Assembly: GCA_000332255.1 (NCBI GenBank)
Contig: KB235926.1
Coordinates: forward strand, 2,086,797 to 2,150,796
Direction of reading: 5' to 3'
Origin: a cyanobacterium PCC 7702
Lineage (GTDB): Bacteria; Cyanobacteriota; Cyanobacteriia; Cyanobacteriales; Nostocaceae
DNA: 64,000 nucleotides
Made by a program: the position numbers and the translations under genes. This document shows positions 1 through 64,000 of the stretch, one piece after another. The notes below the pieces were generated by a model. The model saw nothing but the letters and a program-made list of their open reading frames with translations. It searched no databases and was not told where the DNA came from. How positions within the stretch are numbered: the first letter of the stretch is position 1; each line of letters opens with the position of its first letter.

Positions 1-1338
1 AATAGCAGCATGACAGGTGCGCCCCCCAGAATTAGTAATAATCGCACTTGCTTTCTTCATAATTGGTTCCCAATCGGGATCGGTTCTGTCGGTGACCAAT
101 ATTTCTCCCGGCTGGAATTGCTCGATTTTTTGAGTATCTAAAATTACCCGCACTTTTCCTTGTGCGATCGCGGAACCTACAGCACGTCCGGTGACAAGCA
201 ACACCCTAGCAGAACCATTTTCCTCGTCTTGTTTGAGAAGGCGATAAGTCCGCAAAACATTTTGTTTTTTCTGAGATTGCACTGTTTCCGGGCGGGCTTG
301 TACGATAAATAAGTCATTGGCAATACCGTCTTTTGCCCACTCAATATCCATGGGGGTATAAGTTCCGTGGATTTGGGAGTAATGGTCTTCAATCACGCAA
401 GCCCACTGCGCCAGTTGTAAAATTTCCTCATGGGAAAGAACGAATTTGCATCTTTCCTCTTTGGCAACGGCTACGTTTTTAGTAAATTTCGAGCCGTCAT
501 CGTAGACCATTTTTAATTCTTTACTGCCTAATTTTCTATCTATTATGGGGCGAAATCCTGCTTTTAAAGTTGGTTTAAAAACGTAGTATTCATCAGGATT
601 AACATTTCCTTGAACAACATTTTCACCCAAGCCATAAGCTGCTGTAATTAGTACAACATCTTGACATCCTGTTTCTGTTTCAATTGAAAACATAACTCCC
701 GCGGATGCTAGGTCGGAACGTACCATTTTCTGAACGCCGACAGCAAGGGCGACGCTCAAGTGATCGAATCCTTTGATCTGGCGATAGGAAATAGCGCGAT
801 CGGTAAATAGGGAAGCAAAGCATTTGTGACAAGCTGCTAAAACTCCCTCCAGGCCAGTAACATTGAGATAAGTTTCCTGCTGTCCCGCAAAACTAGCATC
901 CGGTAAATCTTCAGCAGTGGCGCTAGAACGAACGGCTACATCCGTATCTGGATGGTATTGCTGACAAAGTTTTTCATAGGCTTTGGCGATCGCCTCTCGC
1001 AACGGTACTGGAAACGGTGTGTGTAAAAGTAGCGATCGCGCTTTTTTACCTCGTTCGCGTAAATTCTGAATATTATCTACATCCAAATCCGCAAACAGTT
1101 GCCGTAATTTTGCTTCTAAACCGGTGGATTCAATAAAATAACGATAAGCACGTGCTGTGGTCGCAAACCCCATCGGAACCTTGATCCCTTTGGGTGCAAG
1201 CTGTTGTATCATTTCTCCCAAGGAGGCGTTTTTCCCACCCACCAGGGATATGTCAGCCATACCTACTTCATCAAACCACAAAATCAAAGATTCCTGTTTG
1301 GAAGTGGAAAAAATAGTGTTTTTTATAACTGTGGTCAT
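1..1338 (-). CDS. ppsA: phosphoenolpyruvate synthase, N-terminal part (runs off the window)
   Basis: PEP synthase (pyruvate, water dikinase) converts pyruvate and ATP to PEP, AMP and phosphate through a phosphohistidine, feeding gluconeogenesis. Only the first 446 codons lie inside the window; the gene continues beyond base 1. Visible are the ATP-grasp nucleotide-binding domain (about residues 20-350, with VGGKNASLGEM near the start and AVRSSATAEDLPDASFAGQQ) and the start of the swivelling phosphohistidine domain. The active-site motif GGRTCHAAI forms the last residues seen, placing the catalytic His at about residue 443. The ATG at 1338-1336 opens directly into the conserved N-terminus. It is divergent from cydA with about 600 bp between them. 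The identification is firm; the C-terminal PEP-binding barrel is not visible here. Confidence 0.95.
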   Translation of the reverse strand, partial: MTTVIKNTIFSTSKQESLILWFDEVGMADISLVGGKNASLGEMIQQLAPKGIKVPMGFATTARAYRYFIESTGLEAKLRQLFADLDVDNIQNLRERGKKARSLLLHTPFPVPLREAIAKAYEKLCQQYHPDTDVAVRSSATAEDLPDASFAGQQETYLNVTGLEGVLAACHKCFASLFTDRAISYRQIKGFDHLSVALAVGVQKMVRSDLASAGVMFSIETETGCQDVVLITAAYGLGENVVQGNVNPDEYYVFKPTLKAGFRPIIDRKLGSKELKMVYDDGSKFTKNVAVAKEERCKFVLSHEEILQLAQWACVIEDHYSQIHGTYTPMDIEWAKDGIANDLFIVQARPETVQSQKKQNVLRTYRLLKQDEENGSARVLLVTGRAVGSAIAQGKVRVILDTQKIEQFQPGEILVTDRTDPDWEPIMKKASAIITNSGGRTCHAAI

Positions 1339-1943
1339 AGGTATTTTACTCCCAAAAATTCTCTGCCAGTTACGAAAAATCGAACAGCATAGTTAGTAAA
1401 ATAAAATAGTCAGTCTTTTTCTTAACTGAAGACTCTATCTCGTAATTTACTTCATATTTTCTTGGGGATCACTATGTCCCCAGTGGGAGGAAAAGTACTA
1501 TTAGCTTTTTCAAACAAAAACATCTAAAAAATCCAATTCCAGTTGATTTTTCTCTAGAAATTGCAAGTATAATCCTATTTGTATCTCCAAATTCCAGTTC
1601 GTCTTGTTTGTATTAGAAAGCGATCGCACCAACCTCAAATGAGATGAAACTTTACTTGTGCAAATATGTTCTCCCTCAGTACAAATAAACCTTTTGGTAA
1701 CAAATTCACGCTTATTCTTTACCAAAAAGTCATTTCATTAATTTCTTAACAGTAACTCAACCACCCAAAATGGCTTGAATATCAGTGCATTTGCACCGAT
1801 AGAGTGTAATACCTGCTAGTGCTGATGGTAACTGCCATCGGAGCAACACATCGCCTTTATTAAAATTTTGTAAAGGTTTGTTATGCTCATCAGCGTTCGC
1901 TGCTTATGTAGTGAATGACAAATCACTTCTAGTAACAAGACTT
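1339..1943. other. 605-bp intergenic region between divergent ppsA and cydA
   Basis: No convincing gene lies here; the short open frames look like chance. It must hold the promoters of both ppsA (leftward) and cydA (rightward). A perfect 9-bp inverted repeat (1692-1700 TTTTGGTAA and 1719-1727 TTACCAAAA, 18-nt loop) and a smaller hairpin GATGG/CCATC near 1823-1840 lie in the presumed cydA leader. I could not place convincing -35/-10 boxes. Confidence 0.5.
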
Positions 1944-3386
1944 ATGGAGATTTTGTCCGACACTTTAGTACTATCTCGCCTGCAATTTGCGCTCACAGCC
2001 ATATTTCACATGCTTTGGCCCGTACTGACTACAGGCATGGCAATATACATAGCTATTGTGGAAGGAATATGGTTGAAGACCCGCAATCCAGATTACTATT
2101 ACCACGCTCGTTTTTGGTCAAAACTTTATCTTCTCAACTTTGGCGTTGGGGTAGCTACAGGTATTCCCATGGAATTTCAGTTTGGCACAAACTGGGCACC
2201 TTTTTCAGAAGTTGTTGGTAATTTTTTTGGTAGCGTGATTGGATTTGAAGCTGCTTGGGCGTTCATGCTAGAAGCAGCTTTTTTAGGCATCATGGTGTTT
2301 GGTTGGGAGCGAGTAAATTCCATAATTCACTTTATCTCTACCATTTTGGTTGCCATTGGTGCGAATTTATCCACTTTTTGGATTTTGACTGCAAACTCTT
2401 GGATGCAAACACCTGCTGGTGGAGAAATAGTAAATGGAAAGTTTATCGTCCACGATTATTTTCAGGCGATTTTTAATCCATTTATGGCCATCAGCGTGTT
2501 ACATATGTTTCTCGGGACGCTGGAAACATCACTATTTGTCATTGGTGGAATCAGCGCTTGGTACATTCTCAACAACCGTCAAAGTGCCTTTTTTGCCAAA
2601 GCCTTTAAGATAGCCTTAGCAGCTGCGATCGCCGTCGCACCATTGCAGATATACATCGGTCATTTAAGTGCTGAGCAAGTTTATCACTATCAACCCGCAA
2701 AACTAGCGGCCATGGAAGCTCGTTGGGACACAATTCCAGCAGGACAATCCGCCGATTGGAGTATTTTGGCATTACCCAACGAAACAACACAAAAGAACGA
2801 TTGGGAAATAACCATTCCCAATGCCCTTGGATACATTCTAGAATTCAAACCAAAGCTATCAGCACCCGTACGTGGATTGAAAGAATGGAAGCCAGAGGAT
2901 CGACCGCACTTAATCGGTTTAATTTATTACTGTTTTCGTATCATGGTCGGTATAGGCTTCCTACTAGCAGGGATAATGTTGTGGAGCACGCTGCAGTGGC
3001 TGCGCGGTAAGCTTTCTCCAGAAAATATCACCCAACAGCGTTGGTTGATGCGGGCTTGGATCTTTGCTGCTCCCTTGGGATATATTGCCGTAGACTCTGG
3101 TTGGATCGTGCGTTGTGTAGGACGCCAACCGTGGACGGTATACGGACTGCTTCGCACAGCTGATTCTGTTTCTACCGTACCCGCCACCAACGTGTTAGTA
3201 TCCTTAACCGCCTTTACCATCACCTACAGCATTTTGTTTGTTGCTTACCTATACTTTGGTAGCCGCATTCTTCGCAGAGGTCCGAGGTTAGACTTACCAA
3301 TACCGCAAATAGAAACCCAACCAGCAGTAGAAACAACTCCCGGACAATTTGTTCCAGATGAGCGTCCCGTGGAAGCACAACAATAG
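1944..3386 (+). CDS. cydA: cytochrome bd ubiquinol oxidase subunit I
   Basis: CydA is the haem-bearing quinol-oxidising subunit of the cytochrome bd terminal oxidase, a membrane enzyme reducing oxygen to water. The protein of 480 residues shows the family landmarks. RLQFALTAIFH holds the first haem-ligand His (His22, E. coli His19). FEAAWAFMLEAAF and GWERV carry the conserved glutamates. LHMFLG holds the second His, FRIMVGIGF the haem b558 Met, and GRQPW the family signature. The quinol-binding loop is short, as in the cyanide-insensitive CioA-like group found in cyanobacteria. The open frame extends upstream to a TTG at 1878, but those 22 residues lack family similarity, so the ATG at 1944 was chosen. 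The gene is followed after 8 nt by cydB, forming one operon. Confidence 0.95.
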   Translation: MEILSDTLVLSRLQFALTAIFHMLWPVLTTGMAIYIAIVEGIWLKTRNPDYYYHARFWSKLYLLNFGVGVATGIPMEFQFGTNWAPFSEVVGNFFGSVIGFEAAWAFMLEAAFLGIMVFGWERVNSIIHFISTILVAIGANLSTFWILTANSWMQTPAGGEIVNGKFIVHDYFQAIFNPFMAISVLHMFLGTLETSLFVIGGISAWYILNNRQSAFFAKAFKIALAAAIAVAPLQIYIGHLSAEQVYHYQPAKLAAMEARWDTIPAGQSADWSILALPNETTQKNDWEITIPNALGYILEFKPKLSAPVRGLKEWKPEDRPHLIGLIYYCFRIMVGIGFLLAGIMLWSTLQWLRGKLSPENITQQRWLMRAWIFAAPLGYIAVDSGWIVRCVGRQPWTVYGLLRTADSVSTVPATNVLVSLTAFTITYSILFVAYLYFGSRILRRGPRLDLPIPQIETQPAVETTPGQFVPDERPVEAQQ

Positions 3387-3394
3387 GAGATGGT

Positions 3395-4408
3395 ATGGAG
3401 ACGCTAAGTTACTTTCTGCCACAGGTATGGTTTAGCATTTTAGCCCTTTTTCTGTTTTTGTATGTAATTTTGGACGGCTTTGACTTAGGGGTAGGAATTT
3501 TGTCTTTAACTGCTTCTAGCGAAGAACGCCGCAGCATTTTGATGACTAGTTTGAGTAATATCTGGGATGCTAACGAAACGTGGCTAGTGCTGATGGCTGG
3601 CGGTTTGTTTGGGGCGTTTCCCCTTGCCTACAGCACGATTTTAAATGCCCTTTACATCCCCATTTTGTTAATGTTGTTTGGATTGATATTTCGTGCAGTG
3701 GCATTTGAATTTCGCGAACAAGCAAAACGGAAATTATTTTGGAATTTTGCCTTTGGAGTGGGGAGTTTTCTAGCAGCACTCGGTCAAGGATTTGCTCTTG
3801 GCGGGGTGCTCCAGGGAATTCGAGTAGATGAAACAGGTCATTTTATCGGTACAAGCTGGGATTGGTTGAGCTGGCAAACTATATTAGTTGCTTTGACACT
3901 GATCCAAGGCTATGTTTTGATTGGCTCGACCTACCTGATTTGGAAAACTACAGGCGAATTACAGCAAACTTACTACCAAACAGCAAAAATAGCAGCCGTA
4001 ACAACACTAATCGGAGCGATATTAATTACAATTACAACTCCAATTTTTTACGATTACGCCAGAGAACGTTTATTCGCTCGTCCTCTTGTTTATGTTTTTG
4101 CCATTATTCCTTTAGTAGGAGTTGCGTTGATTTCTCTACTTTTGAGAAGTTTATTTCGCAAACAAGAAAGAGCGCCTTTTATCTGGACGATTCTGCTTTT
4201 TTTGCTCACTTTTATTGGCTTAGGAATGGTAGTTTTTCCCTACATCATTCCTACTGGAATTACCATTTATGAAGCTGCTGCCGATCCTAGCGCCTTAGTC
4301 TTCATGATTATTCTGCTTGGGGGATTGATTCCGGTCATGTTGTTTTACAACATCTATCAATACATTGTGTTTCGGGGTAAAGTCACTAGCACTAAGTATG
4401 GAGAATAA
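3395..4408 (+). CDS. cydB: cytochrome bd ubiquinol oxidase subunit II
   Basis: CydB is the second membrane subunit of cytochrome bd oxidase and stabilises the haem centre of CydA. The 337-residue product has the diagnostic DGFDLGVGIL motif in the first transmembrane segment, the WDANETWLVLMAGG segment, and about eight or nine hydrophobic helices. Its length is normal for the family. It starts 8 nt after the cydA stop with an AGGAG ribosome site overlapping the cydA end, so the two are cotranscribed and probably coupled. A perfect inverted repeat follows about 30 bp after the stop. Confidence 0.95.
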   Translation: METLSYFLPQVWFSILALFLFLYVILDGFDLGVGILSLTASSEERRSILMTSLSNIWDANETWLVLMAGGLFGAFPLAYSTILNALYIPILLMLFGLIFRAVAFEFREQAKRKLFWNFAFGVGSFLAALGQGFALGGVLQGIRVDETGHFIGTSWDWLSWQTILVALTLIQGYVLIGSTYLIWKTTGELQQTYYQTAKIAAVTTLIGAILITITTPIFYDYARERLFARPLVYVFAIIPLVGVALISLLLRSLFRKQERAPFIWTILLFLLTFIGLGMVVFPYIIPTGITIYEAAADPSALVFMIILLGGLIPVMLFYNIYQYIVFRGKVTSTKYGE

Positions 4409-4437
4409 ATCATTGAGGCATTAATCTGAAATGATAT

Positions 4438-4468
4438 GTAGAGACGTCAAAAAAAATTACGTCTCTAC
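4438..4468. repeat. perfect 10-bp inverted repeat after cydB
   Basis: The arms GTAGAGACGT (4438-4447) and ACGTCTCTAC (4459-4468) flank an A-rich 11-nt loop and are followed by seven A residues. GTAGAGACG...CGTCTCTAC palindromes are scattered through many cyanobacterial genomes as short dispersed repeats. Here it could also act as a transcript-end hairpin for cydAB, although no T-run follows on the plus strand. Confidence 0.7.
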
Positions 4469-4609
4469 AAAAAAACTTAAATACTAATCATAATTCTTCA
4501 TTCTTCTACTGATTGAAAGCGGCGTTATCTTTTTTTACAACTGCGATGGAGTTCGAGTGTAGACATTGCATGATATATTGTCCTATCGTCCCAAACCCAG
4601 AGCGTGAAT

Positions 4610-5698
4610 ATGGGAAAAGGTAAACGTATAGGTATTCTTACTAGTGGAGGAGACTGCTCTGGTTTGAACGCAGCCATCAGAGCCGTAGTCCATTGTGCTA
4701 ACAGAAAAGGTTGGGAAGTGCTGGGAATTCGTCAAGCAACTTTAGGATTAATGGCACGTCCACCCCAGTGTATAAAACTAGAAATTGACCAAGTTGACCC
4801 GTTGTTAACTTCTGGTGGCACAATGTTGGAAACGACCAACAAAGGCGATCCTTTTGCTTTTCCTATGCCTGATGGTAGCCTGCGCGATCGCTCTGAAGAA
4901 ATTATTGCAGGTTACCACCAGCTGGGCTTAGATGCTTTGATCGGAATTGGAGGCGATGGTAGTTTGGCAATTCTGCGTCGCTTGGCACAAAAAGGCGGTA
5001 TAAATTTAGTCGGTATCCCCAAAACAATTGACAATGACATCGGCATTACCGAGCATGCTATTGGATTTGATACGGCAGTTAACATTGCTACAGAAGCACT
5101 CGACCGACTGCATTTTACCGCTGCTTCTCACAGTCGAGTCATGATTTTAGAAGTAATGGGCCGCGATGCAGGACATATCGCCATTGCTGCAGGAATCGCT
5201 GGCGGAGCAGACGTAATTTTGATTCCAGAAATTCCCTACAGTCTCGACCGCATTTGTGACAAAATTAAAGAACGCCAAGAAAAAGGTAAAAACTATTGCT
5301 TGATTATTGTCTCCGAGGCAGTACGCACTCAACAAGGTCAAGCTGTCACTATCGCAAACCGTTTCGGAGAATTTCGGTACGGTGGTATCAGTCAATACTT
5401 AGCCGACCAGATCAGCGCTCGTATCGGTGCGGAAACGCGAGTCACGGTTCTCGGTCACATCCAACGAGGAGGAACCGCCTCTCCCCTCGACCGTCTCGTC
5501 GCCGCTGCTTTTGGTGTCGCAGCAGTCGATTTGATAGAAAAAGAGAAATATGATTACATGGTAACTTGGCAAAATCGTCGGGTACTTGCCGTACCGATCG
5601 CAGAGGCGATCGCCCAATACAGAAGTGTCAACCTGGAAGACACTCTGGTGAAAACTGCTTGTGGTTTAGGAATTTATTTGGGAGATTTCTTTTGTTGA
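4610..5698 (+). CDS. pfkA: 6-phosphofructokinase
   Basis: Phosphorylates fructose 6-phosphate to fructose 1,6-bisphosphate in glycolysis. Motifs of the PfkA fold are clear: GILTSGGDCSGLNAAIR at the N-terminus (nucleotide site), GIGGDGS around residue 115, PKTIDNDI around residue 137 with the catalytic Asp, the MEVMGRDAGHIA-like segment, and the LGHIQRGG hexose-phosphate motif. The glycine in GGDGS favours ATP rather than pyrophosphate as phosphoryl donor. The lysine in PKTIDND is shared with PPi-type and non-allosteric enzymes, so donor preference is not fully settled from sequence. An in-frame GTG lies 6 nt upstream, but the ATG at 4610 is the usual start. Length (362 residues) is typical of cyanobacterial PfkA. 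Confidence 0.93.
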   Translation: MGKGKRIGILTSGGDCSGLNAAIRAVVHCANRKGWEVLGIRQATLGLMARPPQCIKLEIDQVDPLLTSGGTMLETTNKGDPFAFPMPDGSLRDRSEEIIAGYHQLGLDALIGIGGDGSLAILRRLAQKGGINLVGIPKTIDNDIGITEHAIGFDTAVNIATEALDRLHFTAASHSRVMILEVMGRDAGHIAIAAGIAGGADVILIPEIPYSLDRICDKIKERQEKGKNYCLIIVSEAVRTQQGQAVTIANRFGEFRYGGISQYLADQISARIGAETRVTVLGHIQRGGTASPLDRLVAAAFGVAAVDLIEKEKYDYMVTWQNRRVLAVPIAEAIAQYRSVNLEDTLVKTACGLGIYLGDFFC

Positions 5699-5768
5699 CA
5701 CTTCTACAGCCGGTGGGCTTTCTGCTTTAATTTCCGTAATTCTGTTTTCCACCTTTAGTCTTGGACAA

Positions 5769-6530
5769 ATGCTTTCATTCGATTTTCAGAAATTTTTCTT
5801 GTCCTTGTTCGACTTTCTCCAAAAACTACTTGCTGCTCGCTGGCGTTCCTTACTACTTCTATTTTTAGGAGTGCTCTTACCTTTACAAGTCTTTGGACTA
5901 CTGACATTGGAGCTGCGAGAAAACGAAGGTGGTTTTCCCTGGGATTTACCTATCTTAGTAGCAATTCACGCAACCAAACAACCGCAGCTTGATGTAATTG
6001 CAGTCAACTTAACCAAATTGGGATCTGTTTGGACTGTATCGCCAGTTGTTGCGGCGATCGCGTTTCTATTACTACTTTGGAAACAATGGCGAGCACTTAG
6101 TTATCTACTTACCACCACCATTGGCAGCACCATTATCAACCGCACAACAAAAGAAATCATGCACAGAGCTCGCCCTCAGCTTTGGGATTCACCAGCGCCA
6201 GAGTTAGACTATGCATTTCCTAGCGGCCACGCTATGACAAGCATGACGTTGGTTGTAGTTCTAGTAATTTTAACCTGGGGAAGCATCTGGAGTTGGATAA
6301 TTCTTGTCCTCGGCAGTTTATTTGTGTTAGCGATTGCGTGGACGCGATTGTATTTGGGAGTTCATTTTCCCAGCGATATTTTTGCTGGCTGGATGGTTTC
6401 CATTGCTTGGGCGATCGGAGTTAGTTTAATTATCAAACCGAATTTAGTTCAAAAAACAACTACAGAAACTCCGCCAGCAACAGAAACTTCTTTACTTACT
6501 GAAGAAACTCAGTTAATAGGTGAAGATTGA
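5769..6530 (+). CDS. PAP2-family membrane phosphatase
   Basis: A 253-residue integral membrane phosphatase of the type 2 phosphatidic acid phosphatase superfamily. All three catalytic motifs are intact: KEIMHRARP (K-x6-RP), PSGH, and RLYLGVHFPSD (R-x5-H-x3-D). About six hydrophobic segments surround them. Such proteins dephosphorylate phosphatidic acid, undecaprenyl diphosphate or related lipids on the outer face of the plasma membrane; the substrate cannot be told from the sequence. The C-terminal 30 residues are a Thr/Glu-rich tail. It starts 70 bp after pfkA and may be read with it, though no functional link is evident. Confidence 0.9.
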   Translation: MLSFDFQKFFLSLFDFLQKLLAARWRSLLLLFLGVLLPLQVFGLLTLELRENEGGFPWDLPILVAIHATKQPQLDVIAVNLTKLGSVWTVSPVVAAIAFLLLLWKQWRALSYLLTTTIGSTIINRTTKEIMHRARPQLWDSPAPELDYAFPSGHAMTSMTLVVVLVILTWGSIWSWIILVLGSLFVLAIAWTRLYLGVHFPSDIFAGWMVSIAWAIGVSLIIKPNLVQKTTTETPPATETSLLTEETQLIGED

Positions 6531-6688
6531 GTTGACAATTGTTTTTCCGCCCCACCCCTTTTGGCAAGTAAAAGAAAATGTTAAGGTAACTGCAGTTTGA
6601 CAAACAAAGGTGGGGTTTGAAAAAGCTTTTAAATAGGTGCTTTTGATGGTGATTCTTTTGCTTTCAAAGCCAAAGAAAAACTTCTTGG

Positions 6689-7042
6689 TTAATCTTCTAC
6701 AGCTAGCTGTGATAGCAGGTTTTGCAACCTTTGAACCAAACGTTCTGCTGGCATTAAATTTTCTGTTCGCTCCTCCTCAATACGCGCCACAAGTTGACCA
6801 TTTTTAAACAGCAGCATTGTTGGTAACGGATGCACTTGGAACCGGGAAGCTAAATCAGAATCTTTTTCACTATTAATTCTGACGATTTTAAGCTGTTGTT
6901 CCATCTGAGAATTGACTTGCTTTAAAATTGCATCCATTAAGTGAGAAGGACCACACCAAGGAGCATCGAAAACTACCATTATTGGTAGCTCTGTGCTAGA
7001 CAGTAGCTCTTCAAAGTTTTGGAAAAGGTCTTTGACGATCAT
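6689..7042 (-). CDS. thioredoxin-like protein with monothiol WCGPS active site
   Basis: A thioredoxin-fold protein of 118 residues: the beta-strand MVVFDAPWCGPS, a central region, and the cis-proline segment HPLPTMLLFKNGQ followed by a C-terminal helix. The redox motif is Cys-Gly-Pro-Ser, not Cys-Gly-Pro-Cys, so the resolving cysteine is missing. Such monothiol proteins cannot cycle as ordinary thioredoxins. They may act in mixed-disulfide or glutathione-linked reactions, as chaperones, or as traps. The open frame begins at 7078, but the ATG at 7042 has AGGTG about 7 nt upstream and starts at the expected thioredoxin length. It is convergent with the PAP2 gene. Confidence 0.85.
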   Translation of the reverse strand: MIVKDLFQNFEELLSSTELPIMVVFDAPWCGPSHLMDAILKQVNSQMEQQLKIVRINSEKDSDLASRFQVHPLPTMLLFKNGQLVARIEEERTENLMPAERLVQRLQNLLSQLAVED

Positions 7043-7474
7043 AAGACACCTGTGCAAATCAACGTGGGAATAAGGCAAAGGTAAAAAATAATGGTGATTT
7101 TGGCAGAACTAACTTAGCGAAAATGAGAATACAATCTTTATCTGTAGTTTTAGTAACAAAAACTACTCTGTTCCTTTTTCATTTCTCCGCACAGAGAAGT
7201 AATCGCAGTCGAATTAATTTCTTTTTGACCTCAGTATATCTATGGTAATAAATTTCTCGCTGACCAAGGTAAAAAACAGCTAGAAATTTGGCAACGAAGT
7301 GAGGAGCGCAAGCAAACAAATAAAAGTATTTTCTGGTTGCAGTTAAAATCTTCAGCTTTTCTTCCAAAACTCACAAAAACATTTCTAATGGCGCCAGGAC
7401 GATCGCTCGACTTAACGACAAAATTTACCGCGCATTATACGCGATCGCTTTCTCAAAAATTAGCAACAGCTAAC
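7043..7474. other. 430-bp stretch without a recognisable gene
   Basis: Between the thioredoxin-like gene and the DUF3011-like frame. Short open frames on both strands show no family features. Two HIP1 octamer-like GCGATCGC or GACGATCGC sites occur near 7400-7450. The promoter of the thioredoxin-like gene should lie just above 7042. Confidence 0.4.
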
Positions 7475-7716
7475 TCAAAACAAAAGGCATCCACAATGGA
7501 TGCCTTCCTTATAGAAATTTACTCTACAACTGCTGCTAGACAATCTCCTGACCATTCTCACCGTAACACGCGCTATAGAGCAACTATTTCTGCGGTTGTT
7601 TTCACTTTCACAAGTTATTATCTGTCGAGCGGAAGCTGGAACTGCAAAGCTTATAATCTTACCCATACTCAAGCTAGCAGCCATAAGGGTAGCAGCTATT
7701 GCAAACGCATAATCAT
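7475..7716 (-). pseudogene. DUF3011-like small secreted protein, broken by one frameshift in its signal peptide
   Basis: The C-terminal part reads QIITCESENNRR, then NSC, VRMVRRLSSSSC and a final CGC. This is the four-cysteine pattern of DUF3011 proteins, which are small exported lectin-like domains common in cyanobacteria. It follows a hydrophobic stretch ending in VPASA, a good signal-peptidase site. The reading frame has no proper start: ATG at 7716 gives MIMRL and then hits a stop, but adding one base in the T-run at 7703-7705 (minus strand) joins MIMR to AIAATLMAASLSMG and restores a perfect signal peptide. Either the gene is freshly broken or the sequence has one missing base. The last codons lie inside a terminator hairpin. 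Assignment to DUF3011 is from memory of the pattern. Confidence 0.5.
7484..7506 (-). terminator. hairpin inside the 3' end of the DUF3011-like frame
   Basis: Perfect 10-bp stem AAGGCATCCA / TGGATGCCTT with a 3-nt loop (CAA). Read leftward it is followed by TTTTGTTTTG, the shape of an intrinsic terminator on the minus strand. It lies within the last codons of the frame ending at 7475. Confidence 0.75.
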
Positions 7717-8013
7717 AGCAAGTATTTAACCAAAAGCTAATACCTATACATATTAGCTCTAATTCCGCAACCGCAAATCTATCTAATTTCCTAGAAAAAT
7801 ATATCTAAATTCCTAAGAATTATTCTTTAACCCCACTCAAGTTTAGTACAATTTTTTTCTATGTTATTGTGGTTAATTTCTAATAAAACTTGGTTATTGC
7901 AATTCATCTCTGAGTCAGATAGCCTGTAGTAAGCATATAAGGATGCTTGCTACAAGCAATAAGCAATCGCTCGCTGGGATTTCGAAACGAAAAAGTACAA
8001 ATTACAAATAAAG
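7717..8013. other. 297-bp spacer, no gene seen
   Basis: AT-rich sequence between the GT4 gene (stop at 8014, minus strand) and the DUF3011-like gene. No open frame of note. It contains a short repeat-like region TAGTAAGCATATAAGGATGCTTGCTA near 7927-7953 that can form an imperfect hairpin (TAGTAAGCAT / ATGCTTGCTA) downstream of the GT4 stop. Confidence 0.4.
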
Positions 8014-9099
8014 TTAAAAACTTACATTAATTTGATTGGCAAGAGTACGGGAATAACCATTGCGAGCAAATTTTTCTGCTAGAATCTGCTGATAAACAGC
8101 TTCATAACCGTCTACCATACTTTTAACGCTGAAGTTTTCCTCCACATGGGTGCGACAAGCACGGCGATCGATTTCTTGGAGACGGGCGATCGCACTGACA
8201 AAATCCTCAACACTATTGCACAAAAAGCCCGTTTTCCCATCCACAACAACTTCTGGTACCGATCCCAACGGTTTAGCAAGCACGGGAGTTCCAGCGGCCA
8301 TGGATTCAATCATCACCAACCCAAAAGGTTCGCGCCAAGTGATGGGGAAAAGCATGGCTAAAGCACCACCCAAAAGCGCATTCTTTTCCGAGTGAGTAGC
8401 TTCTCCCAAAAATTCTATCTGTTTGCCGTCAATATGAGGTTTAACCTGACTCTCAAAATAGTCTACATCTACCTTATCTACCTTACCTGCCATTTTCAAA
8501 GGAATTCCCGCCCGCTTGGCAATTTCTATGGCAATGTGCGGTCCTTTTTCTGGAGACATTCGTCCTAAAAATGCAAGATAAGGAGGGTCTTGCGGTTGGG
8601 GATAAAAACGATGACTGTTGGTATCTATACCGTTGTAAACAGTAGCAGCGTAATTTAACCCTAATCTCGGTTCTCGTTGTGCGTTCGATATACTCACAAA
8701 CGGTTGTTTGCAACTTGCAGCAAAGACCTTTTCGTTGTCGGGAGTAAATATACCGTGGAGAGTATGAACGGTGGGAGTGCTAACAAAATTTGCGTAAGTT
8801 AACGCCGGATAGCCTACGTGAGAATGAATAATGTCAAATTCCCCTGCCTGCTGGTAGGCACGGCTCAATAACAAGGTTTCATAAACATTATATTCTTTCA
8901 CATTTGAGTCTAAACGCAGTGCTTGGGGATATACCGACTCTAGTTTCGCTAAAGTTATCGAGTCTCCGGATGCAAACAAAGTTACTTGGTGACCGCGTCG
9001 AACTAATTCATCGGTTAATAAACCGACAACCAATTCCACACCACCGTATGCAGGAGGAGGTACCCTCTCCCACAATGGGGCTATTTGAGCAATCCGCAT
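8014..9099 (-). CDS. glycosyltransferase, GT4 family
   Basis: A retaining GT-B glycosyltransferase of 361 residues. The N-terminal nucleotide-free Rossmann half (MRIAQIAPLWERVPPPAYGGVELVV) carries the glycine-rich acceptor loop. The C-terminal half has FLGRMSPEKGPH and the E-x7-E signature EPFGLVMIESMAAGTPVLA used for sugar-nucleotide binding. The donor and acceptor are unknown. Close relatives are usually annotated as glycosyltransferases of exopolysaccharide or sugar-alcohol synthesis. It stands alone, with an Hsp20 gene divergent upstream. Start ATG at 9099 opens directly at the family N-terminus. Confidence 0.9.
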   Translation of the reverse strand: MRIAQIAPLWERVPPPAYGGVELVVGLLTDELVRRGHQVTLFASGDSITLAKLESVYPQALRLDSNVKEYNVYETLLLSRAYQQAGEFDIIHSHVGYPALTYANFVSTPTVHTLHGIFTPDNEKVFAASCKQPFVSISNAQREPRLGLNYAATVYNGIDTNSHRFYPQPQDPPYLAFLGRMSPEKGPHIAIEIAKRAGIPLKMAGKVDKVDVDYFESQVKPHIDGKQIEFLGEATHSEKNALLGGALAMLFPITWREPFGLVMIESMAAGTPVLAKPLGSVPEVVVDGKTGFLCNSVEDFVSAIARLQEIDRRACRTHVEENFSVKSMVDGYEAVYQQILAEKFARNGYSRTLANQINVSF

Positions 9100-9478
9100 A
9101 TCAAACTCCTAACTACTTAAGAAATAGTTTCAAAACAAGCAATTTAATAGTAATTGAGAAAAGATTTTGCTTAGAATTTAAAAAAGTTTTGATTTGGTCG
9201 TAAATACCAGTAAGTACTACACATTTGGTAGAAGAAACCGTACTTAATAAATACAATGAATTTTCTACGATATTTAATTTTAGCCCAATGGCACTATAAA
9301 TTCGGCGTATAGTTCTACTTCTAAGAATTGATGTTAGGTGTAGAAAACACCACCGCCTAAGTTGTGTTCTCTGTATTTTAACTGCACACAAATATAGGAG
9401 AAAATTGCAAGTGTTCAGGGATGAAAAAGTACTAAAAACCGCTGAGCCCCGGCTATCAATACAAAGGAGATTAATACT
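9100..9478. other. 379-bp region between divergent GT4 and hspA genes
   Basis: No gene recognised. It should contain the promoters of both neighbours. No CIRCE-type (TTAGCACTC...GAGTGCTAA) element is seen upstream of the Hsp20 gene. The strong AAAGGAG ribosome site of hspA lies at about 9463-9469. Confidence 0.45.
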
Positions 9479-9979
9479 ATGATGATTCGTTACTTTCAAC
9501 CCCTTCGCGAACTGGAAAACTTACGGCGACAAATGGATTTGGTCTTTGATGAATTGTCTGCACAAACTGCTCAGACAAGCGATACTTCTGCAAGTTGGGC
9601 TCCAGCTGTAGAGTTAATTGATACAGGCGATAACTTGATTTTGCAAGTACAACTACCGGGTATAGCAGCCAAAAATCTGGACGTACAGGTAACTCGCGAT
9701 GCTGTGGCGATCGCGGGAGAACGCCAGCGTCAACACCACTCTGAAAATACCAATTACCTGCATTCAGAATTTCGCTACGGCAAGTTTCAACGAGTGATTA
9801 ATTTACCGGTAGCAGTACAAAATGACAAGGTAAAAGCAGACTTCCACGACGGTATCCTCACTCTTACCCTTCCTAAAGTTGAAGAAGTTCGCAATCGGGT
9901 TGTAAAGATTAACTTGGGTGAAGCTACAACTTTTTCCAACCAAAGTGTTGACACAACTGCTCAAACAGTAAATTCTTAA
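9479..9979 (+). CDS. hspA: small heat-shock protein, Hsp20/alpha-crystallin family
   Basis: ATP-independent holdase chaperone that binds unfolding proteins and membranes under heat or oxidative stress. The 166-residue protein has a short N-terminal arm, an alpha-crystallin domain from about residue 40 to 140 (WAPAVELIDTGDNLILQVQLPGI, then the LPVAVQNDKVKADFHDGILTLTLPK core), and a C-terminal extension with the VVKI-type anchor. This is close in size to the cyanobacterial Hsp17 class. The start is preceded by a strong AAAGGAG at 10 nt; a second ATG 3 nt downstream is equally possible. An intrinsic terminator follows. The gene is monocistronic. Confidence 0.92.
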   Translation: MMIRYFQPLRELENLRRQMDLVFDELSAQTAQTSDTSASWAPAVELIDTGDNLILQVQLPGIAAKNLDVQVTRDAVAIAGERQRQHHSENTNYLHSEFRYGKFQRVINLPVAVQNDKVKADFHDGILTLTLPKVEEVRNRVVKINLGEATTFSNQSVDTTAQTVNS

Positions 9980-10028
9980 CAAGTTTTCTCAAAAATTTTC
10001 GCCTCGTGTGTAATTTTATTTAATCTTT

Positions 10029-10067
10029 GCAGGTGGGATGATAGACAGACTCACCTGCTTTGTTTTT
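10029..10067 (+). terminator. intrinsic terminator of hspA
   Basis: Stem GCAGGTG (10029-10035) with CACCTGC (10052-10058), 16-nt loop, followed by TTTGTTTTT. It is 50 bp after the hspA stop. Confidence 0.8.
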
Positions 10068-10104
10068 ATATGTCTTCTATATTTTAACGATTACTTTGAA
10101 TAAA

Positions 10105-10156
10105 ATTAACCCTTTTTTAATCTAGGGTTAAATATTTAATAATTTTTTCTTAACCT
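10105..10156 (+). promoter_or_regulatory. candidate Pho-box array upstream of pstS
   Basis: Five octamers occur at exact 11-bp spacing: ATTAACCC (10105), TTTAATCT (10116), GTTAAATA (10127), AATAATTT (10138) and CTTAACCT (10149). Four of the five keep TTAA in the same register, and the last is an exact match to the cyanobacterial Pho-box unit CTTAACCT, whose direct repeats with 3-bp gaps bind the PhoB homologue SphR. Position, about 70 bp before the pstS start, fits an activator site for phosphate starvation. It is seen directly; binding is inferred. Confidence 0.7.
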
Positions 10157-10223
10157 AAAAGAATATAGATTTATTTCAGGTTGTTATTTCCATTAGAAAT
10201 AATCATTTAATTTCAGAGGAAAG

Positions 10224-11270
10224 ATGATGTTTTCTCGCGCCGTCTTAAATCGTGTAGCTACTACTTCAGTCTTGACAGTAGTTGTTGCCTGGGGGCCATT
10301 TTTTGCCGCGATCGCCCAAGCATTAACTCTCAATGGTGCGGGAGCAACTTTTCCTGCGCCGCTTTATGAAAGATACGCTCGGGAAATCAAAAAAGATTAT
10401 CCTGACCTGAAAATCAACTATCAAGCTATTGGTAGCGGCGCTGGTGTCAATCAAGTAATTGCTGGTACGGTTGACTTTGGTGCTAGCGATGCTGCCATGA
10501 CCGACCAAGAAATGGCAAAAGTCAAGCGGGGTGTTATTTTAGTACCCACTGCAGGTGGTGCCGTTTCAGTTGTTTACAATCTTCCTGGTGTAAATAATTT
10601 AAAATTGTCCCGCACTACTCTACCAGCAATTTTTTCCGGTCAAATTACCAGATGGGATGACCCGAAAATTAAAGCTGACAATCCTGGTGTGAACCTTCCA
10701 AGCATACCTATTAAAGCAGTAGTTCGTGCTGATAGTAGCGGTACAACTTTCATTTTTACCAACCACCTGAGTGCAATTAGTCCTTACTTTAAAGGAAGGG
10801 TCGGTACAAGCAGATCTCCAAGATGGGAGCTACCCAACGTCCTCAAAGGAAGGGGAAATCCAGGTGTAGCTGCTTTAGTTGCTCGTACCCCAGGTGCGAT
10901 CGGATATGTAGAGTACGAATACGCTCTCAGAAATAAACTTAAATCTGCATTGATACAGAACAGACGAGGGGAATTTGTAGCTCCTTCTTTACAAACTGCA
11001 AACCTAGCTTTGGCAAGTGTGAAGTTTCCCAGCAACTATCGAGTTTTCGTTAGTGATCCGGATCAAGGTTATCCGATTGTTGGTTTAACCTGGATTATAG
11101 TCTACAGGAACTACAAAGATCCTGCCAAAGCTCAAGCTATTAAAAACTTTGTTCGCTGGATTCTCACCAAAGGTCAACAATTTAATGACGATCTTAATTA
11201 CACAACTATTCCTTCTAATGTTGCCAAAGATGTAATCAATACTGTCAATAGTTCTGTCAAATCCTTATAA
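10224..11270 (+). CDS. pstS: phosphate ABC transporter substrate-binding protein
   Basis: Periplasmic phosphate-binding component of the high-affinity Pst uptake system. 348 residues with an N-terminal signal peptide (a hydrophobic run ending AIAQA, no lipobox cysteine). Then come the PstS landmarks NGAGATFPAPLYERY, QAIGSGAGVNQ, DFGASDAAMT and RADSSGTTFIFTNHL, whose Ser/Asp/Arg/Thr residues ligand phosphate. Two adjacent ATG codons (10224 and 10227) are both usable, with GAGG nearby. It heads the pstS-pstC-pstA-pstB cluster behind a candidate Pho-box array, which implies induction by phosphate limitation. Confidence 0.95.
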   Translation: MMFSRAVLNRVATTSVLTVVVAWGPFFAAIAQALTLNGAGATFPAPLYERYAREIKKDYPDLKINYQAIGSGAGVNQVIAGTVDFGASDAAMTDQEMAKVKRGVILVPTAGGAVSVVYNLPGVNNLKLSRTTLPAIFSGQITRWDDPKIKADNPGVNLPSIPIKAVVRADSSGTTFIFTNHLSAISPYFKGRVGTSRSPRWELPNVLKGRGNPGVAALVARTPGAIGYVEYEYALRNKLKSALIQNRRGEFVAPSLQTANLALASVKFPSNYRVFVSDPDQGYPIVGLTWIIVYRNYKDPAKAQAIKNFVRWILTKGQQFNDDLNYTTIPSNVAKDVINTVNSSVKSL

Positions 11271-11379
11271 TTTTGAGTCTCTCCTTCTCACACCAAACAC
11301 ATCTAATTAGTCACTAGGGTGGGCCTTGCTCGCCCTAATTCCATTATTAGCATCCAGGACTTTATTGAATAGATGGATA

Positions 11380-12381
11380 ATGGCAAATTTATCTAAACCA
11401 GCTGATGATAATAGTTCCAAGCAATCTCACCCAGATGCAAATATCAACCTGACAGTTACTGATGGGAAAAATGACTGGATGGACAAAGGTTTTACGCTTA
11501 TAGTTTATGTCTTTGCAACTGTAACGGTGTTTGTGTTGTTTTGGATGAGTTGGGTAATTTTTGAAAAAGCTTATCCAGCAATTATCAAATTTGGATGGAA
11601 ATTTTTATGGAGTCAAAATTGGGATGTACCTAATCTTGTTTTTGGTGCTTTACCCTACATTTATGGAACGTTTTTAAGCAGCGCGATCGCCATAATTTTA
11701 GCCGTACCGGTGGGACTAGCGGTGGCGTTAGTGACAAGCGAAGATTTTTTACCAGAATGGTTGCGCTCAACCGTTGCATTTGCCATAGAATTAGTGGCAG
11801 CAATTCCTAGCGTTATTATTGGTTTGTGGGGAATTTTTGTATTCATCCCATTTATTGAACCATTTCAAAAGTGGTTAGCTAAGACTTTTTATTGGATTCC
11901 CCTATTTCATACCCAGGAACCTTCCGGGTCAAATCTTTTAACCGCTGGAATTATTCTTGCCATTATGATTTTACCAACAATGGCAGCAATTTCTCGTGAT
12001 GTTTTGCTAGCAACGCCACCAGAACTGCGCAGCGGAGCTTTAGCTTTAGGTAGTACTCGCTGGGAAACTATTTTTCTGGTGTTGTTACCTGCGGGATTTT
12101 CTGGAATTGTTGGCGCGACCATGCTGGCTTTGGGAAGAGCTTTGGGAGAAACAATGGCCGTCACAATGGTGATAGGTAATTCTTCTGTTATCAGTCTTTC
12201 TCTGCTCGACCCAGCTTATTCTATTCCTGCTGTGTTAGCAAACGAATTTGCGGAAGCAGAAAACGTTTTACACGTTGGCTCTTTAACATATTTAGCCTTG
12301 ATTTTATTTGCTTTAACTCTTATTGTCAACATAGGTGCTGTTTTTTTAGTGCAAGCTTTTGGTAGCCATCAAAAAGAATAA
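11380..12381 (+). CDS. pstC: phosphate ABC transporter permease PstC
   Basis: Inner-membrane permease half of the Pst phosphate importer. 333 residues with six predicted transmembrane segments and a conserved binding-protein-dependent transport signature: the cytoplasmic EAA-type loop near ATPPELRSGALALGSTRWETIF, followed by LGRALGETMAVTMVIGNS. The open frame reaches upstream to a TTG at 11326, but the ATG at 11380 (MANLSK) is preferred because the upstream 18 residues look like untranslated spacer. It lies 109 bp after pstS and 39 bp before pstA. Confidence 0.94.
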   Translation: MANLSKPADDNSSKQSHPDANINLTVTDGKNDWMDKGFTLIVYVFATVTVFVLFWMSWVIFEKAYPAIIKFGWKFLWSQNWDVPNLVFGALPYIYGTFLSSAIAIILAVPVGLAVALVTSEDFLPEWLRSTVAFAIELVAAIPSVIIGLWGIFVFIPFIEPFQKWLAKTFYWIPLFHTQEPSGSNLLTAGIILAIMILPTMAAISRDVLLATPPELRSGALALGSTRWETIFLVLLPAGFSGIVGATMLALGRALGETMAVTMVIGNSSVISLSLLDPAYSIPAVLANEFAEAENVLHVGSLTYLALILFALTLIVNIGAVFLVQAFGSHQKE

Positions 12382-12420
12382 TTTAAGATAGCAAAAACGT
12401 GTATTTAAGTCTTAAAAATT

Positions 12421-13302
12421 ATGAGTAGTTTCCAGCAGTCGAAAGCACCGGAAGATTCGGCAGCAGAATTATTTACTCCCTTACCAATTAAAAGGCTGCT
12501 ATTTAATAGTGGCATGACGGCTTTAGCTTTTGCTTTAACTGGTTTAGCATTAATTCCTTTACTGTCAATTTTATGGGAAATTTTGCGACGGGGAATGTCT
12601 AGTATTAGACTGAATATGTTTGTTAAATCAGTCATTGATGATGGGTTTGGTAATGCTATTTTAGGTACCTTAGTTATGGTGGGAATTGCTTCTCTACTTA
12701 GCATTCCTCTTGGTGTGGTAACGGGAATATTTTTAGCAGAATTTGGTCGGGGGACAAAAATAGTAAATTTTGTTCGTTTTGTGACTATGATTCTCACTGG
12801 CGTTCCTTCAATTATTGCCGGTGTTTTCGCTTATGGTGTAATTGTTTTATCAGCTAAGGGATTTAGCGCCGTTGCTGGTGGTTTTGCTTTAGCAGTAATC
12901 ATGTTACCTATAATTGTTCTGACTACAGAAGAAACTTTAAAATTAATTCCCAACGATCAACGTCTTGCTTCAGCAGCGTTAGGAGCTACTCGCTTTCAAA
13001 CTATTTTTCGCGTTATTGTTCCTGCTGCTATACCCGGAATTACTACAGGTGTTTTATTAGCGGTTGCTCGTGCAGCTGGAGAAACAGCACCGTTGCTGTT
13101 TACAGCCTTATTTAGTTTAGATTGGTCGCAGGATTTGTTCAGTCCTACAGCTTCTATGTCGGTATTAATTTTTAACCTTTACAACGATCCCTCTCCAGAA
13201 AGAAACCGACTCATCTGGACTGCTTCTATTATTTTGCTGACATTGGTTGTAGCGATCAACCTTAGCTCTCGCTTCCTGACTCAAAAAAGAATTAAATCCT
13301 GA
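12421..13302 (+). CDS. pstA: phosphate ABC transporter permease PstA
   Basis: Second permease of the Pst system, forming the membrane channel with PstC. 293 residues with six hydrophobic segments. The EAA-type loop is TLKLIPNDQRLASAALGATRFQT, and AVARAAGETAPLLFTA is the typical PstA segment. The N-terminus is a short hydrophilic Ser/Gln-rich arm. ATG at 12421 lies 39 bp after pstC, and pstB follows after 83 bp. Its place in the operon is the usual S-C-A-B order. Confidence 0.95.
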   Translation: MSSFQQSKAPEDSAAELFTPLPIKRLLFNSGMTALAFALTGLALIPLLSILWEILRRGMSSIRLNMFVKSVIDDGFGNAILGTLVMVGIASLLSIPLGVVTGIFLAEFGRGTKIVNFVRFVTMILTGVPSIIAGVFAYGVIVLSAKGFSAVAGGFALAVIMLPIIVLTTEETLKLIPNDQRLASAALGATRFQTIFRVIVPAAIPGITTGVLLAVARAAGETAPLLFTALFSLDWSQDLFSPTASMSVLIFNLYNDPSPERNRLIWTASIILLTLVVAINLSSRFLTQKRIKS

Positions 13303-13385
13303 AAAAATAGTATTATTTTTTTAACTTCATTTTTTCCTATCCAGACAATTTTATTCCTAATTTTGACAAGAAAAATTAGACAAAT

Positions 13386-14165
13386 ATGAATAAACTAACT
13401 CCAGCGATTACAGTGAAAAATTTCAGCTTTTACTACCGCAACACCAAAGCACTCACAGGAGTGAGTATGAATATTTACAAAAACCAAGTAACAGCAATTA
13501 TTGGTCCTAGTGGTTGCGGAAAATCCACATTTATCAAATCTCTTAACCGCATTGCTGAATTAGAAGCAAAAATTCGTATTGAAGGGACAGTAGAGTTTTT
13601 TGGACAAAATATTTATGCGCCTCGGGTGAACTTAAATCGTCTTCGTCGCCAAATTGGAATGGTGTTTCAAAAACCCAATCTTTTTCCAATGAGCATTTAT
13701 GATAATGTGGCATATGGTGTGAAATTGGCTGGATGGCTTCCCAGAGCAGAATTGGATGGAATAGTCGAGTCCGCGCTCAGAGCAGCTGTGTTGTGGGATG
13801 AAGTCAAAGATAAATTGCACAAATCAGCTTTGGGACTTTCTGGAGGACAGCAACAGAGACTTTGTATTGCTCGAACCTTAGCGGTGAAACCAAAAGTGTT
13901 GTTAATGGATGAACCGTGTTCGGCGCTTGACCCAATTGCAACTATGAAAATAGAAGAATTAATTCATAGTTTGCGTAAAGAACTCACAATTGCGATCGTG
14001 ACTCACAACATGCAGCAAGCTGCTCGCGTTTCTGATTTTACAGCTTTTTTCAGTACCGATGAAAGTCGCGTTGGGCAAATGATAGAATTTGGACCGACGG
14101 ATCAAATATTTGGTAATGCTCTTGACGAGCGTACCCGTGATTACATTTCTGGACGTTTTGGTTAA
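13386..14165 (+). CDS. pstB: phosphate ABC transporter ATP-binding protein PstB
   Basis: ATPase that powers Pst phosphate uptake. The 259-residue ABC domain has Walker [11 protein letters not shown]-loop region [21 protein letters not shown], signature LSGGQQQR, Walker B VLLMDEP with SALDP, and H-loop [19 protein letters not shown] near the end is typical of PstB. No phoU gene follows, unlike many bacteria; the next gene is an unrelated receiver-domain protein. Confidence 0.95.
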
Positions 14166-14270
14166 TTGCGATCGCCCTTTTGTCAGCATTCAGCTTTCGA
14201 TCTGGTACAGTCAAAGATAGATATCTAAGCAATTCTCGAGATTGGAGGAGAGGTTGAAGATATTTTTTGA

Positions 14271-14290
14271 CACATCCAATTTCGGATGTG
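14271..14290. repeat. 7-bp inverted repeat between pstB and the receiver gene
   Basis: CACATCC (14271-14277) and GGATGTG (14284-14290) with a 6-nt loop. No T-run follows on either strand, so a simple terminator is doubtful. It could be an operator or a weak 3' end for the pst operon. Confidence 0.4.
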
Positions 14291-14345
14291 AAAATCACAG
14301 TCTTTGTTGCTGCGATCAAATCCATAACTCCAAGGTGTTTAGGTC

Positions 14346-14774
14346 ATGGATATTTTACAAGTCCTAAACAATTTACGAGTGTTGGTAGTAGATGACGATA
14401 CCGATACTTTGGAGTTAATCAGGTTTATTTTGGAACAATACGATAGCCAAGTAAGTTCCACCGCGTCCACAACTGAAGCATTTGAGGTGATTCGATTGTG
14501 GGAACCAGATATATTGATTAGCGATCTTGCCATGCCAGTGGAGGATGGGTATTCTTTTATCCGTAAAGTTAGAAGCCTGCAACAAGGACAAATTCCAGCG
14601 ATCGCTTTAACAGCATTAGTAACGCAACAGCAAATTGCTCTCGAAGCTGGATTTTCTACCTATATAGTTAAACCATTTCATCCTGAGGATTTGGTGAAAG
14701 TAATTGCCAGCTTAGTAAAAAACAATCACTTGCAGCCGGGACTGCAGGCGATCGCCAAAACAGAAATCTTGTAA
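14346..14774 (+). CDS. single-domain response regulator (receiver only)
   Basis: CheY-like receiver of 142 residues. The acidic pocket VVDDDTD, phospho-acceptor Asp60 in DILISDLAMP, conserved Thr in IALTA and Lys in YIVKPF are all present. There is no output domain, so it must act through a partner protein such as a hybrid kinase, a phosphorelay protein or another effector. No kinase gene is adjacent. Being 180 bp after pstB may be coincidence. Function cannot be assigned more closely. Confidence 0.88.
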   Translation: MDILQVLNNLRVLVVDDDTDTLELIRFILEQYDSQVSSTASTTEAFEVIRLWEPDILISDLAMPVEDGYSFIRKVRSLQQGQIPAIALTALVTQQQIALEAGFSTYIVKPFHPEDLVKVIASLVKNNHLQPGLQAIAKTEIL

Positions 14775-14867
14775 GGGAAACAAACAGCGATCGCGGTGGG
14801 AAATTAGGGAATATTTCACAAAACCAAAGAAAATTATACACTTTCAAGGTGGTTTGCTTTTGATTTT

Positions 14868-14885
14868 TACCTGCAATCGCAGGTA
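14868..14885. repeat. 7-bp hairpin upstream of sucrose synthase
   Basis: TACCTGC / GCAGGTA with a 4-nt loop AATC, preceded by a run of five T. It lies in the 279-bp gap between the receiver gene and susA and may be the 3' end of the former or part of the susA leader. Confidence 0.4.
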
Positions 14886-15053
14886 TACTTTGGCTGGCGA
14901 AGTTTAGGACTGGAATATAATTTGCGGCACATCCATTGTCAGCTGCATCTACGCTAAGGTGAAAATATGAAAGCACCTCTTTTAGAACCGCTCAGATAGT
15001 TTCTTTGTCGAGGAAAAACGAGGTGGTAGGCTAGCTAGAGTCCAGAAATCGCC

Positions 15054-17465
15054 ATGCATGAACTGGTTCAAAACGTCTTAAACAGCGATGAAAAGACTGC
15101 TCTGCTTCATTTGATATCAGAGTTGAAAGCTTCAGGTAAGCGCTACTTCCTGAGAAACGAAATTTTGCAAGCTTTTGCTGACTATTGTCACCGCTCCCAA
15201 AAGCCGGCTTATTTTTTCCACTCTTCTAGTTTGGGAAAATTAATTCACTACACCCACGAAATTCTTTGGGAAGAAGAAAATACTTGGTTTTTAGTGCGAC
15301 CGAGAATTGCCAGCCAAGAAGTATGGCGGCTATCAGAAAACATGAGCAGTTTTGAGCTCATGCCTCCCAAAGCATTGCTAGAGGCTCGCGATCGCTTTGT
15401 CAATCGCTATCAAAGCGAAATTCTGGAAATAGACTTTCGTCCTTTTTATCGATATTTTCCCTCGATAGAAGATCCGAGAAATATCGGTCAAGGACTGGCG
15501 TTTCTCAACCGTTACTTGTGTTCTCAGGTAGTCATCGATCCGGAGTATTGGCTAAAAGTATTGTTTGAGGCTTTATGCCGGCTCAAATACAACGGCAAGC
15601 CGCTGCTAACGAGCGATCGCATTCACTCTGGCATTCAACTGTGCAAACAGATCAAACAAGCTATAAAATTAATTAGGAAGCTACCTCCAGAAGAACCCTA
15701 CGAAAACTTTCACGAAGATTTACAAGCATTAGGATTAGAACCGGGTTGGGGCAACACCGCATCGCGAGCCTGCGAAACCCTAGAACTGTTCGACCGCTTG
15801 CTAGACGCTCCCGAACCTGCCATTCTTGAAGCCTTTGTTTCCAGAGTTCCAGCCATATTTCGCGTCGTTCTGGTTTCCATCCACGGTTGGATCGGCCAGG
15901 AAGACATGCTGGGAAGACCCGAGACCATGGGACAGGTAGCGTATATTCTCGAACAAGCTCGTCATCTAGAAAACAAATTACGGGAAGATATCAAACTTGC
16001 TGGTCTGGAGCTACTCGGCATTCAACCCCAAATTATTATTCTGACTCGTTTGATTCCCAATTGCGAAGGAACAAATTGCAACCTGCGTTTAGAAAAACTG
16101 GAAAGAACCGAAAACAGCTGGATATTGCGCGTTCCTTTCCGGGAATTTAATCCCAAAGTCACCCAAAACTGGATTTCTAAATTTGAAATTTGGCCTTATT
16201 TGGAAACCTTTGCCATTGACGCTGAAAAAGAACTTTTAGCGCAACTAGGAGGACGTCCAGATTTAATTATTGGCAACTACAGCGACGGCAATTTAGTAGC
16301 GTTTTTACTCACCCAAAGGCTAAAAGTAACTTTGTGCAACATTGCTCATTCTTTAGAAAAGCCGAAACATTTATTTAGCAATCTCTACTGGCAAGAATTG
16401 GAAGACCAGTATCACTTTTCGGCGCAATTTACTGCCGATTTAATTAACATGAATGCGGCGGATTTTATTATTACCTCGTCCTACCACGAAATAGTGGGCA
16501 CTCCCGATACGATCGGTCAGTACGAGTCGTATAAATGTTTTACCATGCCGCAGCTGTATCACGTAATTGATGGCATTAACTTATTCAGTCCTAAATTTAA
16601 CCTTGTACCCCCAGGAGTGGATGAAAACGTCTTTTTCCCATACAGCGAACAAGAAAAGCGCGAACCAAGTTTGCGCGCCAAAATCAAGGAATTAGTTTTT
16701 AGTCGCCAACAAAGTTACATCCTCGGCGATCTGGAAAATCCCGACAAAAGACCGATTTGTGCTGTAGCTAACATTACCTCGGTCAAGAATATTTCCGGTT
16801 TGGTAGAGTGCTTTGGAAAAAGCAAAGCACTGCGACAGCGCTGCAATTTAATTCTTGTCACTAACAAACTCCACGCATCGGAAGCAACAAGACCAGAAGA
16901 AGCAGAGGAAATTGAAAAAATTCACAGCAAAATCAACCAGTATAACCTGCACAACCACGTGCGCTGGATTGGAGTTCGCCTTCCCAAGGTCGAACTAGGG
17001 GAACTTTATCGGGCGATCGCAGATCGTCAGGGTCTATACGTACATTTTGCTTTGTTTGAAGCCTTCGGACGAACAATTTTAGAAGCTATGAGCTCTGGTT
17101 TGCCAACTTTTGTGACAGAATTTGGTGGCGCGGCAGAATTAATTGAAGATGGAGACAATGAATTTCATCTTAATCCCACAGATCTAGAAGCAGCTGCTAA
17201 AAAATTGGTGAACTTTATTGACCAGTGTGATACCAATCCCGAATACTGGTATGAAGTTTCCGAACATGTCATCCAGCGAGTTCGTAACAGGTACAACTGG
17301 CAAGTACACACCAAACAGCTGCTATTGCTAGCTAAAATGTATCGATTTTGGGACTTTGTGACCCAGGAGAACCAAGAAGCTTTACTTCGCTATGTAGAAA
17401 CTTTATACCATCTGGTCTTCAAACCAAAAGCGGAAAAAATCTTAGAACAGCACATGCAACGATAG
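15054..17465 (+). CDS. susA: sucrose synthase
   Basis: Reversibly converts sucrose and a nucleoside diphosphate into fructose and NDP-glucose; in filamentous cyanobacteria it mainly cleaves sucrose to supply ADP- or UDP-glucose. The protein is 803 residues, matching the roughly 800-residue sucrose synthases. It has the N-terminal regulatory domain (about 1-250) followed by the GT-B glucosyltransferase core. Visible motifs are PDLIIGNYSDGNLVA, CNIAHSLEKPKHLFS, DFIITSSYHEI and the C-terminal E-x7-E signature EAFGRTILEAMSSGLPTF. The GH65-phosphoglucomutase gene follows about 40 bp later on the same strand, so the two probably form an operon for disaccharide turnover. Confidence 0.95.
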   Translation: MHELVQNVLNSDEKTALLHLISELKASGKRYFLRNEILQAFADYCHRSQKPAYFFHSSSLGKLIHYTHEILWEEENTWFLVRPRIASQEVWRLSENMSSFELMPPKALLEARDRFVNRYQSEILEIDFRPFYRYFPSIEDPRNIGQGLAFLNRYLCSQVVIDPEYWLKVLFEALCRLKYNGKPLLTSDRIHSGIQLCKQIKQAIKLIRKLPPEEPYENFHEDLQALGLEPGWGNTASRACETLELFDRLLDAPEPAILEAFVSRVPAIFRVVLVSIHGWIGQEDMLGRPETMGQVAYILEQARHLENKLREDIKLAGLELLGIQPQIIILTRLIPNCEGTNCNLRLEKLERTENSWILRVPFREFNPKVTQNWISKFEIWPYLETFAIDAEKELLAQLGGRPDLIIGNYSDGNLVAFLLTQRLKVTLCNIAHSLEKPKHLFSNLYWQELEDQYHFSAQFTADLINMNAADFIITSSYHEIVGTPDTIGQYESYKCFTMPQLYHVIDGINLFSPKFNLVPPGVDENVFFPYSEQEKREPSLRAKIKELVFSRQQSYILGDLENPDKRPICAVANITSVKNISGLVECFGKSKALRQRCNLILVTNKLHASEATRPEEAEEIEKIHSKINQYNLHNHVRWIGVRLPKVELGELYRAIADRQGLYVHFALFEAFGRTILEAMSSGLPTFVTEFGGAAELIEDGDNEFHLNPTDLEAAAKKLVNFIDQCDTNPEYWYEVSEHVIQRVRNRYNWQVHTKQLLLLAKMYRFWDFVTQENQEALLRYVETLYHLVFKPKAEKILEQHMQR

Positions 17466-17506
17466 CCAGCAGTTAATGGCAATTAAGCATTTGCTTTCCC
17501 AAAAAA

Positions 17507-20479
17507 ATGGCGCCCAATCCCCTGTCTTTTTTCCCAATAGCAGTGACGATGGATATAAAAGCTCATTCCCAGCATTTAACTTACACAGATTGGACTGTCA
17601 CAGAAACTTTGTTCGATCCCGATCGCTTTCGTTCTCGAGAAACAGTATTTACTATCGGTAATGGTTATTTGGGAACGCGAGGAAGCTTTGAGGAAGGCTA
17701 TTCTCGTGCTTTACCAGCTACTTTTATTCACGGCATTTACGACGAAGTACCGATTGTCTACACCGAACTTGCTAACTGCCCTGATTGGTTACCTCTATTA
17801 ATAGATATAGACGGCGATCGCTTTCGCCTCGAGCGGGGGGAAATTCTCAGTTACGAACGGCAATTAAATTTGCAGCAGGGTATTCTCAGTCGCAAAGTAC
17901 GCTGGCGCAGTCCGGGTGGCAAAATTGTGGACATTGTGTGGGAGCGTTTTGCCAGCCTTGCAGAACCACACGTGTTGGGACTGCGCTGTCAACTGACACC
18001 CGTGGATAGGGAAAGCGCCATCGAAGTGCAGGCAAGTATTAACGGCTACCCAGAAAATCAGGGTTTCAACCACTGGGAATTGCTAGACCAGGGTAAAACA
18101 GAACAGGCCGTTTGGCTCAATTTGCGCACCCGTACCTCTCGCATCCAGCTGGGTATGGCAACCAAAATCAAAATCCTGGGCGCCCAAGCTTCTGTACAAG
18201 TTACTAACCCTCCGGGTTATCCCACCTTGAGTTCGTCTTTTTTCGCGGCGGCGGGACAAACGGTGACCATAGAAAAATTAGTAACTGTTTTTACATCCTT
18301 AGAAACGGAAAACCCAGTGGAAGCAGCTTGCTCTCAACTCGCCCAGCTACCAGAATACTCGACTTTACTTTCTTCCCACATCCAAGCTTGGGACGAAGTT
18401 TGGCAAAAAAGCGACATCGTCATCGAAGGAGACATCACAGCCCAGCTGGCTGTCCGCTACAACCTGTTTCAATTGCTGATCGCCGCTCCCCGGAACAACG
18501 AAAAAGTGAGCATTCCTGCCAAAACCCTCTCCGGATTTGGCTACCGCGGTCATATCTTTTGGGATACAGAAATTTTTATACTTCCCTTTTTTATTTACAC
18601 GCAACCAGAATTAGCGCGAAACATGCTTTCCTACCGATACCACACCCTACCGGGAGCGCGGCGCAAAGCAGTGCATTACGGGTATAAAGGGGCAATGTAT
18701 GCTTGGGAAAGTGCGGATACCGGGGACGAGGTCACGCCCAGGTGGTTACCTCCCAACGATTTTTATGGCGAAGACATCCGTATTTGGTGTCGCGATCGCG
18801 AAATTCACATTAGCGCCGACGTAGCCTACGCCTGCTGGTACTACTGGCAAGCGACAGGCGACTCGGAGTGGATGCGAGACCGGGGCGCGGAAATAATTCT
18901 GGATACGGCAGTCTTTTGGGGTAGTCGAGTAGAATACAACACCAAATACGAACGGTACGAAATTCGGGAAGTCATTGGCGCGGATGAATACCACGAATCC
19001 GTCAACAACAACGCCTTTACCAACCGAATGGTACAATGGCACCTAGAAAAAGCACTTTACATCTACGATTGGCTGCACAAAAATTTCCCTGAAAAATTAA
19101 ACGAACTGGATCAAAAACTTAATCTCAGTCCGGGAAGGCGATCGCGCTGGAACGATATAATCACCAACATCTGGATTCCCCAAGACAAATCCAGCGGACT
19201 CATAGAACAGTTTGAGGGATTTTTTCAATTACAAGATATCAACCTCGAAGACTACGAACCACGTACCAAATCCATGCAAGCCATCTTGGGGATAGAAGAA
19301 GCCAACAAGCGCCAGGTACTAAAACAACCAGATGTGCTGATGCTGTTGTATCTGATGCGACAATCACAAGAACCTCCCTACGATCTGCAAACCCTGCAAA
19401 AAAACTGGGACTACTATGCACCCCGCACAGACATTTCCTATGGTTCATCTCTCGGTCCAGCAATTCACGCCATCCTCGCCTCAGATCTGGGGAAAACAGC
19501 AGAAGCTTACGAAAGATTTATGCAAGCAGCACTAGTAGACCTGGAAGATGTCCGGGGTAATACTGCAGAAGGAATTCATGGAGCTAGTGCAGGTGGTGTT
19601 TGGCAAGCTGTAATTTTAGGTTTTGGCGGAATTTTCATCGGTAACGACAAACCCGTAGCTCATCCTCACCTACCTCCCAGCTGGACACGCCTGAAGTTTA
19701 ATTTCTTTTGGCGGGGGAAATGGCATGTATTTGATTTGCGTCCAGGACAAAAAACCTCTACTGATGCATCACCCTCAACCACCACATCCCCAGACACAGA
19801 CATCCGCGGTTTTATTTTCGATCTCGATGGAGTATTAACAGATACAGCTGAATATCACTATCTAGCTTGGCAAAAATTAGCAGATGAAGAAGGTTTGCCT
19901 TTTAATCGAGAAGCTAACGAAGCGCTGCGAGGAGTTTCTCGGCGAGAATCTCTGTTGCGCATAGTTGGAGACAGACACTATTCAGAAGAACAACTCCAAG
20001 AAATGATGGACCGCAAAAACCGATACTACGTAGAATTGATTGCCAACATCTCGCCTAAAGATTTGCTACCTGGAGTTCTGAACTTACTCGATGAATTGCG
20101 CCAAGCTGGAATCAAAATAGCCATTGGTTCTGCTAGCAAAAATGCTCGTACTGTGGTAGAAAAACTAGGCATTGCCGACCGTATAGACGCGATCGCCGAT
20201 GGTTACAGCGTCCAAAATCCCAAGCCTGCTCCAGATTTATTTTTATATGCAGCCAAATTACTAGGATTAGAACCAGCACAATGCGTGGTTGTAGAAGATG
20301 CACAAGCAGGTATAGAAGCTGCACGAGCAGGCGGTATGCGGACAGTGGGAATAGGCCCGGCTTCGCGAGTAGGAGCAGCTGACGTTGTTTTGCCCAATCT
20401 AGCAAATGTTCATTGGGCAGACTTGCGGGCTAAATTGAGTCAAAAAGCCGTACAACAACAGCAAAAGACAAAAGTTTAA
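17507..20479 (+). CDS. GH65 disaccharide phosphorylase fused to beta-phosphoglucomutase
   Basis: A 990-residue two-enzyme fusion. Residues about 20-745 form a glycoside hydrolase family 65 protein (N-terminal beta-sandwich, linker, alpha/alpha barrel). The GADEYHESVNNNAFTN motif contains the predicted general acid Glu494. Residues about 768-985 are a HAD-fold beta-phosphoglucomutase, with FDLDGVLTDTAEYHY (nucleophile Asp772, acid/base Asp774), GSASKNA and VEDAQAGIEAARAGG. A Ser/Thr/Pro-rich linker joins them. The first half would phosphorolyse an alpha-linked disaccharide (maltose, trehalose or kojibiose type; substrate unknown) to beta-glucose 1-phosphate, and the second would turn that into glucose 6-phosphate. 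It probably shares a transcript with susA. An internal ATG at 17549 is an alternative start. Confidence 0.9.
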   Translation: MAPNPLSFFPIAVTMDIKAHSQHLTYTDWTVTETLFDPDRFRSRETVFTIGNGYLGTRGSFEEGYSRALPATFIHGIYDEVPIVYTELANCPDWLPLLIDIDGDRFRLERGEILSYERQLNLQQGILSRKVRWRSPGGKIVDIVWERFASLAEPHVLGLRCQLTPVDRESAIEVQASINGYPENQGFNHWELLDQGKTEQAVWLNLRTRTSRIQLGMATKIKILGAQASVQVTNPPGYPTLSSSFFAAAGQTVTIEKLVTVFTSLETENPVEAACSQLAQLPEYSTLLSSHIQAWDEVWQKSDIVIEGDITAQLAVRYNLFQLLIAAPRNNEKVSIPAKTLSGFGYRGHIFWDTEIFILPFFIYTQPELARNMLSYRYHTLPGARRKAVHYGYKGAMYAWESADTGDEVTPRWLPPNDFYGEDIRIWCRDREIHISADVAYACWYYWQATGDSEWMRDRGAEIILDTAVFWGSRVEYNTKYERYEIREVIGADEYHESVNNNAFTNRMVQWHLEKALYIYDWLHKNFPEKLNELDQKLNLSPGRRSRWNDIITNIWIPQDKSSGLIEQFEGFFQLQDINLEDYEPRTKSMQAILGIEEANKRQVLKQPDVLMLLYLMRQSQEPPYDLQTLQKNWDYYAPRTDISYGSSLGPAIHAILASDLGKTAEAYERFMQAALVDLEDVRGNTAEGIHGASAGGVWQAVILGFGGIFIGNDKPVAHPHLPPSWTRLKFNFFWRGKWHVFDLRPGQKTSTDASPSTTTSPDTDIRGFIFDLDGVLTDTAEYHYLAWQKLADEEGLPFNREANEALRGVSRRESLLRIVGDRHYSEEQLQEMMDRKNRYYVELIANISPKDLLPGVLNLLDELRQAGIKIAIGSASKNARTVVEKLGIADRIDAIADGYSVQNPKPAPDLFLYAAKLLGLEPAQCVVVEDAQAGIEAARAGGMRTVGIGPASRVGAADVVLPNLANVHWADLRAKLSQKAVQQQQKTKV

Positions 20480-20507
20480 ACCAAGGCTCCACGCCTATTT
20501 CGAGAAA

Positions 20508-20528
20508 CCCCTGAATTCAATTCAGGGG
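20508..20528 (+). terminator. hairpin after the GH65-PGM gene
   Basis: CCCCTGAATT (20508-20517) and AATTCAGGGG (20519-20528), nearly continuous palindrome, 28 bp after the stop. The downstream T-run is weak (GGTATTT), so it is a likely but not certain terminator for the susA operon. Confidence 0.55.
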
Positions 20529-20530
20529 GT

Positions 20531-20548
20531 ATTTAACGTGCGTTAAAT
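20531..20548. repeat. 8-2-8 palindrome ATTTAACG-TG-CGTTAAAT
   Basis: A perfect palindrome immediately after the preceding hairpin. Its symmetry and short centre look like a protein-binding operator rather than an RNA hairpin. It sits 415 bp upstream of the permease gene. Confidence 0.45.
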
Positions 20549-20963
20549 CCAAAAATTCCCCACAGGATGTGAATTTAGAACTTCATAAACTGCTAGCTTA
20601 GGTAAAGTAAACACATAGTTTATAGTCAGCACAAAACTTGGTCGCTACCAACTAGGAACATTGTAGTCATTGTGTGCAGAAACCTTACAAGAGGAAATTT
20701 ACCTCAGTTAACAAAAGCTGGCTGGCCCCACCGGGCGACGGGGAACAGGTTAACATGCAAATTGCCAAAGCCTGCATTCAATCAAGCACAGGACGGATTC
20801 TGCTAGCTCATGCTTTTTAGAGGTACTGCGGTCAGTAATCTGGTATTCTTTGATTTTGTCACGCCAGGCAAATTATCCTCACCAGGATTAGGCATGAAAT
20901 GATGATTTTATTTTCCACTTCCTTTTAGTCCACGCGTCTTTTTCAAAAAGTTAATTTCTAATT
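20549..20963. other. structured intergenic region, possible leader or small RNA upstream of the PerM-type gene
   Basis: No protein-coding frame. Several hairpins can be drawn on the plus strand. GAGG/CCTC closes around AAATTTA (20691-20705). A longer arm pairs GTTAAC, CTG and CCCC with GGGG, CAG and GTTAAC across 20707-20754. ATGCA/TGCAT occurs at about 20755-20777, and ATCCT-CACC-AGGAT lies at 20875-20888. The region is GC-richer in its middle (CTGGCCCCACCGGGCGACGGGG) than its flanks, which suggests an RNA element. It matches no riboswitch or known ncRNA I can recall. Confidence 0.35.
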
Positions 20964-22067
20964 ATGCTTTCTTTACAGAAATTGCTGCCATGGTTAATTT
21001 TAACGCTATTGTTTCCTTTAATTTTTCTTAATTTTTGGTTGGCACTGCGAGTCTTTCAATATTTCCAACCTCTGGTAACAATTTTTGTCCTGGCTTGTTT
21101 ATTAGCATTCATTTGGAATTATCCTGTTTCCCTGCTGCAACAAAAAGGAATTAAACGCAATTATGCGGTGGCAATAGTTTTGATATTAGCTGTGGTGATT
21201 TTTATAGTTTTGGGACTAACTTTAGTACCTGTTGTTGTACAGCAGTTTAGTGAAATGGCTAAACTACTACCCGAATGGATCGATTCTAGCGAGCAAAAAC
21301 TCCAACTTGCAAGCGAGCAGGTGTTTGGAAACAGGCTTCATGTTAATTTCAGCCAAATAATTTCTCAGTTACTCGCTCATTTACCAGAAGAATTAGAACA
21401 AATTGGAGACAGGCTTTTTAGTTTAGTGGTAGATACAATTGATAGCATTTCTGGAGCTTTGATCGTAATAGTTTTGACTGTTTATCTGTTAATAGATGGT
21501 GAAAGAATTTGGGAAGAAATATTTAAAAGGTTACCTAAAGAATTTGGTCAAAGACTACAGCAATCTCTGCAGCAAAACTTTCAAAATTACTTGATCGGTC
21601 AAATTACTTTGGCTTTTTTGATGGGAGTTTCACAAACCGTAATGTTTTTAGTTTTGAACGTTCGGTTTGGACTGTTGTTCGGTTTAGGAATCGGTATTTT
21701 GAGCTTAGTTCCCTTTGGAGATGTTATCAGTTTAGCAATTATAACTTTAATTCTCGCTTCACATAACTTTTGGTTGGCAATAAAAGTTTTAGTAGCAGCT
21801 GTGATTATCGACCAGCTCATCGACCAAGCGATCGCACCCCGACTGTTAGGTAGTTTTACAGGGCTCAGACCCATCTGGGTGATAATTTCCTTGCTACTGG
21901 GAACCTACGTTGGTGGAATTCTAGGGTTATTAATTGCCGTACCTTTTGCAGGTTTTATTAAAGATACGGTAGATAATGCTCAATTAGTAATATCTGGTTC
22001 TGCTCACGAAACTGTAAAAGCAGAAGATGCACCAGAAATTTTAGCGAAGAAAGCGAGCGAGCAATAA
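20964..22067 (+). CDS. AI-2E/PerM family membrane transporter
   Basis: A 367-residue protein of the UPF0118 (AI-2 exporter, PerM, TqsA) family. It has about eight transmembrane segments, a soluble loop after the third (QQFSEMAKLLPEWIDSS), and the conserved C-terminal GSFTGLRPIWVIISLLLGTYVGGILGLLIAVPFAG block. Members are proposed to export small molecules or ions, including autoinducer-2 or sodium/proton exchange; the substrate here is unknown. It is convergent with clpC. Confidence 0.88.
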   Translation: MLSLQKLLPWLILTLLFPLIFLNFWLALRVFQYFQPLVTIFVLACLLAFIWNYPVSLLQQKGIKRNYAVAIVLILAVVIFIVLGLTLVPVVVQQFSEMAKLLPEWIDSSEQKLQLASEQVFGNRLHVNFSQIISQLLAHLPEELEQIGDRLFSLVVDTIDSISGALIVIVLTVYLLIDGERIWEEIFKRLPKEFGQRLQQSLQQNFQNYLIGQITLAFLMGVSQTVMFLVLNVRFGLLFGLGIGILSLVPFGDVISLAIITLILASHNFWLAIKVLVAAVIIDQLIDQAIAPRLLGSFTGLRPIWVIISLLLGTYVGGILGLLIAVPFAGFIKDTVDNAQLVISGSAHETVKAEDAPEILAKKASEQ

Positions 22068-22073
22068 AGTTAA

Positions 22074-22178
22074 ACTAGTAGGTAAGTTATAAAAGTGCAA
22101 ATTGTTATAGTTTCCTTATAATTTTCTTATCTTCCCAAGCTAGTATTAACCACTTAAAATTTCCATCGTCCTACTAGT
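22074..22178. repeat. 9-bp inverted repeat spanning 105 bp
   Basis: ACTAGTAGG (22074-22082) and CCTACTAGT (22170-22178) are perfect inverted copies at the ends of a 105-bp AT-rich stretch lying between two convergent genes. This could be a long hairpin, a small non-autonomous element or chance. I see no target-site duplication. Confidence 0.35.
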
Positions 22179-22332
22179 GAAAAGTTTTGTTTACTAACTT
22201 TTATGGGCACAAATCTGACAACTAATAGTGAACTATCCCGCTGAGAAATTGGCAACCTTGATTTTCGCCAGGAAGGTTTGTTATATCTTCTTCCGGTACC
22301 GCCTCCTGCTGCAGGTTGAAATTAACAGTAAT

Positions 22333-22356
22333 AAAAAACCCCTAGGCGGCTAGGGG
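22333..22356 (-). terminator. intrinsic terminator of clpC
   Basis: Minus-strand hairpin CCCCTAG-CCGC-CTAGGGG (22339-22356) followed by six T, 40 bp after the clpC stop. Confidence 0.9.
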
Positions 22357-22396
22357 AAAATCTTGCAGTTGCAAATGTTGACCGTGACTGCAGTCA

Positions 22397-24853
22397 CTAC
22401 GAACCAACACTTGCTAAAGCTAGCTGTGGTTTTTCAGCTTTACGCACTGTTACCTGACCGTCATCATCAACATCCACAATAGCTGTATCGCCTGCTGCCA
22501 GCTGGCCGGATAGCAGTGCTTGCGCCAAAGTATCTTCTAAAAGGCGCATAATTGCTCGGCGTAAGGGTCTTGCACCCTGACTGGGATTGTAGCCTTCTTG
22601 TACTACCCGTTCTTTAAAGCGGTCTTTTACTTCCAGGGTGATATTCTTTTCACTCAAGCGAGTAGCAACTTCTGCAAGCATGATTTCAGCGATTTGCTTA
22701 ACTTCATCTTTGTTCAATTGGGTAAAGACGATAATTTCGTCTACACGGTTGAGGAATTCCGGACGGAAGTAAGCTTTGAGTTCTTCGTTGACTAAGTTGC
22801 GAATGCGGTTATAGCTTGCTGTAGCTTCATCTTCGCTAAACTGGAAGCCCAGACCGCCACCACCTTTTTCGATGACGCGAGAACCGATATTGGAAGTCAA
22901 AATGATGAGTGTATTTTTGAAGTCTACCGTTCGACCTTTGGCATCGGTAAGGCGACCGTCATCCATGATTTGCAGCAGCATGTTGAATACGTCGGGGTGT
23001 GCTTTTTCGATTTCGTCGAAAAGTACTACCGTATAGGGTCGACGCCGCACAGCTTCTGTTAGTTGTCCGCCTTCATCGTATCCAACATAACCAGGGGGAG
23101 AACCAATCAGCTTGGAGACGGTATGTCGTTCCATAAATTCGGACATATCCAGGCGGATCATTGCTTCTTCTGAACCGAAGAAATAAGCCGCCAAGGCCTT
23201 TGCTAGTTCTGTTTTTCCAACTCCGGTGGGTCCTGAGAAGATAAAGCTAGCAATCGGCCGATTTGGATTCTTCAAGCCAACTCGAGCGCGGCGAATCGAA
23301 CGAGATACAGCTGTGACTGCTTGTTGTTGACCGATGATTCGTTGGTGCAGGGTATCTTCTAGGTGCAGTAACATCTCCGACTCGGATTCGGTGAGTTTGT
23401 TAACGGGTACACCCGTCCAGCCAGAGACGATTTGGGCGATGTCTTCTGCGTCCACAACAGGTTTATTGACAAATTGCCCGTTTTGTGATTCTGCCAACCG
23501 AGCTGCAATTTCCAGCTCGCGATCGCGCAGTTGTCCTGCTTGCTGGAAGTTTTGGGCTCGAACGGCTTCATCTTTAGCTTTGGTAATTGCGGCTAATTGG
23601 CGCTTGAGCTCGCGATTGCCAAAAGCTTGCGAGTAGCGCAGGCGGACGCGAGAACCTGCTTCGTCGATCAAGTCGATGGCCTTATCTGGGAGGTAGCGAT
23701 CGCTAATATAGCGGTCGGATAATTGCGCTGCCGCCACCAGTGCATCATCGGAAATTTCGACACGGTGGTGTTGTTCGTAAGCCGAACGCAAACCGCGCAA
23801 AATTTCTAGAGTTTCTTCTACCGATGGTTCGCCAACCATAATCGGTTGGAAGCGACGTTCTAAAGCTGCATCGCGTTCGATGTGCTGGCGGTACTCATCC
23901 AGAGTTGTGGCGCCAATGCACTGCAGCTGACCCTTTGCCAAGGCTGGCTTGATAATATTAGCAGCATCCATGCCGCCTTCTACACCACCTGCACCGACGA
24001 GGGTGTGCATTTCGTCAATTACCAGGATGATATTACCCGCAGAGCGGATTTCATCCATGATTTTTTTGAGGCGTTCTTCAAAATCGCCGCGGAAGCGGGT
24101 CCCTGCTACTAGCAAGCCCATGTCCAGGCTGATAACTTGTTTGTGCTGTAAAATTTCCGGTACATCTTGGTTGGCGATGCGTTGCGCTAAACCTTCTGCG
24201 ATCGCTGTTTTTCCCACTCCCGGTTCGCCAATCAAAACCGGATTATTCTTTGTCCGGCGGCCCAAAATTTGGATTGCGCGTTCTATTTCCTTTTCTCGCC
24301 CGACCACAGGGTCAAGCTTACCTGCTTGGGCTAGCTTGGTGAGATTTCGACCATATTCCTCTAAACTCAAGGTTTGGGTGCGTCTGGGACTACCGCTGCT
24401 ACCAGCACTGACCGGCGTAACTTCACCCAAACTACGAATAACTGCAGTACGGATTTGCGAAAGCTCGACTCCCAAATTTTGCAGTACTTTGGCAGCTACT
24501 CCTTCACCCGCTTCGGTCAATCCTAAAAGTAAATGTTCGGTACCAATGTGATTGTGTCCGAGACTGCGGGCTTCTTTGAACGATTGCTCGAATAAAGTTT
24601 TAACTTTGGGGGTAAAAGGAATTTCCGGCGGTACAAAGCCAGAACCCCGACCGATAATTCTTTCGACTTCCCGACGTGCGTCTTTGAGAGTAACGCCCAA
24701 CTCATTCAGCACTTTGGCAGCAATCCCAGTTCCTTCTCCCAATAGACCTAAAAGAATTTGTTCTGTTCCTACAAAGTTATGACCCAGCCGACGTGCTTCC
24801 TCCTGGGCAAGCATAACTACTTTAATAGCTTCAGATGTAAAATGTTCAAACAT
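22397..24853 (-). CDS. clpC: ATP-dependent Clp protease ATPase ClpC
   Basis: Hsp100 unfoldase that feeds substrates to ClpP in the cytosol and, in photosynthetic cells, helps import and quality control. 818 residues. The double Clp_N repeat spans about 1-145. The first AAA module has Walker [10 protein letters not shown] and Walker [10 protein letters not shown]. The UVR-like middle region is near [17 protein letters not shown]. The second AAA module has Walker [10 protein letters not shown] and Walker [12 protein letters not shown]. The ClpP-docking loop contains GGLGF before QFSED. The length is typical. It starts at ATG 24853 and ends before a strong terminator, so it is monocistronic. Confidence 0.97.
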
Positions 24854-25204
24854 AGCGGGTCTTGCTCCCTTGCTGCTTGGGCTTTGGGCAAAATAAAATT
24901 TACCCTCACCTTCAGTATTGTCTACTTTTTTTAGTTTTTATATGGATAATGTATCTATATTTCCAGTGTAGCGACAGTGAGGAGAGCCGTAAGAGCAAAG
25001 GCGTAGTTGCCGTCTCTTCCCAGGGAGACAAAAATAGATGGAAGGCGGTAATGATTTGAGGGGGGTGGTTTTTTACCGTTATCACCAAATTATAGTGAAA
25101 CAGTATCAGTTATTTGTATTTAGCCATCTCTACCAGAAGCCGCGGTCGCTTAGCGTGTCGGATGGTATTAGAGCGCGTCTACAATTTGCCATCGCTACTT
25201 GAGT
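24854..25204. other. 351-bp region between divergent clpC and DUF3288 genes
   Basis: Holds the promoters of both genes. No coding frame is convincing and I see no clear operator. The sequence upstream of the DUF3288 gene is GC-richer than the clpC leader. Confidence 0.4.
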
Positions 25205-25495
25205 ATGACTGCACAACCAAAAGACCAAGAACATCCTCTCTACAAACGCGATCGCCCCATAGTTGATAATTTACTCCTACAGGAGGCGACAGATTTTAAC
25301 TTGGCAGAATTAGCGAGGTTACGCATACGCTACCAAGGCTTTCCCGGTGCCCGAGACATTCAACAGGACTTGGATAAAATTTTGCAGCGTTGGGGTTTAA
25401 CTGAAACAGAGTTATTCGCTCGCACTCGCGCCATTCACGCCCAAGGCGGAATTTACAAAAGTCGGGCCACCAGAGAAGAACAGGATTGGAATTAA
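25205..25495 (+). CDS. DUF3288 family protein
   Basis: A 96-residue cytosolic protein of the cyanobacteria-specific DUF3288 family, recognised by HPLYKRDRPIVDNLLL near the N-terminus, the central NLAELARLRIRYQGFPGARDIQ, and the short C-terminal RAIHAQGGIYK. No catalytic motif is visible and function is unknown. A TTG 6 nt upstream would add two residues; the ATG at 25205 is preferred. The small size and solitary position say nothing about its role. Confidence 0.8.
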   Translation: MTAQPKDQEHPLYKRDRPIVDNLLLQEATDFNLAELARLRIRYQGFPGARDIQQDLDKILQRWGLTETELFARTRAIHAQGGIYKSRATREEQDWN

Positions 25496-25631
25496 TCGCT
25501 GTTTCCTTTCAAGTAGGTAGGTGGTAGGCTTTTCTTAAGATTTCCATAGTTCTGGCTTAACATACCCTCAGTACATTAAAAAATGGATGTTTTCCGTACA
25601 AACGTGGTGGGGATGTACTGAAGGAGGAGCT

Positions 25632-27839
25632 GTGGGAAAAAAATTTCTAAATTTTTGGAGGCTGCGAAAAAAAATAGCGATAAGCCTTTGCATACTCATG
25701 CTTGCCACCTTTTTGTTAACCTTAGGCACCCACTCTGTAGTTGCTCGGTCAATCTCAAGCACACCCCGTCCGAAAGTTATTTTGATTTCCCTAGACGGTG
25801 CAACTCCAGATTTTGTCGAGCAGTACTTAGCTGAGGGTATTCTCAGTCGCAAACAGGGATTGGGACTGATTAAAAGTAACGGCGTTTACGCCGAGCGAAA
25901 CATAACCTGCAGCGCTTCTTTGACAGCAGCTTGTCATGTCGCCATTGCTACAGGTTCCACCGCAGCTCGCAATGACATTAACGCCAATACCTTTCACCTG
26001 GTTGCCAGTCCCTTTAATTCTAATATCAGTGGTTTTGCTGCTCCCATTGGAGGCTATTCTCCCCTAGAACCTGCAGAAAGCGCCCAACCTACTGCACAAC
26101 CGCTTTGGCTGGGATTGGAGCAAAACGGTAAAAAGGTTGTTGCTGCAACCTTTCCAGGAGCAGATGGAGTAGATGTGAAAGTACCGGGTTTACCCAACAG
26201 TCCAGTCATTCAATCTGCAAGCAAGAGGACTGTATCCTATACAGTTCCCTTTGGGGTGTTTGCAGGAGTAGGTGCCAAAGGTTTTAGCTTGACGGCGAGC
26301 GATTTTAGCAAAGCTCCCCCGCAGACGGTCAATGAACTCAAAGCAGCTGGAAAAATTTCCTACAGTCCAGTTCAGCAAGCTTCCTTAGGCGATCGCTTTA
26401 CTGTCGGTGGCGTTAGCTATGACATCCAAGTTGCAGCCACCGACACCACTGACGATCGCCAAATCAACTACGACACGCTAGTCTTTTTCGACTCCCAAAT
26501 TGGGATTTCACCGGGACCTTTCAGCTTACCTGCAACAGGACCTGCATACGTCAAAGCTAGTGAGAAAAAATCTAGTCTCTTTTATTTAGAAGGAAGCAAT
26601 AACAAAGCGGGAACTGCTTTTTACGTCAGCAATCTTGCTCCCGACCTCAGCAGCGTTAGAATTGCTCGCTATTCTGTCAACGCCATTCCCGCTACTTTGC
26701 CAGTTCAAGCTAGTGTCGATGACATTAACAATAATGTTGGCTTTTGGGCTCCCCAACCCGACTTTCGGATTACAGAGCGACTCAGTCCTGGATTTAGTGC
26801 TTTTCCTGACACAGAATTAGAAGCTATCTACCAAGATCAGGTGCAAATTTTTGTGGACTATCAAACTCGGGTAGCCATCAGAGCCATCACCAAAAATCCC
26901 GACGCCGATTTGGTGCTTGTTTATATCGAGCAACCGGATGGTTCCGAGCATCAGTTTCTTCTTACCGATTACCGCCAAGCCACCGATCCTACCAATCCCA
27001 ATACCATCGGTACAGGACAAGAGCAAGCTAAGATCGTTCGCTATCGCCGTTACATCCAAAATGCCTACCGAGCTGCGGACAATGCAGTAGGGCGGATCGT
27101 CAACGTGGTTGGTACAAACAGACAAGGTCGGCCGAACAGCAATATTATTGTGGTGTCAGACCATGGCTTTTCTACTTTCCACACTGCAGTCAACCTCGAG
27201 AATTTTCTCAAAAGTAAAGGTTTTGACTCGACCAAAGTGCGAGCGGTGACCTCGGGTCCAGCAGCTAACATCTATATCAATCTTCAGGGACGCGAACCCA
27301 ACGGTACTGTTAGTCGCGCTGAATATGTTACTCTGCAACAGCAAATTGTTACTGCCATTAAAGAACTAACAGACACCAATTTCTACTACACTTTGGGACG
27401 ACCGCAAGCAGTTTTCGATAAAATTTACACCCGTCCTTTGCCGGGCGTGGAGAGCGATCCCTCTTTTGGTTTGGGCAGTAGCAAATTTGTTGGTCAGGAT
27501 GCTGGTGATGTTTTTGCCATCCTGAGTGACGGCTATAACTTTGATGGCAGGCAAAATCCCGCTGTGACTCGTTTAGGAGATAAGGAAAATTCTATTTTTT
27601 CAGTACCTAACTTTTACGGAGCCCACGGTTACGATCCCACCTTACCCAAACTCAGCGCCATTTTCTACGCTGCAGGTCCCGATATCACCCGTCGCGGCAA
27701 TATCGGTACTATTCGCAATATCGATATAGCTCCTACCATCAACAATTTATTGGGTGTTTCTTCTGCTGCTACAGTCGAAGGAAAAGCTCTCAACCTTTCT
27801 TCGCCTCCCTATTATCGGTTGTTACCGTTCTCTTTTTGA
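25632..27839 (+). CDS. exported type I phosphodiesterase / alkaline phosphatase superfamily protein
   Basis: A large exported hydrolase of the alkaline phosphatase superfamily (nucleotide pyrophosphatase/phosphodiesterase branch). [14 protein letters not shown] holds the first metal-binding Asp. [17 protein letters not shown] lies where the nucleophilic Thr/Ser should be, and [11 protein letters not shown] and FYGAHGYDP carry later metal ligands. A signal peptide ([20 protein letters not shown]) directs it outside the plasma membrane. A GTG start at 25632 is chosen because AAGGAGGAG lies directly upstream; an ATG at 25587 without a ribosome site would add 15 residues. It likely releases phosphate or nucleotides from organic phosphates. 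Its 3' end overlaps mutS tail-to-tail by 28 bp. Confidence 0.85.
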
Positions 27840-30442
27840 AGACCTTCGCGCAAACCAATGGCGATTTTGCTGTGCTTTTCAATTTGCTGCATAACTTGTT
27901 TGGCTCGCTGAATTACCACCTGAGGTAAACCAGCAAGGCGTCCAGCTTCAATTCCGTAGGATTTGTCCGCACCTCCGGGTTGGACTTGATGCAGAAAGAT
28001 AATTTGGTCTGGTAATTCCTTGACGGTGACTTGGTAGTTTGCCACGTTTGGTAGCAAACAAGCCAATTCGTTCAACTCGTGGTAGTGGGTAGCAAAAATA
28101 GTTCTGGCTCGAATTTGGGTGGCTAGATACTCTGCTACTGCCCAAGCAATAGAAAGACCATCGAATGTTGCTGTTCCGCGTCCGATTTCATCTAATAATA
28201 CTAAAGACCGTTCTGTGGCGTGATTGAGAATATTTGCCGTTTCATTCATCTCCACCATAAATGTAGATTGACCGGTTGCCAGATCGTCTACTGCTCCCAC
28301 ACGAGTAAAGATGCGATCGCATATTCCCAAGCGAGCAAACCTAGCAGGTACAAAACTGCCAATTTGCGCCATCAACTGTATTAAACCCACTTGTCTGAGA
28401 TAGCAACTCTTGCCGCTGGCATTGGGTCCGGTGAGAATAATTAAATCGGGAGGAGAAGACTCGGGGGACACAAAAGCCGTTCCTCCTAAGTGCGTGGAAT
28501 TTGGCACAAACAATCCCGCAGGTAAAGACTGCTCTACCACCGGATGCCGTCCCTCTACAATTGTAATTTCTCGTCCGTCAACTATTTCCGGACGGCAATA
28601 ACCTTGAGCAACTGCTAGCTCTGCTAAGCCGCACAGAACATCTACTGCTGCGATCGCCCGGGAGATATTGCGGATGTTTTGGGCGCAATTTCCTACTTCT
28701 TCTCGCAAGGCTACAAAAATCTCATACTCCATTTGATTTAAATCCTCCCGGGCCGTCAGAATCCTTGCTTCACGTTCTTTTAACTCGGGAGTAATGTAGC
28801 GTTCCTCGTTGGTGAGGGTTTGTTTGCGTATATAATTTGATGGCACTTGGTCCGCCTTAGCTCGGGAAATACTAATGTAATAACCGAAAGTTTTATTAAA
28901 TCCTACTTTTAAGGTACTAATTCCTGTTCGCGAACGTTCCTCTACTTCTAAATTTGCAATCCATTTCTGGTCTTCTTCTACCAAAGCGCGCCTTTGGTCT
29001 AGCTGTTGGTTTACTCCCGGACGAATCAAACCACCTTCCTTAATATGTAAAGGTGGCGACTCGACAATGTGAGCTTTAATTTTTTGGGCTAGTTCTTCTA
29101 AGGAAGGCTGTACTTTTTGTAAGGCTTTTAGAAATGGAGAGCGAGCTTCGGCAACCATAAGCGCTAATTCTGGTAGTTTAGAAAGCGACCAAGCCAAAGC
29201 GATTAAATCCCTGGCGTTTGCAGTACCAGAACCAGCTCGCCCTGTGAGGCGCTCCAAGTCATAAATTTGCCTTAGTAGCTGCCGCAATTCTTGACGCAAG
29301 GAAGTATTTTCTACTAATTCTTCAATTGTGTCTTGCCGTGCGCGAATGCCTTTGATATCAAGTAGCGGTTGTAACAACCATCTTCGCAGGGCACGACTGC
29401 CCATGGCTGTACTGGTTCTATCTAAAGCCCATAATAAAGAACCGTGAAAACTGCCATCTCGGACTGTTTGGGTAATTTCCAGGTTGCGACGAGTTTGACA
29501 GTCAACAATTAGGTAATCCGTGATGGTGTAGGTGCGTAAAGGTTGGAGGGGAATGGAGTTTTGGGTTTGCGTTTCTTCCAGGTATTGCAGCAGACCACCA
29601 GCAGCGCGAACGGCTAAAGGAAGGTGTTCGCACCCCATTCCTTCGAGCGATCGCACTTTAAACTTGTGCAACAATCTTGCTTTTGCTTCTCCCGCAGAAA
29701 AAGGAATTTGCGATCGCAGTGCATAGCAAAAAATCGCTGGTAAACATTCTGGTAAATGCTCGGATTTTTCTCCCGGACGCAGCAAAGTTCCCAAGTCAGG
29801 AGCGTTGGTAGGAACTAGTACTTCTGCAGGTTGCAAGCGCATCAATTCCTGCGTTAAGTTTTCTGCGCCACTTCCTTGAGTAGTCAAAAATTCACCCGTG
29901 GAAACATCTGCATAAGCCAGTCCCCAGTGTTCTCCCGCAATTACCACCGCACTTAAATAATTATTGCGAGCAGTTTTTAGCATTCCCTCTTCCAGGAGCG
30001 TACCGGGAGTGAGAATGCGCGTTATCTCTCGTCTTACCAATCTTCCAGCAGCTTCAGAGGCGTCTTCCACTTGGTCGCAAATGACTACTGCATATCCCTT
30101 TTCCACTAATATGGTCGCGTGACGCTCCCAGGAATGGTGCGGTACGCCACTCATTGCTACTCTTCCGATTTCTCCAACCGGTTTGCTGGTCAAAAAAAGT
30201 TCTAGCTCCTGCGCTAAAATAACCGCATCCTGGAAATAGCATTCAAAAAAGTCTCCTACACGATACAGCAGCACTGCGTGAGGATACTTTTCCTTGGTCT
30301 CCACATAATGCTGAAACATTTGAGTTAGCTTGCTGCGGTCTACCGTGCGGTAATCTGAAATAGGCGCGTTTGCAGAAGATGCACCGCAGGTGTTGGCGTT
30401 ATTGTTTTCGTTAGGTTGGGATACAGGATAAGAAGCGGTCAT
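27812..30442 (-). CDS. mutS: DNA mismatch repair protein MutS
   Basis: Mismatch sensor that starts methyl-independent mismatch repair with MutL. 876 residues. The N-terminal mismatch-binding domain has the FxE motif in [11 protein letters not shown]. Connector, core and clamp domains occupy the middle, and the C-terminal ABC-type ATPase has Walker [12 protein letters not shown] and Walker [17 protein letters not shown], followed by an ATHYHEL motif. Length is usual for MutS1, so this is not the MutS2 paralogue. The N-terminal 30 residues are a low-complexity Asn/Ser tail before the conserved start. Confidence 0.96.
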
Positions 30443-31008
30443 TGTTTGACAGCAGATGTGGCAACTGACACAAGATAAGATGATACCGCGTTATACACAA
30501 CGCTCGCTGTGATTAATTAACTAACCTTAAATGCTAGTGCATGCTTCTCCAGGAATGTTTTCATCAACCGCGATCGCCCCTAAGGCAATAGCTGCCAAAA
30601 ACAGTATCCTGAAGTTACGACTGCAATCTATTTCAATGTTTAATTTAAACTTACATCGTAGCGTGCCCGACTCACCGACACAATCCCTGGAAGAAAAGTT
30701 TTGCTTGTCCGGTTGCTGTTTGCACGAGCGATCGCCCCGGAAATAGCCTTTTCGCAAATTTTGCTCATACTTATCTTTTTCCTATTGGTCAATTTGGCAA
30801 TGTCCAAATTCTTCTGTTCTCAAGCTTGTTTATCTTTGTGTAGAAATTGTCTGTTCTGTTAATGCAGATTATTGTACCCTGAGCGAGACCAAACTATCAA
30901 AACAATTCGAAAAAGACTACTTTTTCACTCTCCTAATTAATTAGCCACAGCTGGAACAATTTCATTACCAAAACAACAATGATTTGCTAAGACAAAATTT
31001 CGCATAAC
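30443..31008. other. 566-bp region without a gene, upstream of mutS
   Basis: Short open frames on both strands (for example 30531-30746) show no family features or ribosome sites. The region must contain the mutS promoter. AT content rises toward the decayed phosphatase gene. Confidence 0.4.
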
Positions 31009-31428
31009 TGTCTCGAAAATATTTACAAATTCCGGCAAATATCTGCGATAGTTTACACTTCCGTAAAACCAACAAAAGAAAAAATTTCTCTCATCAAAGA
31101 AGCAGGTAAAAATTAGTTGTTAATTTAGATCTGCCACAATCAAATTCACGCTTTAGCTGAAGAAAAACAAATAGTAGATTGCTACGGCATGGAATACGTT
31201 CACATTCCTGTAGTTTGGGAAAAACCTAAACTTGAGGATGTGAGAGATTTTTTCAAGTTATGCAAGCAAATGCTGAGAAAAAATCACTGTGCTGCCAACA
31301 AAATAGTTTCTGCTTTTATATATCTTTATCGTCGTCTGTATGAAGGAATAAGCGATGCTGAATCTAAAAAATATTTCTATCAGATTTGGCAAAAATTTAT
31401 CGAAAAGGTAATCGATTTCTATAAATAA
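31009..31428 (+). pseudogene. decayed protein-tyrosine/dual-specificity phosphatase-like gene
   Basis: Fragments in two frames line up with the small cyanobacterial DSP-like phosphatases. ENIYKFRQISA and EKISLIKEAG are in frame one. KLVVNLDLPQSNS follows in another frame. Then come ALAEEKQIVDCYGMEYVHIPVVW and a C-terminal HCAANKIVSAFIYLYRRLYEG back in frame one. Two in-frame stops (31114 and soon after) separate the parts. MQANAEKKS, just before the P-loop, again lies in the second frame. The catalytic Arg of HCxxxxxR is replaced (Ile in HCAANKIV). A 79-codon open frame at 31189-31428 remains but is not a working enzyme. The parent gene would be about 140-150 residues. Confidence 0.75.
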
Positions 31429-31699
31429 ATTGTTGTATTAATTCGATGAGGGTGACTTAGTTTGATAACTTTCTTTTCTACAAGAGAGAAAAACAAATAA
31501 TTGTTTAGGAACTGGAAGTAAACAATCCTTCCATGGGAGTAGAAAAGTTCAAAGTTGTTATTGGCAGCAAAATAACCCCATCCCCACTAAAATTTTAAGT
31601 AGAACTACGGTTGCAATTGTGCTAATCTGAAGGATGTTTTGTATTTTCCGCTGCTAATGTTTGGTAATTGGTGTACTTGGCGCTGAAAAGAAGTTAGCG

Positions 31700-32608
31700 A
31701 TGCATTCATTGAAAATAGAGAGTATATATACTGATGGCGCTTGCAGCGGTAATCCCGGACCTGGTGGTTGGGGTATTGTTGTCTGCTTTAGCGATGGTTC
31801 GATTCATGAAATGGGTGGTGCATCACCGCAAACCACCAATAACAGAATGGAATTACAAGCAGCGATAGCGGCTTTAGAATTTTTGCAAGCTTGGGGACAA
31901 AAGGAAGCGATCGTTATTTACACTGACAGCGAATACGTAATCAACTGCGTGAATAAATGGCTAAAGCCTTGGAAAAAAAAAGGTTGGAAAAAAGCAGATA
32001 ATAGTCCTGTTCTCAACCGAGACTTACTAGAAATTATCGATCAACTTAATAGCCCTCAAGTAACGTGGCAACACGTGCGGGGACATGCGGGTAACGAAGG
32101 AAACTCTCGCTGCGACGAGATTGCTCGTGCTTTTGCGAGCGGAAAAACTCCCGTACTCAGAGAAATTTCTTCCACAAATTTTCAGAAAGCACTTTCACGG
32201 ATACCAAGGGAAATTGAGGTAGCAAGTTTATCTGATTCCAGTGACGAATTGATGATAATGAACCAAAATACACAAAACATCAGTTCCTTTGCGCCCGATA
32301 CAAATATGAACGAAACTTCTCATAGCTCCACTACCCTCAACAACGAGGAATTACCGCGGGAAATGAGGGTAGTGCAATTGCGCAACTTAGTGGAAACGCT
32401 GCGAATTGCAGACGAAATTGCTGAAAAAGGTTACTTAATTACCAGTTCTGAACTAGCAGATTTAATGGATGTCCACGCTAGCGCCGTTACCAGTCGTGGC
32501 GATCAATGGCGTTGGCGTAACTGGATTGTGTCTCGCGTGCGTCGAGAAGGCAATCAGATTCTTTGGGAACTAGAACGCAGCGATCGCATCAAAGATGAGG
32601 ATGAGTAA
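31700..32608 (+). CDS. rnhA: ribonuclease HI with extra C-terminal domain
   Basis: Cleaves RNA in RNA-DNA hybrids. Residues 1-150 are a complete RNase HI: SIYTDGACSGNPGPGGWG with the first catalytic Asp, NNRMELQAA with the Glu, IYTDSEYV with the second Asp, and HAGNEGNSRCDEIARAFA with the His and last Asp. A hydrophilic linker of about 75 residues follows. A C-terminal domain then begins near REMRVVQLRNLVETLRIADEI and ends with VRREGNQILWELER, resembling a small winged-helix-like domain found on cyanobacterial RNase HI. The open frame starts upstream at 31661; the ATG at 31700 is preferred because the conserved domain begins eight residues after it. Confidence 0.9.
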   Translation: MHSLKIESIYTDGACSGNPGPGGWGIVVCFSDGSIHEMGGASPQTTNNRMELQAAIAALEFLQAWGQKEAIVIYTDSEYVINCVNKWLKPWKKKGWKKADNSPVLNRDLLEIIDQLNSPQVTWQHVRGHAGNEGNSRCDEIARAFASGKTPVLREISSTNFQKALSRIPREIEVASLSDSSDELMIMNQNTQNISSFAPDTNMNETSHSSTTLNNEELPREMRVVQLRNLVETLRIADEIAEKGYLITSSELADLMDVHASAVTSRGDQWRWRNWIVSRVRREGNQILWELERSDRIKDEDE

Positions 32609-32651
32609 AACTATAAGCCGCTGGACTGAAGAAAGGCCTGTTTTTTGGACA

Positions 32652-33842
32652 TCAGCCGTATTTTCGTCCTCGCCATTGTCGGGGTCTGCTCGATGCAGAT
32701 AAAAACACGCGCAGCACTGCTAGCGGATCGGCCAAAAAAGACAGCCAAAAAAGCCAACTACCCTTGGCTTGAGCACGATCGTAGCTGGGGGCGATCGCAA
32801 AAAGCATAGCAAAGCGAATCGCAAGTAATAATAGATTTAGCCCTAGTAATAACAAAATCGGAGAGGGGGTGAGTTGCACAGTCGGCAAAAACAACAAAAA
32901 ACTTATTAAAATCGGTACGGGCAAACCTTGAACAGCCGAAAGCAACCATAGATCTCCCCACAACTGCGACCGGGAAGAAGCATCCTTTAAATCAAGACTT
33001 CGTCCCCATTCTGTCCAGGTCTGTTTAGCTCCTTCATACATTCGCACTTTCAAAACTTTGGCTCCATCCAAAAAACCTACTTTCCAGCCGCAAGCAGCAA
33101 TGTGGCGTGCTAACGTCACATCATCACAAAAAGAATCTTTAGCACTGGTATAACCATTGACACTAACTAAAACGGAACGACGGCAGAAAAAACACTGACC
33201 GTTGGCCATTATTCGCTCTGGCTGCTCGGCATTCACACCTACTGGATCGAAGCGATACACAAGTGTCATTAACAACGCTGGTTGTAACCAGCACTCTCCC
33301 GGATATTTGAGAATAAACTGGGGTGAAAGAGAAACCAGATCGTATCCTTGAGCTATTGCTGTTTTTAGCAAAGCTGCAACTAAATAAGGTGATGGTTGAG
33401 TATCGGCATCCATACCTAACAACCATTCGCTAGCTGGTGAAGTGTGCAAAAAGCCGTTGTGCAACGCCCAAGGACGTCCTACCCAATTGGGTGGTAAGGG
33501 ATCGTCGGTAATCAAACGAAAGCGAGGATCTTGCCTTTGTGCGGCTTTTACTAATTCCGGAGTGCCATCTTGAGAATTACTGTCTACAACGATAATTTCC
33601 CGGACTTCATAGCTTTGTCGGCTTAAACCAGATAATAACGGACGAATGCGAAGAGCTTCATTCAAAGTGGGAACAACTACGCTGACAGTACCCAAAAGTT
33701 CTGGTGTTGATTGTTGGGGTGTAACGGGAGGACAGCGCCACGGTCCCTTCAACAGGCGTGAGAGCAAAATTGCTGTTGCTGGTAGTTGTAGGAGTAATAA
33801 CAACAGAGAAAAGGCATTTACTAGTGTCAAGTAGTCGTTCAC
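32652..33842 (-). CDS. cruG: carotenoid glycosyltransferase CruG-like (GT2)
   Basis: A membrane-anchored GT2 glycosyltransferase of 396 residues: an N-terminal transmembrane helix, then VSVVVPTLNEALRIRPLL, IIVVDSNSQDGT, a GMDADTQPSP DxD motif, and two or three C-terminal membrane segments. In cyanobacteria CruG adds the sugar to the 2'-hydroxyl of myxol or hydroxy-gamma-carotene, giving myxoxanthophyll-type glycosides. The neighbour 117 bp upstream on the same strand encodes the matching CruF, which supports the call. Sugar identity is unknown. It is convergent with rnhA. Confidence 0.85.
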   Translation of the reverse strand: MNDYLTLVNAFSLLLLLLQLPATAILLSRLLKGPWRCPPVTPQQSTPELLGTVSVVVPTLNEALRIRPLLSGLSRQSYEVREIIVVDSNSQDGTPELVKAAQRQDPRFRLITDDPLPPNWVGRPWALHNGFLHTSPASEWLLGMDADTQPSPYLVAALLKTAIAQGYDLVSLSPQFILKYPGECWLQPALLMTLVYRFDPVGVNAEQPERIMANGQCFFCRRSVLVSVNGYTSAKDSFCDDVTLARHIAACGWKVGFLDGAKVLKVRMYEGAKQTWTEWGRSLDLKDASSRSQLWGDLWLLSAVQGLPVPILISFLLFLPTVQLTPSPILLLLGLNLLLLAIRFAMLFAIAPSYDRAQAKGSWLFWLSFLADPLAVLRVFLSASSRPRQWRGRKYG

Positions 33843-33959
33843 CGGTCAAATCATTACAAGCAGAGTTTCACAAAAGCCGCTATGCATGCCAGCAATTGCG
33901 GCTATACAAACTTGTGTCGCCAAGGTGGACTGGCAAAAGGGCTTGATTGGTATTTTAGT

Positions 33960-34871
33960 TTACTTAAGAACAACTCTTACCTGCTGGGCTTGTATTTGTT
34001 TGGTTGTTGGTTCAACACTTACTGGCGCAGATTCGCTTTGGGCCTTCCACCACAGCAACACAGCAGGAGTTGTACCGAACAACAACCCCAGCAGTACAGG
34101 AATGGGAAATCCACTCGCCAAGCTCATAACTGCGGCGAAGGCAAAGTTACTTAAGTAAACAATTAAGGGTAGATGGAGTTGTCGTCCCTGTAATTTGATG
34201 GGTGTATTTCTCCACAACAGTGCAGCTACCGTCATAAAAGTACAACCTGTACCCAGCCATCCAGCAAAATTTTGGTAAGGCATTCCAAAAAAAGCACCTG
34301 GCTTATGCCAGTACCAAAATGGTAAGGCAGTTTGACTCATTGCCGGATCTAGTACAAAGTCCCAAGAAGTTAGTAACAAAGCACCCAAAGCTACAGCACC
34401 GACGTGACGCAGCCAGCTGGGTTTTTTATCCACTTCTAAACCAGCACGAGCTAGCAAGTAAGAAACACATCCTAAATAAAACCAGGATAAGGGAATTGTA
34501 AACGGTACTAAACCTGCAATTTTATAACCCAGGCCACTTAGGTAGCTGTAGTGACCAAAAGGAAAACCAGTACTGGTTCCTAATAATTCGCTACTTAATG
34601 AAATAAAGATTGAAGGTAGCATAAAAGCCAGCCACAAACGCAATCCCAATGTCCTGTAGGCATAAACGGCAACAGCTGCTGCTCCCAAAATCATGTAAAC
34701 CACACCGCCTCCAGCTAAACCCCATTGCATGGCGGTTTCTCCTGCCTGGGATAAGTTTAAAATAAGTTCGGGATGGGGTATGACTAGTAAGATTCCTACC
34801 AGCCCGAATACCATTGACGCTATATGACCGATCAGGCACACGCGCTCAGCTATAACAAGTTGTTTCATCAT
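33960..34871 (-). CDS. cruF: carotenoid 1',2'-hydratase CruF
   Basis: CruF hydrates the psi-end of gamma-carotene or related carotenoids at C1', the first dedicated step to myxol glycosides. 303 residues, strongly hydrophobic with about seven or eight transmembrane segments. The family segments SSELLGTSTGFPFGHYSYL, TSWDFVLDPAMSQT and MPYQNFAGWLGTG contain the conserved acidic residues expected of the membrane hydratase. It is followed on the same strand by cruG, as in other cyanobacteria. Start ATG at 34871 has an adjacent downstream ATG (34868). Confidence 0.9.
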   Translation of the reverse strand: MMKQLVIAERVCLIGHIASMVFGLVGILLVIPHPELILNLSQAGETAMQWGLAGGGVVYMILGAAAVAVYAYRTLGLRLWLAFMLPSIFISLSSELLGTSTGFPFGHYSYLSGLGYKIAGLVPFTIPLSWFYLGCVSYLLARAGLEVDKKPSWLRHVGAVALGALLLTSWDFVLDPAMSQTALPFWYWHKPGAFFGMPYQNFAGWLGTGCTFMTVAALLWRNTPIKLQGRQLHLPLIVYLSNFAFAAVMSLASGFPIPVLLGLLFGTTPAVLLWWKAQSESAPVSVEPTTKQIQAQQVRVVLK

Positions 34872-35095
34872 ATTTCCTTAAAACTGAAAAGATTTTGCAT
34901 GTAGCTACATAACTGCTAACAGTTTACAAATGTTTAAGAAATTATTTAAGTGATTTTGCCGAAATTCTCTGTTAATTTGTTGGACAAGGTTAACAAGAGG
35001 ATAATAGCTTGACATTAGAGTCAATTATGGAAATTGAGTAGCCGCCATATAATATATGGAGTCATAGCTTAACCCAAAAATGGGAACAAAAACCC

Positions 35096-35533
35096 ATGTC
35101 ATTTTGGAAAAAATTACCCTGGCTTTCTTTGATGCTGCTGCTGCTAACTTTTATTTCTCTAGGCTGGGTGTTGGCAGAAGCTAATGCTTCCCAATTTACG
35201 TGGCTGTTGGTTGCGATCGCCACCTTAGTTTTAGCAGCAAGTTTAAGTAGCCCGTGGGCAAAAATAGCAGACTATTCTGTTAACTTATTTACATCCAATC
35301 TCAAATCCTTTCTTGTCACTGTGGCTGCAGCTTTTTTATTCTTTTTGATTTTGGCCCGCTTCCGATTGTTTTTGGATATTTTGGTAATTATCGCTGCTTC
35401 CATGTTGGTGAGGATAGATTTGCAAACAGCAGGCTTTACAGAAGTAGAAATTTTTTGTTTTTTAACTGCTTTCTCCCTTGCAGGTTTTGGCTTGGGCGTG
35501 TTGTTAGAAAATTTCACCTTCCACCATACCTAA
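35096..35533 (+). CDS. cyanobacterial membrane protein of unknown function
   Basis: I do not recognise the family. The 145-residue product is very hydrophobic. A basic N-terminus (MSFWKKLPW) is followed by about four transmembrane segments with two charged or Arg-containing loops (RFRLFLD, VRIDLQTAGFTEVE). No cofactor or catalytic motif is seen. It is convergent with recN, 33 bp apart. A perfect 7-bp palindrome CCATATA-A-TATATGG (35045-35059) lies 36 bp before the start and could be part of a promoter or operator. Coding is supported by the clean frame and codon pattern. Confidence 0.7.
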   Translation: MSFWKKLPWLSLMLLLLTFISLGWVLAEANASQFTWLLVAIATLVLAASLSSPWAKIADYSVNLFTSNLKSFLVTVAAAFLFFLILARFRLFLDILVIIAASMLVRIDLQTAGFTEVEIFCFLTAFSLAGFGLGVLLENFTFHHT

Positions 35534-35566
35534 CTCAGGGGTGTGGAAAACTTTTGAACATTTTAA

Positions 35567-37309
35567 TTAGCTGCTTTGGCGGTGATTTGCTGCTTGCATT
35601 AATAAGGATTCTGCAAAGGCGATCGCTTCTTGTGCTGACTTTCCACCTGCAAGGAGCGCTAGTTCTTCTCGGCGTTTGCTGAAATTGTCCAGGACCGTAA
35701 CGCGGATCACCGTGCGCTCTTCACCGTGTCCGTTGTATTCTTTTTTACTTTTAATTTCCTTAATAATTTGTTTATCAACTCGAAAGTGGCGGTCTGCCAT
35801 AGCTGCAACTAAGGGTTGGTGAGTAACGCACAATACTTGATGATTTTGGCTTAACTGATGTAATTTTTCGGCGATCGCCTGTGCTACCCGTCCGGAGACA
35901 CCGACATCAATTTCGTCAAATACTAGTGTTCCTGTGGTATCTGCTTGAGAAAAACAAGCTTTCAACGCCAGTAAAAAGCGGCTCATTTCTCCACCCGAGG
36001 CGATTTCTGATAAAGGTTGCAGAGGTTCTCCGGCGTTGGGGCTAAACATAAACGTGATTTTGTCTGCTCCAGTGCTTGTGGGAGATGTGGGTTCCATTGC
36101 AACTTGGAACTGTACTTTTTCCATCGCCAAGGGTTGCAATTGCTTGAGAAGTTCTGTTTCTAACTGGACAGCAGCAGTGCGACGTAACTGTGTGAGATTA
36201 TTGCAAGCCTGAGTTAATTTTTCCCACCACTTTTGTTCTTGCAATTCCAGATTTTCCAGAGATTGTTCGCTGTCGTTAAGTTCAGCTAATTGCGCTTCGA
36301 TCCGCTGTTGGTAGGCGATCGCTTCTTTAAGAGTAGGACCATACTTGCGACAAATTCGTTTTAACTGGCGAATGCGTTCTTCTACCTCCTCTAAACGTTG
36401 CGGATCTGCTTCCAAACTTTCCCCATAACTATTGATTTGCCGCGCTACTTCTGTTAAACTTGTCAGCGCTTCTCCTACCAAATCCAACAGTCCCTGCAGC
36501 TGCACGTCATACTGAACCATGTCAGTTAGAATTGCTTCGCTCTCTCCCAACAAGTCTGTGGCAGTGGGTGTTTCGCCATCGTTTTGGTACAATGCTTGGT
36601 AAATTTTGTAACTCATTTGTTGTAATTCCACCACATGGCTGAGGCGCTGCTGCTCTTGCTGCAATTGCTCTAATTCATCAGCTTCCTGAAGGTTGGCTTC
36701 TTTTAATTCTTTGAGTTGATAGGTCAGCAAATCTAGCTGTTGCAGGCGTTCTCGTTCTGAGGTACGGCGTTTTAACAGTGCTTGATAAGCTTGTTGATAG
36801 GCGTTGTAGGTAATAGCAACTAAATGTCGCTGCTGCAGTAACAAATCGCTACCATACCCGTCTAACCAATCGCGAATTTGAGCAGGTTGTCCGACTAAAA
36901 CTGTTTGTCCTTGGGCAGTAATTTCCACCAGGCGAGGGCGTATTTCCGTAATTAACTGCTGGTTGACCAAAACCCCATTGATGCGGGAGCGACTGCGAAT
37001 TTTCCCAGAGTTAATAGTAATTTCCCGACTGATAATAATATGGTTATCATCAAGCAAGTCTATTTCCTGTGCAGCTAACCAAGCAACTATAGCAGAATTA
37101 GAAGTAAAAGTTGCTTCTACCACTGCTCGATTGCTACCAGTACGAATAACACGACTAGAAACTTTACCTCCCAAGACTGCATCAATAGCATCTAAGATAA
37201 TGGACTTACCCGCACCGGTCTCACCAGTCAAGACGTTCAATCCGGGACCAAACTCTAGCTCTAGTTGGTCGATCAAGGCAAAATTTTCTATGCGCAATAC
37301 AGACAACAT
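35567..37309 (-). CDS. recN: DNA repair protein RecN
   Basis: SMC-like ATPase acting early in double-strand-break repair. 580 residues with a split ABC ATPase: an N-terminal Walker A GETGAGKS at about residue 33, a long coiled-coil middle rich in Gln/Glu/Leu (about 150-370), then C-terminal signature ASGGEMSRFLLAL, Walker B LVFDEIDVGVSG and VTHQPLVAA. Length and order are those of RecN. The open frame begins with a TTG at 37318; the ATG at 37309 opening MLSVLRIENFALI is the normal family start. Confidence 0.95.
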   Translation of the reverse strand: MLSVLRIENFALIDQLELEFGPGLNVLTGETGAGKSIILDAIDAVLGGKVSSRVIRTGSNRAVVEATFTSNSAIVAWLAAQEIDLLDDNHIIISREITINSGKIRSRSRINGVLVNQQLITEIRPRLVEITAQGQTVLVGQPAQIRDWLDGYGSDLLLQQRHLVAITYNAYQQAYQALLKRRTSERERLQQLDLLTYQLKELKEANLQEADELEQLQQEQQRLSHVVELQQMSYKIYQALYQNDGETPTATDLLGESEAILTDMVQYDVQLQGLLDLVGEALTSLTEVARQINSYGESLEADPQRLEEVEERIRQLKRICRKYGPTLKEAIAYQQRIEAQLAELNDSEQSLENLELQEQKWWEKLTQACNNLTQLRRTAAVQLETELLKQLQPLAMEKVQFQVAMEPTSPTSTGADKITFMFSPNAGEPLQPLSEIASGGEMSRFLLALKACFSQADTTGTLVFDEIDVGVSGRVAQAIAEKLHQLSQNHQVLCVTHQPLVAAMADRHFRVDKQIIKEIKSKKEYNGHGEERTVIRVTVLDNFSKRREELALLAGGKSAQEAIAFAESLLMQAANHRQSS

Positions 37310-37636
37310 GAGCGCCAAATTCTCCGTGAGGTAGACGTCGGCTACTTCTGATTTGAGGGTGATTTGAGGGATACTACTAGTGCTGCATGGAAATCAAAAG
37401 CTGCTGTGGTTGCTTTTGAAGCTTTGCAAGCTAGTCGGGCAGTCGTGAAGAAGTACGCTAATAGGTGTACCAAACTTAGTTTAGTGTGACTTTCATGTGG
37501 TTAGATAAAGGTGATAGAGTTTCTTAACAGCGAGCGCTCGCCGCAGTCACCTTTATAGCTTTCTGGAGACTACTCACGATTCCTCTACCTATTGTTACAA
37601 TACTTAACGTAATGACTGCGATGCGGTGGTAAGTTC
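37310..37636. other. 327-bp region between divergent recN and AarF-kinase genes
   Basis: It contains a large nested inverted repeat described separately (37505-37556). No coding frame is seen. It must hold promoters for recN and the AarF-family gene. Confidence 0.5.
37505..37556. repeat. nested inverted repeat: 10-bp arms around a 12-bp palindrome
   Basis: Outer arms ATAAAGGTGA (37505-37514) and TCACCTTTAT (37547-37556) enclose the palindrome GCGAGCGCTCGC (37530-37541). As RNA it folds into a long stem with a terminal GC-rich hairpin; as DNA it is a symmetrical double site. It lies 80 bp before the AarF-family start. Confidence 0.6.
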
Positions 37637-39616
37637 ATGAATTCGAAGACAACTCCCTCCACTACTTATTTACAAGAAGTTTCTCCCCAAGCGATACCAG
37701 AAAATACTGCCAAAGCTGAAGTTACAATTCATCCCGAACGGGCGATCGTCAAAAAAGAACTAGAGGAAGCACTGCGCTACGATCCTTTGGCAATTAAGGT
37801 TTATTACCAAAAACGCCCCTTACAAGTCTTACAACGCATTATTGCAGTGTTGATACCAACTGTTCGTTTCGCCTTGGGTTTGTGGTGGGACCGTAAAAGA
37901 GGAGTTGCGCTCAAAAATAATTCTCGTCGCGCGGTGCAGCTGCGAGAAATGCTGACCAAATTAGGGCCAGCCTACATTAAAATCGGCCAAGCCCTATCCA
38001 CCCGACCAGATTTAGTTCCCCCGACCTACCTTGAGGAACTAACTCAGTTACAAGACAATTTGCCTCCTTTTGCGAACGAAATAGCTTATCAATTTATAGA
38101 AGAAGAACTAGGCGCACCTCCCCAACAAGTGTATGCCGAATTATCTCCAGAACCAATTGCTGCTGCTTCTTTGGGACAAGTTTATAAAGGAAAACTAAAA
38201 ACCGGTGAGGAAGTGGCTATTAAAGTTCAGCGTCCTGACTTACGAGAACGCATTGCCATTGACTTGTATATTTTACGACGGCTGGCAGGATGGGCGCAGA
38301 AAAACTTCAAACGCATTCGCAGTGACTTAGTAGGTATTTTGGATGAATTCGGCGCTCGCATCTTTGAAGAAATGGATTACATTCACGAGGGAGAAAACGC
38401 CGAGCGATTTTATCAACTATACGGTCACATTCAAGACGTTTACGTACCGAAAATTTACTGGGAATACACCAACCGTCGCGTCTTGACGATGGAGTGGATT
38501 AACGGAGTTAAACTCACTCAACCCGAAGAAATTCGCGCGCGAGGAATAAATGCTCGCTATTTAATCGAGGTGGGAGTGCAATGTTCCCTACGACAGCTGC
38601 TCGAACACGGATTTTTTCACGCCGATCCTCACCCCGGTAATTTGTTAGCCACAACTGATGGGAAATTAGCCTATCTCGACTTTGGGATGATGAGTGAAAT
38701 TAAACCACCCCAACGTTACGGTTTAATTGAAGCCATTGTCCACGTAGTTAACCGCGATTTTGAAGCTTTAGCGCAAGACTATGTCAAGTTAGATTTTTTG
38801 TCACCCGATACAGATTTAACACCCATTATTCCAGCATTTGCAAAAGTATTTGCCAACGCTCAAGGAGCTAGCGTTGCAGAGTTAAACATTAAAAGCATCA
38901 CTGACGATTTATCAGCTTTGATGTACGAGTATCCCTTCCGCGTACCACCTTACTATGCTTTAATCATTCGCTCTTTAGTAACGCTAGAAGGAATTGCCAT
39001 TCAGATCGATCCTAACTTTAAAGTCTTAAGTGAAGCCTACCCCTACGTTGCTAAAAGGCTGTTAACCGATCCTTCACCAGAATTAAGAACGTCACTGCGG
39101 GATTTGCTTTTTAAGGAAGGACGTTTTCGTTGGAATCGCCTGGAAAATTTGTTACGCAACGCCCGCAACAATCAGGACTACGATTTTAATTTAGTCTTAA
39201 ACCAAGCAATAGATTTTCTGTCTTCCGAACGCGGTGCTTTTATTCGCGATCGCCTTTTGGATGAACTTATTAAAAGTGCAGAAGCTTTGGGTAAGAATAT
39301 CTTACACAACTTCACCTATTTATTGCGAGAACGCGTTGGCGTTACCGCCATTAACGAAACTCCTGCTGCTACAGATGAGCAACAACAAACCCTAGAACAT
39401 ATCAAGAGAATTTTGAATATTCTGCAACAAACCCGCGGCTTCGATCCAGTCCAGCTTGCTCCCCAAATTGCGCAAATGTTAGTTAATCCAGCAGTACAAC
39501 GTTTGGGACAACAAATTCTCGCGCAACTGGTGCAAAAAGCTATCACAAAAATAATTCGAGAATTATTAGCGTCTGAGGAAGTCCCGAGCAGTACAGATCT
39601 TCCACAAGCAAGCTAG
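37637..39616 (+). CDS. AarF/ABC1/UbiB family kinase-like protein
   Basis: A 659-residue atypical kinase of the ABC1/UbiB family. LGPAYIKIGQALSTRPDLVP is the family KxGQ signature, AAASLGQVYKGKLKTGEEVAIKVQRP the A-rich nucleotide loop and Lys, HADPHPGNLL the catalytic loop, and YLDFGMMS the DFG-like metal site. These proteins support quinone or tocopherol metabolism in bacteria and plastids through ATPase or kinase-like activity; the exact target here is unknown. The C-terminal 200 residues include hydrophobic stretches. Cyanobacteria carry several paralogues, so the name ubiB is not assigned. Confidence 0.9.
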   Translation: MNSKTTPSTTYLQEVSPQAIPENTAKAEVTIHPERAIVKKELEEALRYDPLAIKVYYQKRPLQVLQRIIAVLIPTVRFALGLWWDRKRGVALKNNSRRAVQLREMLTKLGPAYIKIGQALSTRPDLVPPTYLEELTQLQDNLPPFANEIAYQFIEEELGAPPQQVYAELSPEPIAAASLGQVYKGKLKTGEEVAIKVQRPDLRERIAIDLYILRRLAGWAQKNFKRIRSDLVGILDEFGARIFEEMDYIHEGENAERFYQLYGHIQDVYVPKIYWEYTNRRVLTMEWINGVKLTQPEEIRARGINARYLIEVGVQCSLRQLLEHGFFHADPHPGNLLATTDGKLAYLDFGMMSEIKPPQRYGLIEAIVHVVNRDFEALAQDYVKLDFLSPDTDLTPIIPAFAKVFANAQGASVAELNIKSITDDLSALMYEYPFRVPPYYALIIRSLVTLEGIAIQIDPNFKVLSEAYPYVAKRLLTDPSPELRTSLRDLLFKEGRFRWNRLENLLRNARNNQDYDFNLVLNQAIDFLSSERGAFIRDRLLDELIKSAEALGKNILHNFTYLLRERVGVTAINETPAATDEQQQTLEHIKRILNILQQTRGFDPVQLAPQIAQMLVNPAVQRLGQQILAQLVQKAITKIIRELLASEEVPSSTDLPQAS

Positions 39617-39704
39617 CAGTAATGTCGGGGTTTTGTCCGGTTCGGTTCGGAACTTCCAAGGAAGGATCCTCACTGTCCGCTTTTGCACGTATACGGTTGT
39701 TTAG

Positions 39705-40730
39705 TTAAACCGCACCGCTATTTTTACGAAACAGAATTGCTATTGTCTTGAGAATCAGCTTTAAATCGTATATTAAACTCCAGTTTTTTTGATACTGCAA
39801 ATCCAGGCGAATTACGTCTTCAAAATTACGTATGCTAGACCGTCCGTTAACTTGCCATTCTCCGGTCATACCCGGTTTCACATCCAGACGTTGCCATTCG
39901 GGGACTTCATAACGCTCTACTTCATCGGGTGTAGGTGGTCTGGTCCCAACTAAACTCATTTCTCCTTTGAGAACATTCCAAAATTGGGGTAGTTCATCCA
40001 AACTCGTACGTCGCAAAAAGCTTCCTACTTTGGTAACGCGGGGATCGTTATCAATTTTGAAAAATGCTCCTTGCACTTGGTTGTGTTTTTCCAGTTCCGC
40101 TTTCTTTGCTTCTGCATCCACATACATCGACCGGAATTTCCACATTCGAAAGCGCTTACCCATCCAACCACAACGAATTTGACTAAAAAATACGGGTCCG
40201 GGATCGTCAATTTTAATGGCAATGGCGATGGGAATGAACAAAACTGCTGCGATCGCTAACCCTACTAACGCTCCTACAATGTCTATCAACCGCTTCATCC
40301 AAGAACGTACAGAAGGATGTGTAGTTGGTAGCTGTTCTTCCAACAATCGCGGCGAAGATATTTGACTTTCACTAAAGGACTCTATGCAAAAAACTTTATC
40401 CAATCCTGTCAGGTTTAGTACCGCCATGACCTGAGGAGTAACATTTCGCAAGATAAATTCAATCTCTTTTTCCTGAGCAATTTTATAATTGCTTACCAAA
40501 GCACCCAAGCCACTACTATCCATAAAAGTAGTTTGTCCAAGGTCAACGATCATTTTCTTCAGAAGCGGGTTGGTTTGGATTAATTTTTGACAAGTTTGCT
40601 TGAATGCTATAGCTTCTAGCATGCTCAACCGTTCAGAGACCTGCACCTTTACCGCATCAGTTAGTGACATTGGGGAATCGTTGATCTGTGTGGGTTGGCT
40701 ATTCATGAAAACCTGTACTTTCATTGCCAT
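39705..40730 (-). CDS. STAS domain fused to a membrane sugar transferase
   Basis: A 341-residue fusion. Residues about 20-120 form a STAS (anti-sigma antagonist) domain with MIVDLGQTTFMDSSGLGALVS; DSSGLG holds the serine that SpoIIAA-type proteins have phosphorylated. A transmembrane helix (about 147-172) follows. Then comes a bacterial sugar-transferase domain (polyprenyl-phosphate sugar-1-phosphate transferase, WbaP-like) with KRFRMWKFRSM, SFLRRTSLDELPQFWNVLKGEMSLVGTRPP and DVKPGMTGEWQVNGRSS. The enzyme would load the first sugar onto a lipid carrier for exopolysaccharide. The STAS part suggests post-translational control through a partner-switching kinase/phosphatase. Divergent queE starts about 90 bp away. 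Confidence 0.88.
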   Translation of the reverse strand: MAMKVQVFMNSQPTQINDSPMSLTDAVKVQVSERLSMLEAIAFKQTCQKLIQTNPLLKKMIVDLGQTTFMDSSGLGALVSNYKIAQEKEIEFILRNVTPQVMAVLNLTGLDKVFCIESFSESQISSPRLLEEQLPTTHPSVRSWMKRLIDIVGALVGLAIAAVLFIPIAIAIKIDDPGPVFFSQIRCGWMGKRFRMWKFRSMYVDAEAKKAELEKHNQVQGAFFKIDNDPRVTKVGSFLRRTSLDELPQFWNVLKGEMSLVGTRPPTPDEVERYEVPEWQRLDVKPGMTGEWQVNGRSSIRNFEDVIRLDLQYQKNWSLIYDLKLILKTIAILFRKNSGAV

Positions 40731-40819
40731 GTCAATATAATCGACCCGAGATTGTTTTTTGTCTGAGTAAATTATTTAACTTTGTACTCGTGGTAACAAG
40801 CAAAAGAAGAGCAAAACAA

Positions 40820-41623
40820 ATGACTGCAAAAACTTCTACTACACCTACGGCGCGTTTGATAGAGGTTTTTTCCGCTATCCAGGGAGAAGGATTGAATGTC
40901 GGTATGCGTCAAATTTTTATTCGCTTTGCTTTGTGCGATTTGCGCTGTTACTTTTGTGATAGCGCTCATACTTGGAATGCACCCAAAACCTGTAGAGTAG
41001 AGCGATCGCCTGGCAGGCGAGATTTTGAAATTTATCCGAACCCTGTTTCCTTGGACAATTTAATTGCCTGGGTTCAGCGGCAAAATATACCTTCTCTCCA
41101 CGATAGCATTAGCTTAACAGGTGGTGAACCGCTTTTGCATGCGCGATTCTTGGCAGAATTTTTGCCAAACATACGTAAGATTACCACTTTACCTGTATAT
41201 TTAGAAACTAGCGGACACCGTCCGGAACAGTTGGTCACGATTTTGCCTTATCTAGATTCCGTAGGTATGGATTTCAAGTTACCCAGTGTCAGTGGCGAAA
41301 CTCATTGGCAAGAACATGCAACATTTCTCCAACTGTGTTACGAATCACGAGTGGAAGTCTTTGTCAAGATTGTAGTATCAGACAAAACCGATCCCGCCGA
41401 TTTAGAGCGTTCGGGTTCCTTGGTAGCCAAAATTAGTCCGGAAATCCCCATTTTTCTACAACCAGTTACTCCTTTAACACCATCTGAACAATTCGCTATT
41501 ACCACCGATTCTGTGCTTGCACCTTCTCCCGAGCAAGTCCTGATGTGGCAATCTTTAATGAAGCGCTTTGTCAAGCAAGTACGTGTAGTACCTCAAACCC
41601 ATAAAATGCTAAATCAACTTTAA
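40820..41623 (+). CDS. queE: 7-carboxy-7-deazaguanine synthase (radical SAM)
   Basis: Third step of queuosine/7-deazaguanine synthesis: radical-SAM ring contraction of 6-carboxytetrahydropterin to 7-carboxy-7-deazaguanine. The protein (267 residues) has EVFSAIQGEGLNVG at the N-terminus, the iron-sulfur motif CDLRCYFCDSAHTW (C-x3-C-x2-C) and SLTGGEPLLHA. The C-terminus QVRVVPQTHKML matches the family. The open frame runs upstream to 40724, but the ATG at 40820 is preferred because the preceding 32 residues lack similarity. It is needed for tRNA modification. Confidence 0.93.
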   Translation: MTAKTSTTPTARLIEVFSAIQGEGLNVGMRQIFIRFALCDLRCYFCDSAHTWNAPKTCRVERSPGRRDFEIYPNPVSLDNLIAWVQRQNIPSLHDSISLTGGEPLLHARFLAEFLPNIRKITTLPVYLETSGHRPEQLVTILPYLDSVGMDFKLPSVSGETHWQEHATFLQLCYESRVEVFVKIVVSDKTDPADLERSGSLVAKISPEIPIFLQPVTPLTPSEQFAITTDSVLAPSPEQVLMWQSLMKRFVKQVRVVPQTHKMLNQL

Positions 41624-41867
41624 GGAAGGCACAAGAAGCTGAATTAACTTTCCAAGGTATAGTTGTGAAAGCTAAAGGATTTATTTTGCCAACCGAGTTG
41701 TTGGAGAATGCTTTGCAGTTGAAAACAAAGCCACTCCATTTGTACACAATGTCTTTGAAATCTTGAGTCAGAAGATGTAACTCGAACTGGATCATATCTT
41801 TCTTGCAACTGTTGCCTTTTGCAAATCGCACCTATTTGCTTTCTACAAGTCAAGCTGCAGCACTCGC
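41606..41867 (+). pseudogene. possible gene remnant after queE
   Basis: I do not recognise the family. A start-less reading frame runs from just before the queE stop (residues KAQEAELTFQGIVVKAKG, FILPTELLENALQLKTKPLHL) and ends at a TGA near 41765. A second frame resumes immediately (LESEDVTRTGSYLSCNCCLLQ) to a stop near 41867. Together they read like one compact protein with a +1 break. There is no initiation codon or ribosome site. It could equally be chance; the smooth join is the only argument. Confidence 0.25.
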
Positions 41868-42282
41868 TGTAGTACTTCGCCGACTTAAATTCAAAAAAGA
41901 AGCAGTAGATTAGTTCGTTTTTCAACCCTAAAGGAAACCCTTAAGCCCCTTTTGCGAACAACTAACGTTGTTATCCGTAACCCAGTGGTTCCTTTGTTTT
42001 ATTTTTATAGGAGTTCTGTGAAGATGGGAGCAAGCTCCAGCCAAATTTGATGAAATTTCTATGTAAACAATTGCGTCGAGAAGATTGTCTGCTGAAACTA
42101 ATTTCTGGCTGATGCCATTTTTGGTATGAAATTATACCTTATGCCGGGATTTTTCTCAAACCAGGCTGGAGTGAGTTTATTATTGCTTGAAATTACCAAC
42201 GGAGGAAGGCGCAAAAACCAGGAAATTTTACACACACATTTTCCTGCGGTCTGGCGTCTTTTCATCCTCCTTGTGCTTGTTT
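41868..42282. other. 415-bp stretch, nothing recognised
   Basis: Between the putative remnant after queE and the DUF3318 gene. Short plus-strand frames at 42126-42417 overlap the DUF3318 gene on the opposite strand and look like chance. Confidence 0.35.
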
Positions 42283-42930
42283 TTAGTATTCAGTGTTATC
42301 TACAGCGGTCTTGGATTTTGCTCTTGCTTTTTTAGCACTGCGTTTGAGTGCAGAAAGCCTTGCTTCGTACTTAGAGCGCTGACGCTTGCTGGGAGTAATA
42401 TCAATCAAAGTTTTTAAAGCACTACCCAAACTCTTATAGGCGTTGGGAAGACTGTAACCAAAGCGAGTTGCAAGGGCGATCGCTTTTTCGTCAGCTTCGA
42501 TTAATTCTTTTAATTGCTTTTGCCCATTATTCTTTTGATAAAGCCGCCACCCAGAAACTCCACACAAGGCTAATGCTAACAACAGTAACAGTATATCCTG
42601 TACCCACAATTCCCCAACAGCACCACCCAAACCAATGGCAAGAGCGGCCATTTCCCAACCATCTTTGGGAATGGTATCGTTCTGGATGCGAGCAACTTCA
42701 TGCCAAAAAAGTAAATTGCGCTGATCTATTGCCAGCGTATCCCATTTCACCAAGTCGATTTGAATTTCTACCTGGTCTTTGCCTATTTCTTCGCAGCGGA
42801 TCAAAGGAGGGTTTACTTCTGTTGCTCCTTCCACTGTAACCCAACTTTGTAATTCTGGCGGCAATAAGCTTTTTAACCGCCGCAGTTCACTCATTTCTGC
42901 TTTTGCAGAGGACGTAGCATAGGATGTCAT
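42283..42930 (-). CDS. DUF3318 domain protein
   Basis: 215-residue cyanobacterial protein of the DUF3318 family, recognised by ELRRLKSLLPPELQSWV near the N-terminus, the LLFWHEVARIQND helix, and a pair of central hydrophobic segments (LAIGLGGAVGELWVQDILLLLLALALCG in two runs). The C-terminal quarter is a Lys/Arg-rich helix (KRSAKKARAKSK). The HEVAR motif resembles a metalloprotease-type helix, but the second ligand is missing, so no activity is claimed. Probably a membrane-associated protein of unknown function. Confidence 0.75.
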   Translation of the reverse strand: MTSYATSSAKAEMSELRRLKSLLPPELQSWVTVEGATEVNPPLIRCEEIGKDQVEIQIDLVKWDTLAIDQRNLLFWHEVARIQNDTIPKDGWEMAALAIGLGGAVGELWVQDILLLLLALALCGVSGWRLYQKNNGQKQLKELIEADEKAIALATRFGYSLPNAYKSLGSALKTLIDITPSKRQRSKYEARLSALKRSAKKARAKSKTAVDNTEY

Positions 42931-43011
42931 ATCTATCCAGCCCTAGAAAACTTTGTTCAGTACTTTGAGGGTAACACTTTGGAGTATAGCTATTTCACGT
43001 CCTATCCGAAC

Positions 43012-43569
43012 TTATTCGCTAGGAAAACTTCCTCGCCTTTTCCTAGCTTCCATAGCCTTTTCCAAAAGTTCTAACAATCCCGGAGCTTGTTGTTGAATAC
43101 TCAGCAAGATTCTCTCTCCCAATTCTATATTTCCCGGATCTTGACCTGTTTCCATCACGGCTTTCAGGCGAGGTAGCGCCACATTATCAACCAGTTGCAC
43201 TAATCCGCTCAAACAACGATTAAATTGTTTTTCTGTCAAAATAGAGTCCTCTAAAGGAAACTCTATAATGGCGCGAATTTCGCCATCGGAAGGGTCGTAC
43301 TCCCACTGCAGCATTTTCGTCTCCCAAGAAATGGCAAGCATTGTCTGCAAAATAGCTGCTTTGTGAGGGTGGTCCTTAACTCCTGCTAGAACCTGAGGTG
43401 CAAACAACCGGAAAAATCTTCCCTCTTCATCTAGCTGAACCACGATCAAAAAATCTTCTACATATTCGCTTTCTACACCAGTAACAATACGATCTTCTTC
43501 CTCATCTAAACGATAGTCCCACCCAAGATTATCCAAGTAACGAGCAATCTGTTCCAGATTAGCAGCCAT
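43012..43569 (-). CDS. YbjN/CesT-chaperone-like protein
   Basis: 185-residue soluble protein with an alternating strand-helix pattern resembling the YbjN and type III secretion chaperone fold: a helix (LEQIARYLDNLGWDY), beta strands (DFLIVVQLDEEGRFFRLFAPQVL), a helix AAILQTMLAISWETKMLQW, and the acidic strand EIRAIIEFPLEDS. The C-terminal 50 residues are an amphipathic helix rich in Leu/Gln. Cyanobacterial members are conserved but uncharacterised. It lies 81 bp upstream of the DUF3318 gene on the same strand, suggesting a shared transcript. No catalytic residues are seen. Confidence 0.65.
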   Translation of the reverse strand: MAANLEQIARYLDNLGWDYRLDEEEDRIVTGVESEYVEDFLIVVQLDEEGRFFRLFAPQVLAGVKDHPHKAAILQTMLAISWETKMLQWEYDPSDGEIRAIIEFPLEDSILTEKQFNRCLSGLVQLVDNVALPRLKAVMETGQDPGNIELGERILLSIQQQAPGLLELLEKAMEARKRRGSFPSE

Positions 43570-44151
43570 AAAAGCCTCATCATTAACACTGGAGCGGCTA
43601 TTTTCAGACCTAGTTTAACCTGCTACGGGTACTTTATTAGGTTGATTTTGAGACTTCTCCTTACCTATCAACCTGCAATGCACTATTGCTGCTGAACCTA
43701 AATGTAGAGTAAATACTTACATTGTTAGGAATACATTCAAACTAATATACTATTTTTATAGTCAAGTTGAATGGAAATTATTGTTTTTTTAATGTTTCAT
43801 TAGAATCAATTTATTTTAGAGGCCATAGTGTTTTTATATTCTAAATTCAGACCTTAAAGTTAACTAAATCTAGTAGGTGTTGGAGCTACAAATTATTGAT
43901 TTATTATACATGGAAGCAAAGCCGTTTTCTAGAAAAAAGCAAGACTAGCTTAAGTTTGAGAATTTATCAGGAATAATTAGGCGTATAAAAATAAACTACT
44001 GTACTAGGTAGGGTTGAATTACAGGCGAGATAATGAGATGATTTTTACATCTAAGTTGATATTTGTATTTTGTATTCAAGGCATTGCTAGCTTTAATTTT
44101 GTTGTTTTAGTTAACCAATTGCTAATTTTTAATATTAATCATAATTAATTT
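43570..44151. other. 582-bp AT-rich region upstream of the amino-acid transporter operon
   Basis: No gene. The region is unusually AT-rich compared with its surroundings and should contain the promoter of the natF-like operon. A GTA-N7-TAC near 43704-43716 resembles an NtcA site but has one base too few in the spacer, so I do not claim it. Confidence 0.4.
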
Positions 44152-45219
44152 ATGGATAAAAAGACTTTAATTTTGGCGATCGCGCCCTTGCTTGTTAGCC
44201 TCAGTGCATGCAGTACAGAGGTAGCAAACACAGGAAATACAAGCAATACTCAGGCAACACAAGCAACTCGCAGTCGTTTGGATATCGTTAAAAGCCGGGG
44301 TCAGCTTATTTGCGGCGTCAGTGGTGAATTGCCAGGATTTAGCTTTGTAGGATCTGATGGCAAATACTCTGGACTAGATGTAGATGTATGCCGCGCCATT
44401 GCAGCTGCTTTGTTTGATAAACCAGATGCAGTAGAATACCGCAATCTCAATGCTAAAGAGCGGTTTACAGCTGTACAAACATCAGAAGTAGATGTTCTCA
44501 GTCGCAACACCACATTCACACTTAGTCGCGATACCTCAGTGGGCTTGGAGTTTGCACCAATAGTATTTTATGATGGCCAAGGAATAATGGTTCGCAAAAA
44601 TAGCGGTATCAAAACTTTAGCAGACTTGAAAGACAAAGCCATCTGTACTCAAACTGGCACTACTAACGAGCAGAACTTAGCAGACCAAATGCGGAAACGG
44701 GGTATTCCGTACAAACCCCTTGTATTTGAAGATGTGAATACAGCGTATGCTACTTATGTACAAGGACGTTGTGATGCTGTTACTTCTGATAAGTCTCAAT
44801 TGATTTCCCGACGTACGATTTTACCCAAACCAGAAGAGCATGTAATTCTTGATGAAAATTTATCTAGTGAGCCATTTGCTCCAGCAGTTGCTGATGGAGA
44901 TAGTAAGTGGGCTAATGCTGTCAAATGGATAGTTTATTCTCTAATCAAAGCCGAAGAATTAGGTATTAATTCTCAAAATTTTGCAAAGTTTGCTAACAGT
45001 AACGACCCAGAAATCAAACGTTTTTTAGGAACTGAAGGCAACCTCGGTCAAGGGATGGGTTTGCCAAATGATTTTGCACTAAGAATTATCAAGCATGTAG
45101 GCAACTACGGTGAAATATACGATCGCAATTTGGGACCAAAGACAAAGCTAAATTTTCCTCGCGGTCGCAATCAACTCTGGACAAAGGGCGGACTGTTATT
45201 TTCTCCTCCTTTTAGATAA
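44152..45219 (+). CDS. natF: amino-acid ABC transporter substrate-binding lipoprotein (NatF-like)
   Basis: Periplasmic binding protein of a general amino-acid importer (AapJ/BztA family). 355 residues. The signal ends with a lipobox LSAC, so it is likely anchored by Cys20. A short Thr/Asn linker follows, then the binding fold with GQLICGVSGELPGFSF, GLDVDVCRAIAAALF, DVLSRNTTFTLSRD and ICTQTGTTNEQNLAD. The operon organisation (binding protein, two permeases, ATPase) matches Anabaena NatF-NatG-NatH-BgtA, which takes up neutral and acidic amino acids. The symbol rests on this synteny plus the AapJ-type sequence. A 13-bp gap leads to the next gene. Confidence 0.85.
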   Translation: MDKKTLILAIAPLLVSLSACSTEVANTGNTSNTQATQATRSRLDIVKSRGQLICGVSGELPGFSFVGSDGKYSGLDVDVCRAIAAALFDKPDAVEYRNLNAKERFTAVQTSEVDVLSRNTTFTLSRDTSVGLEFAPIVFYDGQGIMVRKNSGIKTLADLKDKAICTQTGTTNEQNLADQMRKRGIPYKPLVFEDVNTAYATYVQGRCDAVTSDKSQLISRRTILPKPEEHVILDENLSSEPFAPAVADGDSKWANAVKWIVYSLIKAEELGINSQNFAKFANSNDPEIKRFLGTEGNLGQGMGLPNDFALRIIKHVGNYGEIYDRNLGPKTKLNFPRGRNQLWTKGGLLFSPPFR

Positions 45220-45232
45220 TAAATTATGACTC

Positions 45233-46159
45233 ATGCATAATTTCAAATCTTCCTTGGGACGCGGCCGCAGTTTCTGGCACATCATCGTTCAATTAATCAC
45301 TGTATTTTTAGTAGCCTTTCTAGTAGCAATACTGTGGATAAATCTCAATCGCAATTTGCAGCAATTAGGTATTCAATTTGGATTTGATTTTCTCAAGCAA
45401 CAAGCTTCATTTGATATTGGCGAAACCCCCATTGCCTACAAACCATCTGATACCTACAGTCGTGCCTTGTGGGTGGGATTAATTAACTCTTTAAGAGTGG
45501 CGATCGCGGGAATGTTTCTCGCTACTATTGTTGGTATATTCGCAGGAATAGCACGGCTATCTGACAATTGGTTAGTGCGAAATATTTCTGTAGTTTATGT
45601 GGAAGTTTTTCGCAATACACCTCTACTTTTACAATTATTATTTTGGTATTCTGCTGTTTTCCTGAGTTTGCCCAACACAGAAAACAAAATTTCTTTTTTT
45701 AATATAGTTTATCTCAGTCAAAATGGTGTGCAATTTCCGTGGTTTAAACTTTCTTCGGAATTTTTTGCTTTGCTAATGGGATTGACCTGTTATACAGGTG
45801 CTTTTATTGCTGAAATTGTTCGGGGTGGAATCCAGTCCGTACCAAAGGGACAATGGGAAGCAGCCCGTTCCTTGGGTTTAAAGCCTAGTTTAGTAATGCG
45901 GCTAGTGATTTTTCCTCAAGCATTGCGAGTGATAGTACCACCACTTACAAGTCAATATCTTAATCTGACTAAAAACTCTAGTTTGGCGATCGCTGTTGGC
46001 TATCCTGATATATATTTCGTCGCTTCTACTACTTTTAACCAAACAGGAAGAGCGGTAGAAGTGATGTTTTTGATTATGTTTACTTATCTCACTTTGAGTT
46101 TGACAATTTCTGTAGTGATGAACTTTTTTAATCGGATGGTGATGATTAAAGAAAGATAG
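45233..46159 (+). CDS. natG: amino-acid ABC transporter permease (NatG-like)
   Basis: First permease of the importer, 308 residues. An N-terminal extra membrane segment is followed by the His/Glu/Gln family core. The substrate-dependent transport motif reads NTPLLLQLLFWYSAVF, and the EAA-type loop is GQWEAARSLGLKPSLVMRLVIFPQALRVIVPP. It begins 13 bp after the binding-protein stop and 7 bp before the second permease, so translation is probably coupled. It is the AapQ/BztB counterpart in the family. Confidence 0.85.
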   Translation: MHNFKSSLGRGRSFWHIIVQLITVFLVAFLVAILWINLNRNLQQLGIQFGFDFLKQQASFDIGETPIAYKPSDTYSRALWVGLINSLRVAIAGMFLATIVGIFAGIARLSDNWLVRNISVVYVEVFRNTPLLLQLLFWYSAVFLSLPNTENKISFFNIVYLSQNGVQFPWFKLSSEFFALLMGLTCYTGAFIAEIVRGGIQSVPKGQWEAARSLGLKPSLVMRLVIFPQALRVIVPPLTSQYLNLTKNSSLAIAVGYPDIYFVASTTFNQTGRAVEVMFLIMFTYLTLSLTISVVMNFFNRMVMIKER

Positions 46160-46166
46160 AAATGTT

Positions 46167-47309
46167 ATGAATTGGCTGCGTAAAAACTTGTTTAACACCT
46201 GGTACAACAGCTTGCTAACTGTTGTTTGTTTGGCATTACTTTTCTGGGTAGCACGGAGTGTTTTAAATTGGGCAATTACTCAAGCACAATGGGAAGTAAT
46301 TGGGGTAAATTTACGTCTATTTTTTGTCGGTCGTTTTCCCCCAACATTATACTGGCGAGTTTGGATAGCGCTAGCACTAGCTTCTGCATTACTAGCTCTA
46401 ACTTGGGGAGTTTTCTTTAGCAAGCAAAGGGTGAGCAGCCTAAGAATAATCTTTTTTAGTTTGATTGGCTGTAGTATCTTATTTTTTTTGCCTTTAGACT
46501 TAAATACTCGTCTCTGGTTACAAGGAATCGTAATTTTAATATTTGCAGCTTTTTGGTTTGGGGGCAGATTAAGTAGTGCGATCGCTTCCTGGCTTTCCCT
46601 GGCATGGTTGTTGTCTTTCTCGCTCGTATTTTGGTTAATCGGTGGTGGATTTGGCTTAAGGTCAGTACCCACAAATTTATGGAATGGTTTGCTGCTTACC
46701 CTTCTAATGGCAGGAGTTAGTATTGTGCTTTCCTTTCCTATTGGCGTATTACTAGCTTTAGGACGCACAAGCAACCTACTCGTGATACGTTGGTTATGTA
46801 TTTTGTATATTGAAATTATTCGCGGACTGCCACTGATTGGAATTTTATTCTTTGCTCAAGTAATGTTTCCCTTGTTTCTGCCAGGGGAAGTTCGTTTAGA
46901 TAGAGTTTTGCGCGCTATTACTGGATTAGTTTTGTTTAGCGCCGCTTACATGGCCGAAAATGTCCGGGGTGGACTTCAGGCTATCCCTCGCGGACAAATC
47001 GAAGCAGCCAAAGCCTTGGGACTCAATGCTTCCTTGGTTGTTTTATTAATTGTGCTACCTCAAGCTTTACGTATTGCTATCCCAGCAATTGTTGGTCAAT
47101 TTATCGGGTTATTTAAAGACACTTCTCTTTTATCCTTAGTAGGATTGCTGGAACTTACAGGAATTGCCCGTTCTATTTTGGCACAGCCACAGTTTCTCGG
47201 TCAGTATGCACAAGTGTATTTGTTTATTGGCTTAATTTACTGGTTGTTTTGTTATTCTATGTCACTGGCTGCTCGCAGATTAGAAAAACAGTTAGTTCAT
47301 GATAAGTAG
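46167..47309 (+). CDS. natH: amino-acid ABC transporter permease (NatH-like)
   Basis: Second permease of the importer, 380 residues, longer than the first by an N-terminal block of four hydrophobic segments typical of AapM/BztC proteins. The core has [16 protein letters not shown] and the EAA-type loop [31 protein letters not shown]. It starts 7 bp after the preceding stop. It pairs with the NatG-like permease to form the channel. Confidence 0.85.
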
Positions 47310-47329
47310 AATTTTGGAGGTTAATTTCT

Positions 47330-48070
47330 GTGCCAGAAGAAACACCAATAATTATTGCTGAAAATGTTCACAAATGGTATGGAAAATTCCACGCTTTGCG
47401 AGGCGTAAGTTTAACAGTAAATCGTGGAGAAGTAGTAGTATTAATGGGGCCTTCGGGTTCAGGTAAATCAACCTTCATCCGCACGTTCAATGCTTTAGAA
47501 GAGTACCAAAAAGGCAGAATTGAAATTGATGGGATTACCCTCAGTCATGATTTACGAAATATTGAAGCAATTCGCCGAGAAGTGGGAATGGTATTTCAAC
47601 AGTTTAATTTATTCCCACATTTAACAGTGATGCAAAATATCACTTTGGCACCCATTTGGGTACGACGTTTGCCAAAGGTAAAAGCCGAAGAACTGGCAAT
47701 GCAATTACTAGAAAGGGTAGGAATTTTAGAACAAGCCCATAAATACCCAGGACAGTTGTCTGGAGGACAGCAGCAAAGAGTAGCGATCGCTCGTGCTTTA
47801 GCTATGCAACCTAAAATTATGCTGTTTGATGAACCAACTTCGGCTTTAGATCCAGAGATGGTACGAGAAGTTTTAGAAGTGATGCGAAATCTTGCCCGTG
47901 ACGGCATGACAATGGTAGTTGTCACCCACGAAGTCAGATTTGCTCGTGAAGTAGCCGATCGAGTAATTTTTATGGATAGCGGTTATCTTGTCGAATCAGC
48001 TACCCCTGAAACCTTTTTTACCGCTCCTCAACAAGAACGTACCCGCCAATTTTTATCGCAGATACTTTAA
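47330..48070 (+). CDS. amino-acid ABC transporter ATP-binding protein (BgtA/AapP-like)
   Basis: ATPase of the importer, 246 residues. Walker A is GPSGSGKST, the Q-loop is [13 protein letters not shown], the signature is LSGGQQQR, Walker B is IMLFDEP with SALDPEM, and the H-loop is [22 protein letters not shown]. The start is GTG at 47330 with GGAGG 8 nt upstream; the gap from the permease is 20 bp. In Anabaena the equivalent ATPase BgtA is shared between two amino-acid transporters, which may also hold here. Because paralogues exist, the symbol bgtA is plausible but not certain. Confidence 0.9.
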
Positions 48071-48167
48071 GTTGATAGAAATTATGAATTTCTTGAAACT
48101 CTGACAACTTAGGTATTTATCTACCAAACAGAGAATGAAAAAGTTATGAATTACCGCAATATTTAAC

Positions 48168-49001
48168 ATGTCTGATTATTCCACCATTACAACAAAAATA
48201 ATTCAGCAAACTAAAAGTATCGAGGATGTTCTTCCAATAAAAAATGAAGCTTGTCGCTCAAAATTATTTTTTTATCCTCATCCTACCCCAAAAGTTTGTC
48301 TTTTCTTCCACGGATTTACTGCTGGCCCTTACCAATTTGAACCCTTAGACAAAGCTTTATTTGAAGCAGGTTACAATGTTTTAGTTCCTCTGCAGCCCGG
48401 TCATGAATTTGCTGGTAATTGGAATGGCGATGGACCTCGTCCTTTACCTACAGAGCAAAAAATTTATCAGGATTTTCCCTCTTTTTGGCCACAAACAGCA
48501 CAAAATTTAGGACAGCAGATCATAGTAGGTGGATTATCCACGGGTGAAATTTTGGCAGCTTAGTTAGCACTAGAATATCCCCAACAAATAGAAAAATTTT
48601 TATTATTTGCTCCCTATGTTAATGACAATAATTTATTAGTAGATTTTTGAGTAGAAATTCTTCCTTTGTATTAGGATTTTTTCATAAAGAAAATCCGGAA
48701 AATTTTGGTTATTATGTTTTTCAAATTCCGGCATTGTGGTTATTCATCGAGTTAGCACAAGCACTAATCAAAAAAGTAGAAAAAGAAGCAAATGTATCAA
48801 TATTTTTGATTTTTAGTGAAAGCGATATTACTATCAATCAAAAGGAATTAAAATTTTTAGCTTTTCTCAAGCACCAACCCAAATCTTGGTATTTTAGGTT
48901 TGAGAAGGATTTTGAAATCACCCATAATTGTGATGACTGAGGCTGAAGGTAACAGATATCAACAGCTACTAATTGCCATAATCTTGCAGGGAAAATTTTG
49001 A
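48168..49001 (+). pseudogene. decayed alpha/beta hydrolase (esterase/lipase-like)
   Basis: The first 131 codons encode an intact N-terminus of an alpha/beta hydrolase, with KVCLFFHGFTAGPYQFEPL (oxyanion region) and IIVGGLSTGE with the predicted nucleophile Ser. A TAG at 48561-48563 interrupts just after GEILAA. The frame continues in register (LALEYPQQIEKFLLFAPYVND) to a second stop near 48647. A +1 frame then carries FGYYVFQIPALWLFIELAQ and FLIFSESDIT, and a third segment VMTEAEGNRYQQLLIA runs to a stop at 49001. So the gene has at least one stop and two frameshifts. The N-terminal piece alone cannot be active because the acid and His residues lie downstream. Confidence 0.8.
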
Positions 49002-49281
49002 TCAGGCTCTATCAAGACTCAATTTAGCCAAAAAAGTTTCTCCAGAATTTGCAATTTTGTTGACTGTTATAGAAAAGTAAATAATTATTGAAGAATTGCC
49101 TTTATCCTGGTTTTTACAGAAAAGGTTTGTATAAATCTTTTGGAAAAATCCGCAAATACACAAAAGTATTTCTTGCGGAGAAAATGTAAAATTAATAGAA
49201 AATTAATAGCTAGAGTAATTAGCTATTACCAAAATTCTGAAGACGAATAATAAATTGTTAGCCAATTCAAGACTATAAGAA

Positions 49282-50451
49282 ATGTTAATTAACAACATGA
49301 ATGAAAATCCAAATCTACAAAGGAAGTTGAAAAAACAAGTAGATCATTTTTTTGTTTTCTTGGAAATTTTTGGCTGTGAAGGAGGAATTCAGTCCTACGT
49401 CAAAGATATTTTTCGTGCTTATCTAAATTTGAGCAAAGTTTACCGGGGCGAAGTATTTTTACTGCGAGATGATTTTTATGCTTGTAATCCGTTTAAATGC
49501 CAGCGTCTAAAATTTCATTACTTTAAAAGCTCTACTCCCCAGATAGGAAGAATTAAAATGACAGCTGCTTTGTTCAAGTCTCTACTCAAGCAACGACCGC
49601 GACACGTTTTTTGCGGTCACATCAACCTAGCAGTACTTGTACAAAGTCTGTGTCAGCCTTTAGGAATTCCCTATAGTGTGTTGACTTATGGAAAAGAGGT
49701 ATGGGATCGGCTCACACTTTTACAGCGACATGCTTTAGTTGGTGCTAGCAGGATTTTAACAATTAGTCGTTACAGTCGCGATCGCCTTTGTGCTGCAAAC
49801 ACTATTGAACCCAACAAGATACATCTACTTCCCTGTGCTATTGACGAGAAGAAATTTACCCCAGGGGCAAAACAACCAGAATTAATCGCTAAATATAACC
49901 TAGCAGGAGCAAGGGTTTTAATGACCGTCGCTCGGTTGTGGTCGGGGGACGTTTATAAAGGTGTAGACGTTACCATCACCGCTCTACCCCAAATTTTGCA
50001 GGTTTTCCCAGAGGTAAAATATTTGGTAATTGGCCGCGGTGACGATCAACCTCGATTAGCCCAACTGGCAAAAGATTTGGGCGTAGCAGAACATGTAGTA
50101 TTTGCTGGCTTTGTTCCTCCAGAGGAATTAGTAAGCCACTATCGCCTTGCAGATGCTTACATTATGCCTTCTCAAGAGGGATTTGGGATCGTTTATTTAG
50201 AAGCAATGGCTTGTGGAATTCCTGTGCTCGCCGGTGATGCTGACGGCTCAGCTGAACCATTGCAGGATGGAAAATTAGGATGGCGAGTACCGCACCGAGA
50301 TCCTGACGCTGTCGCCAAAGCTTGCATCGAAATACTCCAGGGACAAGACCAACGTTGTGATGGACAGTGGTTGCGAAGGCAAGCGATCGAAAACTTCGGC
50401 ATCAATGCCTTTCAAAAGCGGTTGCAACAAGAATTGTTGTCTTTTGAATAA
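49282..50451 (+). CDS. glycosyltransferase, GT4 family
   Basis: A 389-residue GT-B enzyme. The N-terminal half has FVFLEIFGCEGGIQSYVKDIFRAY with the glycine-rich acceptor loop. The C-terminal half has MTVARLWSGDVYKGVDVTI, YLVIGRGDDQPRLAQLA and the E-x7-E signature EGFGIVYLEAMACGIPVLAGD. Predicted to transfer a sugar from a nucleotide donor in polysaccharide or glycolipid synthesis; specificity is unknown. It stands alone between a pseudogene and rplU. A second in-frame ATG lies 15 bp downstream. Confidence 0.9.
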   Translation: MLINNMNENPNLQRKLKKQVDHFFVFLEIFGCEGGIQSYVKDIFRAYLNLSKVYRGEVFLLRDDFYACNPFKCQRLKFHYFKSSTPQIGRIKMTAALFKSLLKQRPRHVFCGHINLAVLVQSLCQPLGIPYSVLTYGKEVWDRLTLLQRHALVGASRILTISRYSRDRLCAANTIEPNKIHLLPCAIDEKKFTPGAKQPELIAKYNLAGARVLMTVARLWSGDVYKGVDVTITALPQILQVFPEVKYLVIGRGDDQPRLAQLAKDLGVAEHVVFAGFVPPEELVSHYRLADAYIMPSQEGFGIVYLEAMACGIPVLAGDADGSAEPLQDGKLGWRVPHRDPDAVAKACIEILQGQDQRCDGQWLRRQAIENFGINAFQKRLQQELLSFE

Positions 50452-50539
50452 GCCCAAGAATATTAGCATCTCACAAACATTGACGCTAGCTCAACAATAA
50501 AGTACGATCTTAGATTGTCTGTCTAACTCCGGCTCGGAT

Positions 50540-50584
50540 CAGGTAGACATACAAAAGCTGGCAACACAAACAGCCAGCTACCTG
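50540..50584 (+). promoter_or_regulatory. structured leader upstream of rplU
   Basis: An outer 7-bp stem CAGGTAG (50540-50546) / CTACCTG (50578-50584) encloses an inner 7-bp stem AGCTGGC (50556-50562) / GCCAGCT (50573-50579). The two stems share a few bases, so they are partly alternative structures. The element is 25 nt before the rplU start, without a T-run. It is a candidate for autogenous ribosomal-protein control of rplU-rpmA. Confidence 0.6.
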
Positions 50585-50609
50585 TACGGCAATTTTTAGA
50601 GACAATTAC

Positions 50610-51008
50610 ATGACCTACGCAATTATTGAAACTGGCGGCAAACAATTACGAGTGGAAACAGGCCGCTATTACGATATCGAGCTGCTTTCTGTTCCAGAAA
50701 ATGAAAAAGTTACTATAGAATCGGTGTTGTTAGTACAGCATAACGGTGAAATTACCATCGGGCAGCCTTTAGTAGCAGGGGCTAAGGTAGAAGGAACAGT
50801 AAAGCGACATTTTCGGGGTCGGAAAGTCCTCGTGTACAAAATGAAACCAAAAAAGAAAACCCGCAAAAAACGGGGACACCGCCAAGAAATGACCAGGCTC
50901 TTTATTGACTCCATCAGCCTGAACGATTCCGTGCTAGCACGGCACGAACAAGAATCCCCTGCTACCAGTGAGGCAGCACCAGCACCCACGGAAACAACTG
51001 GGGAATAA
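50610..51008 (+). CDS. rplU: 50S ribosomal protein L21
   Basis: Large-subunit ribosomal protein, 132 residues: [15 protein letters not shown] at the N-terminus and the basic [16 protein letters not shown] segment near residue 85 that contacts 23S rRNA, with an Ala/Pro/Thr-rich C-terminal tail of about 20 residues that is a cyanobacterial extension. rpmA follows after 49 bp, the universal L21-L27 pair. A structured leader precedes the start. Confidence 0.97.
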
Positions 51009-51057
51009 AAGTAGTGGATCGTAATCTAAGTGGATTCGTGTTGTAGAAGAGGAAATT

Positions 51058-51333
51058 ATGGCTCATAAAAAAGGAACGGGTAGCACACGCAACGGTCGCG
51101 ATTCTAACGCCCAAAGATTGGGTGTTAAACGTTTCGGTGGAGAAGTTGTGCGCGCAGGAAATATTCTCGTCCGCCAACGCGGTACAAAATTTCACCCCGG
51201 TAACAACGTCGGTATTGGTAGCGATGACACTTTGTTCGCTCTGATCGACGGTGTGGTAAAATTCGAACGCAAAGGTAAGACTCGTAAAAAAGTCAGCGTC
51301 TATCCGGTTGCTGCAGAAGCGATCGCTTCCTAA
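51058..51333 (+). CDS. rpmA: 50S ribosomal protein L27
   Basis: Large-subunit ribosomal protein, 91 residues, [17 protein letters not shown] at the N-terminus that reaches toward the peptidyl-transferase centre, and [19 protein letters not shown] with the RQRG motif. The N-terminus begins directly at MAHKKG, so the long Firmicutes pre-sequence is absent. Cotranscribed with rplU. Confidence 0.97.
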
Positions 51334-51724
51334 ATTTGAAAATAGACATAAGTAGGGTTGGTACTGACCACCCTGCTTGCAACTGCAGCTAAGCTGCTTT
51401 GAAGATTGAATCTGAACGAAAATAATTAGACTTAACTCTAATACCGATTCTGTACTTAAGTACTTACGACAAGCCATTTGCTGCAGAAACGATAGTTAAG
51501 GTGTCCGAGAAATCTTTCCTGGACGTGGAAAATAGAAGTCTTGTTTGATACTTTCAGTCGACAGGCTTGCTTTGCAGTTCGCAGCGATCGCTCCTTTTGT
51601 GACCCCAAAAGAACCTTTTCTACAGTCTTTTATAGTTAAAAACTATTATTTAGATAGTTAAGAACATTTGATTCTATGATTAGTCCTGCCTAAAGTAATA
51701 TCAACCGTCACATGCAAGGTTGAT
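51334..51724. other. 391-bp region between rpmA and the YeiH-like gene
   Basis: Holds the hairpin above and presumably the promoter of the next gene. No coding frame is convincing. Confidence 0.4.
51351..51377 (+). terminator. stem-loop after rpmA
   Basis: AGTAGGGTTGGT and ACCACCCTGCT pair with one bulged T and a G-U pair, ACTG loop, 18 bp after the rpmA stop. No T-run follows, so it may be a 3'-end stabilising or weak termination hairpin. Confidence 0.45.
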
Positions 51725-52741
51725 ATGAAAGAAAATACAAAGACGAACAAGAGAATGCAGATATGGCAACTCAACAGTGAAGAAAGGGTGCTGTATCGAA
51801 AAATAGTGTTTCTCCTTGCGGCTGGATTTTGTTTAACTCCTTGGTCTTCACCACCAATAGCGTTGATGTTAGGTATTGTTTTAGCGCTAACTCACGAAAA
51901 TCCATTTCATCGCATTAGCCGTCCTGCTGCTAAAAATTTACTACAACTATCAGTAATTTTACTGGGATTGGGAATGAACTTAACCGTTGTGTTAAAGGCG
52001 GGCGCTAGCGGTGCTTTATTTGCTGTTGGTAGTATTGCTGCAACGTTTGTACTTGGCTATTTCCTAGGAAAATGGTTAAAGATTCCCATCAAAGCCTCTG
52101 CATTAATTTCTGCAGGAACAGCAATTTGTGGTGGAAGCGCGATCGCTGCTGTCAGTTCGGTCATCAACGCTGCAGAAAGCGAAATTTCCGTAGCCATGGG
52201 AACCGTATTTGTACTCAACGCCGTTGCCTTATTCATATTTCCACCCCTGGGACAAATATTGCATTTAACCCAAACCCAATTTGGAACTTGGTCGGGGGTA
52301 GCAATTCATGACATATCTAGTGTGGTTGGTGTAGCATCACACTACGGTCAAAGTGCGCTCTACACAGCTACTGCAGTCAAACTCTCCCGTGCTTTGTGGA
52401 TTGTACCGATTTCAGCAGCAGCTAGCTATATTTTTCAAAATCAACAGGCAAAATCAGCAGGTGGAGGTAGAATTCACAAACCCCAAGTTCCCTGGTTTAT
52501 TGGTTTATTTATCCTTGCTTCTGTAGTGCGGACTTTTGTCCCCGAAGTTGCTCGTTGGTCACCGTTAGTGACGCAAATCTCAGAAACAGGTTTAACACTA
52601 ACCTTGTTTTTAATTGGCGCAGGACTATCCCAGCGGATGTTAAAAGCAGTTGGTTGGAAACCGATGTTGCAGGGAGTAGTCTTGTGGATCTTTATTAGTG
52701 CTACTTCCCTGGGTGTGATTTTACTGGTTGTGCATCAGTAA
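51725..52741 (+). CDS. YeiH family putative sulfate exporter
   Basis: A 338-residue membrane protein of the UPF0324/YeiH family, with about nine or ten transmembrane helices. The conserved motifs GLGMNLTVVLKAG, ALISAGTAICGGSAIAAVSSVI and GTWSGVAIHDISSVVG are present. Family members are annotated as sulfate exporters, and one branch has been linked to cysteate or sulfonate export; substrate here is unproven. Start ATG at 51725 gives a hydrophilic N-terminal arm of about 30 residues. Confidence 0.85.
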   Translation: MKENTKTNKRMQIWQLNSEERVLYRKIVFLLAAGFCLTPWSSPPIALMLGIVLALTHENPFHRISRPAAKNLLQLSVILLGLGMNLTVVLKAGASGALFAVGSIAATFVLGYFLGKWLKIPIKASALISAGTAICGGSAIAAVSSVINAAESEISVAMGTVFVLNAVALFIFPPLGQILHLTQTQFGTWSGVAIHDISSVVGVASHYGQSALYTATAVKLSRALWIVPISAAASYIFQNQQAKSAGGGRIHKPQVPWFIGLFILASVVRTFVPEVARWSPLVTQISETGLTLTLFLIGAGLSQRMLKAVGWKPMLQGVVLWIFISATSLGVILLVVHQ

Positions 52742-52834
52742 TTGAGTGATAACCTTACTTTGCTGTGTCATAAAAACTTTTGGTGGCAGTAGAGTAGAGT
52801 GAATGCATTTAGAAAAACAAGATATTTCCATTTT

Positions 52835-54064
52835 TTATCCAATCAATGCAATTTTCTGAGTCGGGACATAATTTGGCAAAACTTGATTTAGTTTCGCATC
52901 GGTTAGATGCATGTGACGTTCTAACACAGCAGAAATTACATCCCGAAAATCAGCGGTCACAGCTAAATCCCTCCCTTGATATAGTTGGTTGGTCGATAAA
53001 CCGGGCCATTCTCCGTAAACTTTACCACCCCGGACTTGTCCGCCCAGTATCCACATTACATTTCCATGTCCGTGGTCTGTACCGCCATTGCCATTCTCAG
53101 CTACAGTGCGCCCAAACTCAGACATAACCAAAATTACCGTACGGCTGTAGACTGAACCCAAGCCCTTGACCAAACTTACTAAACCTTGGGCTAATAGTTG
53201 TAAATTGCGGGCTAACTGTCCTTGAGTACCGCCTTGATTAACGTGGGTATCCCAACCACCCAACGCCATAAATCCCAACTCAATTCTAGGATCTTTGGCC
53301 ATAACTTGTGCTAAGCGTTGGGCATCTTTGGCAAAACCATAAGGTAGAGGAGCACCATTATTTGCCATGTTCATTTCTGCATCCAAGTCATGTTTTAATG
53401 CTTGATATGCTTGTCGTCCTTCTTGATAAGTTTGGCTTAAGGCATCCTTACCGCTGTAAAGTCGATCAAAGGCAGCTCTTATTTGCGGGCGGTCTAAAGG
53501 AAGGGGCTTGGTAGCAATTTTGCCAGATGGTAAATTAGCTACAGCCATCTGTCCAGACAAAATACGCGGTATGGTTGCACCCACGCTCACTGCTTGAATC
53601 GGTGTATGTCCGGAAAGAACGCCTAATAAGCGATTCATCCAACCATCGTGAGTGCTTTTTATACCTGGAGTACCGCTTTCCATGTAATCTTGAGCATCAA
53701 AGTGGGAGCGAGTGGGATCGGGAGAACCACTTGCATGCACAAAAGCAACGGTTCCCTGCTTCCACAGCGGTATTAAAGGAGATAAAGCTGGGTGCAAGCC
53801 AAAATGACCGTCTAAATCAATAACTCCTCCTTCCTCGCTAGGTCGGGGAATAGCAATCTGCGATCGCAGTTGGTAATAAGCCTTCTCAAAGTAAGGAACG
53901 ACTACATTTAATCCGTCTACTGCACCCCGCAGAAAAATCACAATTAATCGCTTTTGGTGATTCTTCGCAGCTAGGGATCTAGCTACCCAAGCATTTGTGC
54001 TTATAGCTGTTAAAGCACTGGCTGAAAATGCACCAGCGTGGAAAAGAAAATCACGTCTGTTCAT
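52835..54064 (-). CDS. DUF1501 protein, twin-arginine exported
   Basis: A 409-residue protein of the DUF1501 family, distantly related to alkaline phosphatase-superfamily enzymes. The N-terminus MNRRDFLFHAGAFSASAL is a Tat signal (RR), so it is exported folded, probably after cofactor or metal insertion. Core motifs are FLRGAVDGLNVVVP, GGWDTHVNQGG, VMSEFGRTVAENGNGGTDHGHG and WILGGQVRGGKVYGEWPGL, with His/Asp residues that could bind metal. Substrate unknown. It is the last gene of the sigma factor operon, 16 bp after the DUF1800 gene. The DUF1800-DUF1501 pairing is a common but unexplained gene neighbourhood. Confidence 0.88.
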   Translation of the reverse strand: MNRRDFLFHAGAFSASALTAISTNAWVARSLAAKNHQKRLIVIFLRGAVDGLNVVVPYFEKAYYQLRSQIAIPRPSEEGGVIDLDGHFGLHPALSPLIPLWKQGTVAFVHASGSPDPTRSHFDAQDYMESGTPGIKSTHDGWMNRLLGVLSGHTPIQAVSVGATIPRILSGQMAVANLPSGKIATKPLPLDRPQIRAAFDRLYSGKDALSQTYQEGRQAYQALKHDLDAEMNMANNGAPLPYGFAKDAQRLAQVMAKDPRIELGFMALGGWDTHVNQGGTQGQLARNLQLLAQGLVSLVKGLGSVYSRTVILVMSEFGRTVAENGNGGTDHGHGNVMWILGGQVRGGKVYGEWPGLSTNQLYQGRDLAVTADFRDVISAVLERHMHLTDAKLNQVLPNYVPTQKIALIG

Positions 54065-54080
54065 AGCAGGTGAACGGTAT

Positions 54081-55571
54081 TTAGCGATACATGAATTCCG
54101 GGCTGCCCAAGATGAGCGCTGCTCGTAACTGAACAGGACTGGAGGCGATGGCGCTGCGGGTTTTTTCAGAAAAAGAATTACCTAGTGTATTTGCTAATGC
54201 CGCGGCATCTACTAGTTGACGGCGTTGGGTGTGGTTTTGGTTGTTTAACAAACGTCCGCTTTCCAAAATTGTTGCCAAGCTCAGGCGACGAGTTATTGCA
54301 TCCGGATTTAACCATGCTTGTTGGGTGTTTTTGTAACCATCTGGTGTTTGACAACCGTACAAAGGCATGCCTAACTGTTGTAGTGTGGCAATCAAAGGTG
54401 TGAAGTTATGTACTTTTATTCCTGTCGCTCGCACCGCCGAAACTACGTATTCGTAGGGTGTTTTGAATTTAGCATGGAAATTTTGCGAGTTCCAAAATTC
54501 TGGACTGTGGAACAAGGTGTTTAAGACTTCTCGAATATTGCCATCAGTTGCCAAAAAGCGCTGTTGCAAACGTGCAACTAAAGTATCAGGAGGGCGATCG
54601 CTGACAAAATACTGAGCCAGTTGGTAGCTGATATGACGAGCAGTGGCAGGACTGCGGGCTAAAATATCCAAAGCTTGTTCAACTTCACCCTCACCACTAC
54701 CTTTAATTGTGTGTCCTAGGAAAACTTTATCGCTAAAATCGTGCCGCCGGGAATCAAAGTAAAATCCCGAACCAGTATCCGTGGCACTAGGACGGCGACG
54801 AAATCCCCAACCCGTGAAAATTCGTGCTAGCGCAATCACATCCTGCTGAGTATAACCGCCATCTACACCCAAGGTGTGCAATTCCATCAACTCACGAGCA
54901 TAATTTTCATTCAAACCTTGAAATTTACTGCGAGCACCGGGACTACCAGGAGCTGTGTTTTGCCAATTATCTAGGTAAAACAGCATTGCTGGATGACGAG
55001 CTGTTGCTTCTAATAACTGGCGAAAACGCCCCAATACGTAAGGTCTGATTGCTTGTTGCTCGTAAGCTCCTACCCACAGTCGATCTAGTCCTTTACCAGC
55101 ATAGACGTTGAAGTGGTTGTACCAAAAGTTCACCATCACTTCTTGAAGTTGGCGCGGACTTTCAATAGCTCGTAACAAACGTGCTTGCATTGCTTGTTGC
55201 ACCACCAAACGCGCCTTTTGACGAGTAGCTTGCTTTTGTTGGGGAGCGGGTTTTTGTCCAGATCGAACTGCTGCAGGACCGTATTCTTTGTATATTTGAA
55301 CTGGACTGAGACGTAGAGTCTGAAGTTGCTCAATTTGTTCGATTAACGTTTGCGGTTCGGGGATAGTTTCTGGAGAAAGTTGGGCTTGAATGTAACTTTC
55401 TATACCCATAGATTCCAGCTTCTCAATATCTCCCGGACGAGGTCCAAAGCTAAGGCGATTGAGAACGTGCAATACTTTTGGGTCTACAGTTGAATTAGCT
55501 GCACTGCCAGGATGAATTGTTGCCACTAAGACCAACAGCGACAATACCAAGTATTTGGGTTTGATACTCAT
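54081..55571 (-). CDS. DUF1800 family exported protein
   Basis: A 496-residue protein with a signal peptide (YLVLSLLVLVATIHPGSAA). The DUF1800 core carries LNRLSFGPRPGDIE, VNFWYNHFNVYAGK, GLNENYARELMELHTLGVDGGYTQQDV and ARIFTGWGFR, then FHSPEFWN and YEYVVSAVRATG near the end. The conserved NENYAREL-LHTLG block suggests a catalytic or ligand-binding helix pair, but no activity is established for the family. It is encoded 21 bp after the LTXXQ gene and 16 bp before the DUF1501 gene. Confidence 0.88.
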   Translation of the reverse strand: MSIKPKYLVLSLLVLVATIHPGSAANSTVDPKVLHVLNRLSFGPRPGDIEKLESMGIESYIQAQLSPETIPEPQTLIEQIEQLQTLRLSPVQIYKEYGPAAVRSGQKPAPQQKQATRQKARLVVQQAMQARLLRAIESPRQLQEVMVNFWYNHFNVYAGKGLDRLWVGAYEQQAIRPYVLGRFRQLLEATARHPAMLFYLDNWQNTAPGSPGARSKFQGLNENYARELMELHTLGVDGGYTQQDVIALARIFTGWGFRRRPSATDTGSGFYFDSRRHDFSDKVFLGHTIKGSGEGEVEQALDILARSPATARHISYQLAQYFVSDRPPDTLVARLQQRFLATDGNIREVLNTLFHSPEFWNSQNFHAKFKTPYEYVVSAVRATGIKVHNFTPLIATLQQLGMPLYGCQTPDGYKNTQQAWLNPDAITRRLSLATILESGRLLNNQNHTQRRQLVDAAALANTLGNSFSEKTRSAIASSPVQLRAALILGSPEFMYR

Positions 55572-55592
55572 AGATTCGTTTAGCTGCGGTAT

Positions 55593-56063
55593 TTAATTTT
55601 GGCGGCGAGGGCGTGAATTTTGCTGTTGCTTGTACATGTATTCCGCAAACTTCTGCCGTTGTTCTGGTGTTAAAATTTCTCTGATGGCAAGCGTATTTTC
55701 GAACTGAGCATCGGCAAGTTCTTGTCTGAGCGTCCTGACCTGATTATATTTGTCTTGAACTTGCTGTTTTGATGCCGTACTTGCCAATAAAGCTTGCAAC
55801 TGTTGCTGTGCTTGTCTTAAGGCCTGCCTTTTTTGGGCAATTTTCCCTCGGGATTGCTTGCGAATAGCTTGAATTTGCTGAATTTGGTTGGGTGTGAGGT
55901 TTAAATCCTTGAACCACCCACGGGGACTCGGAAGCGGACGCGCAGAGTTGGTGGAGTTTTGGGCAATAACGGAAAATGAAGGCAAACTTGGCTTAGCAAC
56001 AGCGATCGCGCCACTGCAAGCAACAACAGTCACTGCAATTATAGGAACCTGCCGAAGTAACAT
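55593..56063 (-). CDS. Spy/CpxP-like periplasmic LTXXQ protein
   Basis: A 156-residue exported protein with an N-terminal hydrophobic segment ending AVAKP, and two LTXXQ-type motifs, LNLTPNQIQQIQAIRKQSR and ILTPEQRQKFAEYM, separated by a long Gln-rich helix. This is the fold of Spy and CpxP, cradle-shaped chaperones, and of the metal sensor CnrX. In this operon it lies between the anti-sigma-like and DUF1800 genes. It might sense envelope stress or metal and feed the ECF sigma factor, or act simply as a chaperone. The C-terminus is Gln/Arg-rich. No metal-binding His or Met cluster stands out. Confidence 0.8.
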   Translation of the reverse strand: MLLRQVPIIAVTVVACSGAIAVAKPSLPSFSVIAQNSTNSARPLPSPRGWFKDLNLTPNQIQQIQAIRKQSRGKIAQKRQALRQAQQQLQALLASTASKQQVQDKYNQVRTLRQELADAQFENTLAIREILTPEQRQKFAEYMYKQQQNSRPRRQN

Positions 56064-56088
56064 AAGAACTTACTTTGCCTCCCGTAAT

Positions 56089-56421
56089 TCAATATGTTAA
56101 AAGAAAAACTTCTTCTTCGGGATTTTCACTTACTGTAGATTGCCAGTTACTTTCCATAAACTTTTCTACACTGGCAAGTTCGGCTGCCGTTGGTCGAGCA
56201 GGTATGAAAACCCGGTAACCAACTATAGCTAAGGCTAATCCCGCCGCCGCCACAGATGGCACTAGCCACAATCGCGCACGCTTGCTCGTGGTAGGTAGGC
56301 GATAGACTTTTACCTTCTGTAAAATTTGCTGCTCCAAATCCGGTGCAGCTGGCGGAACTTGCGGACGATGTTGGCAAAGAAAATTAACTAAATTGCTATC
56401 ACGATCGGAAAATTTAGTCAT
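56089..56421 (-). CDS. small single-pass membrane protein, probable anti-sigma factor
   Basis: 110 residues: a cytosolic N-terminal half (SNLVNFLCQHRPQVPPAAPDLEQQIL), a single transmembrane helix at about residues 50-70 (LWLVPSVAAAGLALAIVGY), and a short outer tail. Position directly after an ECF sigma gene with a 4-bp overlap (56418-56421) is the classic arrangement for an anti-sigma factor held at the membrane. No zinc-binding HxxxCxxC motif is present, so it would be a non-ZAS type. Function is inferred from context and topology. Confidence 0.65.
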   Translation of the reverse strand: MTKFSDRDSNLVNFLCQHRPQVPPAAPDLEQQILQKVKVYRLPTTSKRARLWLVPSVAAAGLALAIVGYRVFIPARPTAAELASVEKFMESNWQSTVSENPEEEVFLLTY

Positions 56422-57056
56422 AGCTGCACTCCCTGTTGCACCAAAAATTGACGCATGGCAGCACGAGCATAAAAAAGACGGGATTTCACCGTTCCCAAAG
56501 GAATATCCAAAATATCAGCTATTTCTTTTTGCGATATTTGTTCGAGATCGTGCAAAACCAAAACCGTGCAATGATCAAAACTTAGGGATGACAGTCCTCG
56601 CTGTACCAAATCTTGATAGTGCATGCTTATTAAATCTGGCGCTTGTTGTTGGGTAGGAGTTCTTTGTTGCAACAGCTGCAACTGCATTCGTCCCTGAACA
56701 GTAGCTTGTCGGTAATCACAAGCAACATTCCAGGTGATTCTATACAGCCAGCTGGAAAATTTTGCCGTTCTGCGAAACTTGGGTAAACCTTTCCACGCTC
56801 GCAAAAATACCTCCTGCACCAAATCATCCAAACAAGAGGGACCGCACAATTGATAAAGGATTGACCTTACTTTTTGCTGATGGCGACGATAAAGCTGACC
56901 AAAGCTTTGGGTATCTCCCTGCAGGCATTGTTGAACTAGGTAGTTATCAGCTTTGCTTTCCGATTTATGATGAAAGTAATCTTTGTTTGAAGCCCTAATT
57001 GGCACAACTAACACCTGAGGAGTCCTCCTCCACCTGTATGCGCTGCTTTTATACAT
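56418..57056 (-). CDS. ECF-family RNA polymerase sigma factor
   Basis: A 212-residue extracytoplasmic-function sigma factor. Region 2 runs through LYRRHQQKVRSILYQL, DDLVQEVFLRAWKGLPKF and SWLYRITWNVACDYRQ (core binding and -10 recognition). Region 4 is ISQKEIADILDIPLGTVKSRLFYARAAMR (-35 recognition helix-turn-helix). A Gln-rich linker joins them. The first 35 residues are basic and may be non-essential. It heads a five-gene minus-strand operon with the probable anti-sigma, LTXXQ protein, DUF1800 and DUF1501 genes. It likely drives its own operon, and the promoter should lie between 57057 and 57265. Confidence 0.9.
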   Translation of the reverse strand: MYKSSAYRWRRTPQVLVVPIRASNKDYFHHKSESKADNYLVQQCLQGDTQSFGQLYRRHQQKVRSILYQLCGPSCLDDLVQEVFLRAWKGLPKFRRTAKFSSWLYRITWNVACDYRQATVQGRMQLQLLQQRTPTQQQAPDLISMHYQDLVQRGLSSLSFDHCTVLVLHDLEQISQKEIADILDIPLGTVKSRLFYARAAMRQFLVQQGVQL

Positions 57057-57265
57057 TCAGACCCGATCGCCGTGAAAAAGGTTCAAAGGATTTTTGAGGA
57101 GTACTAATGTTCGTACAGGGAGGGATGGACCCTTTCTCCACAAGGCATATAATGGTCGGGTAGGGCGATGAAATGCTATAAGTTGAATTGTTACCAAGCA
57201 AAAATAGATAGAGGTTTTTGACCATCCCGGCTGCCATCTCAAATTAACTTTTAGCTTTTACGGAT

Positions 57266-58324
57266 ATGAAAAAAGTCGTTGTTGGACTTTCCGGTGGCGT
57301 TGACAGTTCCACCACCGCCGCAATTTTGCACCATCAGGGCTACGAAGTAATTGGCTTGACCCTTTGGCTGATGAAAGGAAAGGGCCAGTGTTGCTCTGAA
57401 GGTATGATCGATGCGGCTTTTATCTGTGAACAGCTGGGTATTCCCCATCACATAGTTGATATTCGGGAAGTCTTTGAGAAAAATATTGTTGATTATCTTG
57501 TCAGCGGTTACAGCGCCGGAATCACGCCCTTACCTTGCTCCCAGTGCAATAAGACTGTGAAGTTCGGCCCGATGTTGCAGTACGCACGGCAAAATTTGCA
57601 ATGCACAAGCGTCGCTACCGGTCATTACGCCCGAATTCGCTATTGTCCGGAAACTGAACGCTACCAACTGCTGCGGGCTTGCGATCGCAACAAAGATCAA
57701 TCCTATTTTCTCTACGATTTGTCTCAAGATATACTCGCTTGTACAGTATTTCCCCTGGGAGAAAGGCAAAAAAGCGAAACTCGGGAAATTGCTGCTAAAT
57801 ACAACCTCAAAACCGCTGACAAACCGGAAAGCCAAGATTTGTGCTTGGTGGAAGCCAACGGTTCCATGCGGCAATTTCTCGATAAGTACCTGGCACCCAG
57901 AAAAGGTGATATTGTCGATACTGAAGGCAAAGTTTTGGGACAACACAGTGGTATCCATAATTACACGATTGGACAGCGCAAGGGATTGGGAATTGCTGCT
58001 GCCCAACCACTGTACGTAATTGCTTTAGATGCAGTCAATAACAGAGTCATTGTGGGCGATCGCACCAAAGCCACCCAGCCAGAATGCACAGTACATAGAG
58101 TTAACTGGGTATCTATTGCTGAACCTGCTAGTCCTATTCGGGCAGAAGTACAGGTCCGCTATCGCTCCACCCCCGTACCTGTAACGGTAATTCCCCTAGA
58201 AAACTCCCGCGCCCGCATCGTCTTCGATGAACCTCAATTCAGTATCACCCCGGGACAAGCGGCGGTATGGTACGAAAAAGAAAAACTTTTGGGAGGCGGA
58301 ATAATCGAGCCGTTCGTTGAGTAA
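57266..58324 (+). CDS. mnmA: tRNA-specific 2-thiouridylase MnmA
   Basis: Thiolates U34 of Lys, Glu and Gln tRNAs. 352 residues. The PP-loop [14 protein letters not shown] binds ATP. The catalytic pair is the Cys of PLPCSQCNK (near residue 92) and the second Cys of [20 protein letters not shown] and [18 protein letters not shown] are family blocks. The start ATG at 57266 opens at the PP-loop, as usual. Divergent from the sigma factor operon with 209 bp between. Confidence 0.95.
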
Positions 58325-58696
58325 TTCTGAGAGTTAGTAACGGAAACCCGCTGCCAGTACGAGTGCTCGCTTTTGCCTTCGGCTCCTAGACAACTATGTA
58401 TTACGCATGTAATATATAATAATAAGTACAAAAAGTACAAGGAACATGTATTACAAATTGACGGTGATGAGCCCAATCCTTGGTTTGTCCAAAAACAGTG
58501 CACATGCGTATCTGTTATCAAGTGCGACATTAGAAAGTCTACCCAAAGCGATCGCTCCACAGTTGGGTTCAGAGCATTCACAGCTAGTCGGGGGTGCAAG
58601 TGTTTTCTAGCACCAACATAGGACAAAAAGTGTCAGCTACCTTCATCCCCGCTTGGAAAATGCACAGGCGGGGTTGTTTTTCAGGAGTCAAATGCA
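58325..58696. other. 372-bp region between mnmA and the HNH gene
   Basis: No gene. It contains a terminator-like hairpin directly before the HNH ribosome site (next entry) and AT-rich sequence with short ATAATAATAAG tracts near 58416-58426. Confidence 0.45.
58647..58680 (+). terminator. terminator-like hairpin just upstream of the HNH gene
   Basis: CCCCGC (58647-58652) and GCGGGG (58668-58673), 15-nt loop, followed by TTGTTTT. It ends about 15 nt before the HNH start and immediately before its AGGAG site. It may end an upstream transcript or act as an attenuator. Confidence 0.6.
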
Positions 58697-59227
58697 ATGC
58701 CAACTCAACCAGAAACTCAGCAACCACACATATTGCAAAACTCAGTAGTGGTGTTTTCTCGCAACTACTTGCCCTTAACACGTATCAACATCAAACGCGC
58801 GATCGTGTTGTTAGTAACCGGACAGGCAGAATCTCTGCATTTCGGCACTTCCAAGCAGTGGGAAGTTCGCTCTCCCAGCATTATACTACAAGTGAGCGAA
58901 CATATTAGTCTTACCACTGCTAATCCTCAACGGCATTGGCAAGTACCCCCCGTAAATCGACGTGAAGTCCTCAAGCGAGACAAGCACACCTGTCAATATT
59001 GCGGTAGCAGCAAGCGTCTAACTCTTGACCACGTCATTCCCCGCTGCCAAGGCGGACAGCATCGTTGGGACAACGTGGTAACGGCGTGCGAACGTTGCAA
59101 TCAAATTAAAGGCGATCGCCTACCTCATGAAGCGGGAATGATACTGAAAAACCAACCCAAAGCTCCCATTCACCCAGCGGTAATATTTGCCGAACAGTTC
59201 TGGAACGCACAACAAACATCTGAGTGA
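58697..59227 (+). CDS. HNH endonuclease
   Basis: A 176-residue protein with a C-terminal HNH nuclease domain: zinc pair CQYCG and CERCN, with catalytic LDHVIPRCQGG, WDNVVTAC and NQIKGDR. The first 90 residues are a separate N-terminal region (FSRNYLPLTRINIKRAIVLLVTGQAE) common to cyanobacterial HNH proteins of this length. No methylase, restriction partner or mobile element lies next to it; a role in DNA repair or defence is unproven. A ribosome site AGGAG precedes the ATG. Confidence 0.85.
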   Translation: MPTQPETQQPHILQNSVVVFSRNYLPLTRINIKRAIVLLVTGQAESLHFGTSKQWEVRSPSIILQVSEHISLTTANPQRHWQVPPVNRREVLKRDKHTCQYCGSSKRLTLDHVIPRCQGGQHRWDNVVTACERCNQIKGDRLPHEAGMILKNQPKAPIHPAVIFAEQFWNAQQTSE

Positions 59228-59522
59228 GAGCGAGGGAAAATTGTGTAAGTAGTTTATCATAAACGCAGTTAAAGGTGGCAGCCTCTGAAAGCAGACATGC
59301 GGCTGGGTGCGGATAACTAACCGCACTGTTTGTAAAACATCCGCATTCTCTCCCCTTGCAAAAGCGATCGCCAAAATTTACTACTCTAACCCAAGCAAGT
59401 CACTGGTTCGCATGCAGTCAGGGGTAATCGCTCTAGTGGGACTGACTTGATTCCAGCGATTTTGCCACAATTTTTGCTGAGAAACAAAGCAATCACCAGT
59501 GGTAGAACATCAACGATATCTT

Positions 59523-60107
59523 TTAGGCTTGTTGTTGGGGAACTTGCCTTGGTTGTGCCAATTGCTTTTCTTTATCTAGCCTCCGCTTTCTGGCGTACAG
59601 TTGAATGGTTACGGCCATCAAAATAATTAAGCCAAAAATCAGCCAAACGGTTAAATCCTTTGGCAAACTATTCTTGAACACCGCTAGCATCACAATCACC
59701 ACTAGCAGCAGGGTGGGTGCTTCATTCATAGCGCGCATTTGTTTGCTAGTCCATCGGCATTTTCCCTGTTCTAACTGTTTCATCAAGCGACCGCAATAGA
59801 AATGGTAAGCCAGTAAAAGGGCTACAAATCCAAGCTTGAAGTGCAACCAACCCTGTTTTAAATACTCGGGTACTATTACTAGCAAACCGATCGCACACAC
59901 TAGCGTAACCAACATTCCAGGTGTAGTGATGATATTGTAAAGGCGCTTTTCCATAAGCTGATACTGATTTTTCAGTATCGTCCTTGCTGGTTCTGGTTCT
60001 TCCTCGGCTTCGATGTGATAGATAAAAAGACGTACTAAATAAAATAACCCGGCAAACCAAACCACAATGCCAATGATATGAAATGCTTTCAACCAGGAAT
60101 AAGCCAT
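59523..60107 (-). CDS. hemJ: protoporphyrinogen oxidase HemJ
   Basis: Oxidises protoporphyrinogen IX to protoporphyrin IX in haem and chlorophyll synthesis. 194 residues with four to five transmembrane segments; WLKAFHIIGIVVWFAGLFYLVRLFIYH holds the first conserved His, and AYHFYCGRL and RAMNEAPTLLLV are family blocks. HemJ proteins are usually about 190-195 residues, which supports starting at the ATG at 60107 rather than 60140. Monocistronic. Confidence 0.9.
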   Translation of the reverse strand: MAYSWLKAFHIIGIVVWFAGLFYLVRLFIYHIEAEEEPEPARTILKNQYQLMEKRLYNIITTPGMLVTLVCAIGLLVIVPEYLKQGWLHFKLGFVALLLAYHFYCGRLMKQLEQGKCRWTSKQMRAMNEAPTLLLVVIVMLAVFKNSLPKDLTVWLIFGLIILMAVTIQLYARKRRLDKEKQLAQPRQVPQQQA

Positions 60108-60295
60108 GAATCGTAACCTGCCTTTGTCAACTGTTGTCAAAGAGGCTGTATCTGAGTCGCTGCTCTCTCCAAATATCAGGTTATGGCAAAATCATCTCCA
60201 CTGAGTATTTTCGGTAAATTTTCCTCGATTAACCTTTTTTTAACTTTAGCTTAATATTAAACTACAATAAGTCTACCGATTTTTTGTAGTAGTGA

Positions 60296-60550
60296 ATGAC
60301 CACTCGCAGTTTGCCTGAGATCAAAAATTTCCCCGTTGGCAATAAGGTGCTCATTTTACATCCAGCGTATGTAGCTGGAAAAATTGGAACCATCTGTGCT
60401 CCAGAGGTAGTTGTACGCGGTCAACCCAGCCAACGTTGGCTGATTCGGGTAGATTGGGAGGATATGGTGGTCTCTTTAGAAAGACGAGAATTTCGTATAC
60501 TTAACCGTAATGGCAAGTTCCTTCTCCTAGAGAGTGGTGGAAGTAAATGA
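60296..60550 (+). CDS. small cyanobacterial conserved protein
   Basis: I recognise it only as a conserved small cyanobacterial protein. The 84 residues form a strand-rich, SH3/KOW-like pattern: FPVGNKVLILHPAYVAGKIGTICAPE, then SQRWLIRVDWEDMVVSLERREFRIL. No catalytic residues or cysteines in motifs are visible. It may bind RNA, protein or nucleic acid, but nothing shows that. The start is ATG at 60296 without a strong ribosome site. Its end lies just before the decayed transposase. Confidence 0.6.
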   Translation: MTTRSLPEIKNFPVGNKVLILHPAYVAGKIGTICAPEVVVRGQPSQRWLIRVDWEDMVVSLERREFRILNRNGKFLLLESGGSK

Positions 60551-60614
60551 TGGGCGATCGCTACCACCCCACCGCCTTCTGAAGTCCTCTCTGCTAACAG
60601 GGGATCTTGATTTA

Positions 60615-61014
60615 TCAAAAAAATGAGTTTTGTTGATCTTGAAGGTATTGTTTAAAAATTTCAACCGGCGCACCACTAACGGAAGATACAAAGTAACTAG
60701 GACTCCATAGGGATTGTTTTCCATCAGGTTTGGGGTATCTAGCTCGACCGTATCTGTGACTAGATACCCCTTTGAGGGCATTATTTTGGATACTGAAAGC
60801 TTGGGTGGAAACTCAATCAATGCGTGAATGTGGTCAGCTTCTCCGTTAAATTCAAGGACATTGAAGTCCATCTTTTTTGAGACTTCCACAAAAGACTTCT
60901 GGATGAGTTCAAGACTTTCAAAAGAAAAATCTTTTTTCTATTTTTAGTCACACAAACCAAGTGCATTTTTAGGTCTGAAACTCTATTTCTTTCTCTTCTT
61001 AAACTAGTTGCCAT
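60615..61014 (-). mobile_element. decayed IS200/IS605-type TnpA transposase
   Basis: A Y1 (HUH) transposase broken into several frames. MATSLRRERNRVSDLKMHLVCVTK is in one frame (first 24 residues). FSFESLELIQKSFVEVSKKM and FNVLEFNGEADHIHALIEFPPKL, with the HxH motif, follow after a one-base shift in a T-run. ALKGVSSHRYGRARYPK and KQSLWSPSYFVSS lie in a further frame, then the catalytic EIFKQYLQDQQ with its Tyr and a stop at 60615. A frameshift also lies near 60780. No TnpB is adjacent. The element is not autonomous. The right end probably continues toward 60565, where GTCCTCTCTGCTAACAGGGG matches IS200-like termini. Confidence 0.85.
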
Positions 61015-61482
61015 ATATAGCTCTGACTAGTGTAAACCGTCTCAGTATACCAATTTTAGGAATGGTCATGAAAGCTAGGCATAGCTAGAGATTCTACCGA
61101 AAAAACCAATAACAGCACAGTTCAACTAATTTTTTTGGCTATGTCCGGGTATTCTGGAATGATGCTTTAGCTTTCTGCAAGCAGCCTGAAAAATTCCCAA
61201 GATACAAAAAACTCTCGGCAATGCTTGCCCAATCTCAAAATACCTTTAGAGTAAATGGCTATCTGATGTTTCTTCGGTGCCATTACAAAAATCTCTTAGG
61301 GACTTACATATGGCTTATAAAAAACTTTTTCAATTCTCGTAATGGCCAAAAAAGGTGCTAAATTTGGTGCACCTTTGTTCAGAAAGAAAATTAATTTACA
61401 ATCAGCTGAGTTTACCAAATCAGTAGCTGGTTACTACCAGCCTTTAAGAATAGCTTTCTTGAAAGGGCAATGAGTACGTCAA
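61015..61482. other. 468-bp region without a gene
   Basis: Upstream of the decayed TnpA and downstream of the FAD oxidoreductase. It holds the oxidoreductase terminator (61348-61376) and may include the left end of the transposon near 61000-61050. No coding frame is convincing. Confidence 0.45.
61348..61376 (-). terminator. intrinsic terminator of the FAD oxidoreductase/psbQ transcript
   Basis: Minus-strand stem AAAGGTGC / GCACCTTT with a 10-nt loop (61351-61376), followed by a T-run (six A on the plus strand, 61348-61353). It is 107 bp after the stop. Confidence 0.75.
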
Positions 61483-62586
61483 CTAAGAAACAATCATCTC
61501 ACGAATTACTAGGGCAGTGGCGGGTGCGAGCAAAATACCGTTGCGATAATGTCCGGTAGCAAGCAAGACGTTACTAAATCCTGGTAGTTTGTCAATTACT
61601 GGTGCTGAGCGTTTATGCGGACGGGGACGCAACCCCGACCAAGTACGGATGACAGTAGCATTTGCCAATTCGGGACAAAAAGCGATCGCTTGTTGCTTAA
61701 TAGACTCAAGTAGCTGTTTGTCGGGAACGATCTCATCGCTACAGTCAGGTGGAAACTCCACCGTTGCACCGACCCAGTAATCTCCTCCACTTGCGGGAAC
61801 AATATGAACATCATTACCAGTGATTACCGGCTGAAAGCAGCCATTGCCCATAGGTTGCTTTAACCTCAAATGCCAAGCTTGTCCCAGTACGGGGCGAATC
61901 TCTATTAACTGGTGCGACTGAGCTAACAGCGGTGACGAACCCAATCCTGCTGCAATTACAAACCAATCACCTGTTATTTTGCCTGCTGTGGTTTCCAATT
62001 GCTGACAAATATTTTTAGTAGTGTGGGAGGAAGACATTCCCAAAACATTCACCCCAAATTTGAAATTCACGCCGCGATCGCCAGCAGCATCCACCAAAGC
62101 TAAAGTTAATGCTGTGGGATCGACCTGACGGTCTTGAGGAGAATAAATAGCAGCCATGACTTGTTTTTCATCAATTTGCGGACAATTTTGTTTGAGTGTC
62201 CCCCTGTCCCAGATTTCTAGCTGATAACCTTGGGATTGGCGAATGCGGACTAGTTTTTGCCAATTTTCGAGTTCGTTGTTTTCCTGTGGGTGCTCGCACA
62301 GCAGCATGACAATTCCCTGGCGATTGAAGGGAATTTTGCGAGCAGTGATTTCCTCTAATTCTGGAATTAAAGTTTCGTAGCGCTGCATGCTCAATTGACG
62401 CATCAGCCAAGCTTTTCCGTGGGTTTTTTGGCTAATAATACCCACAAGCACGCCCAGTGCTGCTTTTGTAGAAGCTTGTGCAGGTGGTTGTTTGTCTAGA
62501 ACAGTGATATCCAAACCTTTGACTTGGCTAAGCTCGTAGGCGATCGCCGCACCGATCGCACCGCAACCGACAATGACTACATTCAT
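61483..62586 (-). CDS. FAD-dependent amino-acid/glycine oxidase-like protein (ThiO/DadA family)
   Basis: A 367-residue flavoprotein of the DAO superfamily. N-terminal Rossmann FAD site VVIVGCGAIGAAIAYEL is followed by DKQPPAQASTKAALGVLVG. The middle has QVDPTALTLALVDAA, and the C-terminal segment is RPHKRSAPVIDKLPGF and GHYRNGILLAPAT, the glycine-oxidase signature. ThiO makes the iminoacetate for the thiazole ring of thiamine; other members oxidise D-amino acids. The longest frame starts at 62670, but the ATG at 62586 is the natural one. It lies about 105 bp downstream of psbQ on the same strand. Confidence 0.85.
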   Translation of the reverse strand: MNVVIVGCGAIGAAIAYELSQVKGLDITVLDKQPPAQASTKAALGVLVGIISQKTHGKAWLMRQLSMQRYETLIPELEEITARKIPFNRQGIVMLLCEHPQENNELENWQKLVRIRQSQGYQLEIWDRGTLKQNCPQIDEKQVMAAIYSPQDRQVDPTALTLALVDAAGDRGVNFKFGVNVLGMSSSHTTKNICQQLETTAGKITGDWFVIAAGLGSSPLLAQSHQLIEIRPVLGQAWHLRLKQPMGNGCFQPVITGNDVHIVPASGGDYWVGATVEFPPDCSDEIVPDKQLLESIKQQAIAFCPELANATVIRTWSGLRPRPHKRSAPVIDKLPGFSNVLLATGHYRNGILLAPATALVIREMIVS

Positions 62587-62691
62587 AGCTAGCTGGGGAG
62601 AGGGAACTAAGAACAAAATACAGAAGGTCGGAGCAAGGCAGCTTTTTTGTTTCCTCCCTTTTTCCTCCAACCTCCAGTTTTTATTTCCGGA

Positions 62692-63186
62692 CTATAAACT
62701 TCCCCTTTGGCGAGAATAACTAACTTTTGTGGAAGTAGTATTTTCCGGAAGCAGACTCAGGAAATTGTCAATTTCTGCAAACGCAGCTTTGGCATTACTC
62801 AAAGCTTTCACAGAATTGCGAGAATCAACAGCTTGATCGATTTTGAGCAAGCTATCGAACAATTTCCGCTCCACTTGACGTGCTTTTTCTCGATCGCCGG
62901 GTAGGAGGTTGGGAATAATGTAGTTCATGTGCAACCTTGCTTCTGCCATGGGCCCGTGTATAAAATTACCGACGTTCACCCAATCGTTTTTTTGGATTAA
63001 GTCCTCTAACTCTTGGGAGCGATCGCGCACGGCTTCAATTGCAGGTAAATATCCCTGGATTTTTTGAATCTGCGCTGAGGTATAAATTGGAGGTGCTGTG
63101 GCCTCAGAAGGACTGCCACCACAACTAATCAAGAATGTTGCTAAAAGAACTAGAATTACTGATAACAAAGAGCGTTGACGCGCCAT
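62692..63186 (-). CDS. psbQ: photosystem II lumenal lipoprotein PsbQ (CyanoQ)
   Basis: PsbQ is a lumenal extrinsic lipoprotein that stabilises the oxygen-evolving side of photosystem II. 164 residues. The signal MARQRSLLSVILVLLATFL ends with the lipobox LISC, so it is likely diacylated at Cys22. The mature part is a four-helix bundle with QIQKIQGYLPAIEAVRDR, DWVNVGNFIHGPMAEARLHMNYI, LLPGDREKARQVERKLFDSLLKID and the Ser-rich end. It is followed by the FAD oxidoreductase gene in a likely shared transcript. Confidence 0.95.
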   Translation of the reverse strand: MARQRSLLSVILVLLATFLISCGGSPSEATAPPIYTSAQIQKIQGYLPAIEAVRDRSQELEDLIQKNDWVNVGNFIHGPMAEARLHMNYIIPNLLPGDREKARQVERKLFDSLLKIDQAVDSRNSVKALSNAKAAFAEIDNFLSLLPENTTSTKVSYSRQRGSL

Positions 63187-63480
63187 AAACCAAGCTTATG
63201 TGTTGCCTATTAACAGTGTCATTTTAGATCGGAGTGTGTAACTTCTTGTCCGAATCTCCAACGGATTTTGCTCAAATTCTTTGACAATGAATTGCTATTT
63301 TTGAATCTCCATCAGTTGAGCCTATTTTTCTTGACATTTTGAGTATAATTACTTAAAATAAGCAATCCAATTGCCCATGAGAAAAGTTGGATTTCAAGTT
63401 AAAGATATTAATAAGAGCCTTCTAGCGGTTTTTAGGTGGTTGCAACATCCATTCAGATACCACTTGGGGGAGTGTTTTGA
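63187..63480. other. 294-bp spacer upstream of psbQ and the last gene
   Basis: Intergenic between divergent psbQ and the hypothetical gene at 63481. It must contain both promoters. A TTGACA at about 63331 has no -10 box at the right spacing, so I do not call a promoter. Confidence 0.4.
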
Positions 63481-63909
63481 GTGAACGCAGCAGAAATGGC
63501 AATAAATCTAGAATTCGCCAGTAAAATCGCAGCAGTAGTAAATTTATTTAAACACGAATTTCCCGACGCCCGTTCGGATCTCAAACCCTGGACAAACGAT
63601 CCGCAAACCAGAGAGTTAATCGACCCAGATTCCATAGATATAGGCTTTCACTTTCCTGGAATCAGCAAATCTTGGCGCAGTCGCAGCATCCTAATTCAAA
63701 TTCGTTTTTATCAAGATCCCGTTCAAGATTTGCGTCGAGCTATTGGAGTGGAAGTAGCAGGGTTCAACCATCTTGGCGAACAATGGCGGTTGTCGACAGT
63801 GGAAAATTGGAACTTTGTCGGTGCAAATCATCCTTCTGAAGAAGTAGGGAAAAAGCTGAAAAATGTTTGTCGCCAGATTTTGGAATTGTTTAACAAACCA
63901 ACTGGATAA
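63481..63909 (+). CDS. hypothetical protein of unknown family
   Basis: I do not recognise it. The 142-residue soluble protein begins with a basic-acidic mixed helix (ASKIAAVVNLFKHEFPDARSDL). An RSRSILIQIRFYQDP strand follows, then RAIGVEVAGFNHLGEQWRLSTVENW and a final helix VGKKLKNVCRQILELFNKPTG. GFNHLGEQWRLST is the most distinctive block. No signal peptide or membrane segment. GTG at 63481 has GGGGGAG 7 nt upstream; the ATG at 63496 would remove five residues. Family and function are unknown to me. Confidence 0.7.
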   Translation: MNAAEMAINLEFASKIAAVVNLFKHEFPDARSDLKPWTNDPQTRELIDPDSIDIGFHFPGISKSWRSRSILIQIRFYQDPVQDLRRAIGVEVAGFNHLGEQWRLSTVENWNFVGANHPSEEVGKKLKNVCRQILELFNKPTG

Positions 63910-64000
63910 AATCAAGTTAACTACTACTTGAAACTAGCTAGCCAATCTATAAACGGATAGACAACCCTCAGTCTTCGCTTCATTAACATAATAGGAAACA

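Follow-up and report, generated by a model that had tools for sequence, protein, structure and literature searches.

The window analysed here, a stretch of 64,000 nucleotides from cyanobacterium PCC 7702, contains five open reading frames that all lie on the minus strand and together span positions 57056 to 52835. As listed, the sigma factor frame (57056–56418) overlaps the following frame (56421–56089) by 4 bp. The subsequent gaps to the LTXXQ gene (56063–55593), from there to the DUF1800 gene (55571–54081) and on to the DUF1501 gene (54064–52835) measure 25, 21 and 16 bp. The one-strand layout with gaps of 16–25 bp given in the initial annotation is borne out by these coordinates, and the domain profiles agree with its family labels sigma, LTXXQ, DUF1800 and DUF1501. 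Scans of the operon for internal sigma-70-type promoters and for terminators returned no more consensus matches than shuffled sequences, and no chitin synthase domain is present in the seven window genes scanned. The features are as follows.

57057..57086, minus strand: ECF-type promoter element of the operon, TTGAACC-N17-GTCTGA (exact match at 57057–57085, conservation in relatives)
57024..57029, minus strand: AGGAGG, probable ribosome-binding site of the revised sigma start GTG 57014 (read from the sequence)
56418..57014, minus strand: ECF sigma factor, inferred start revised from ATG 57056 to GTG 57014 (domains, PRK12518, promoter position)
56089..56421, minus strand: single-span membrane protein, predicted anti-sigma factor (overlap with sigma, conserved adjacency)
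55593..56063, minus strand: predicted exported Spy/CpxP-type LTXXQ protein (PF07813, Spy profile match)
54081..55571, minus strand: DUF1800 protein, export predicted on the basis of a hydrophobic N-terminus (PF08811, hydropathy)
52835..54064, minus strand: DUF1501 protein bearing a twin-arginine motif and modelled with an alkaline-phosphatase/NPP fold (PF07394, TAT_signal below cut-off, model)

The sigma factor matches Sigma70_r2 (55–116) and Sigma70_r4_2 (151–201) in Pfam with no region 3 match, the domain content of an ECF factor, and scores 275 bits against NCBIfam PRK12518 (cut-off 208). A putative promoter of the GAAC/GTC type expected of ECF factors precedes the gene. The start originally assumed, ATG 57056, touches the -10 of this element and therefore GTG 57014 is probably the actual start. 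AGGAGG (57029–57024) precedes the GTG, and in two homologues (L037, L066) the first possible start falls at the same 'MLVVP'. The sigma factor was matched in only two of 35 same-family relatives. Perhaps it is a SigH-type factor like Synechocystis SigH (Sll0856), which is also of the ECF type; its distribution fits. In the available text of a 2009 review, SigH is listed as absent from PCC 7120, an RpoE-type promoter is described for a mapped sigH start and no SigH-controlled genes are known (PMC2758279). According to the same text, SigG (Slr1545) is cotranscribed with a downstream gene for its binding partner SapG, an arrangement resembling that of the window pair; SigG differs from the window sigma in being listed for PCC 7120 and essential in PCC 6803, and no LTXXQ or DUF1800/DUF1501 partner is named there (PMC2758279).

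The second gene encodes a protein of 110 residues with no Pfam match. Its similarities to curated anti-sigma families all lie below the cut-off (E 8.8e-4 and 0.013; NCBIfam antisigma 19.3 bits vs 100), and a profile of its homologues gave nothing credible against PDB sequences. Hydropathy analysis shows one hydrophobic span with positive charge in front of it. Among 74 homologues the hydropathy of the span is at least 1.4 in 58 and the charge is positive-inside in 70; the window protein has both properties. Phe14 and Trp93 are invariant (74/74) and the 4-bp overlap with the sigma gene is common to 58 of 74 loci. Its place beside the sigma gene, single membrane span and predicted cytoplasmic N-terminus make the protein a good candidate for the anti-sigma factor.

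The third protein belongs to the Spy/CpxP (LTXXQ) family by motif and profile (PF07813, E 1.8e-11, 45 bits). Leu54, Leu56, Gln60 and Gln135 are invariant in 70 of 70 homologues, and two LTxxQ-type motifs are shared with the Spy/CpxP chaperones. The family profile matches Spy in the PDB (3oeo, E 1.8e-9).

The DUF1800 protein (PF08811, E 7e-146, 487 bits vs a gathering score of 26.1) was modelled with a pLDDT of 89.8. Searched as a whole, the model matches nothing in the PDB at E 0.001 or below, none of 949 aligned chains reaches a Z of 5, and the single strong match in a viral library is another DUF1800 protein. Sequence profiles of DUF1800 and DUF1501 gave nothing credible against PDB sequences. 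For the DUF1501 protein (PF07394, E 3e-41) the Tat label is based on an RR motif visible in the sequence and on a sub-cut-off TAT_signal match. The protein models as an alkaline-phosphatase/NPP fold (Foldseek best E 2.9e-6) and aligns with nucleotide pyrophosphatase/phosphodiesterase over 246 residues (VIA-align Z 18.6, rmsd 3.2). Eight alignment columns (Asp50, Ser120, His121, Asp272, His274, Glu316, Asp330 and His331) are invariant in 25 DUF1501 sequences and might include the two-metal catalytic ligands of this superfamily. Of the proposed exported, possibly metal-dependent enzyme pair, the DUF1501 half models with a metal-hydrolase-type fold; for DUF1800 no solved relative was found. Excluding the L068 fragment, the two genes are neighbours at 28 of 33 loci. 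The same two genes, predicted to share an operon and with DUF1501 again bearing a Tat motif, lie side by side next to bacterial chitin synthases, and no sigma factor is named in the available text on that arrangement (PMC5122149).

In relatives the anti-sigma gene follows the sigma gene at 74 of 75 loci, and 70 of 75 have an LTXXQ homologue no more than 2.5 kb downstream of sigma, so the order sigma/anti-sigma/LTXXQ recurs at most sampled sigma loci. The 75 loci include L178 (G064), which lies below the family cut-off and has no anti-sigma gene and is not among the 74 promoter loci; a partial gene (G217) and a pseudogene (G223) were excluded. A scan of named genomes gave at least 80 loci, the first nine of which were analysed (titled cyanobacterial, at least 54% identity; the other 71 at 38% or less). 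The anti-sigma gene is present at 9/9 and LTXXQ at 8/9 of these, a set not independent of the main one (L295 and L175 appear to be one contig). DUF1800 lies beside sigma at four of the 75 loci and is absent there at 71. Conserved synteny, which the initial annotation had suggested to look for among all five families, holds for the three-gene module; the five-gene order, although found in several lineages, is that of a minority. This distribution points to two separate units, the sigma/anti-sigma/LTXXQ module and the DUF1800–DUF1501 pair.

A putative ECF-type promoter element, which the initial annotation had suggested to look for upstream of 57056, is found in the window and is conserved. The consensus is TTGAACCTTT-N14-GTCTRAA (or GTCTAAA). 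Its core, GAAC-N18-GTCT, ranked first among the 4-mer pairs tested; 65 of 74 loci carry it in front of sigma, where Markov shuffles would predict 0.25. In the genome of PCC 7702 the full consensus occurs once, at the window operon, and no further site is found at one or two mismatches; as background, a spacer that is one base too short gives 23 places at three mismatches. Among other genes beside the element in some genomes, inspected by eye, only Spy-like and group-2-like sigma genes recur.

The same element recurs before some DUF1800 genes that are distant from sigma. In L040, L041, L065 and L067 the exact core TGAACC-N17-GTCT precedes the start of the DUF1800 alignment by 66–90 bp; in L060, where the alignment starts late, the distance is 213 bp. 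At loci L035–L068 (both strands), eight of 958,622 positions reach an element score of 15, three of them at sigma and five just before DUF1800. In sigma-positive genomes 23 of 55 DUF1800 loci are linked to sigma or carry the element, vs 4 of 58 in sigma-negative genomes (Fisher p 1e-5; the test ignores relatedness, and 5 of the 12 element-bearing unlinked loci come from one genus). Within the sigma-positive genomes, 12 of 44 unlinked loci have a site at threshold 15 and 13 at threshold 12 (the G279 site prints as 15.0 yet falls under threshold 15); the remaining 32 have no site scoring 15 or more. The sigma-negative loci bearing the element are those of G616, G446, G026 and G027.

These counts refer to loci and not to genomes; some genomes contribute two copies to the 58, which also contain the fragments L063 (G409) and L068 (G199), the only partial DUF1800 matches kept. 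One full-length copy in each of six genomes (G553, G594, G604, G670, G612 and G636) was left out, and L274 (G540) was dropped for lack of a DUF1800 match. Fewer than 260 bases precede DUF1800 in G610, G583 and G670. G552 was counted as linked from coordinates; the stretch examined did not yield the sigma gene. The recurrence of the element at unlinked DUF1800 genes, its enrichment in sigma-positive genomes and the single consensus site in the own genome indicate that the DUF1800–DUF1501 pair is probably a direct target of this sigma factor.

Most likely (probability about 0.7), the locus is an autoregulated envelope-stress switch that drives its own operon including DUF1800 and DUF1501. The membrane protein would hold the sigma factor at the inner membrane, and the periplasmic Spy/CpxP-like protein would signal the state of the envelope via the periplasmic tail of the anti-sigma factor with its invariant Trp. 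A disturbed periplasm would free the sigma factor, which would then read the conserved element and transcribe its own operon and hence both DUF genes. The presumably Sec-exported, predicted helical DUF1800 protein and the putatively Tat-exported DUF1501 protein may act jointly on the cell envelope. The earlier proposal of a sigma/anti-sigma/periplasmic-protein module controlling an exported DUF1800/DUF1501 pair is supported by the conserved promoter and by the same element at some unlinked DUF1800 genes.

The sensing step is where another reading competes. In E. coli, Spy is an induced chaperone and Spy and CpxP are under the control of a two-component system; the window LTXXQ gene differs in being part of a sigma operon. 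The LTXXQ protein may likewise be an induced periplasmic chaperone, with stress sensed by the anti-sigma factor itself or through its proteolysis, a real possibility to which we give somewhat under even odds. An additional Spy-like gene in L179 (read by eye) has a copy of the element to itself, more copies precede the Spy-like gene of G058, and the linked sigma–anti-sigma–DUF1800 loci L225, L227 and L244 of one genus (g193) have no LTXXQ gene in tblastn with the window protein. That 70 of 75 loci have an LTXXQ gene behind the anti-sigma gene is what one would expect of a partner, yet an effector would look the same.

The promoter might also be read by another RpoE-like ECF factor such as SigG, with the window sigma gene itself as a target. 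A GGAAC/GTC motif is predicted for SigG and an extended form for SigH in the available text of PMC8155712. G026 and G027 carry the element and give no match to the window sigma at 1e-20, so another sigma factor may read it there. The position of the element before this very sigma gene at most loci and its higher frequency before DUF1800 in sigma-positive genomes speak against this reading, which is unlikely.

A metal sensor of the CnrYXH or ZraP type, in which the LTXXQ protein binds metal and releases sigma, is very unlikely. CnrYXH of Cupriavidus metallidurans has the same three kinds of components (ECF sigma, short membrane anti-sigma, periplasmic LTXXQ/Metal_resist-type protein). Its gene order, cnrYXH, differs from the sigma-first order of the window that had been ascribed to it. 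The window LTXXQ protein passes the cut-off of Metal_resist (PF13801), the domain of CnrX sensors, with 36.4 vs 29.2 bits, less than its LTXXQ score, and the family profile matches ZraP (3lay, E 1.3e-4), with faint similarity to CnrX entries (E 0.16 at best). Despite these matches the reading was set low because Spy matches far better and because, beyond residue 25, the window protein contains one Met but neither His nor Cys; it thus lacks the His ligands of the CnrX metal site. The one His column common among homologues (48/70) is Tyr in the window protein, and the suggested parallel to CnrX is not supported. Furthermore, Synechocystis sigH, a possible counterpart of the window sigma gene, drops to 0.30 after copper in the available text of PMC4182526.

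That the pair is an unrelated passenger, downstream of the sigma module by chance, is highly improbable. In its favour, DUF1800 follows the module at few sigma loci and, in an order-wide sample of 388 genomes with DUF1800 in 109 and sigma in 211, there are 11 linked loci in all. Against it, the element lies directly before unlinked DUF1800 genes in several families, the nearly 1 Mb of sequence at these loci contains no comparable non-sigma site, and linked loci are dispersed across the DUF1800 tree (seven changes, at least five forced by well-supported branches).

More tentatively, DUF1800–DUF1501 may be a dedicated envelope-stress output of cyanobacterial SigH-type factors, acquired by joining the operon or by a copy of the promoter. 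DUF1800, with a fold that has no solved relative, could then be exported as an enzyme or scaffold and act together with DUF1501, an NPP-like hydrolase, on a phospho- or sulfo-polymer of the cell surface, and in some species, as here, one operon might be the whole regulon of the sigma factor. The predicted conserved link between sigma factor and target suggests a stress context in which the substrate of DUF1800–DUF1501 may be sought, and it makes the response of the pair to freed sigma factor directly testable.

The five head-to-tail reading frames proposed in the initial annotation on the minus strand (57056-52835; ECF sigma factor, 110-residue protein, LTXXQ, DUF1800 and DUF1501) are confirmed, and the operon is real. 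In the window, the 110-residue gene overlaps the sigma gene by 4 bp and the later gaps are 25, 21 and 16 bp. Pfam and NCBIfam support the family assignments of the other four products; the 110-residue protein, the predicted anti-sigma factor, has no match above cut-off in either database. The operon is flanked by the following features:

plus strand, MnmA-type tRNA_Me_trans gene (Pfam), neighbour divergent from the sigma gene
57085-57057, minus strand, promoter element TGAACC-N17-GTCTGA, exact match upstream of the sigma gene
plus strand, PF03601 gene (Pfam), neighbour converging on the DUF1501 gene

Because of the position of this element, the ATG at 57056, from which the sigma gene had been read, touches the -10 part. 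The likelier start on sequence grounds is GTG 57014, which is preceded by AGGAGG and with which two homologues agree in sequence comparison.

Conservation was followed in 75 loci picked for carrying the sigma family of the window (the window, three relatives with DUF1800 linked to the sigma module, and 71 others). The anti-sigma gene follows sigma in 74 of them, with a stop/start overlap of 4 bp in 58/74, and an LTXXQ gene lies within 2.5 kb after sigma in 70, whereas DUF1800 is found beside sigma in only four. Nine named cyanobacterial loci, which are not an independent set (L295 looks like the same contig as L175), contain anti-sigma in nine, LTXXQ in eight and DUF1800 in two cases. DUF1800 loci were taken from two sources, 60 close relatives and 386 genomes sampled across the phylum; DUF1501 adjoins DUF1800 in 28/33 of them (the fragment L068 excluded), and one of the five exceptions, L064, lies near a contig end. 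Therefore, conservation applies to two pieces and not one: a regulatory module of three genes and, separately, an exported pair. Of the five-gene synteny that the initial annotation suggested checking, the order sigma/anti-sigma/LTXXQ is widely kept; the DUF1800 linkage is not. In three loci of genus g193 (L225, L227, L244), sigma, anti-sigma and the element precede DUF1800 by ~1.1 kb, with no LTXXQ detected between anti-sigma and DUF1800. In two other genomes of this genus (G480, G491), DUF1800 is preceded by an element of its own, and the stretch examined contains no sigma gene. A sigma match with eight in-frame stops (G223:C1:1385702-1386193) is a decayed copy.

A search for an ECF promoter motif, suggested in the initial annotation, was successful. 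Among all 4-mer pairs in 74 regions upstream of sigma, GAAC-N18-GTCT is present in 65 (0.25 expected from first-order Markov shuffles); the fuller consensus is TTGAACCTTT-N14-GTCTAAA. By its distribution, the sigma factor is a candidate SigH-type factor. A 2009 review assigns sigH an RpoE-type promoter and states that no SigH-controlled genes were then known (PMC2758279). For SigG, a 2021 paper gives predicted GGAAC/GTC motifs, and for SigH extended forms (PMC8155712); thus, a motif of this type has been published before. A sigH mutant reportedly coped with the growth and stress conditions applied (2010 review, PMC3264485), sigH fell to 0.30 with copper (PMC4182526), sll0856 showed ratios of 1.89 and 1.61 in an ethanol study (PMC3564720), and sll0856/sigH was induced late in sulfur starvation (PMC2491639).

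A search of the window's 4.9-Mb genome with the full consensus gives a single match, which lies ahead of the operon's sigma gene, and none at one or two mismatches. Three mismatches allow 34 places, fewer than the 65 of the reversed-pattern control. The simplest reading of these sequence counts is that this sigma factor would be devoted to its own operon. A shorter exact pattern matches 47 times across 23 sigma-positive genomes, 21 of which are hit (reversed control 16). Among 23 same-family genomes lacking a sigma match it is seen 10 times, in nine of them (control 19). These two sets differ in family as well as in sigma.

The same element precedes DUF1800 genes apart from sigma. In L040, L041, L065 and L067, an exact TGAACC-N17-GTCT core is found 66-90 bp ahead of the first DUF1800 residue in the alignment; the distance is 213 bp in L060, whose alignment has a late start. 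A weight matrix derived solely from the 65 sigma sites and run over 958,622 positions of loci L035-L068 reaches at least 15 in eight places: three sigma promoters and five positions just before DUF1800. A 388-genome sample of the order was added, with a site defined as a score of at least 15 within 450 bp. In sigma-positive genomes, 11/55 DUF1800 loci are linked to sigma; 12 of the 44 unlinked loci have a site and 32 have none. Linked or site-bearing loci number 23/55 in sigma-positive versus 4/58 in sigma-negative genomes (Fisher p 1e-5; 0.006 for unlinked loci alone), the tests treating loci of related genomes as independent. The proposed control of the exported pair is better supported than was apparent from the window, because one promoter element is reused; the metal-sensor analogy is not its basis. 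Two element-bearing DUF1800 loci (L065 in G026, L039 in G027) belong to genomes without a sigma-family match at 1e-20; G027 is a one-contig genome.

Linkage must change seven times on a tree of 53 DUF1800 proteins, and well-supported branches force at least five of these changes. Families f1, f12, f18 and f57 contain linked loci, as do two named records. The linked L037 and unlinked L039 (site at -71) are sisters and share a neighbour resembling threonine dehydratase (by eye), as though the interval from promoter to DUF1800 had gained or lost the genes for sigma, anti-sigma and LTXXQ. At L044, the DUF1800-DUF1501 pair is retained together with an LTXXQ match, and neither sigma nor anti-sigma is matched. 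In L064 (G037), a fragment of 35 residues resembling the anti-sigma (E 0.011) lies ~24 bp ahead of DUF1800 and may be what is left of a former sigma module.

By hydropathy, the N-terminus of the LTXXQ protein is hydrophobic, and both LTxxQ-type motifs are present. Its family profile finds Spy first (E 1.8e-9), then ZraP (1.3e-4), and matches CnrX entries weakly. The earlier CnrX-like metal-sensor analogy is not supported: although the protein passes the Metal_resist cut-off, beyond residue 25 it contains a single Met and neither His nor Cys, and the CnrX-type His site is therefore absent. In anti-sigma homologues, F14 (74/74), P23 (73/74) and E30 (71/74) are conserved before the membrane span and E86 (68/74), F88 (67/74) and W93 (74/74) after it. 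The former part may bind sigma and the latter may meet the LTXXQ protein; Spy-like proteins could equally be effectors. At one locus (L179, G050), a further Spy-like gene, separate from the sigma operon, has its own exact element copy. In G058 (contig C63), two further exact copies downstream of sigma and anti-sigma flank a Spy-like gene and a reading frame with a similar leader.

DUF1501 starts with a twin-arginine motif. Its model (pLDDT 79.9) has an alkaline-phosphatase/NPP fold (Z 18.6 to nucleotide pyrophosphatase/phosphodiesterase), and D50, S120, D272, H274, E316, D330 and H331, which might form the usual metal site, are invariant in 25 sequences. DUF1800 (54081-55571) models confidently (pLDDT 89.8), with no solved relative found in structure searches. 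The same pair was noted earlier in operons with bacterial chitin synthases (PMC5122149).

In the parts of the literature examined, control of DUF1800/DUF1501 by a SigH-type sigma factor is not mentioned, and for papers naming either family, the titles, the abstract openings and, in one case, passages contain no sigma link. Within these sources, the motif type is already in print and the pair as its target was not found. In L188 (G044), the element lies 32 bp before a reading frame resembling an efflux periplasmic adaptor (by eye). In L199 (G054) and L201 (G393), it lies upstream of genes resembling group-2 sigma-70 factors (by eye), which would make a sigma cascade.
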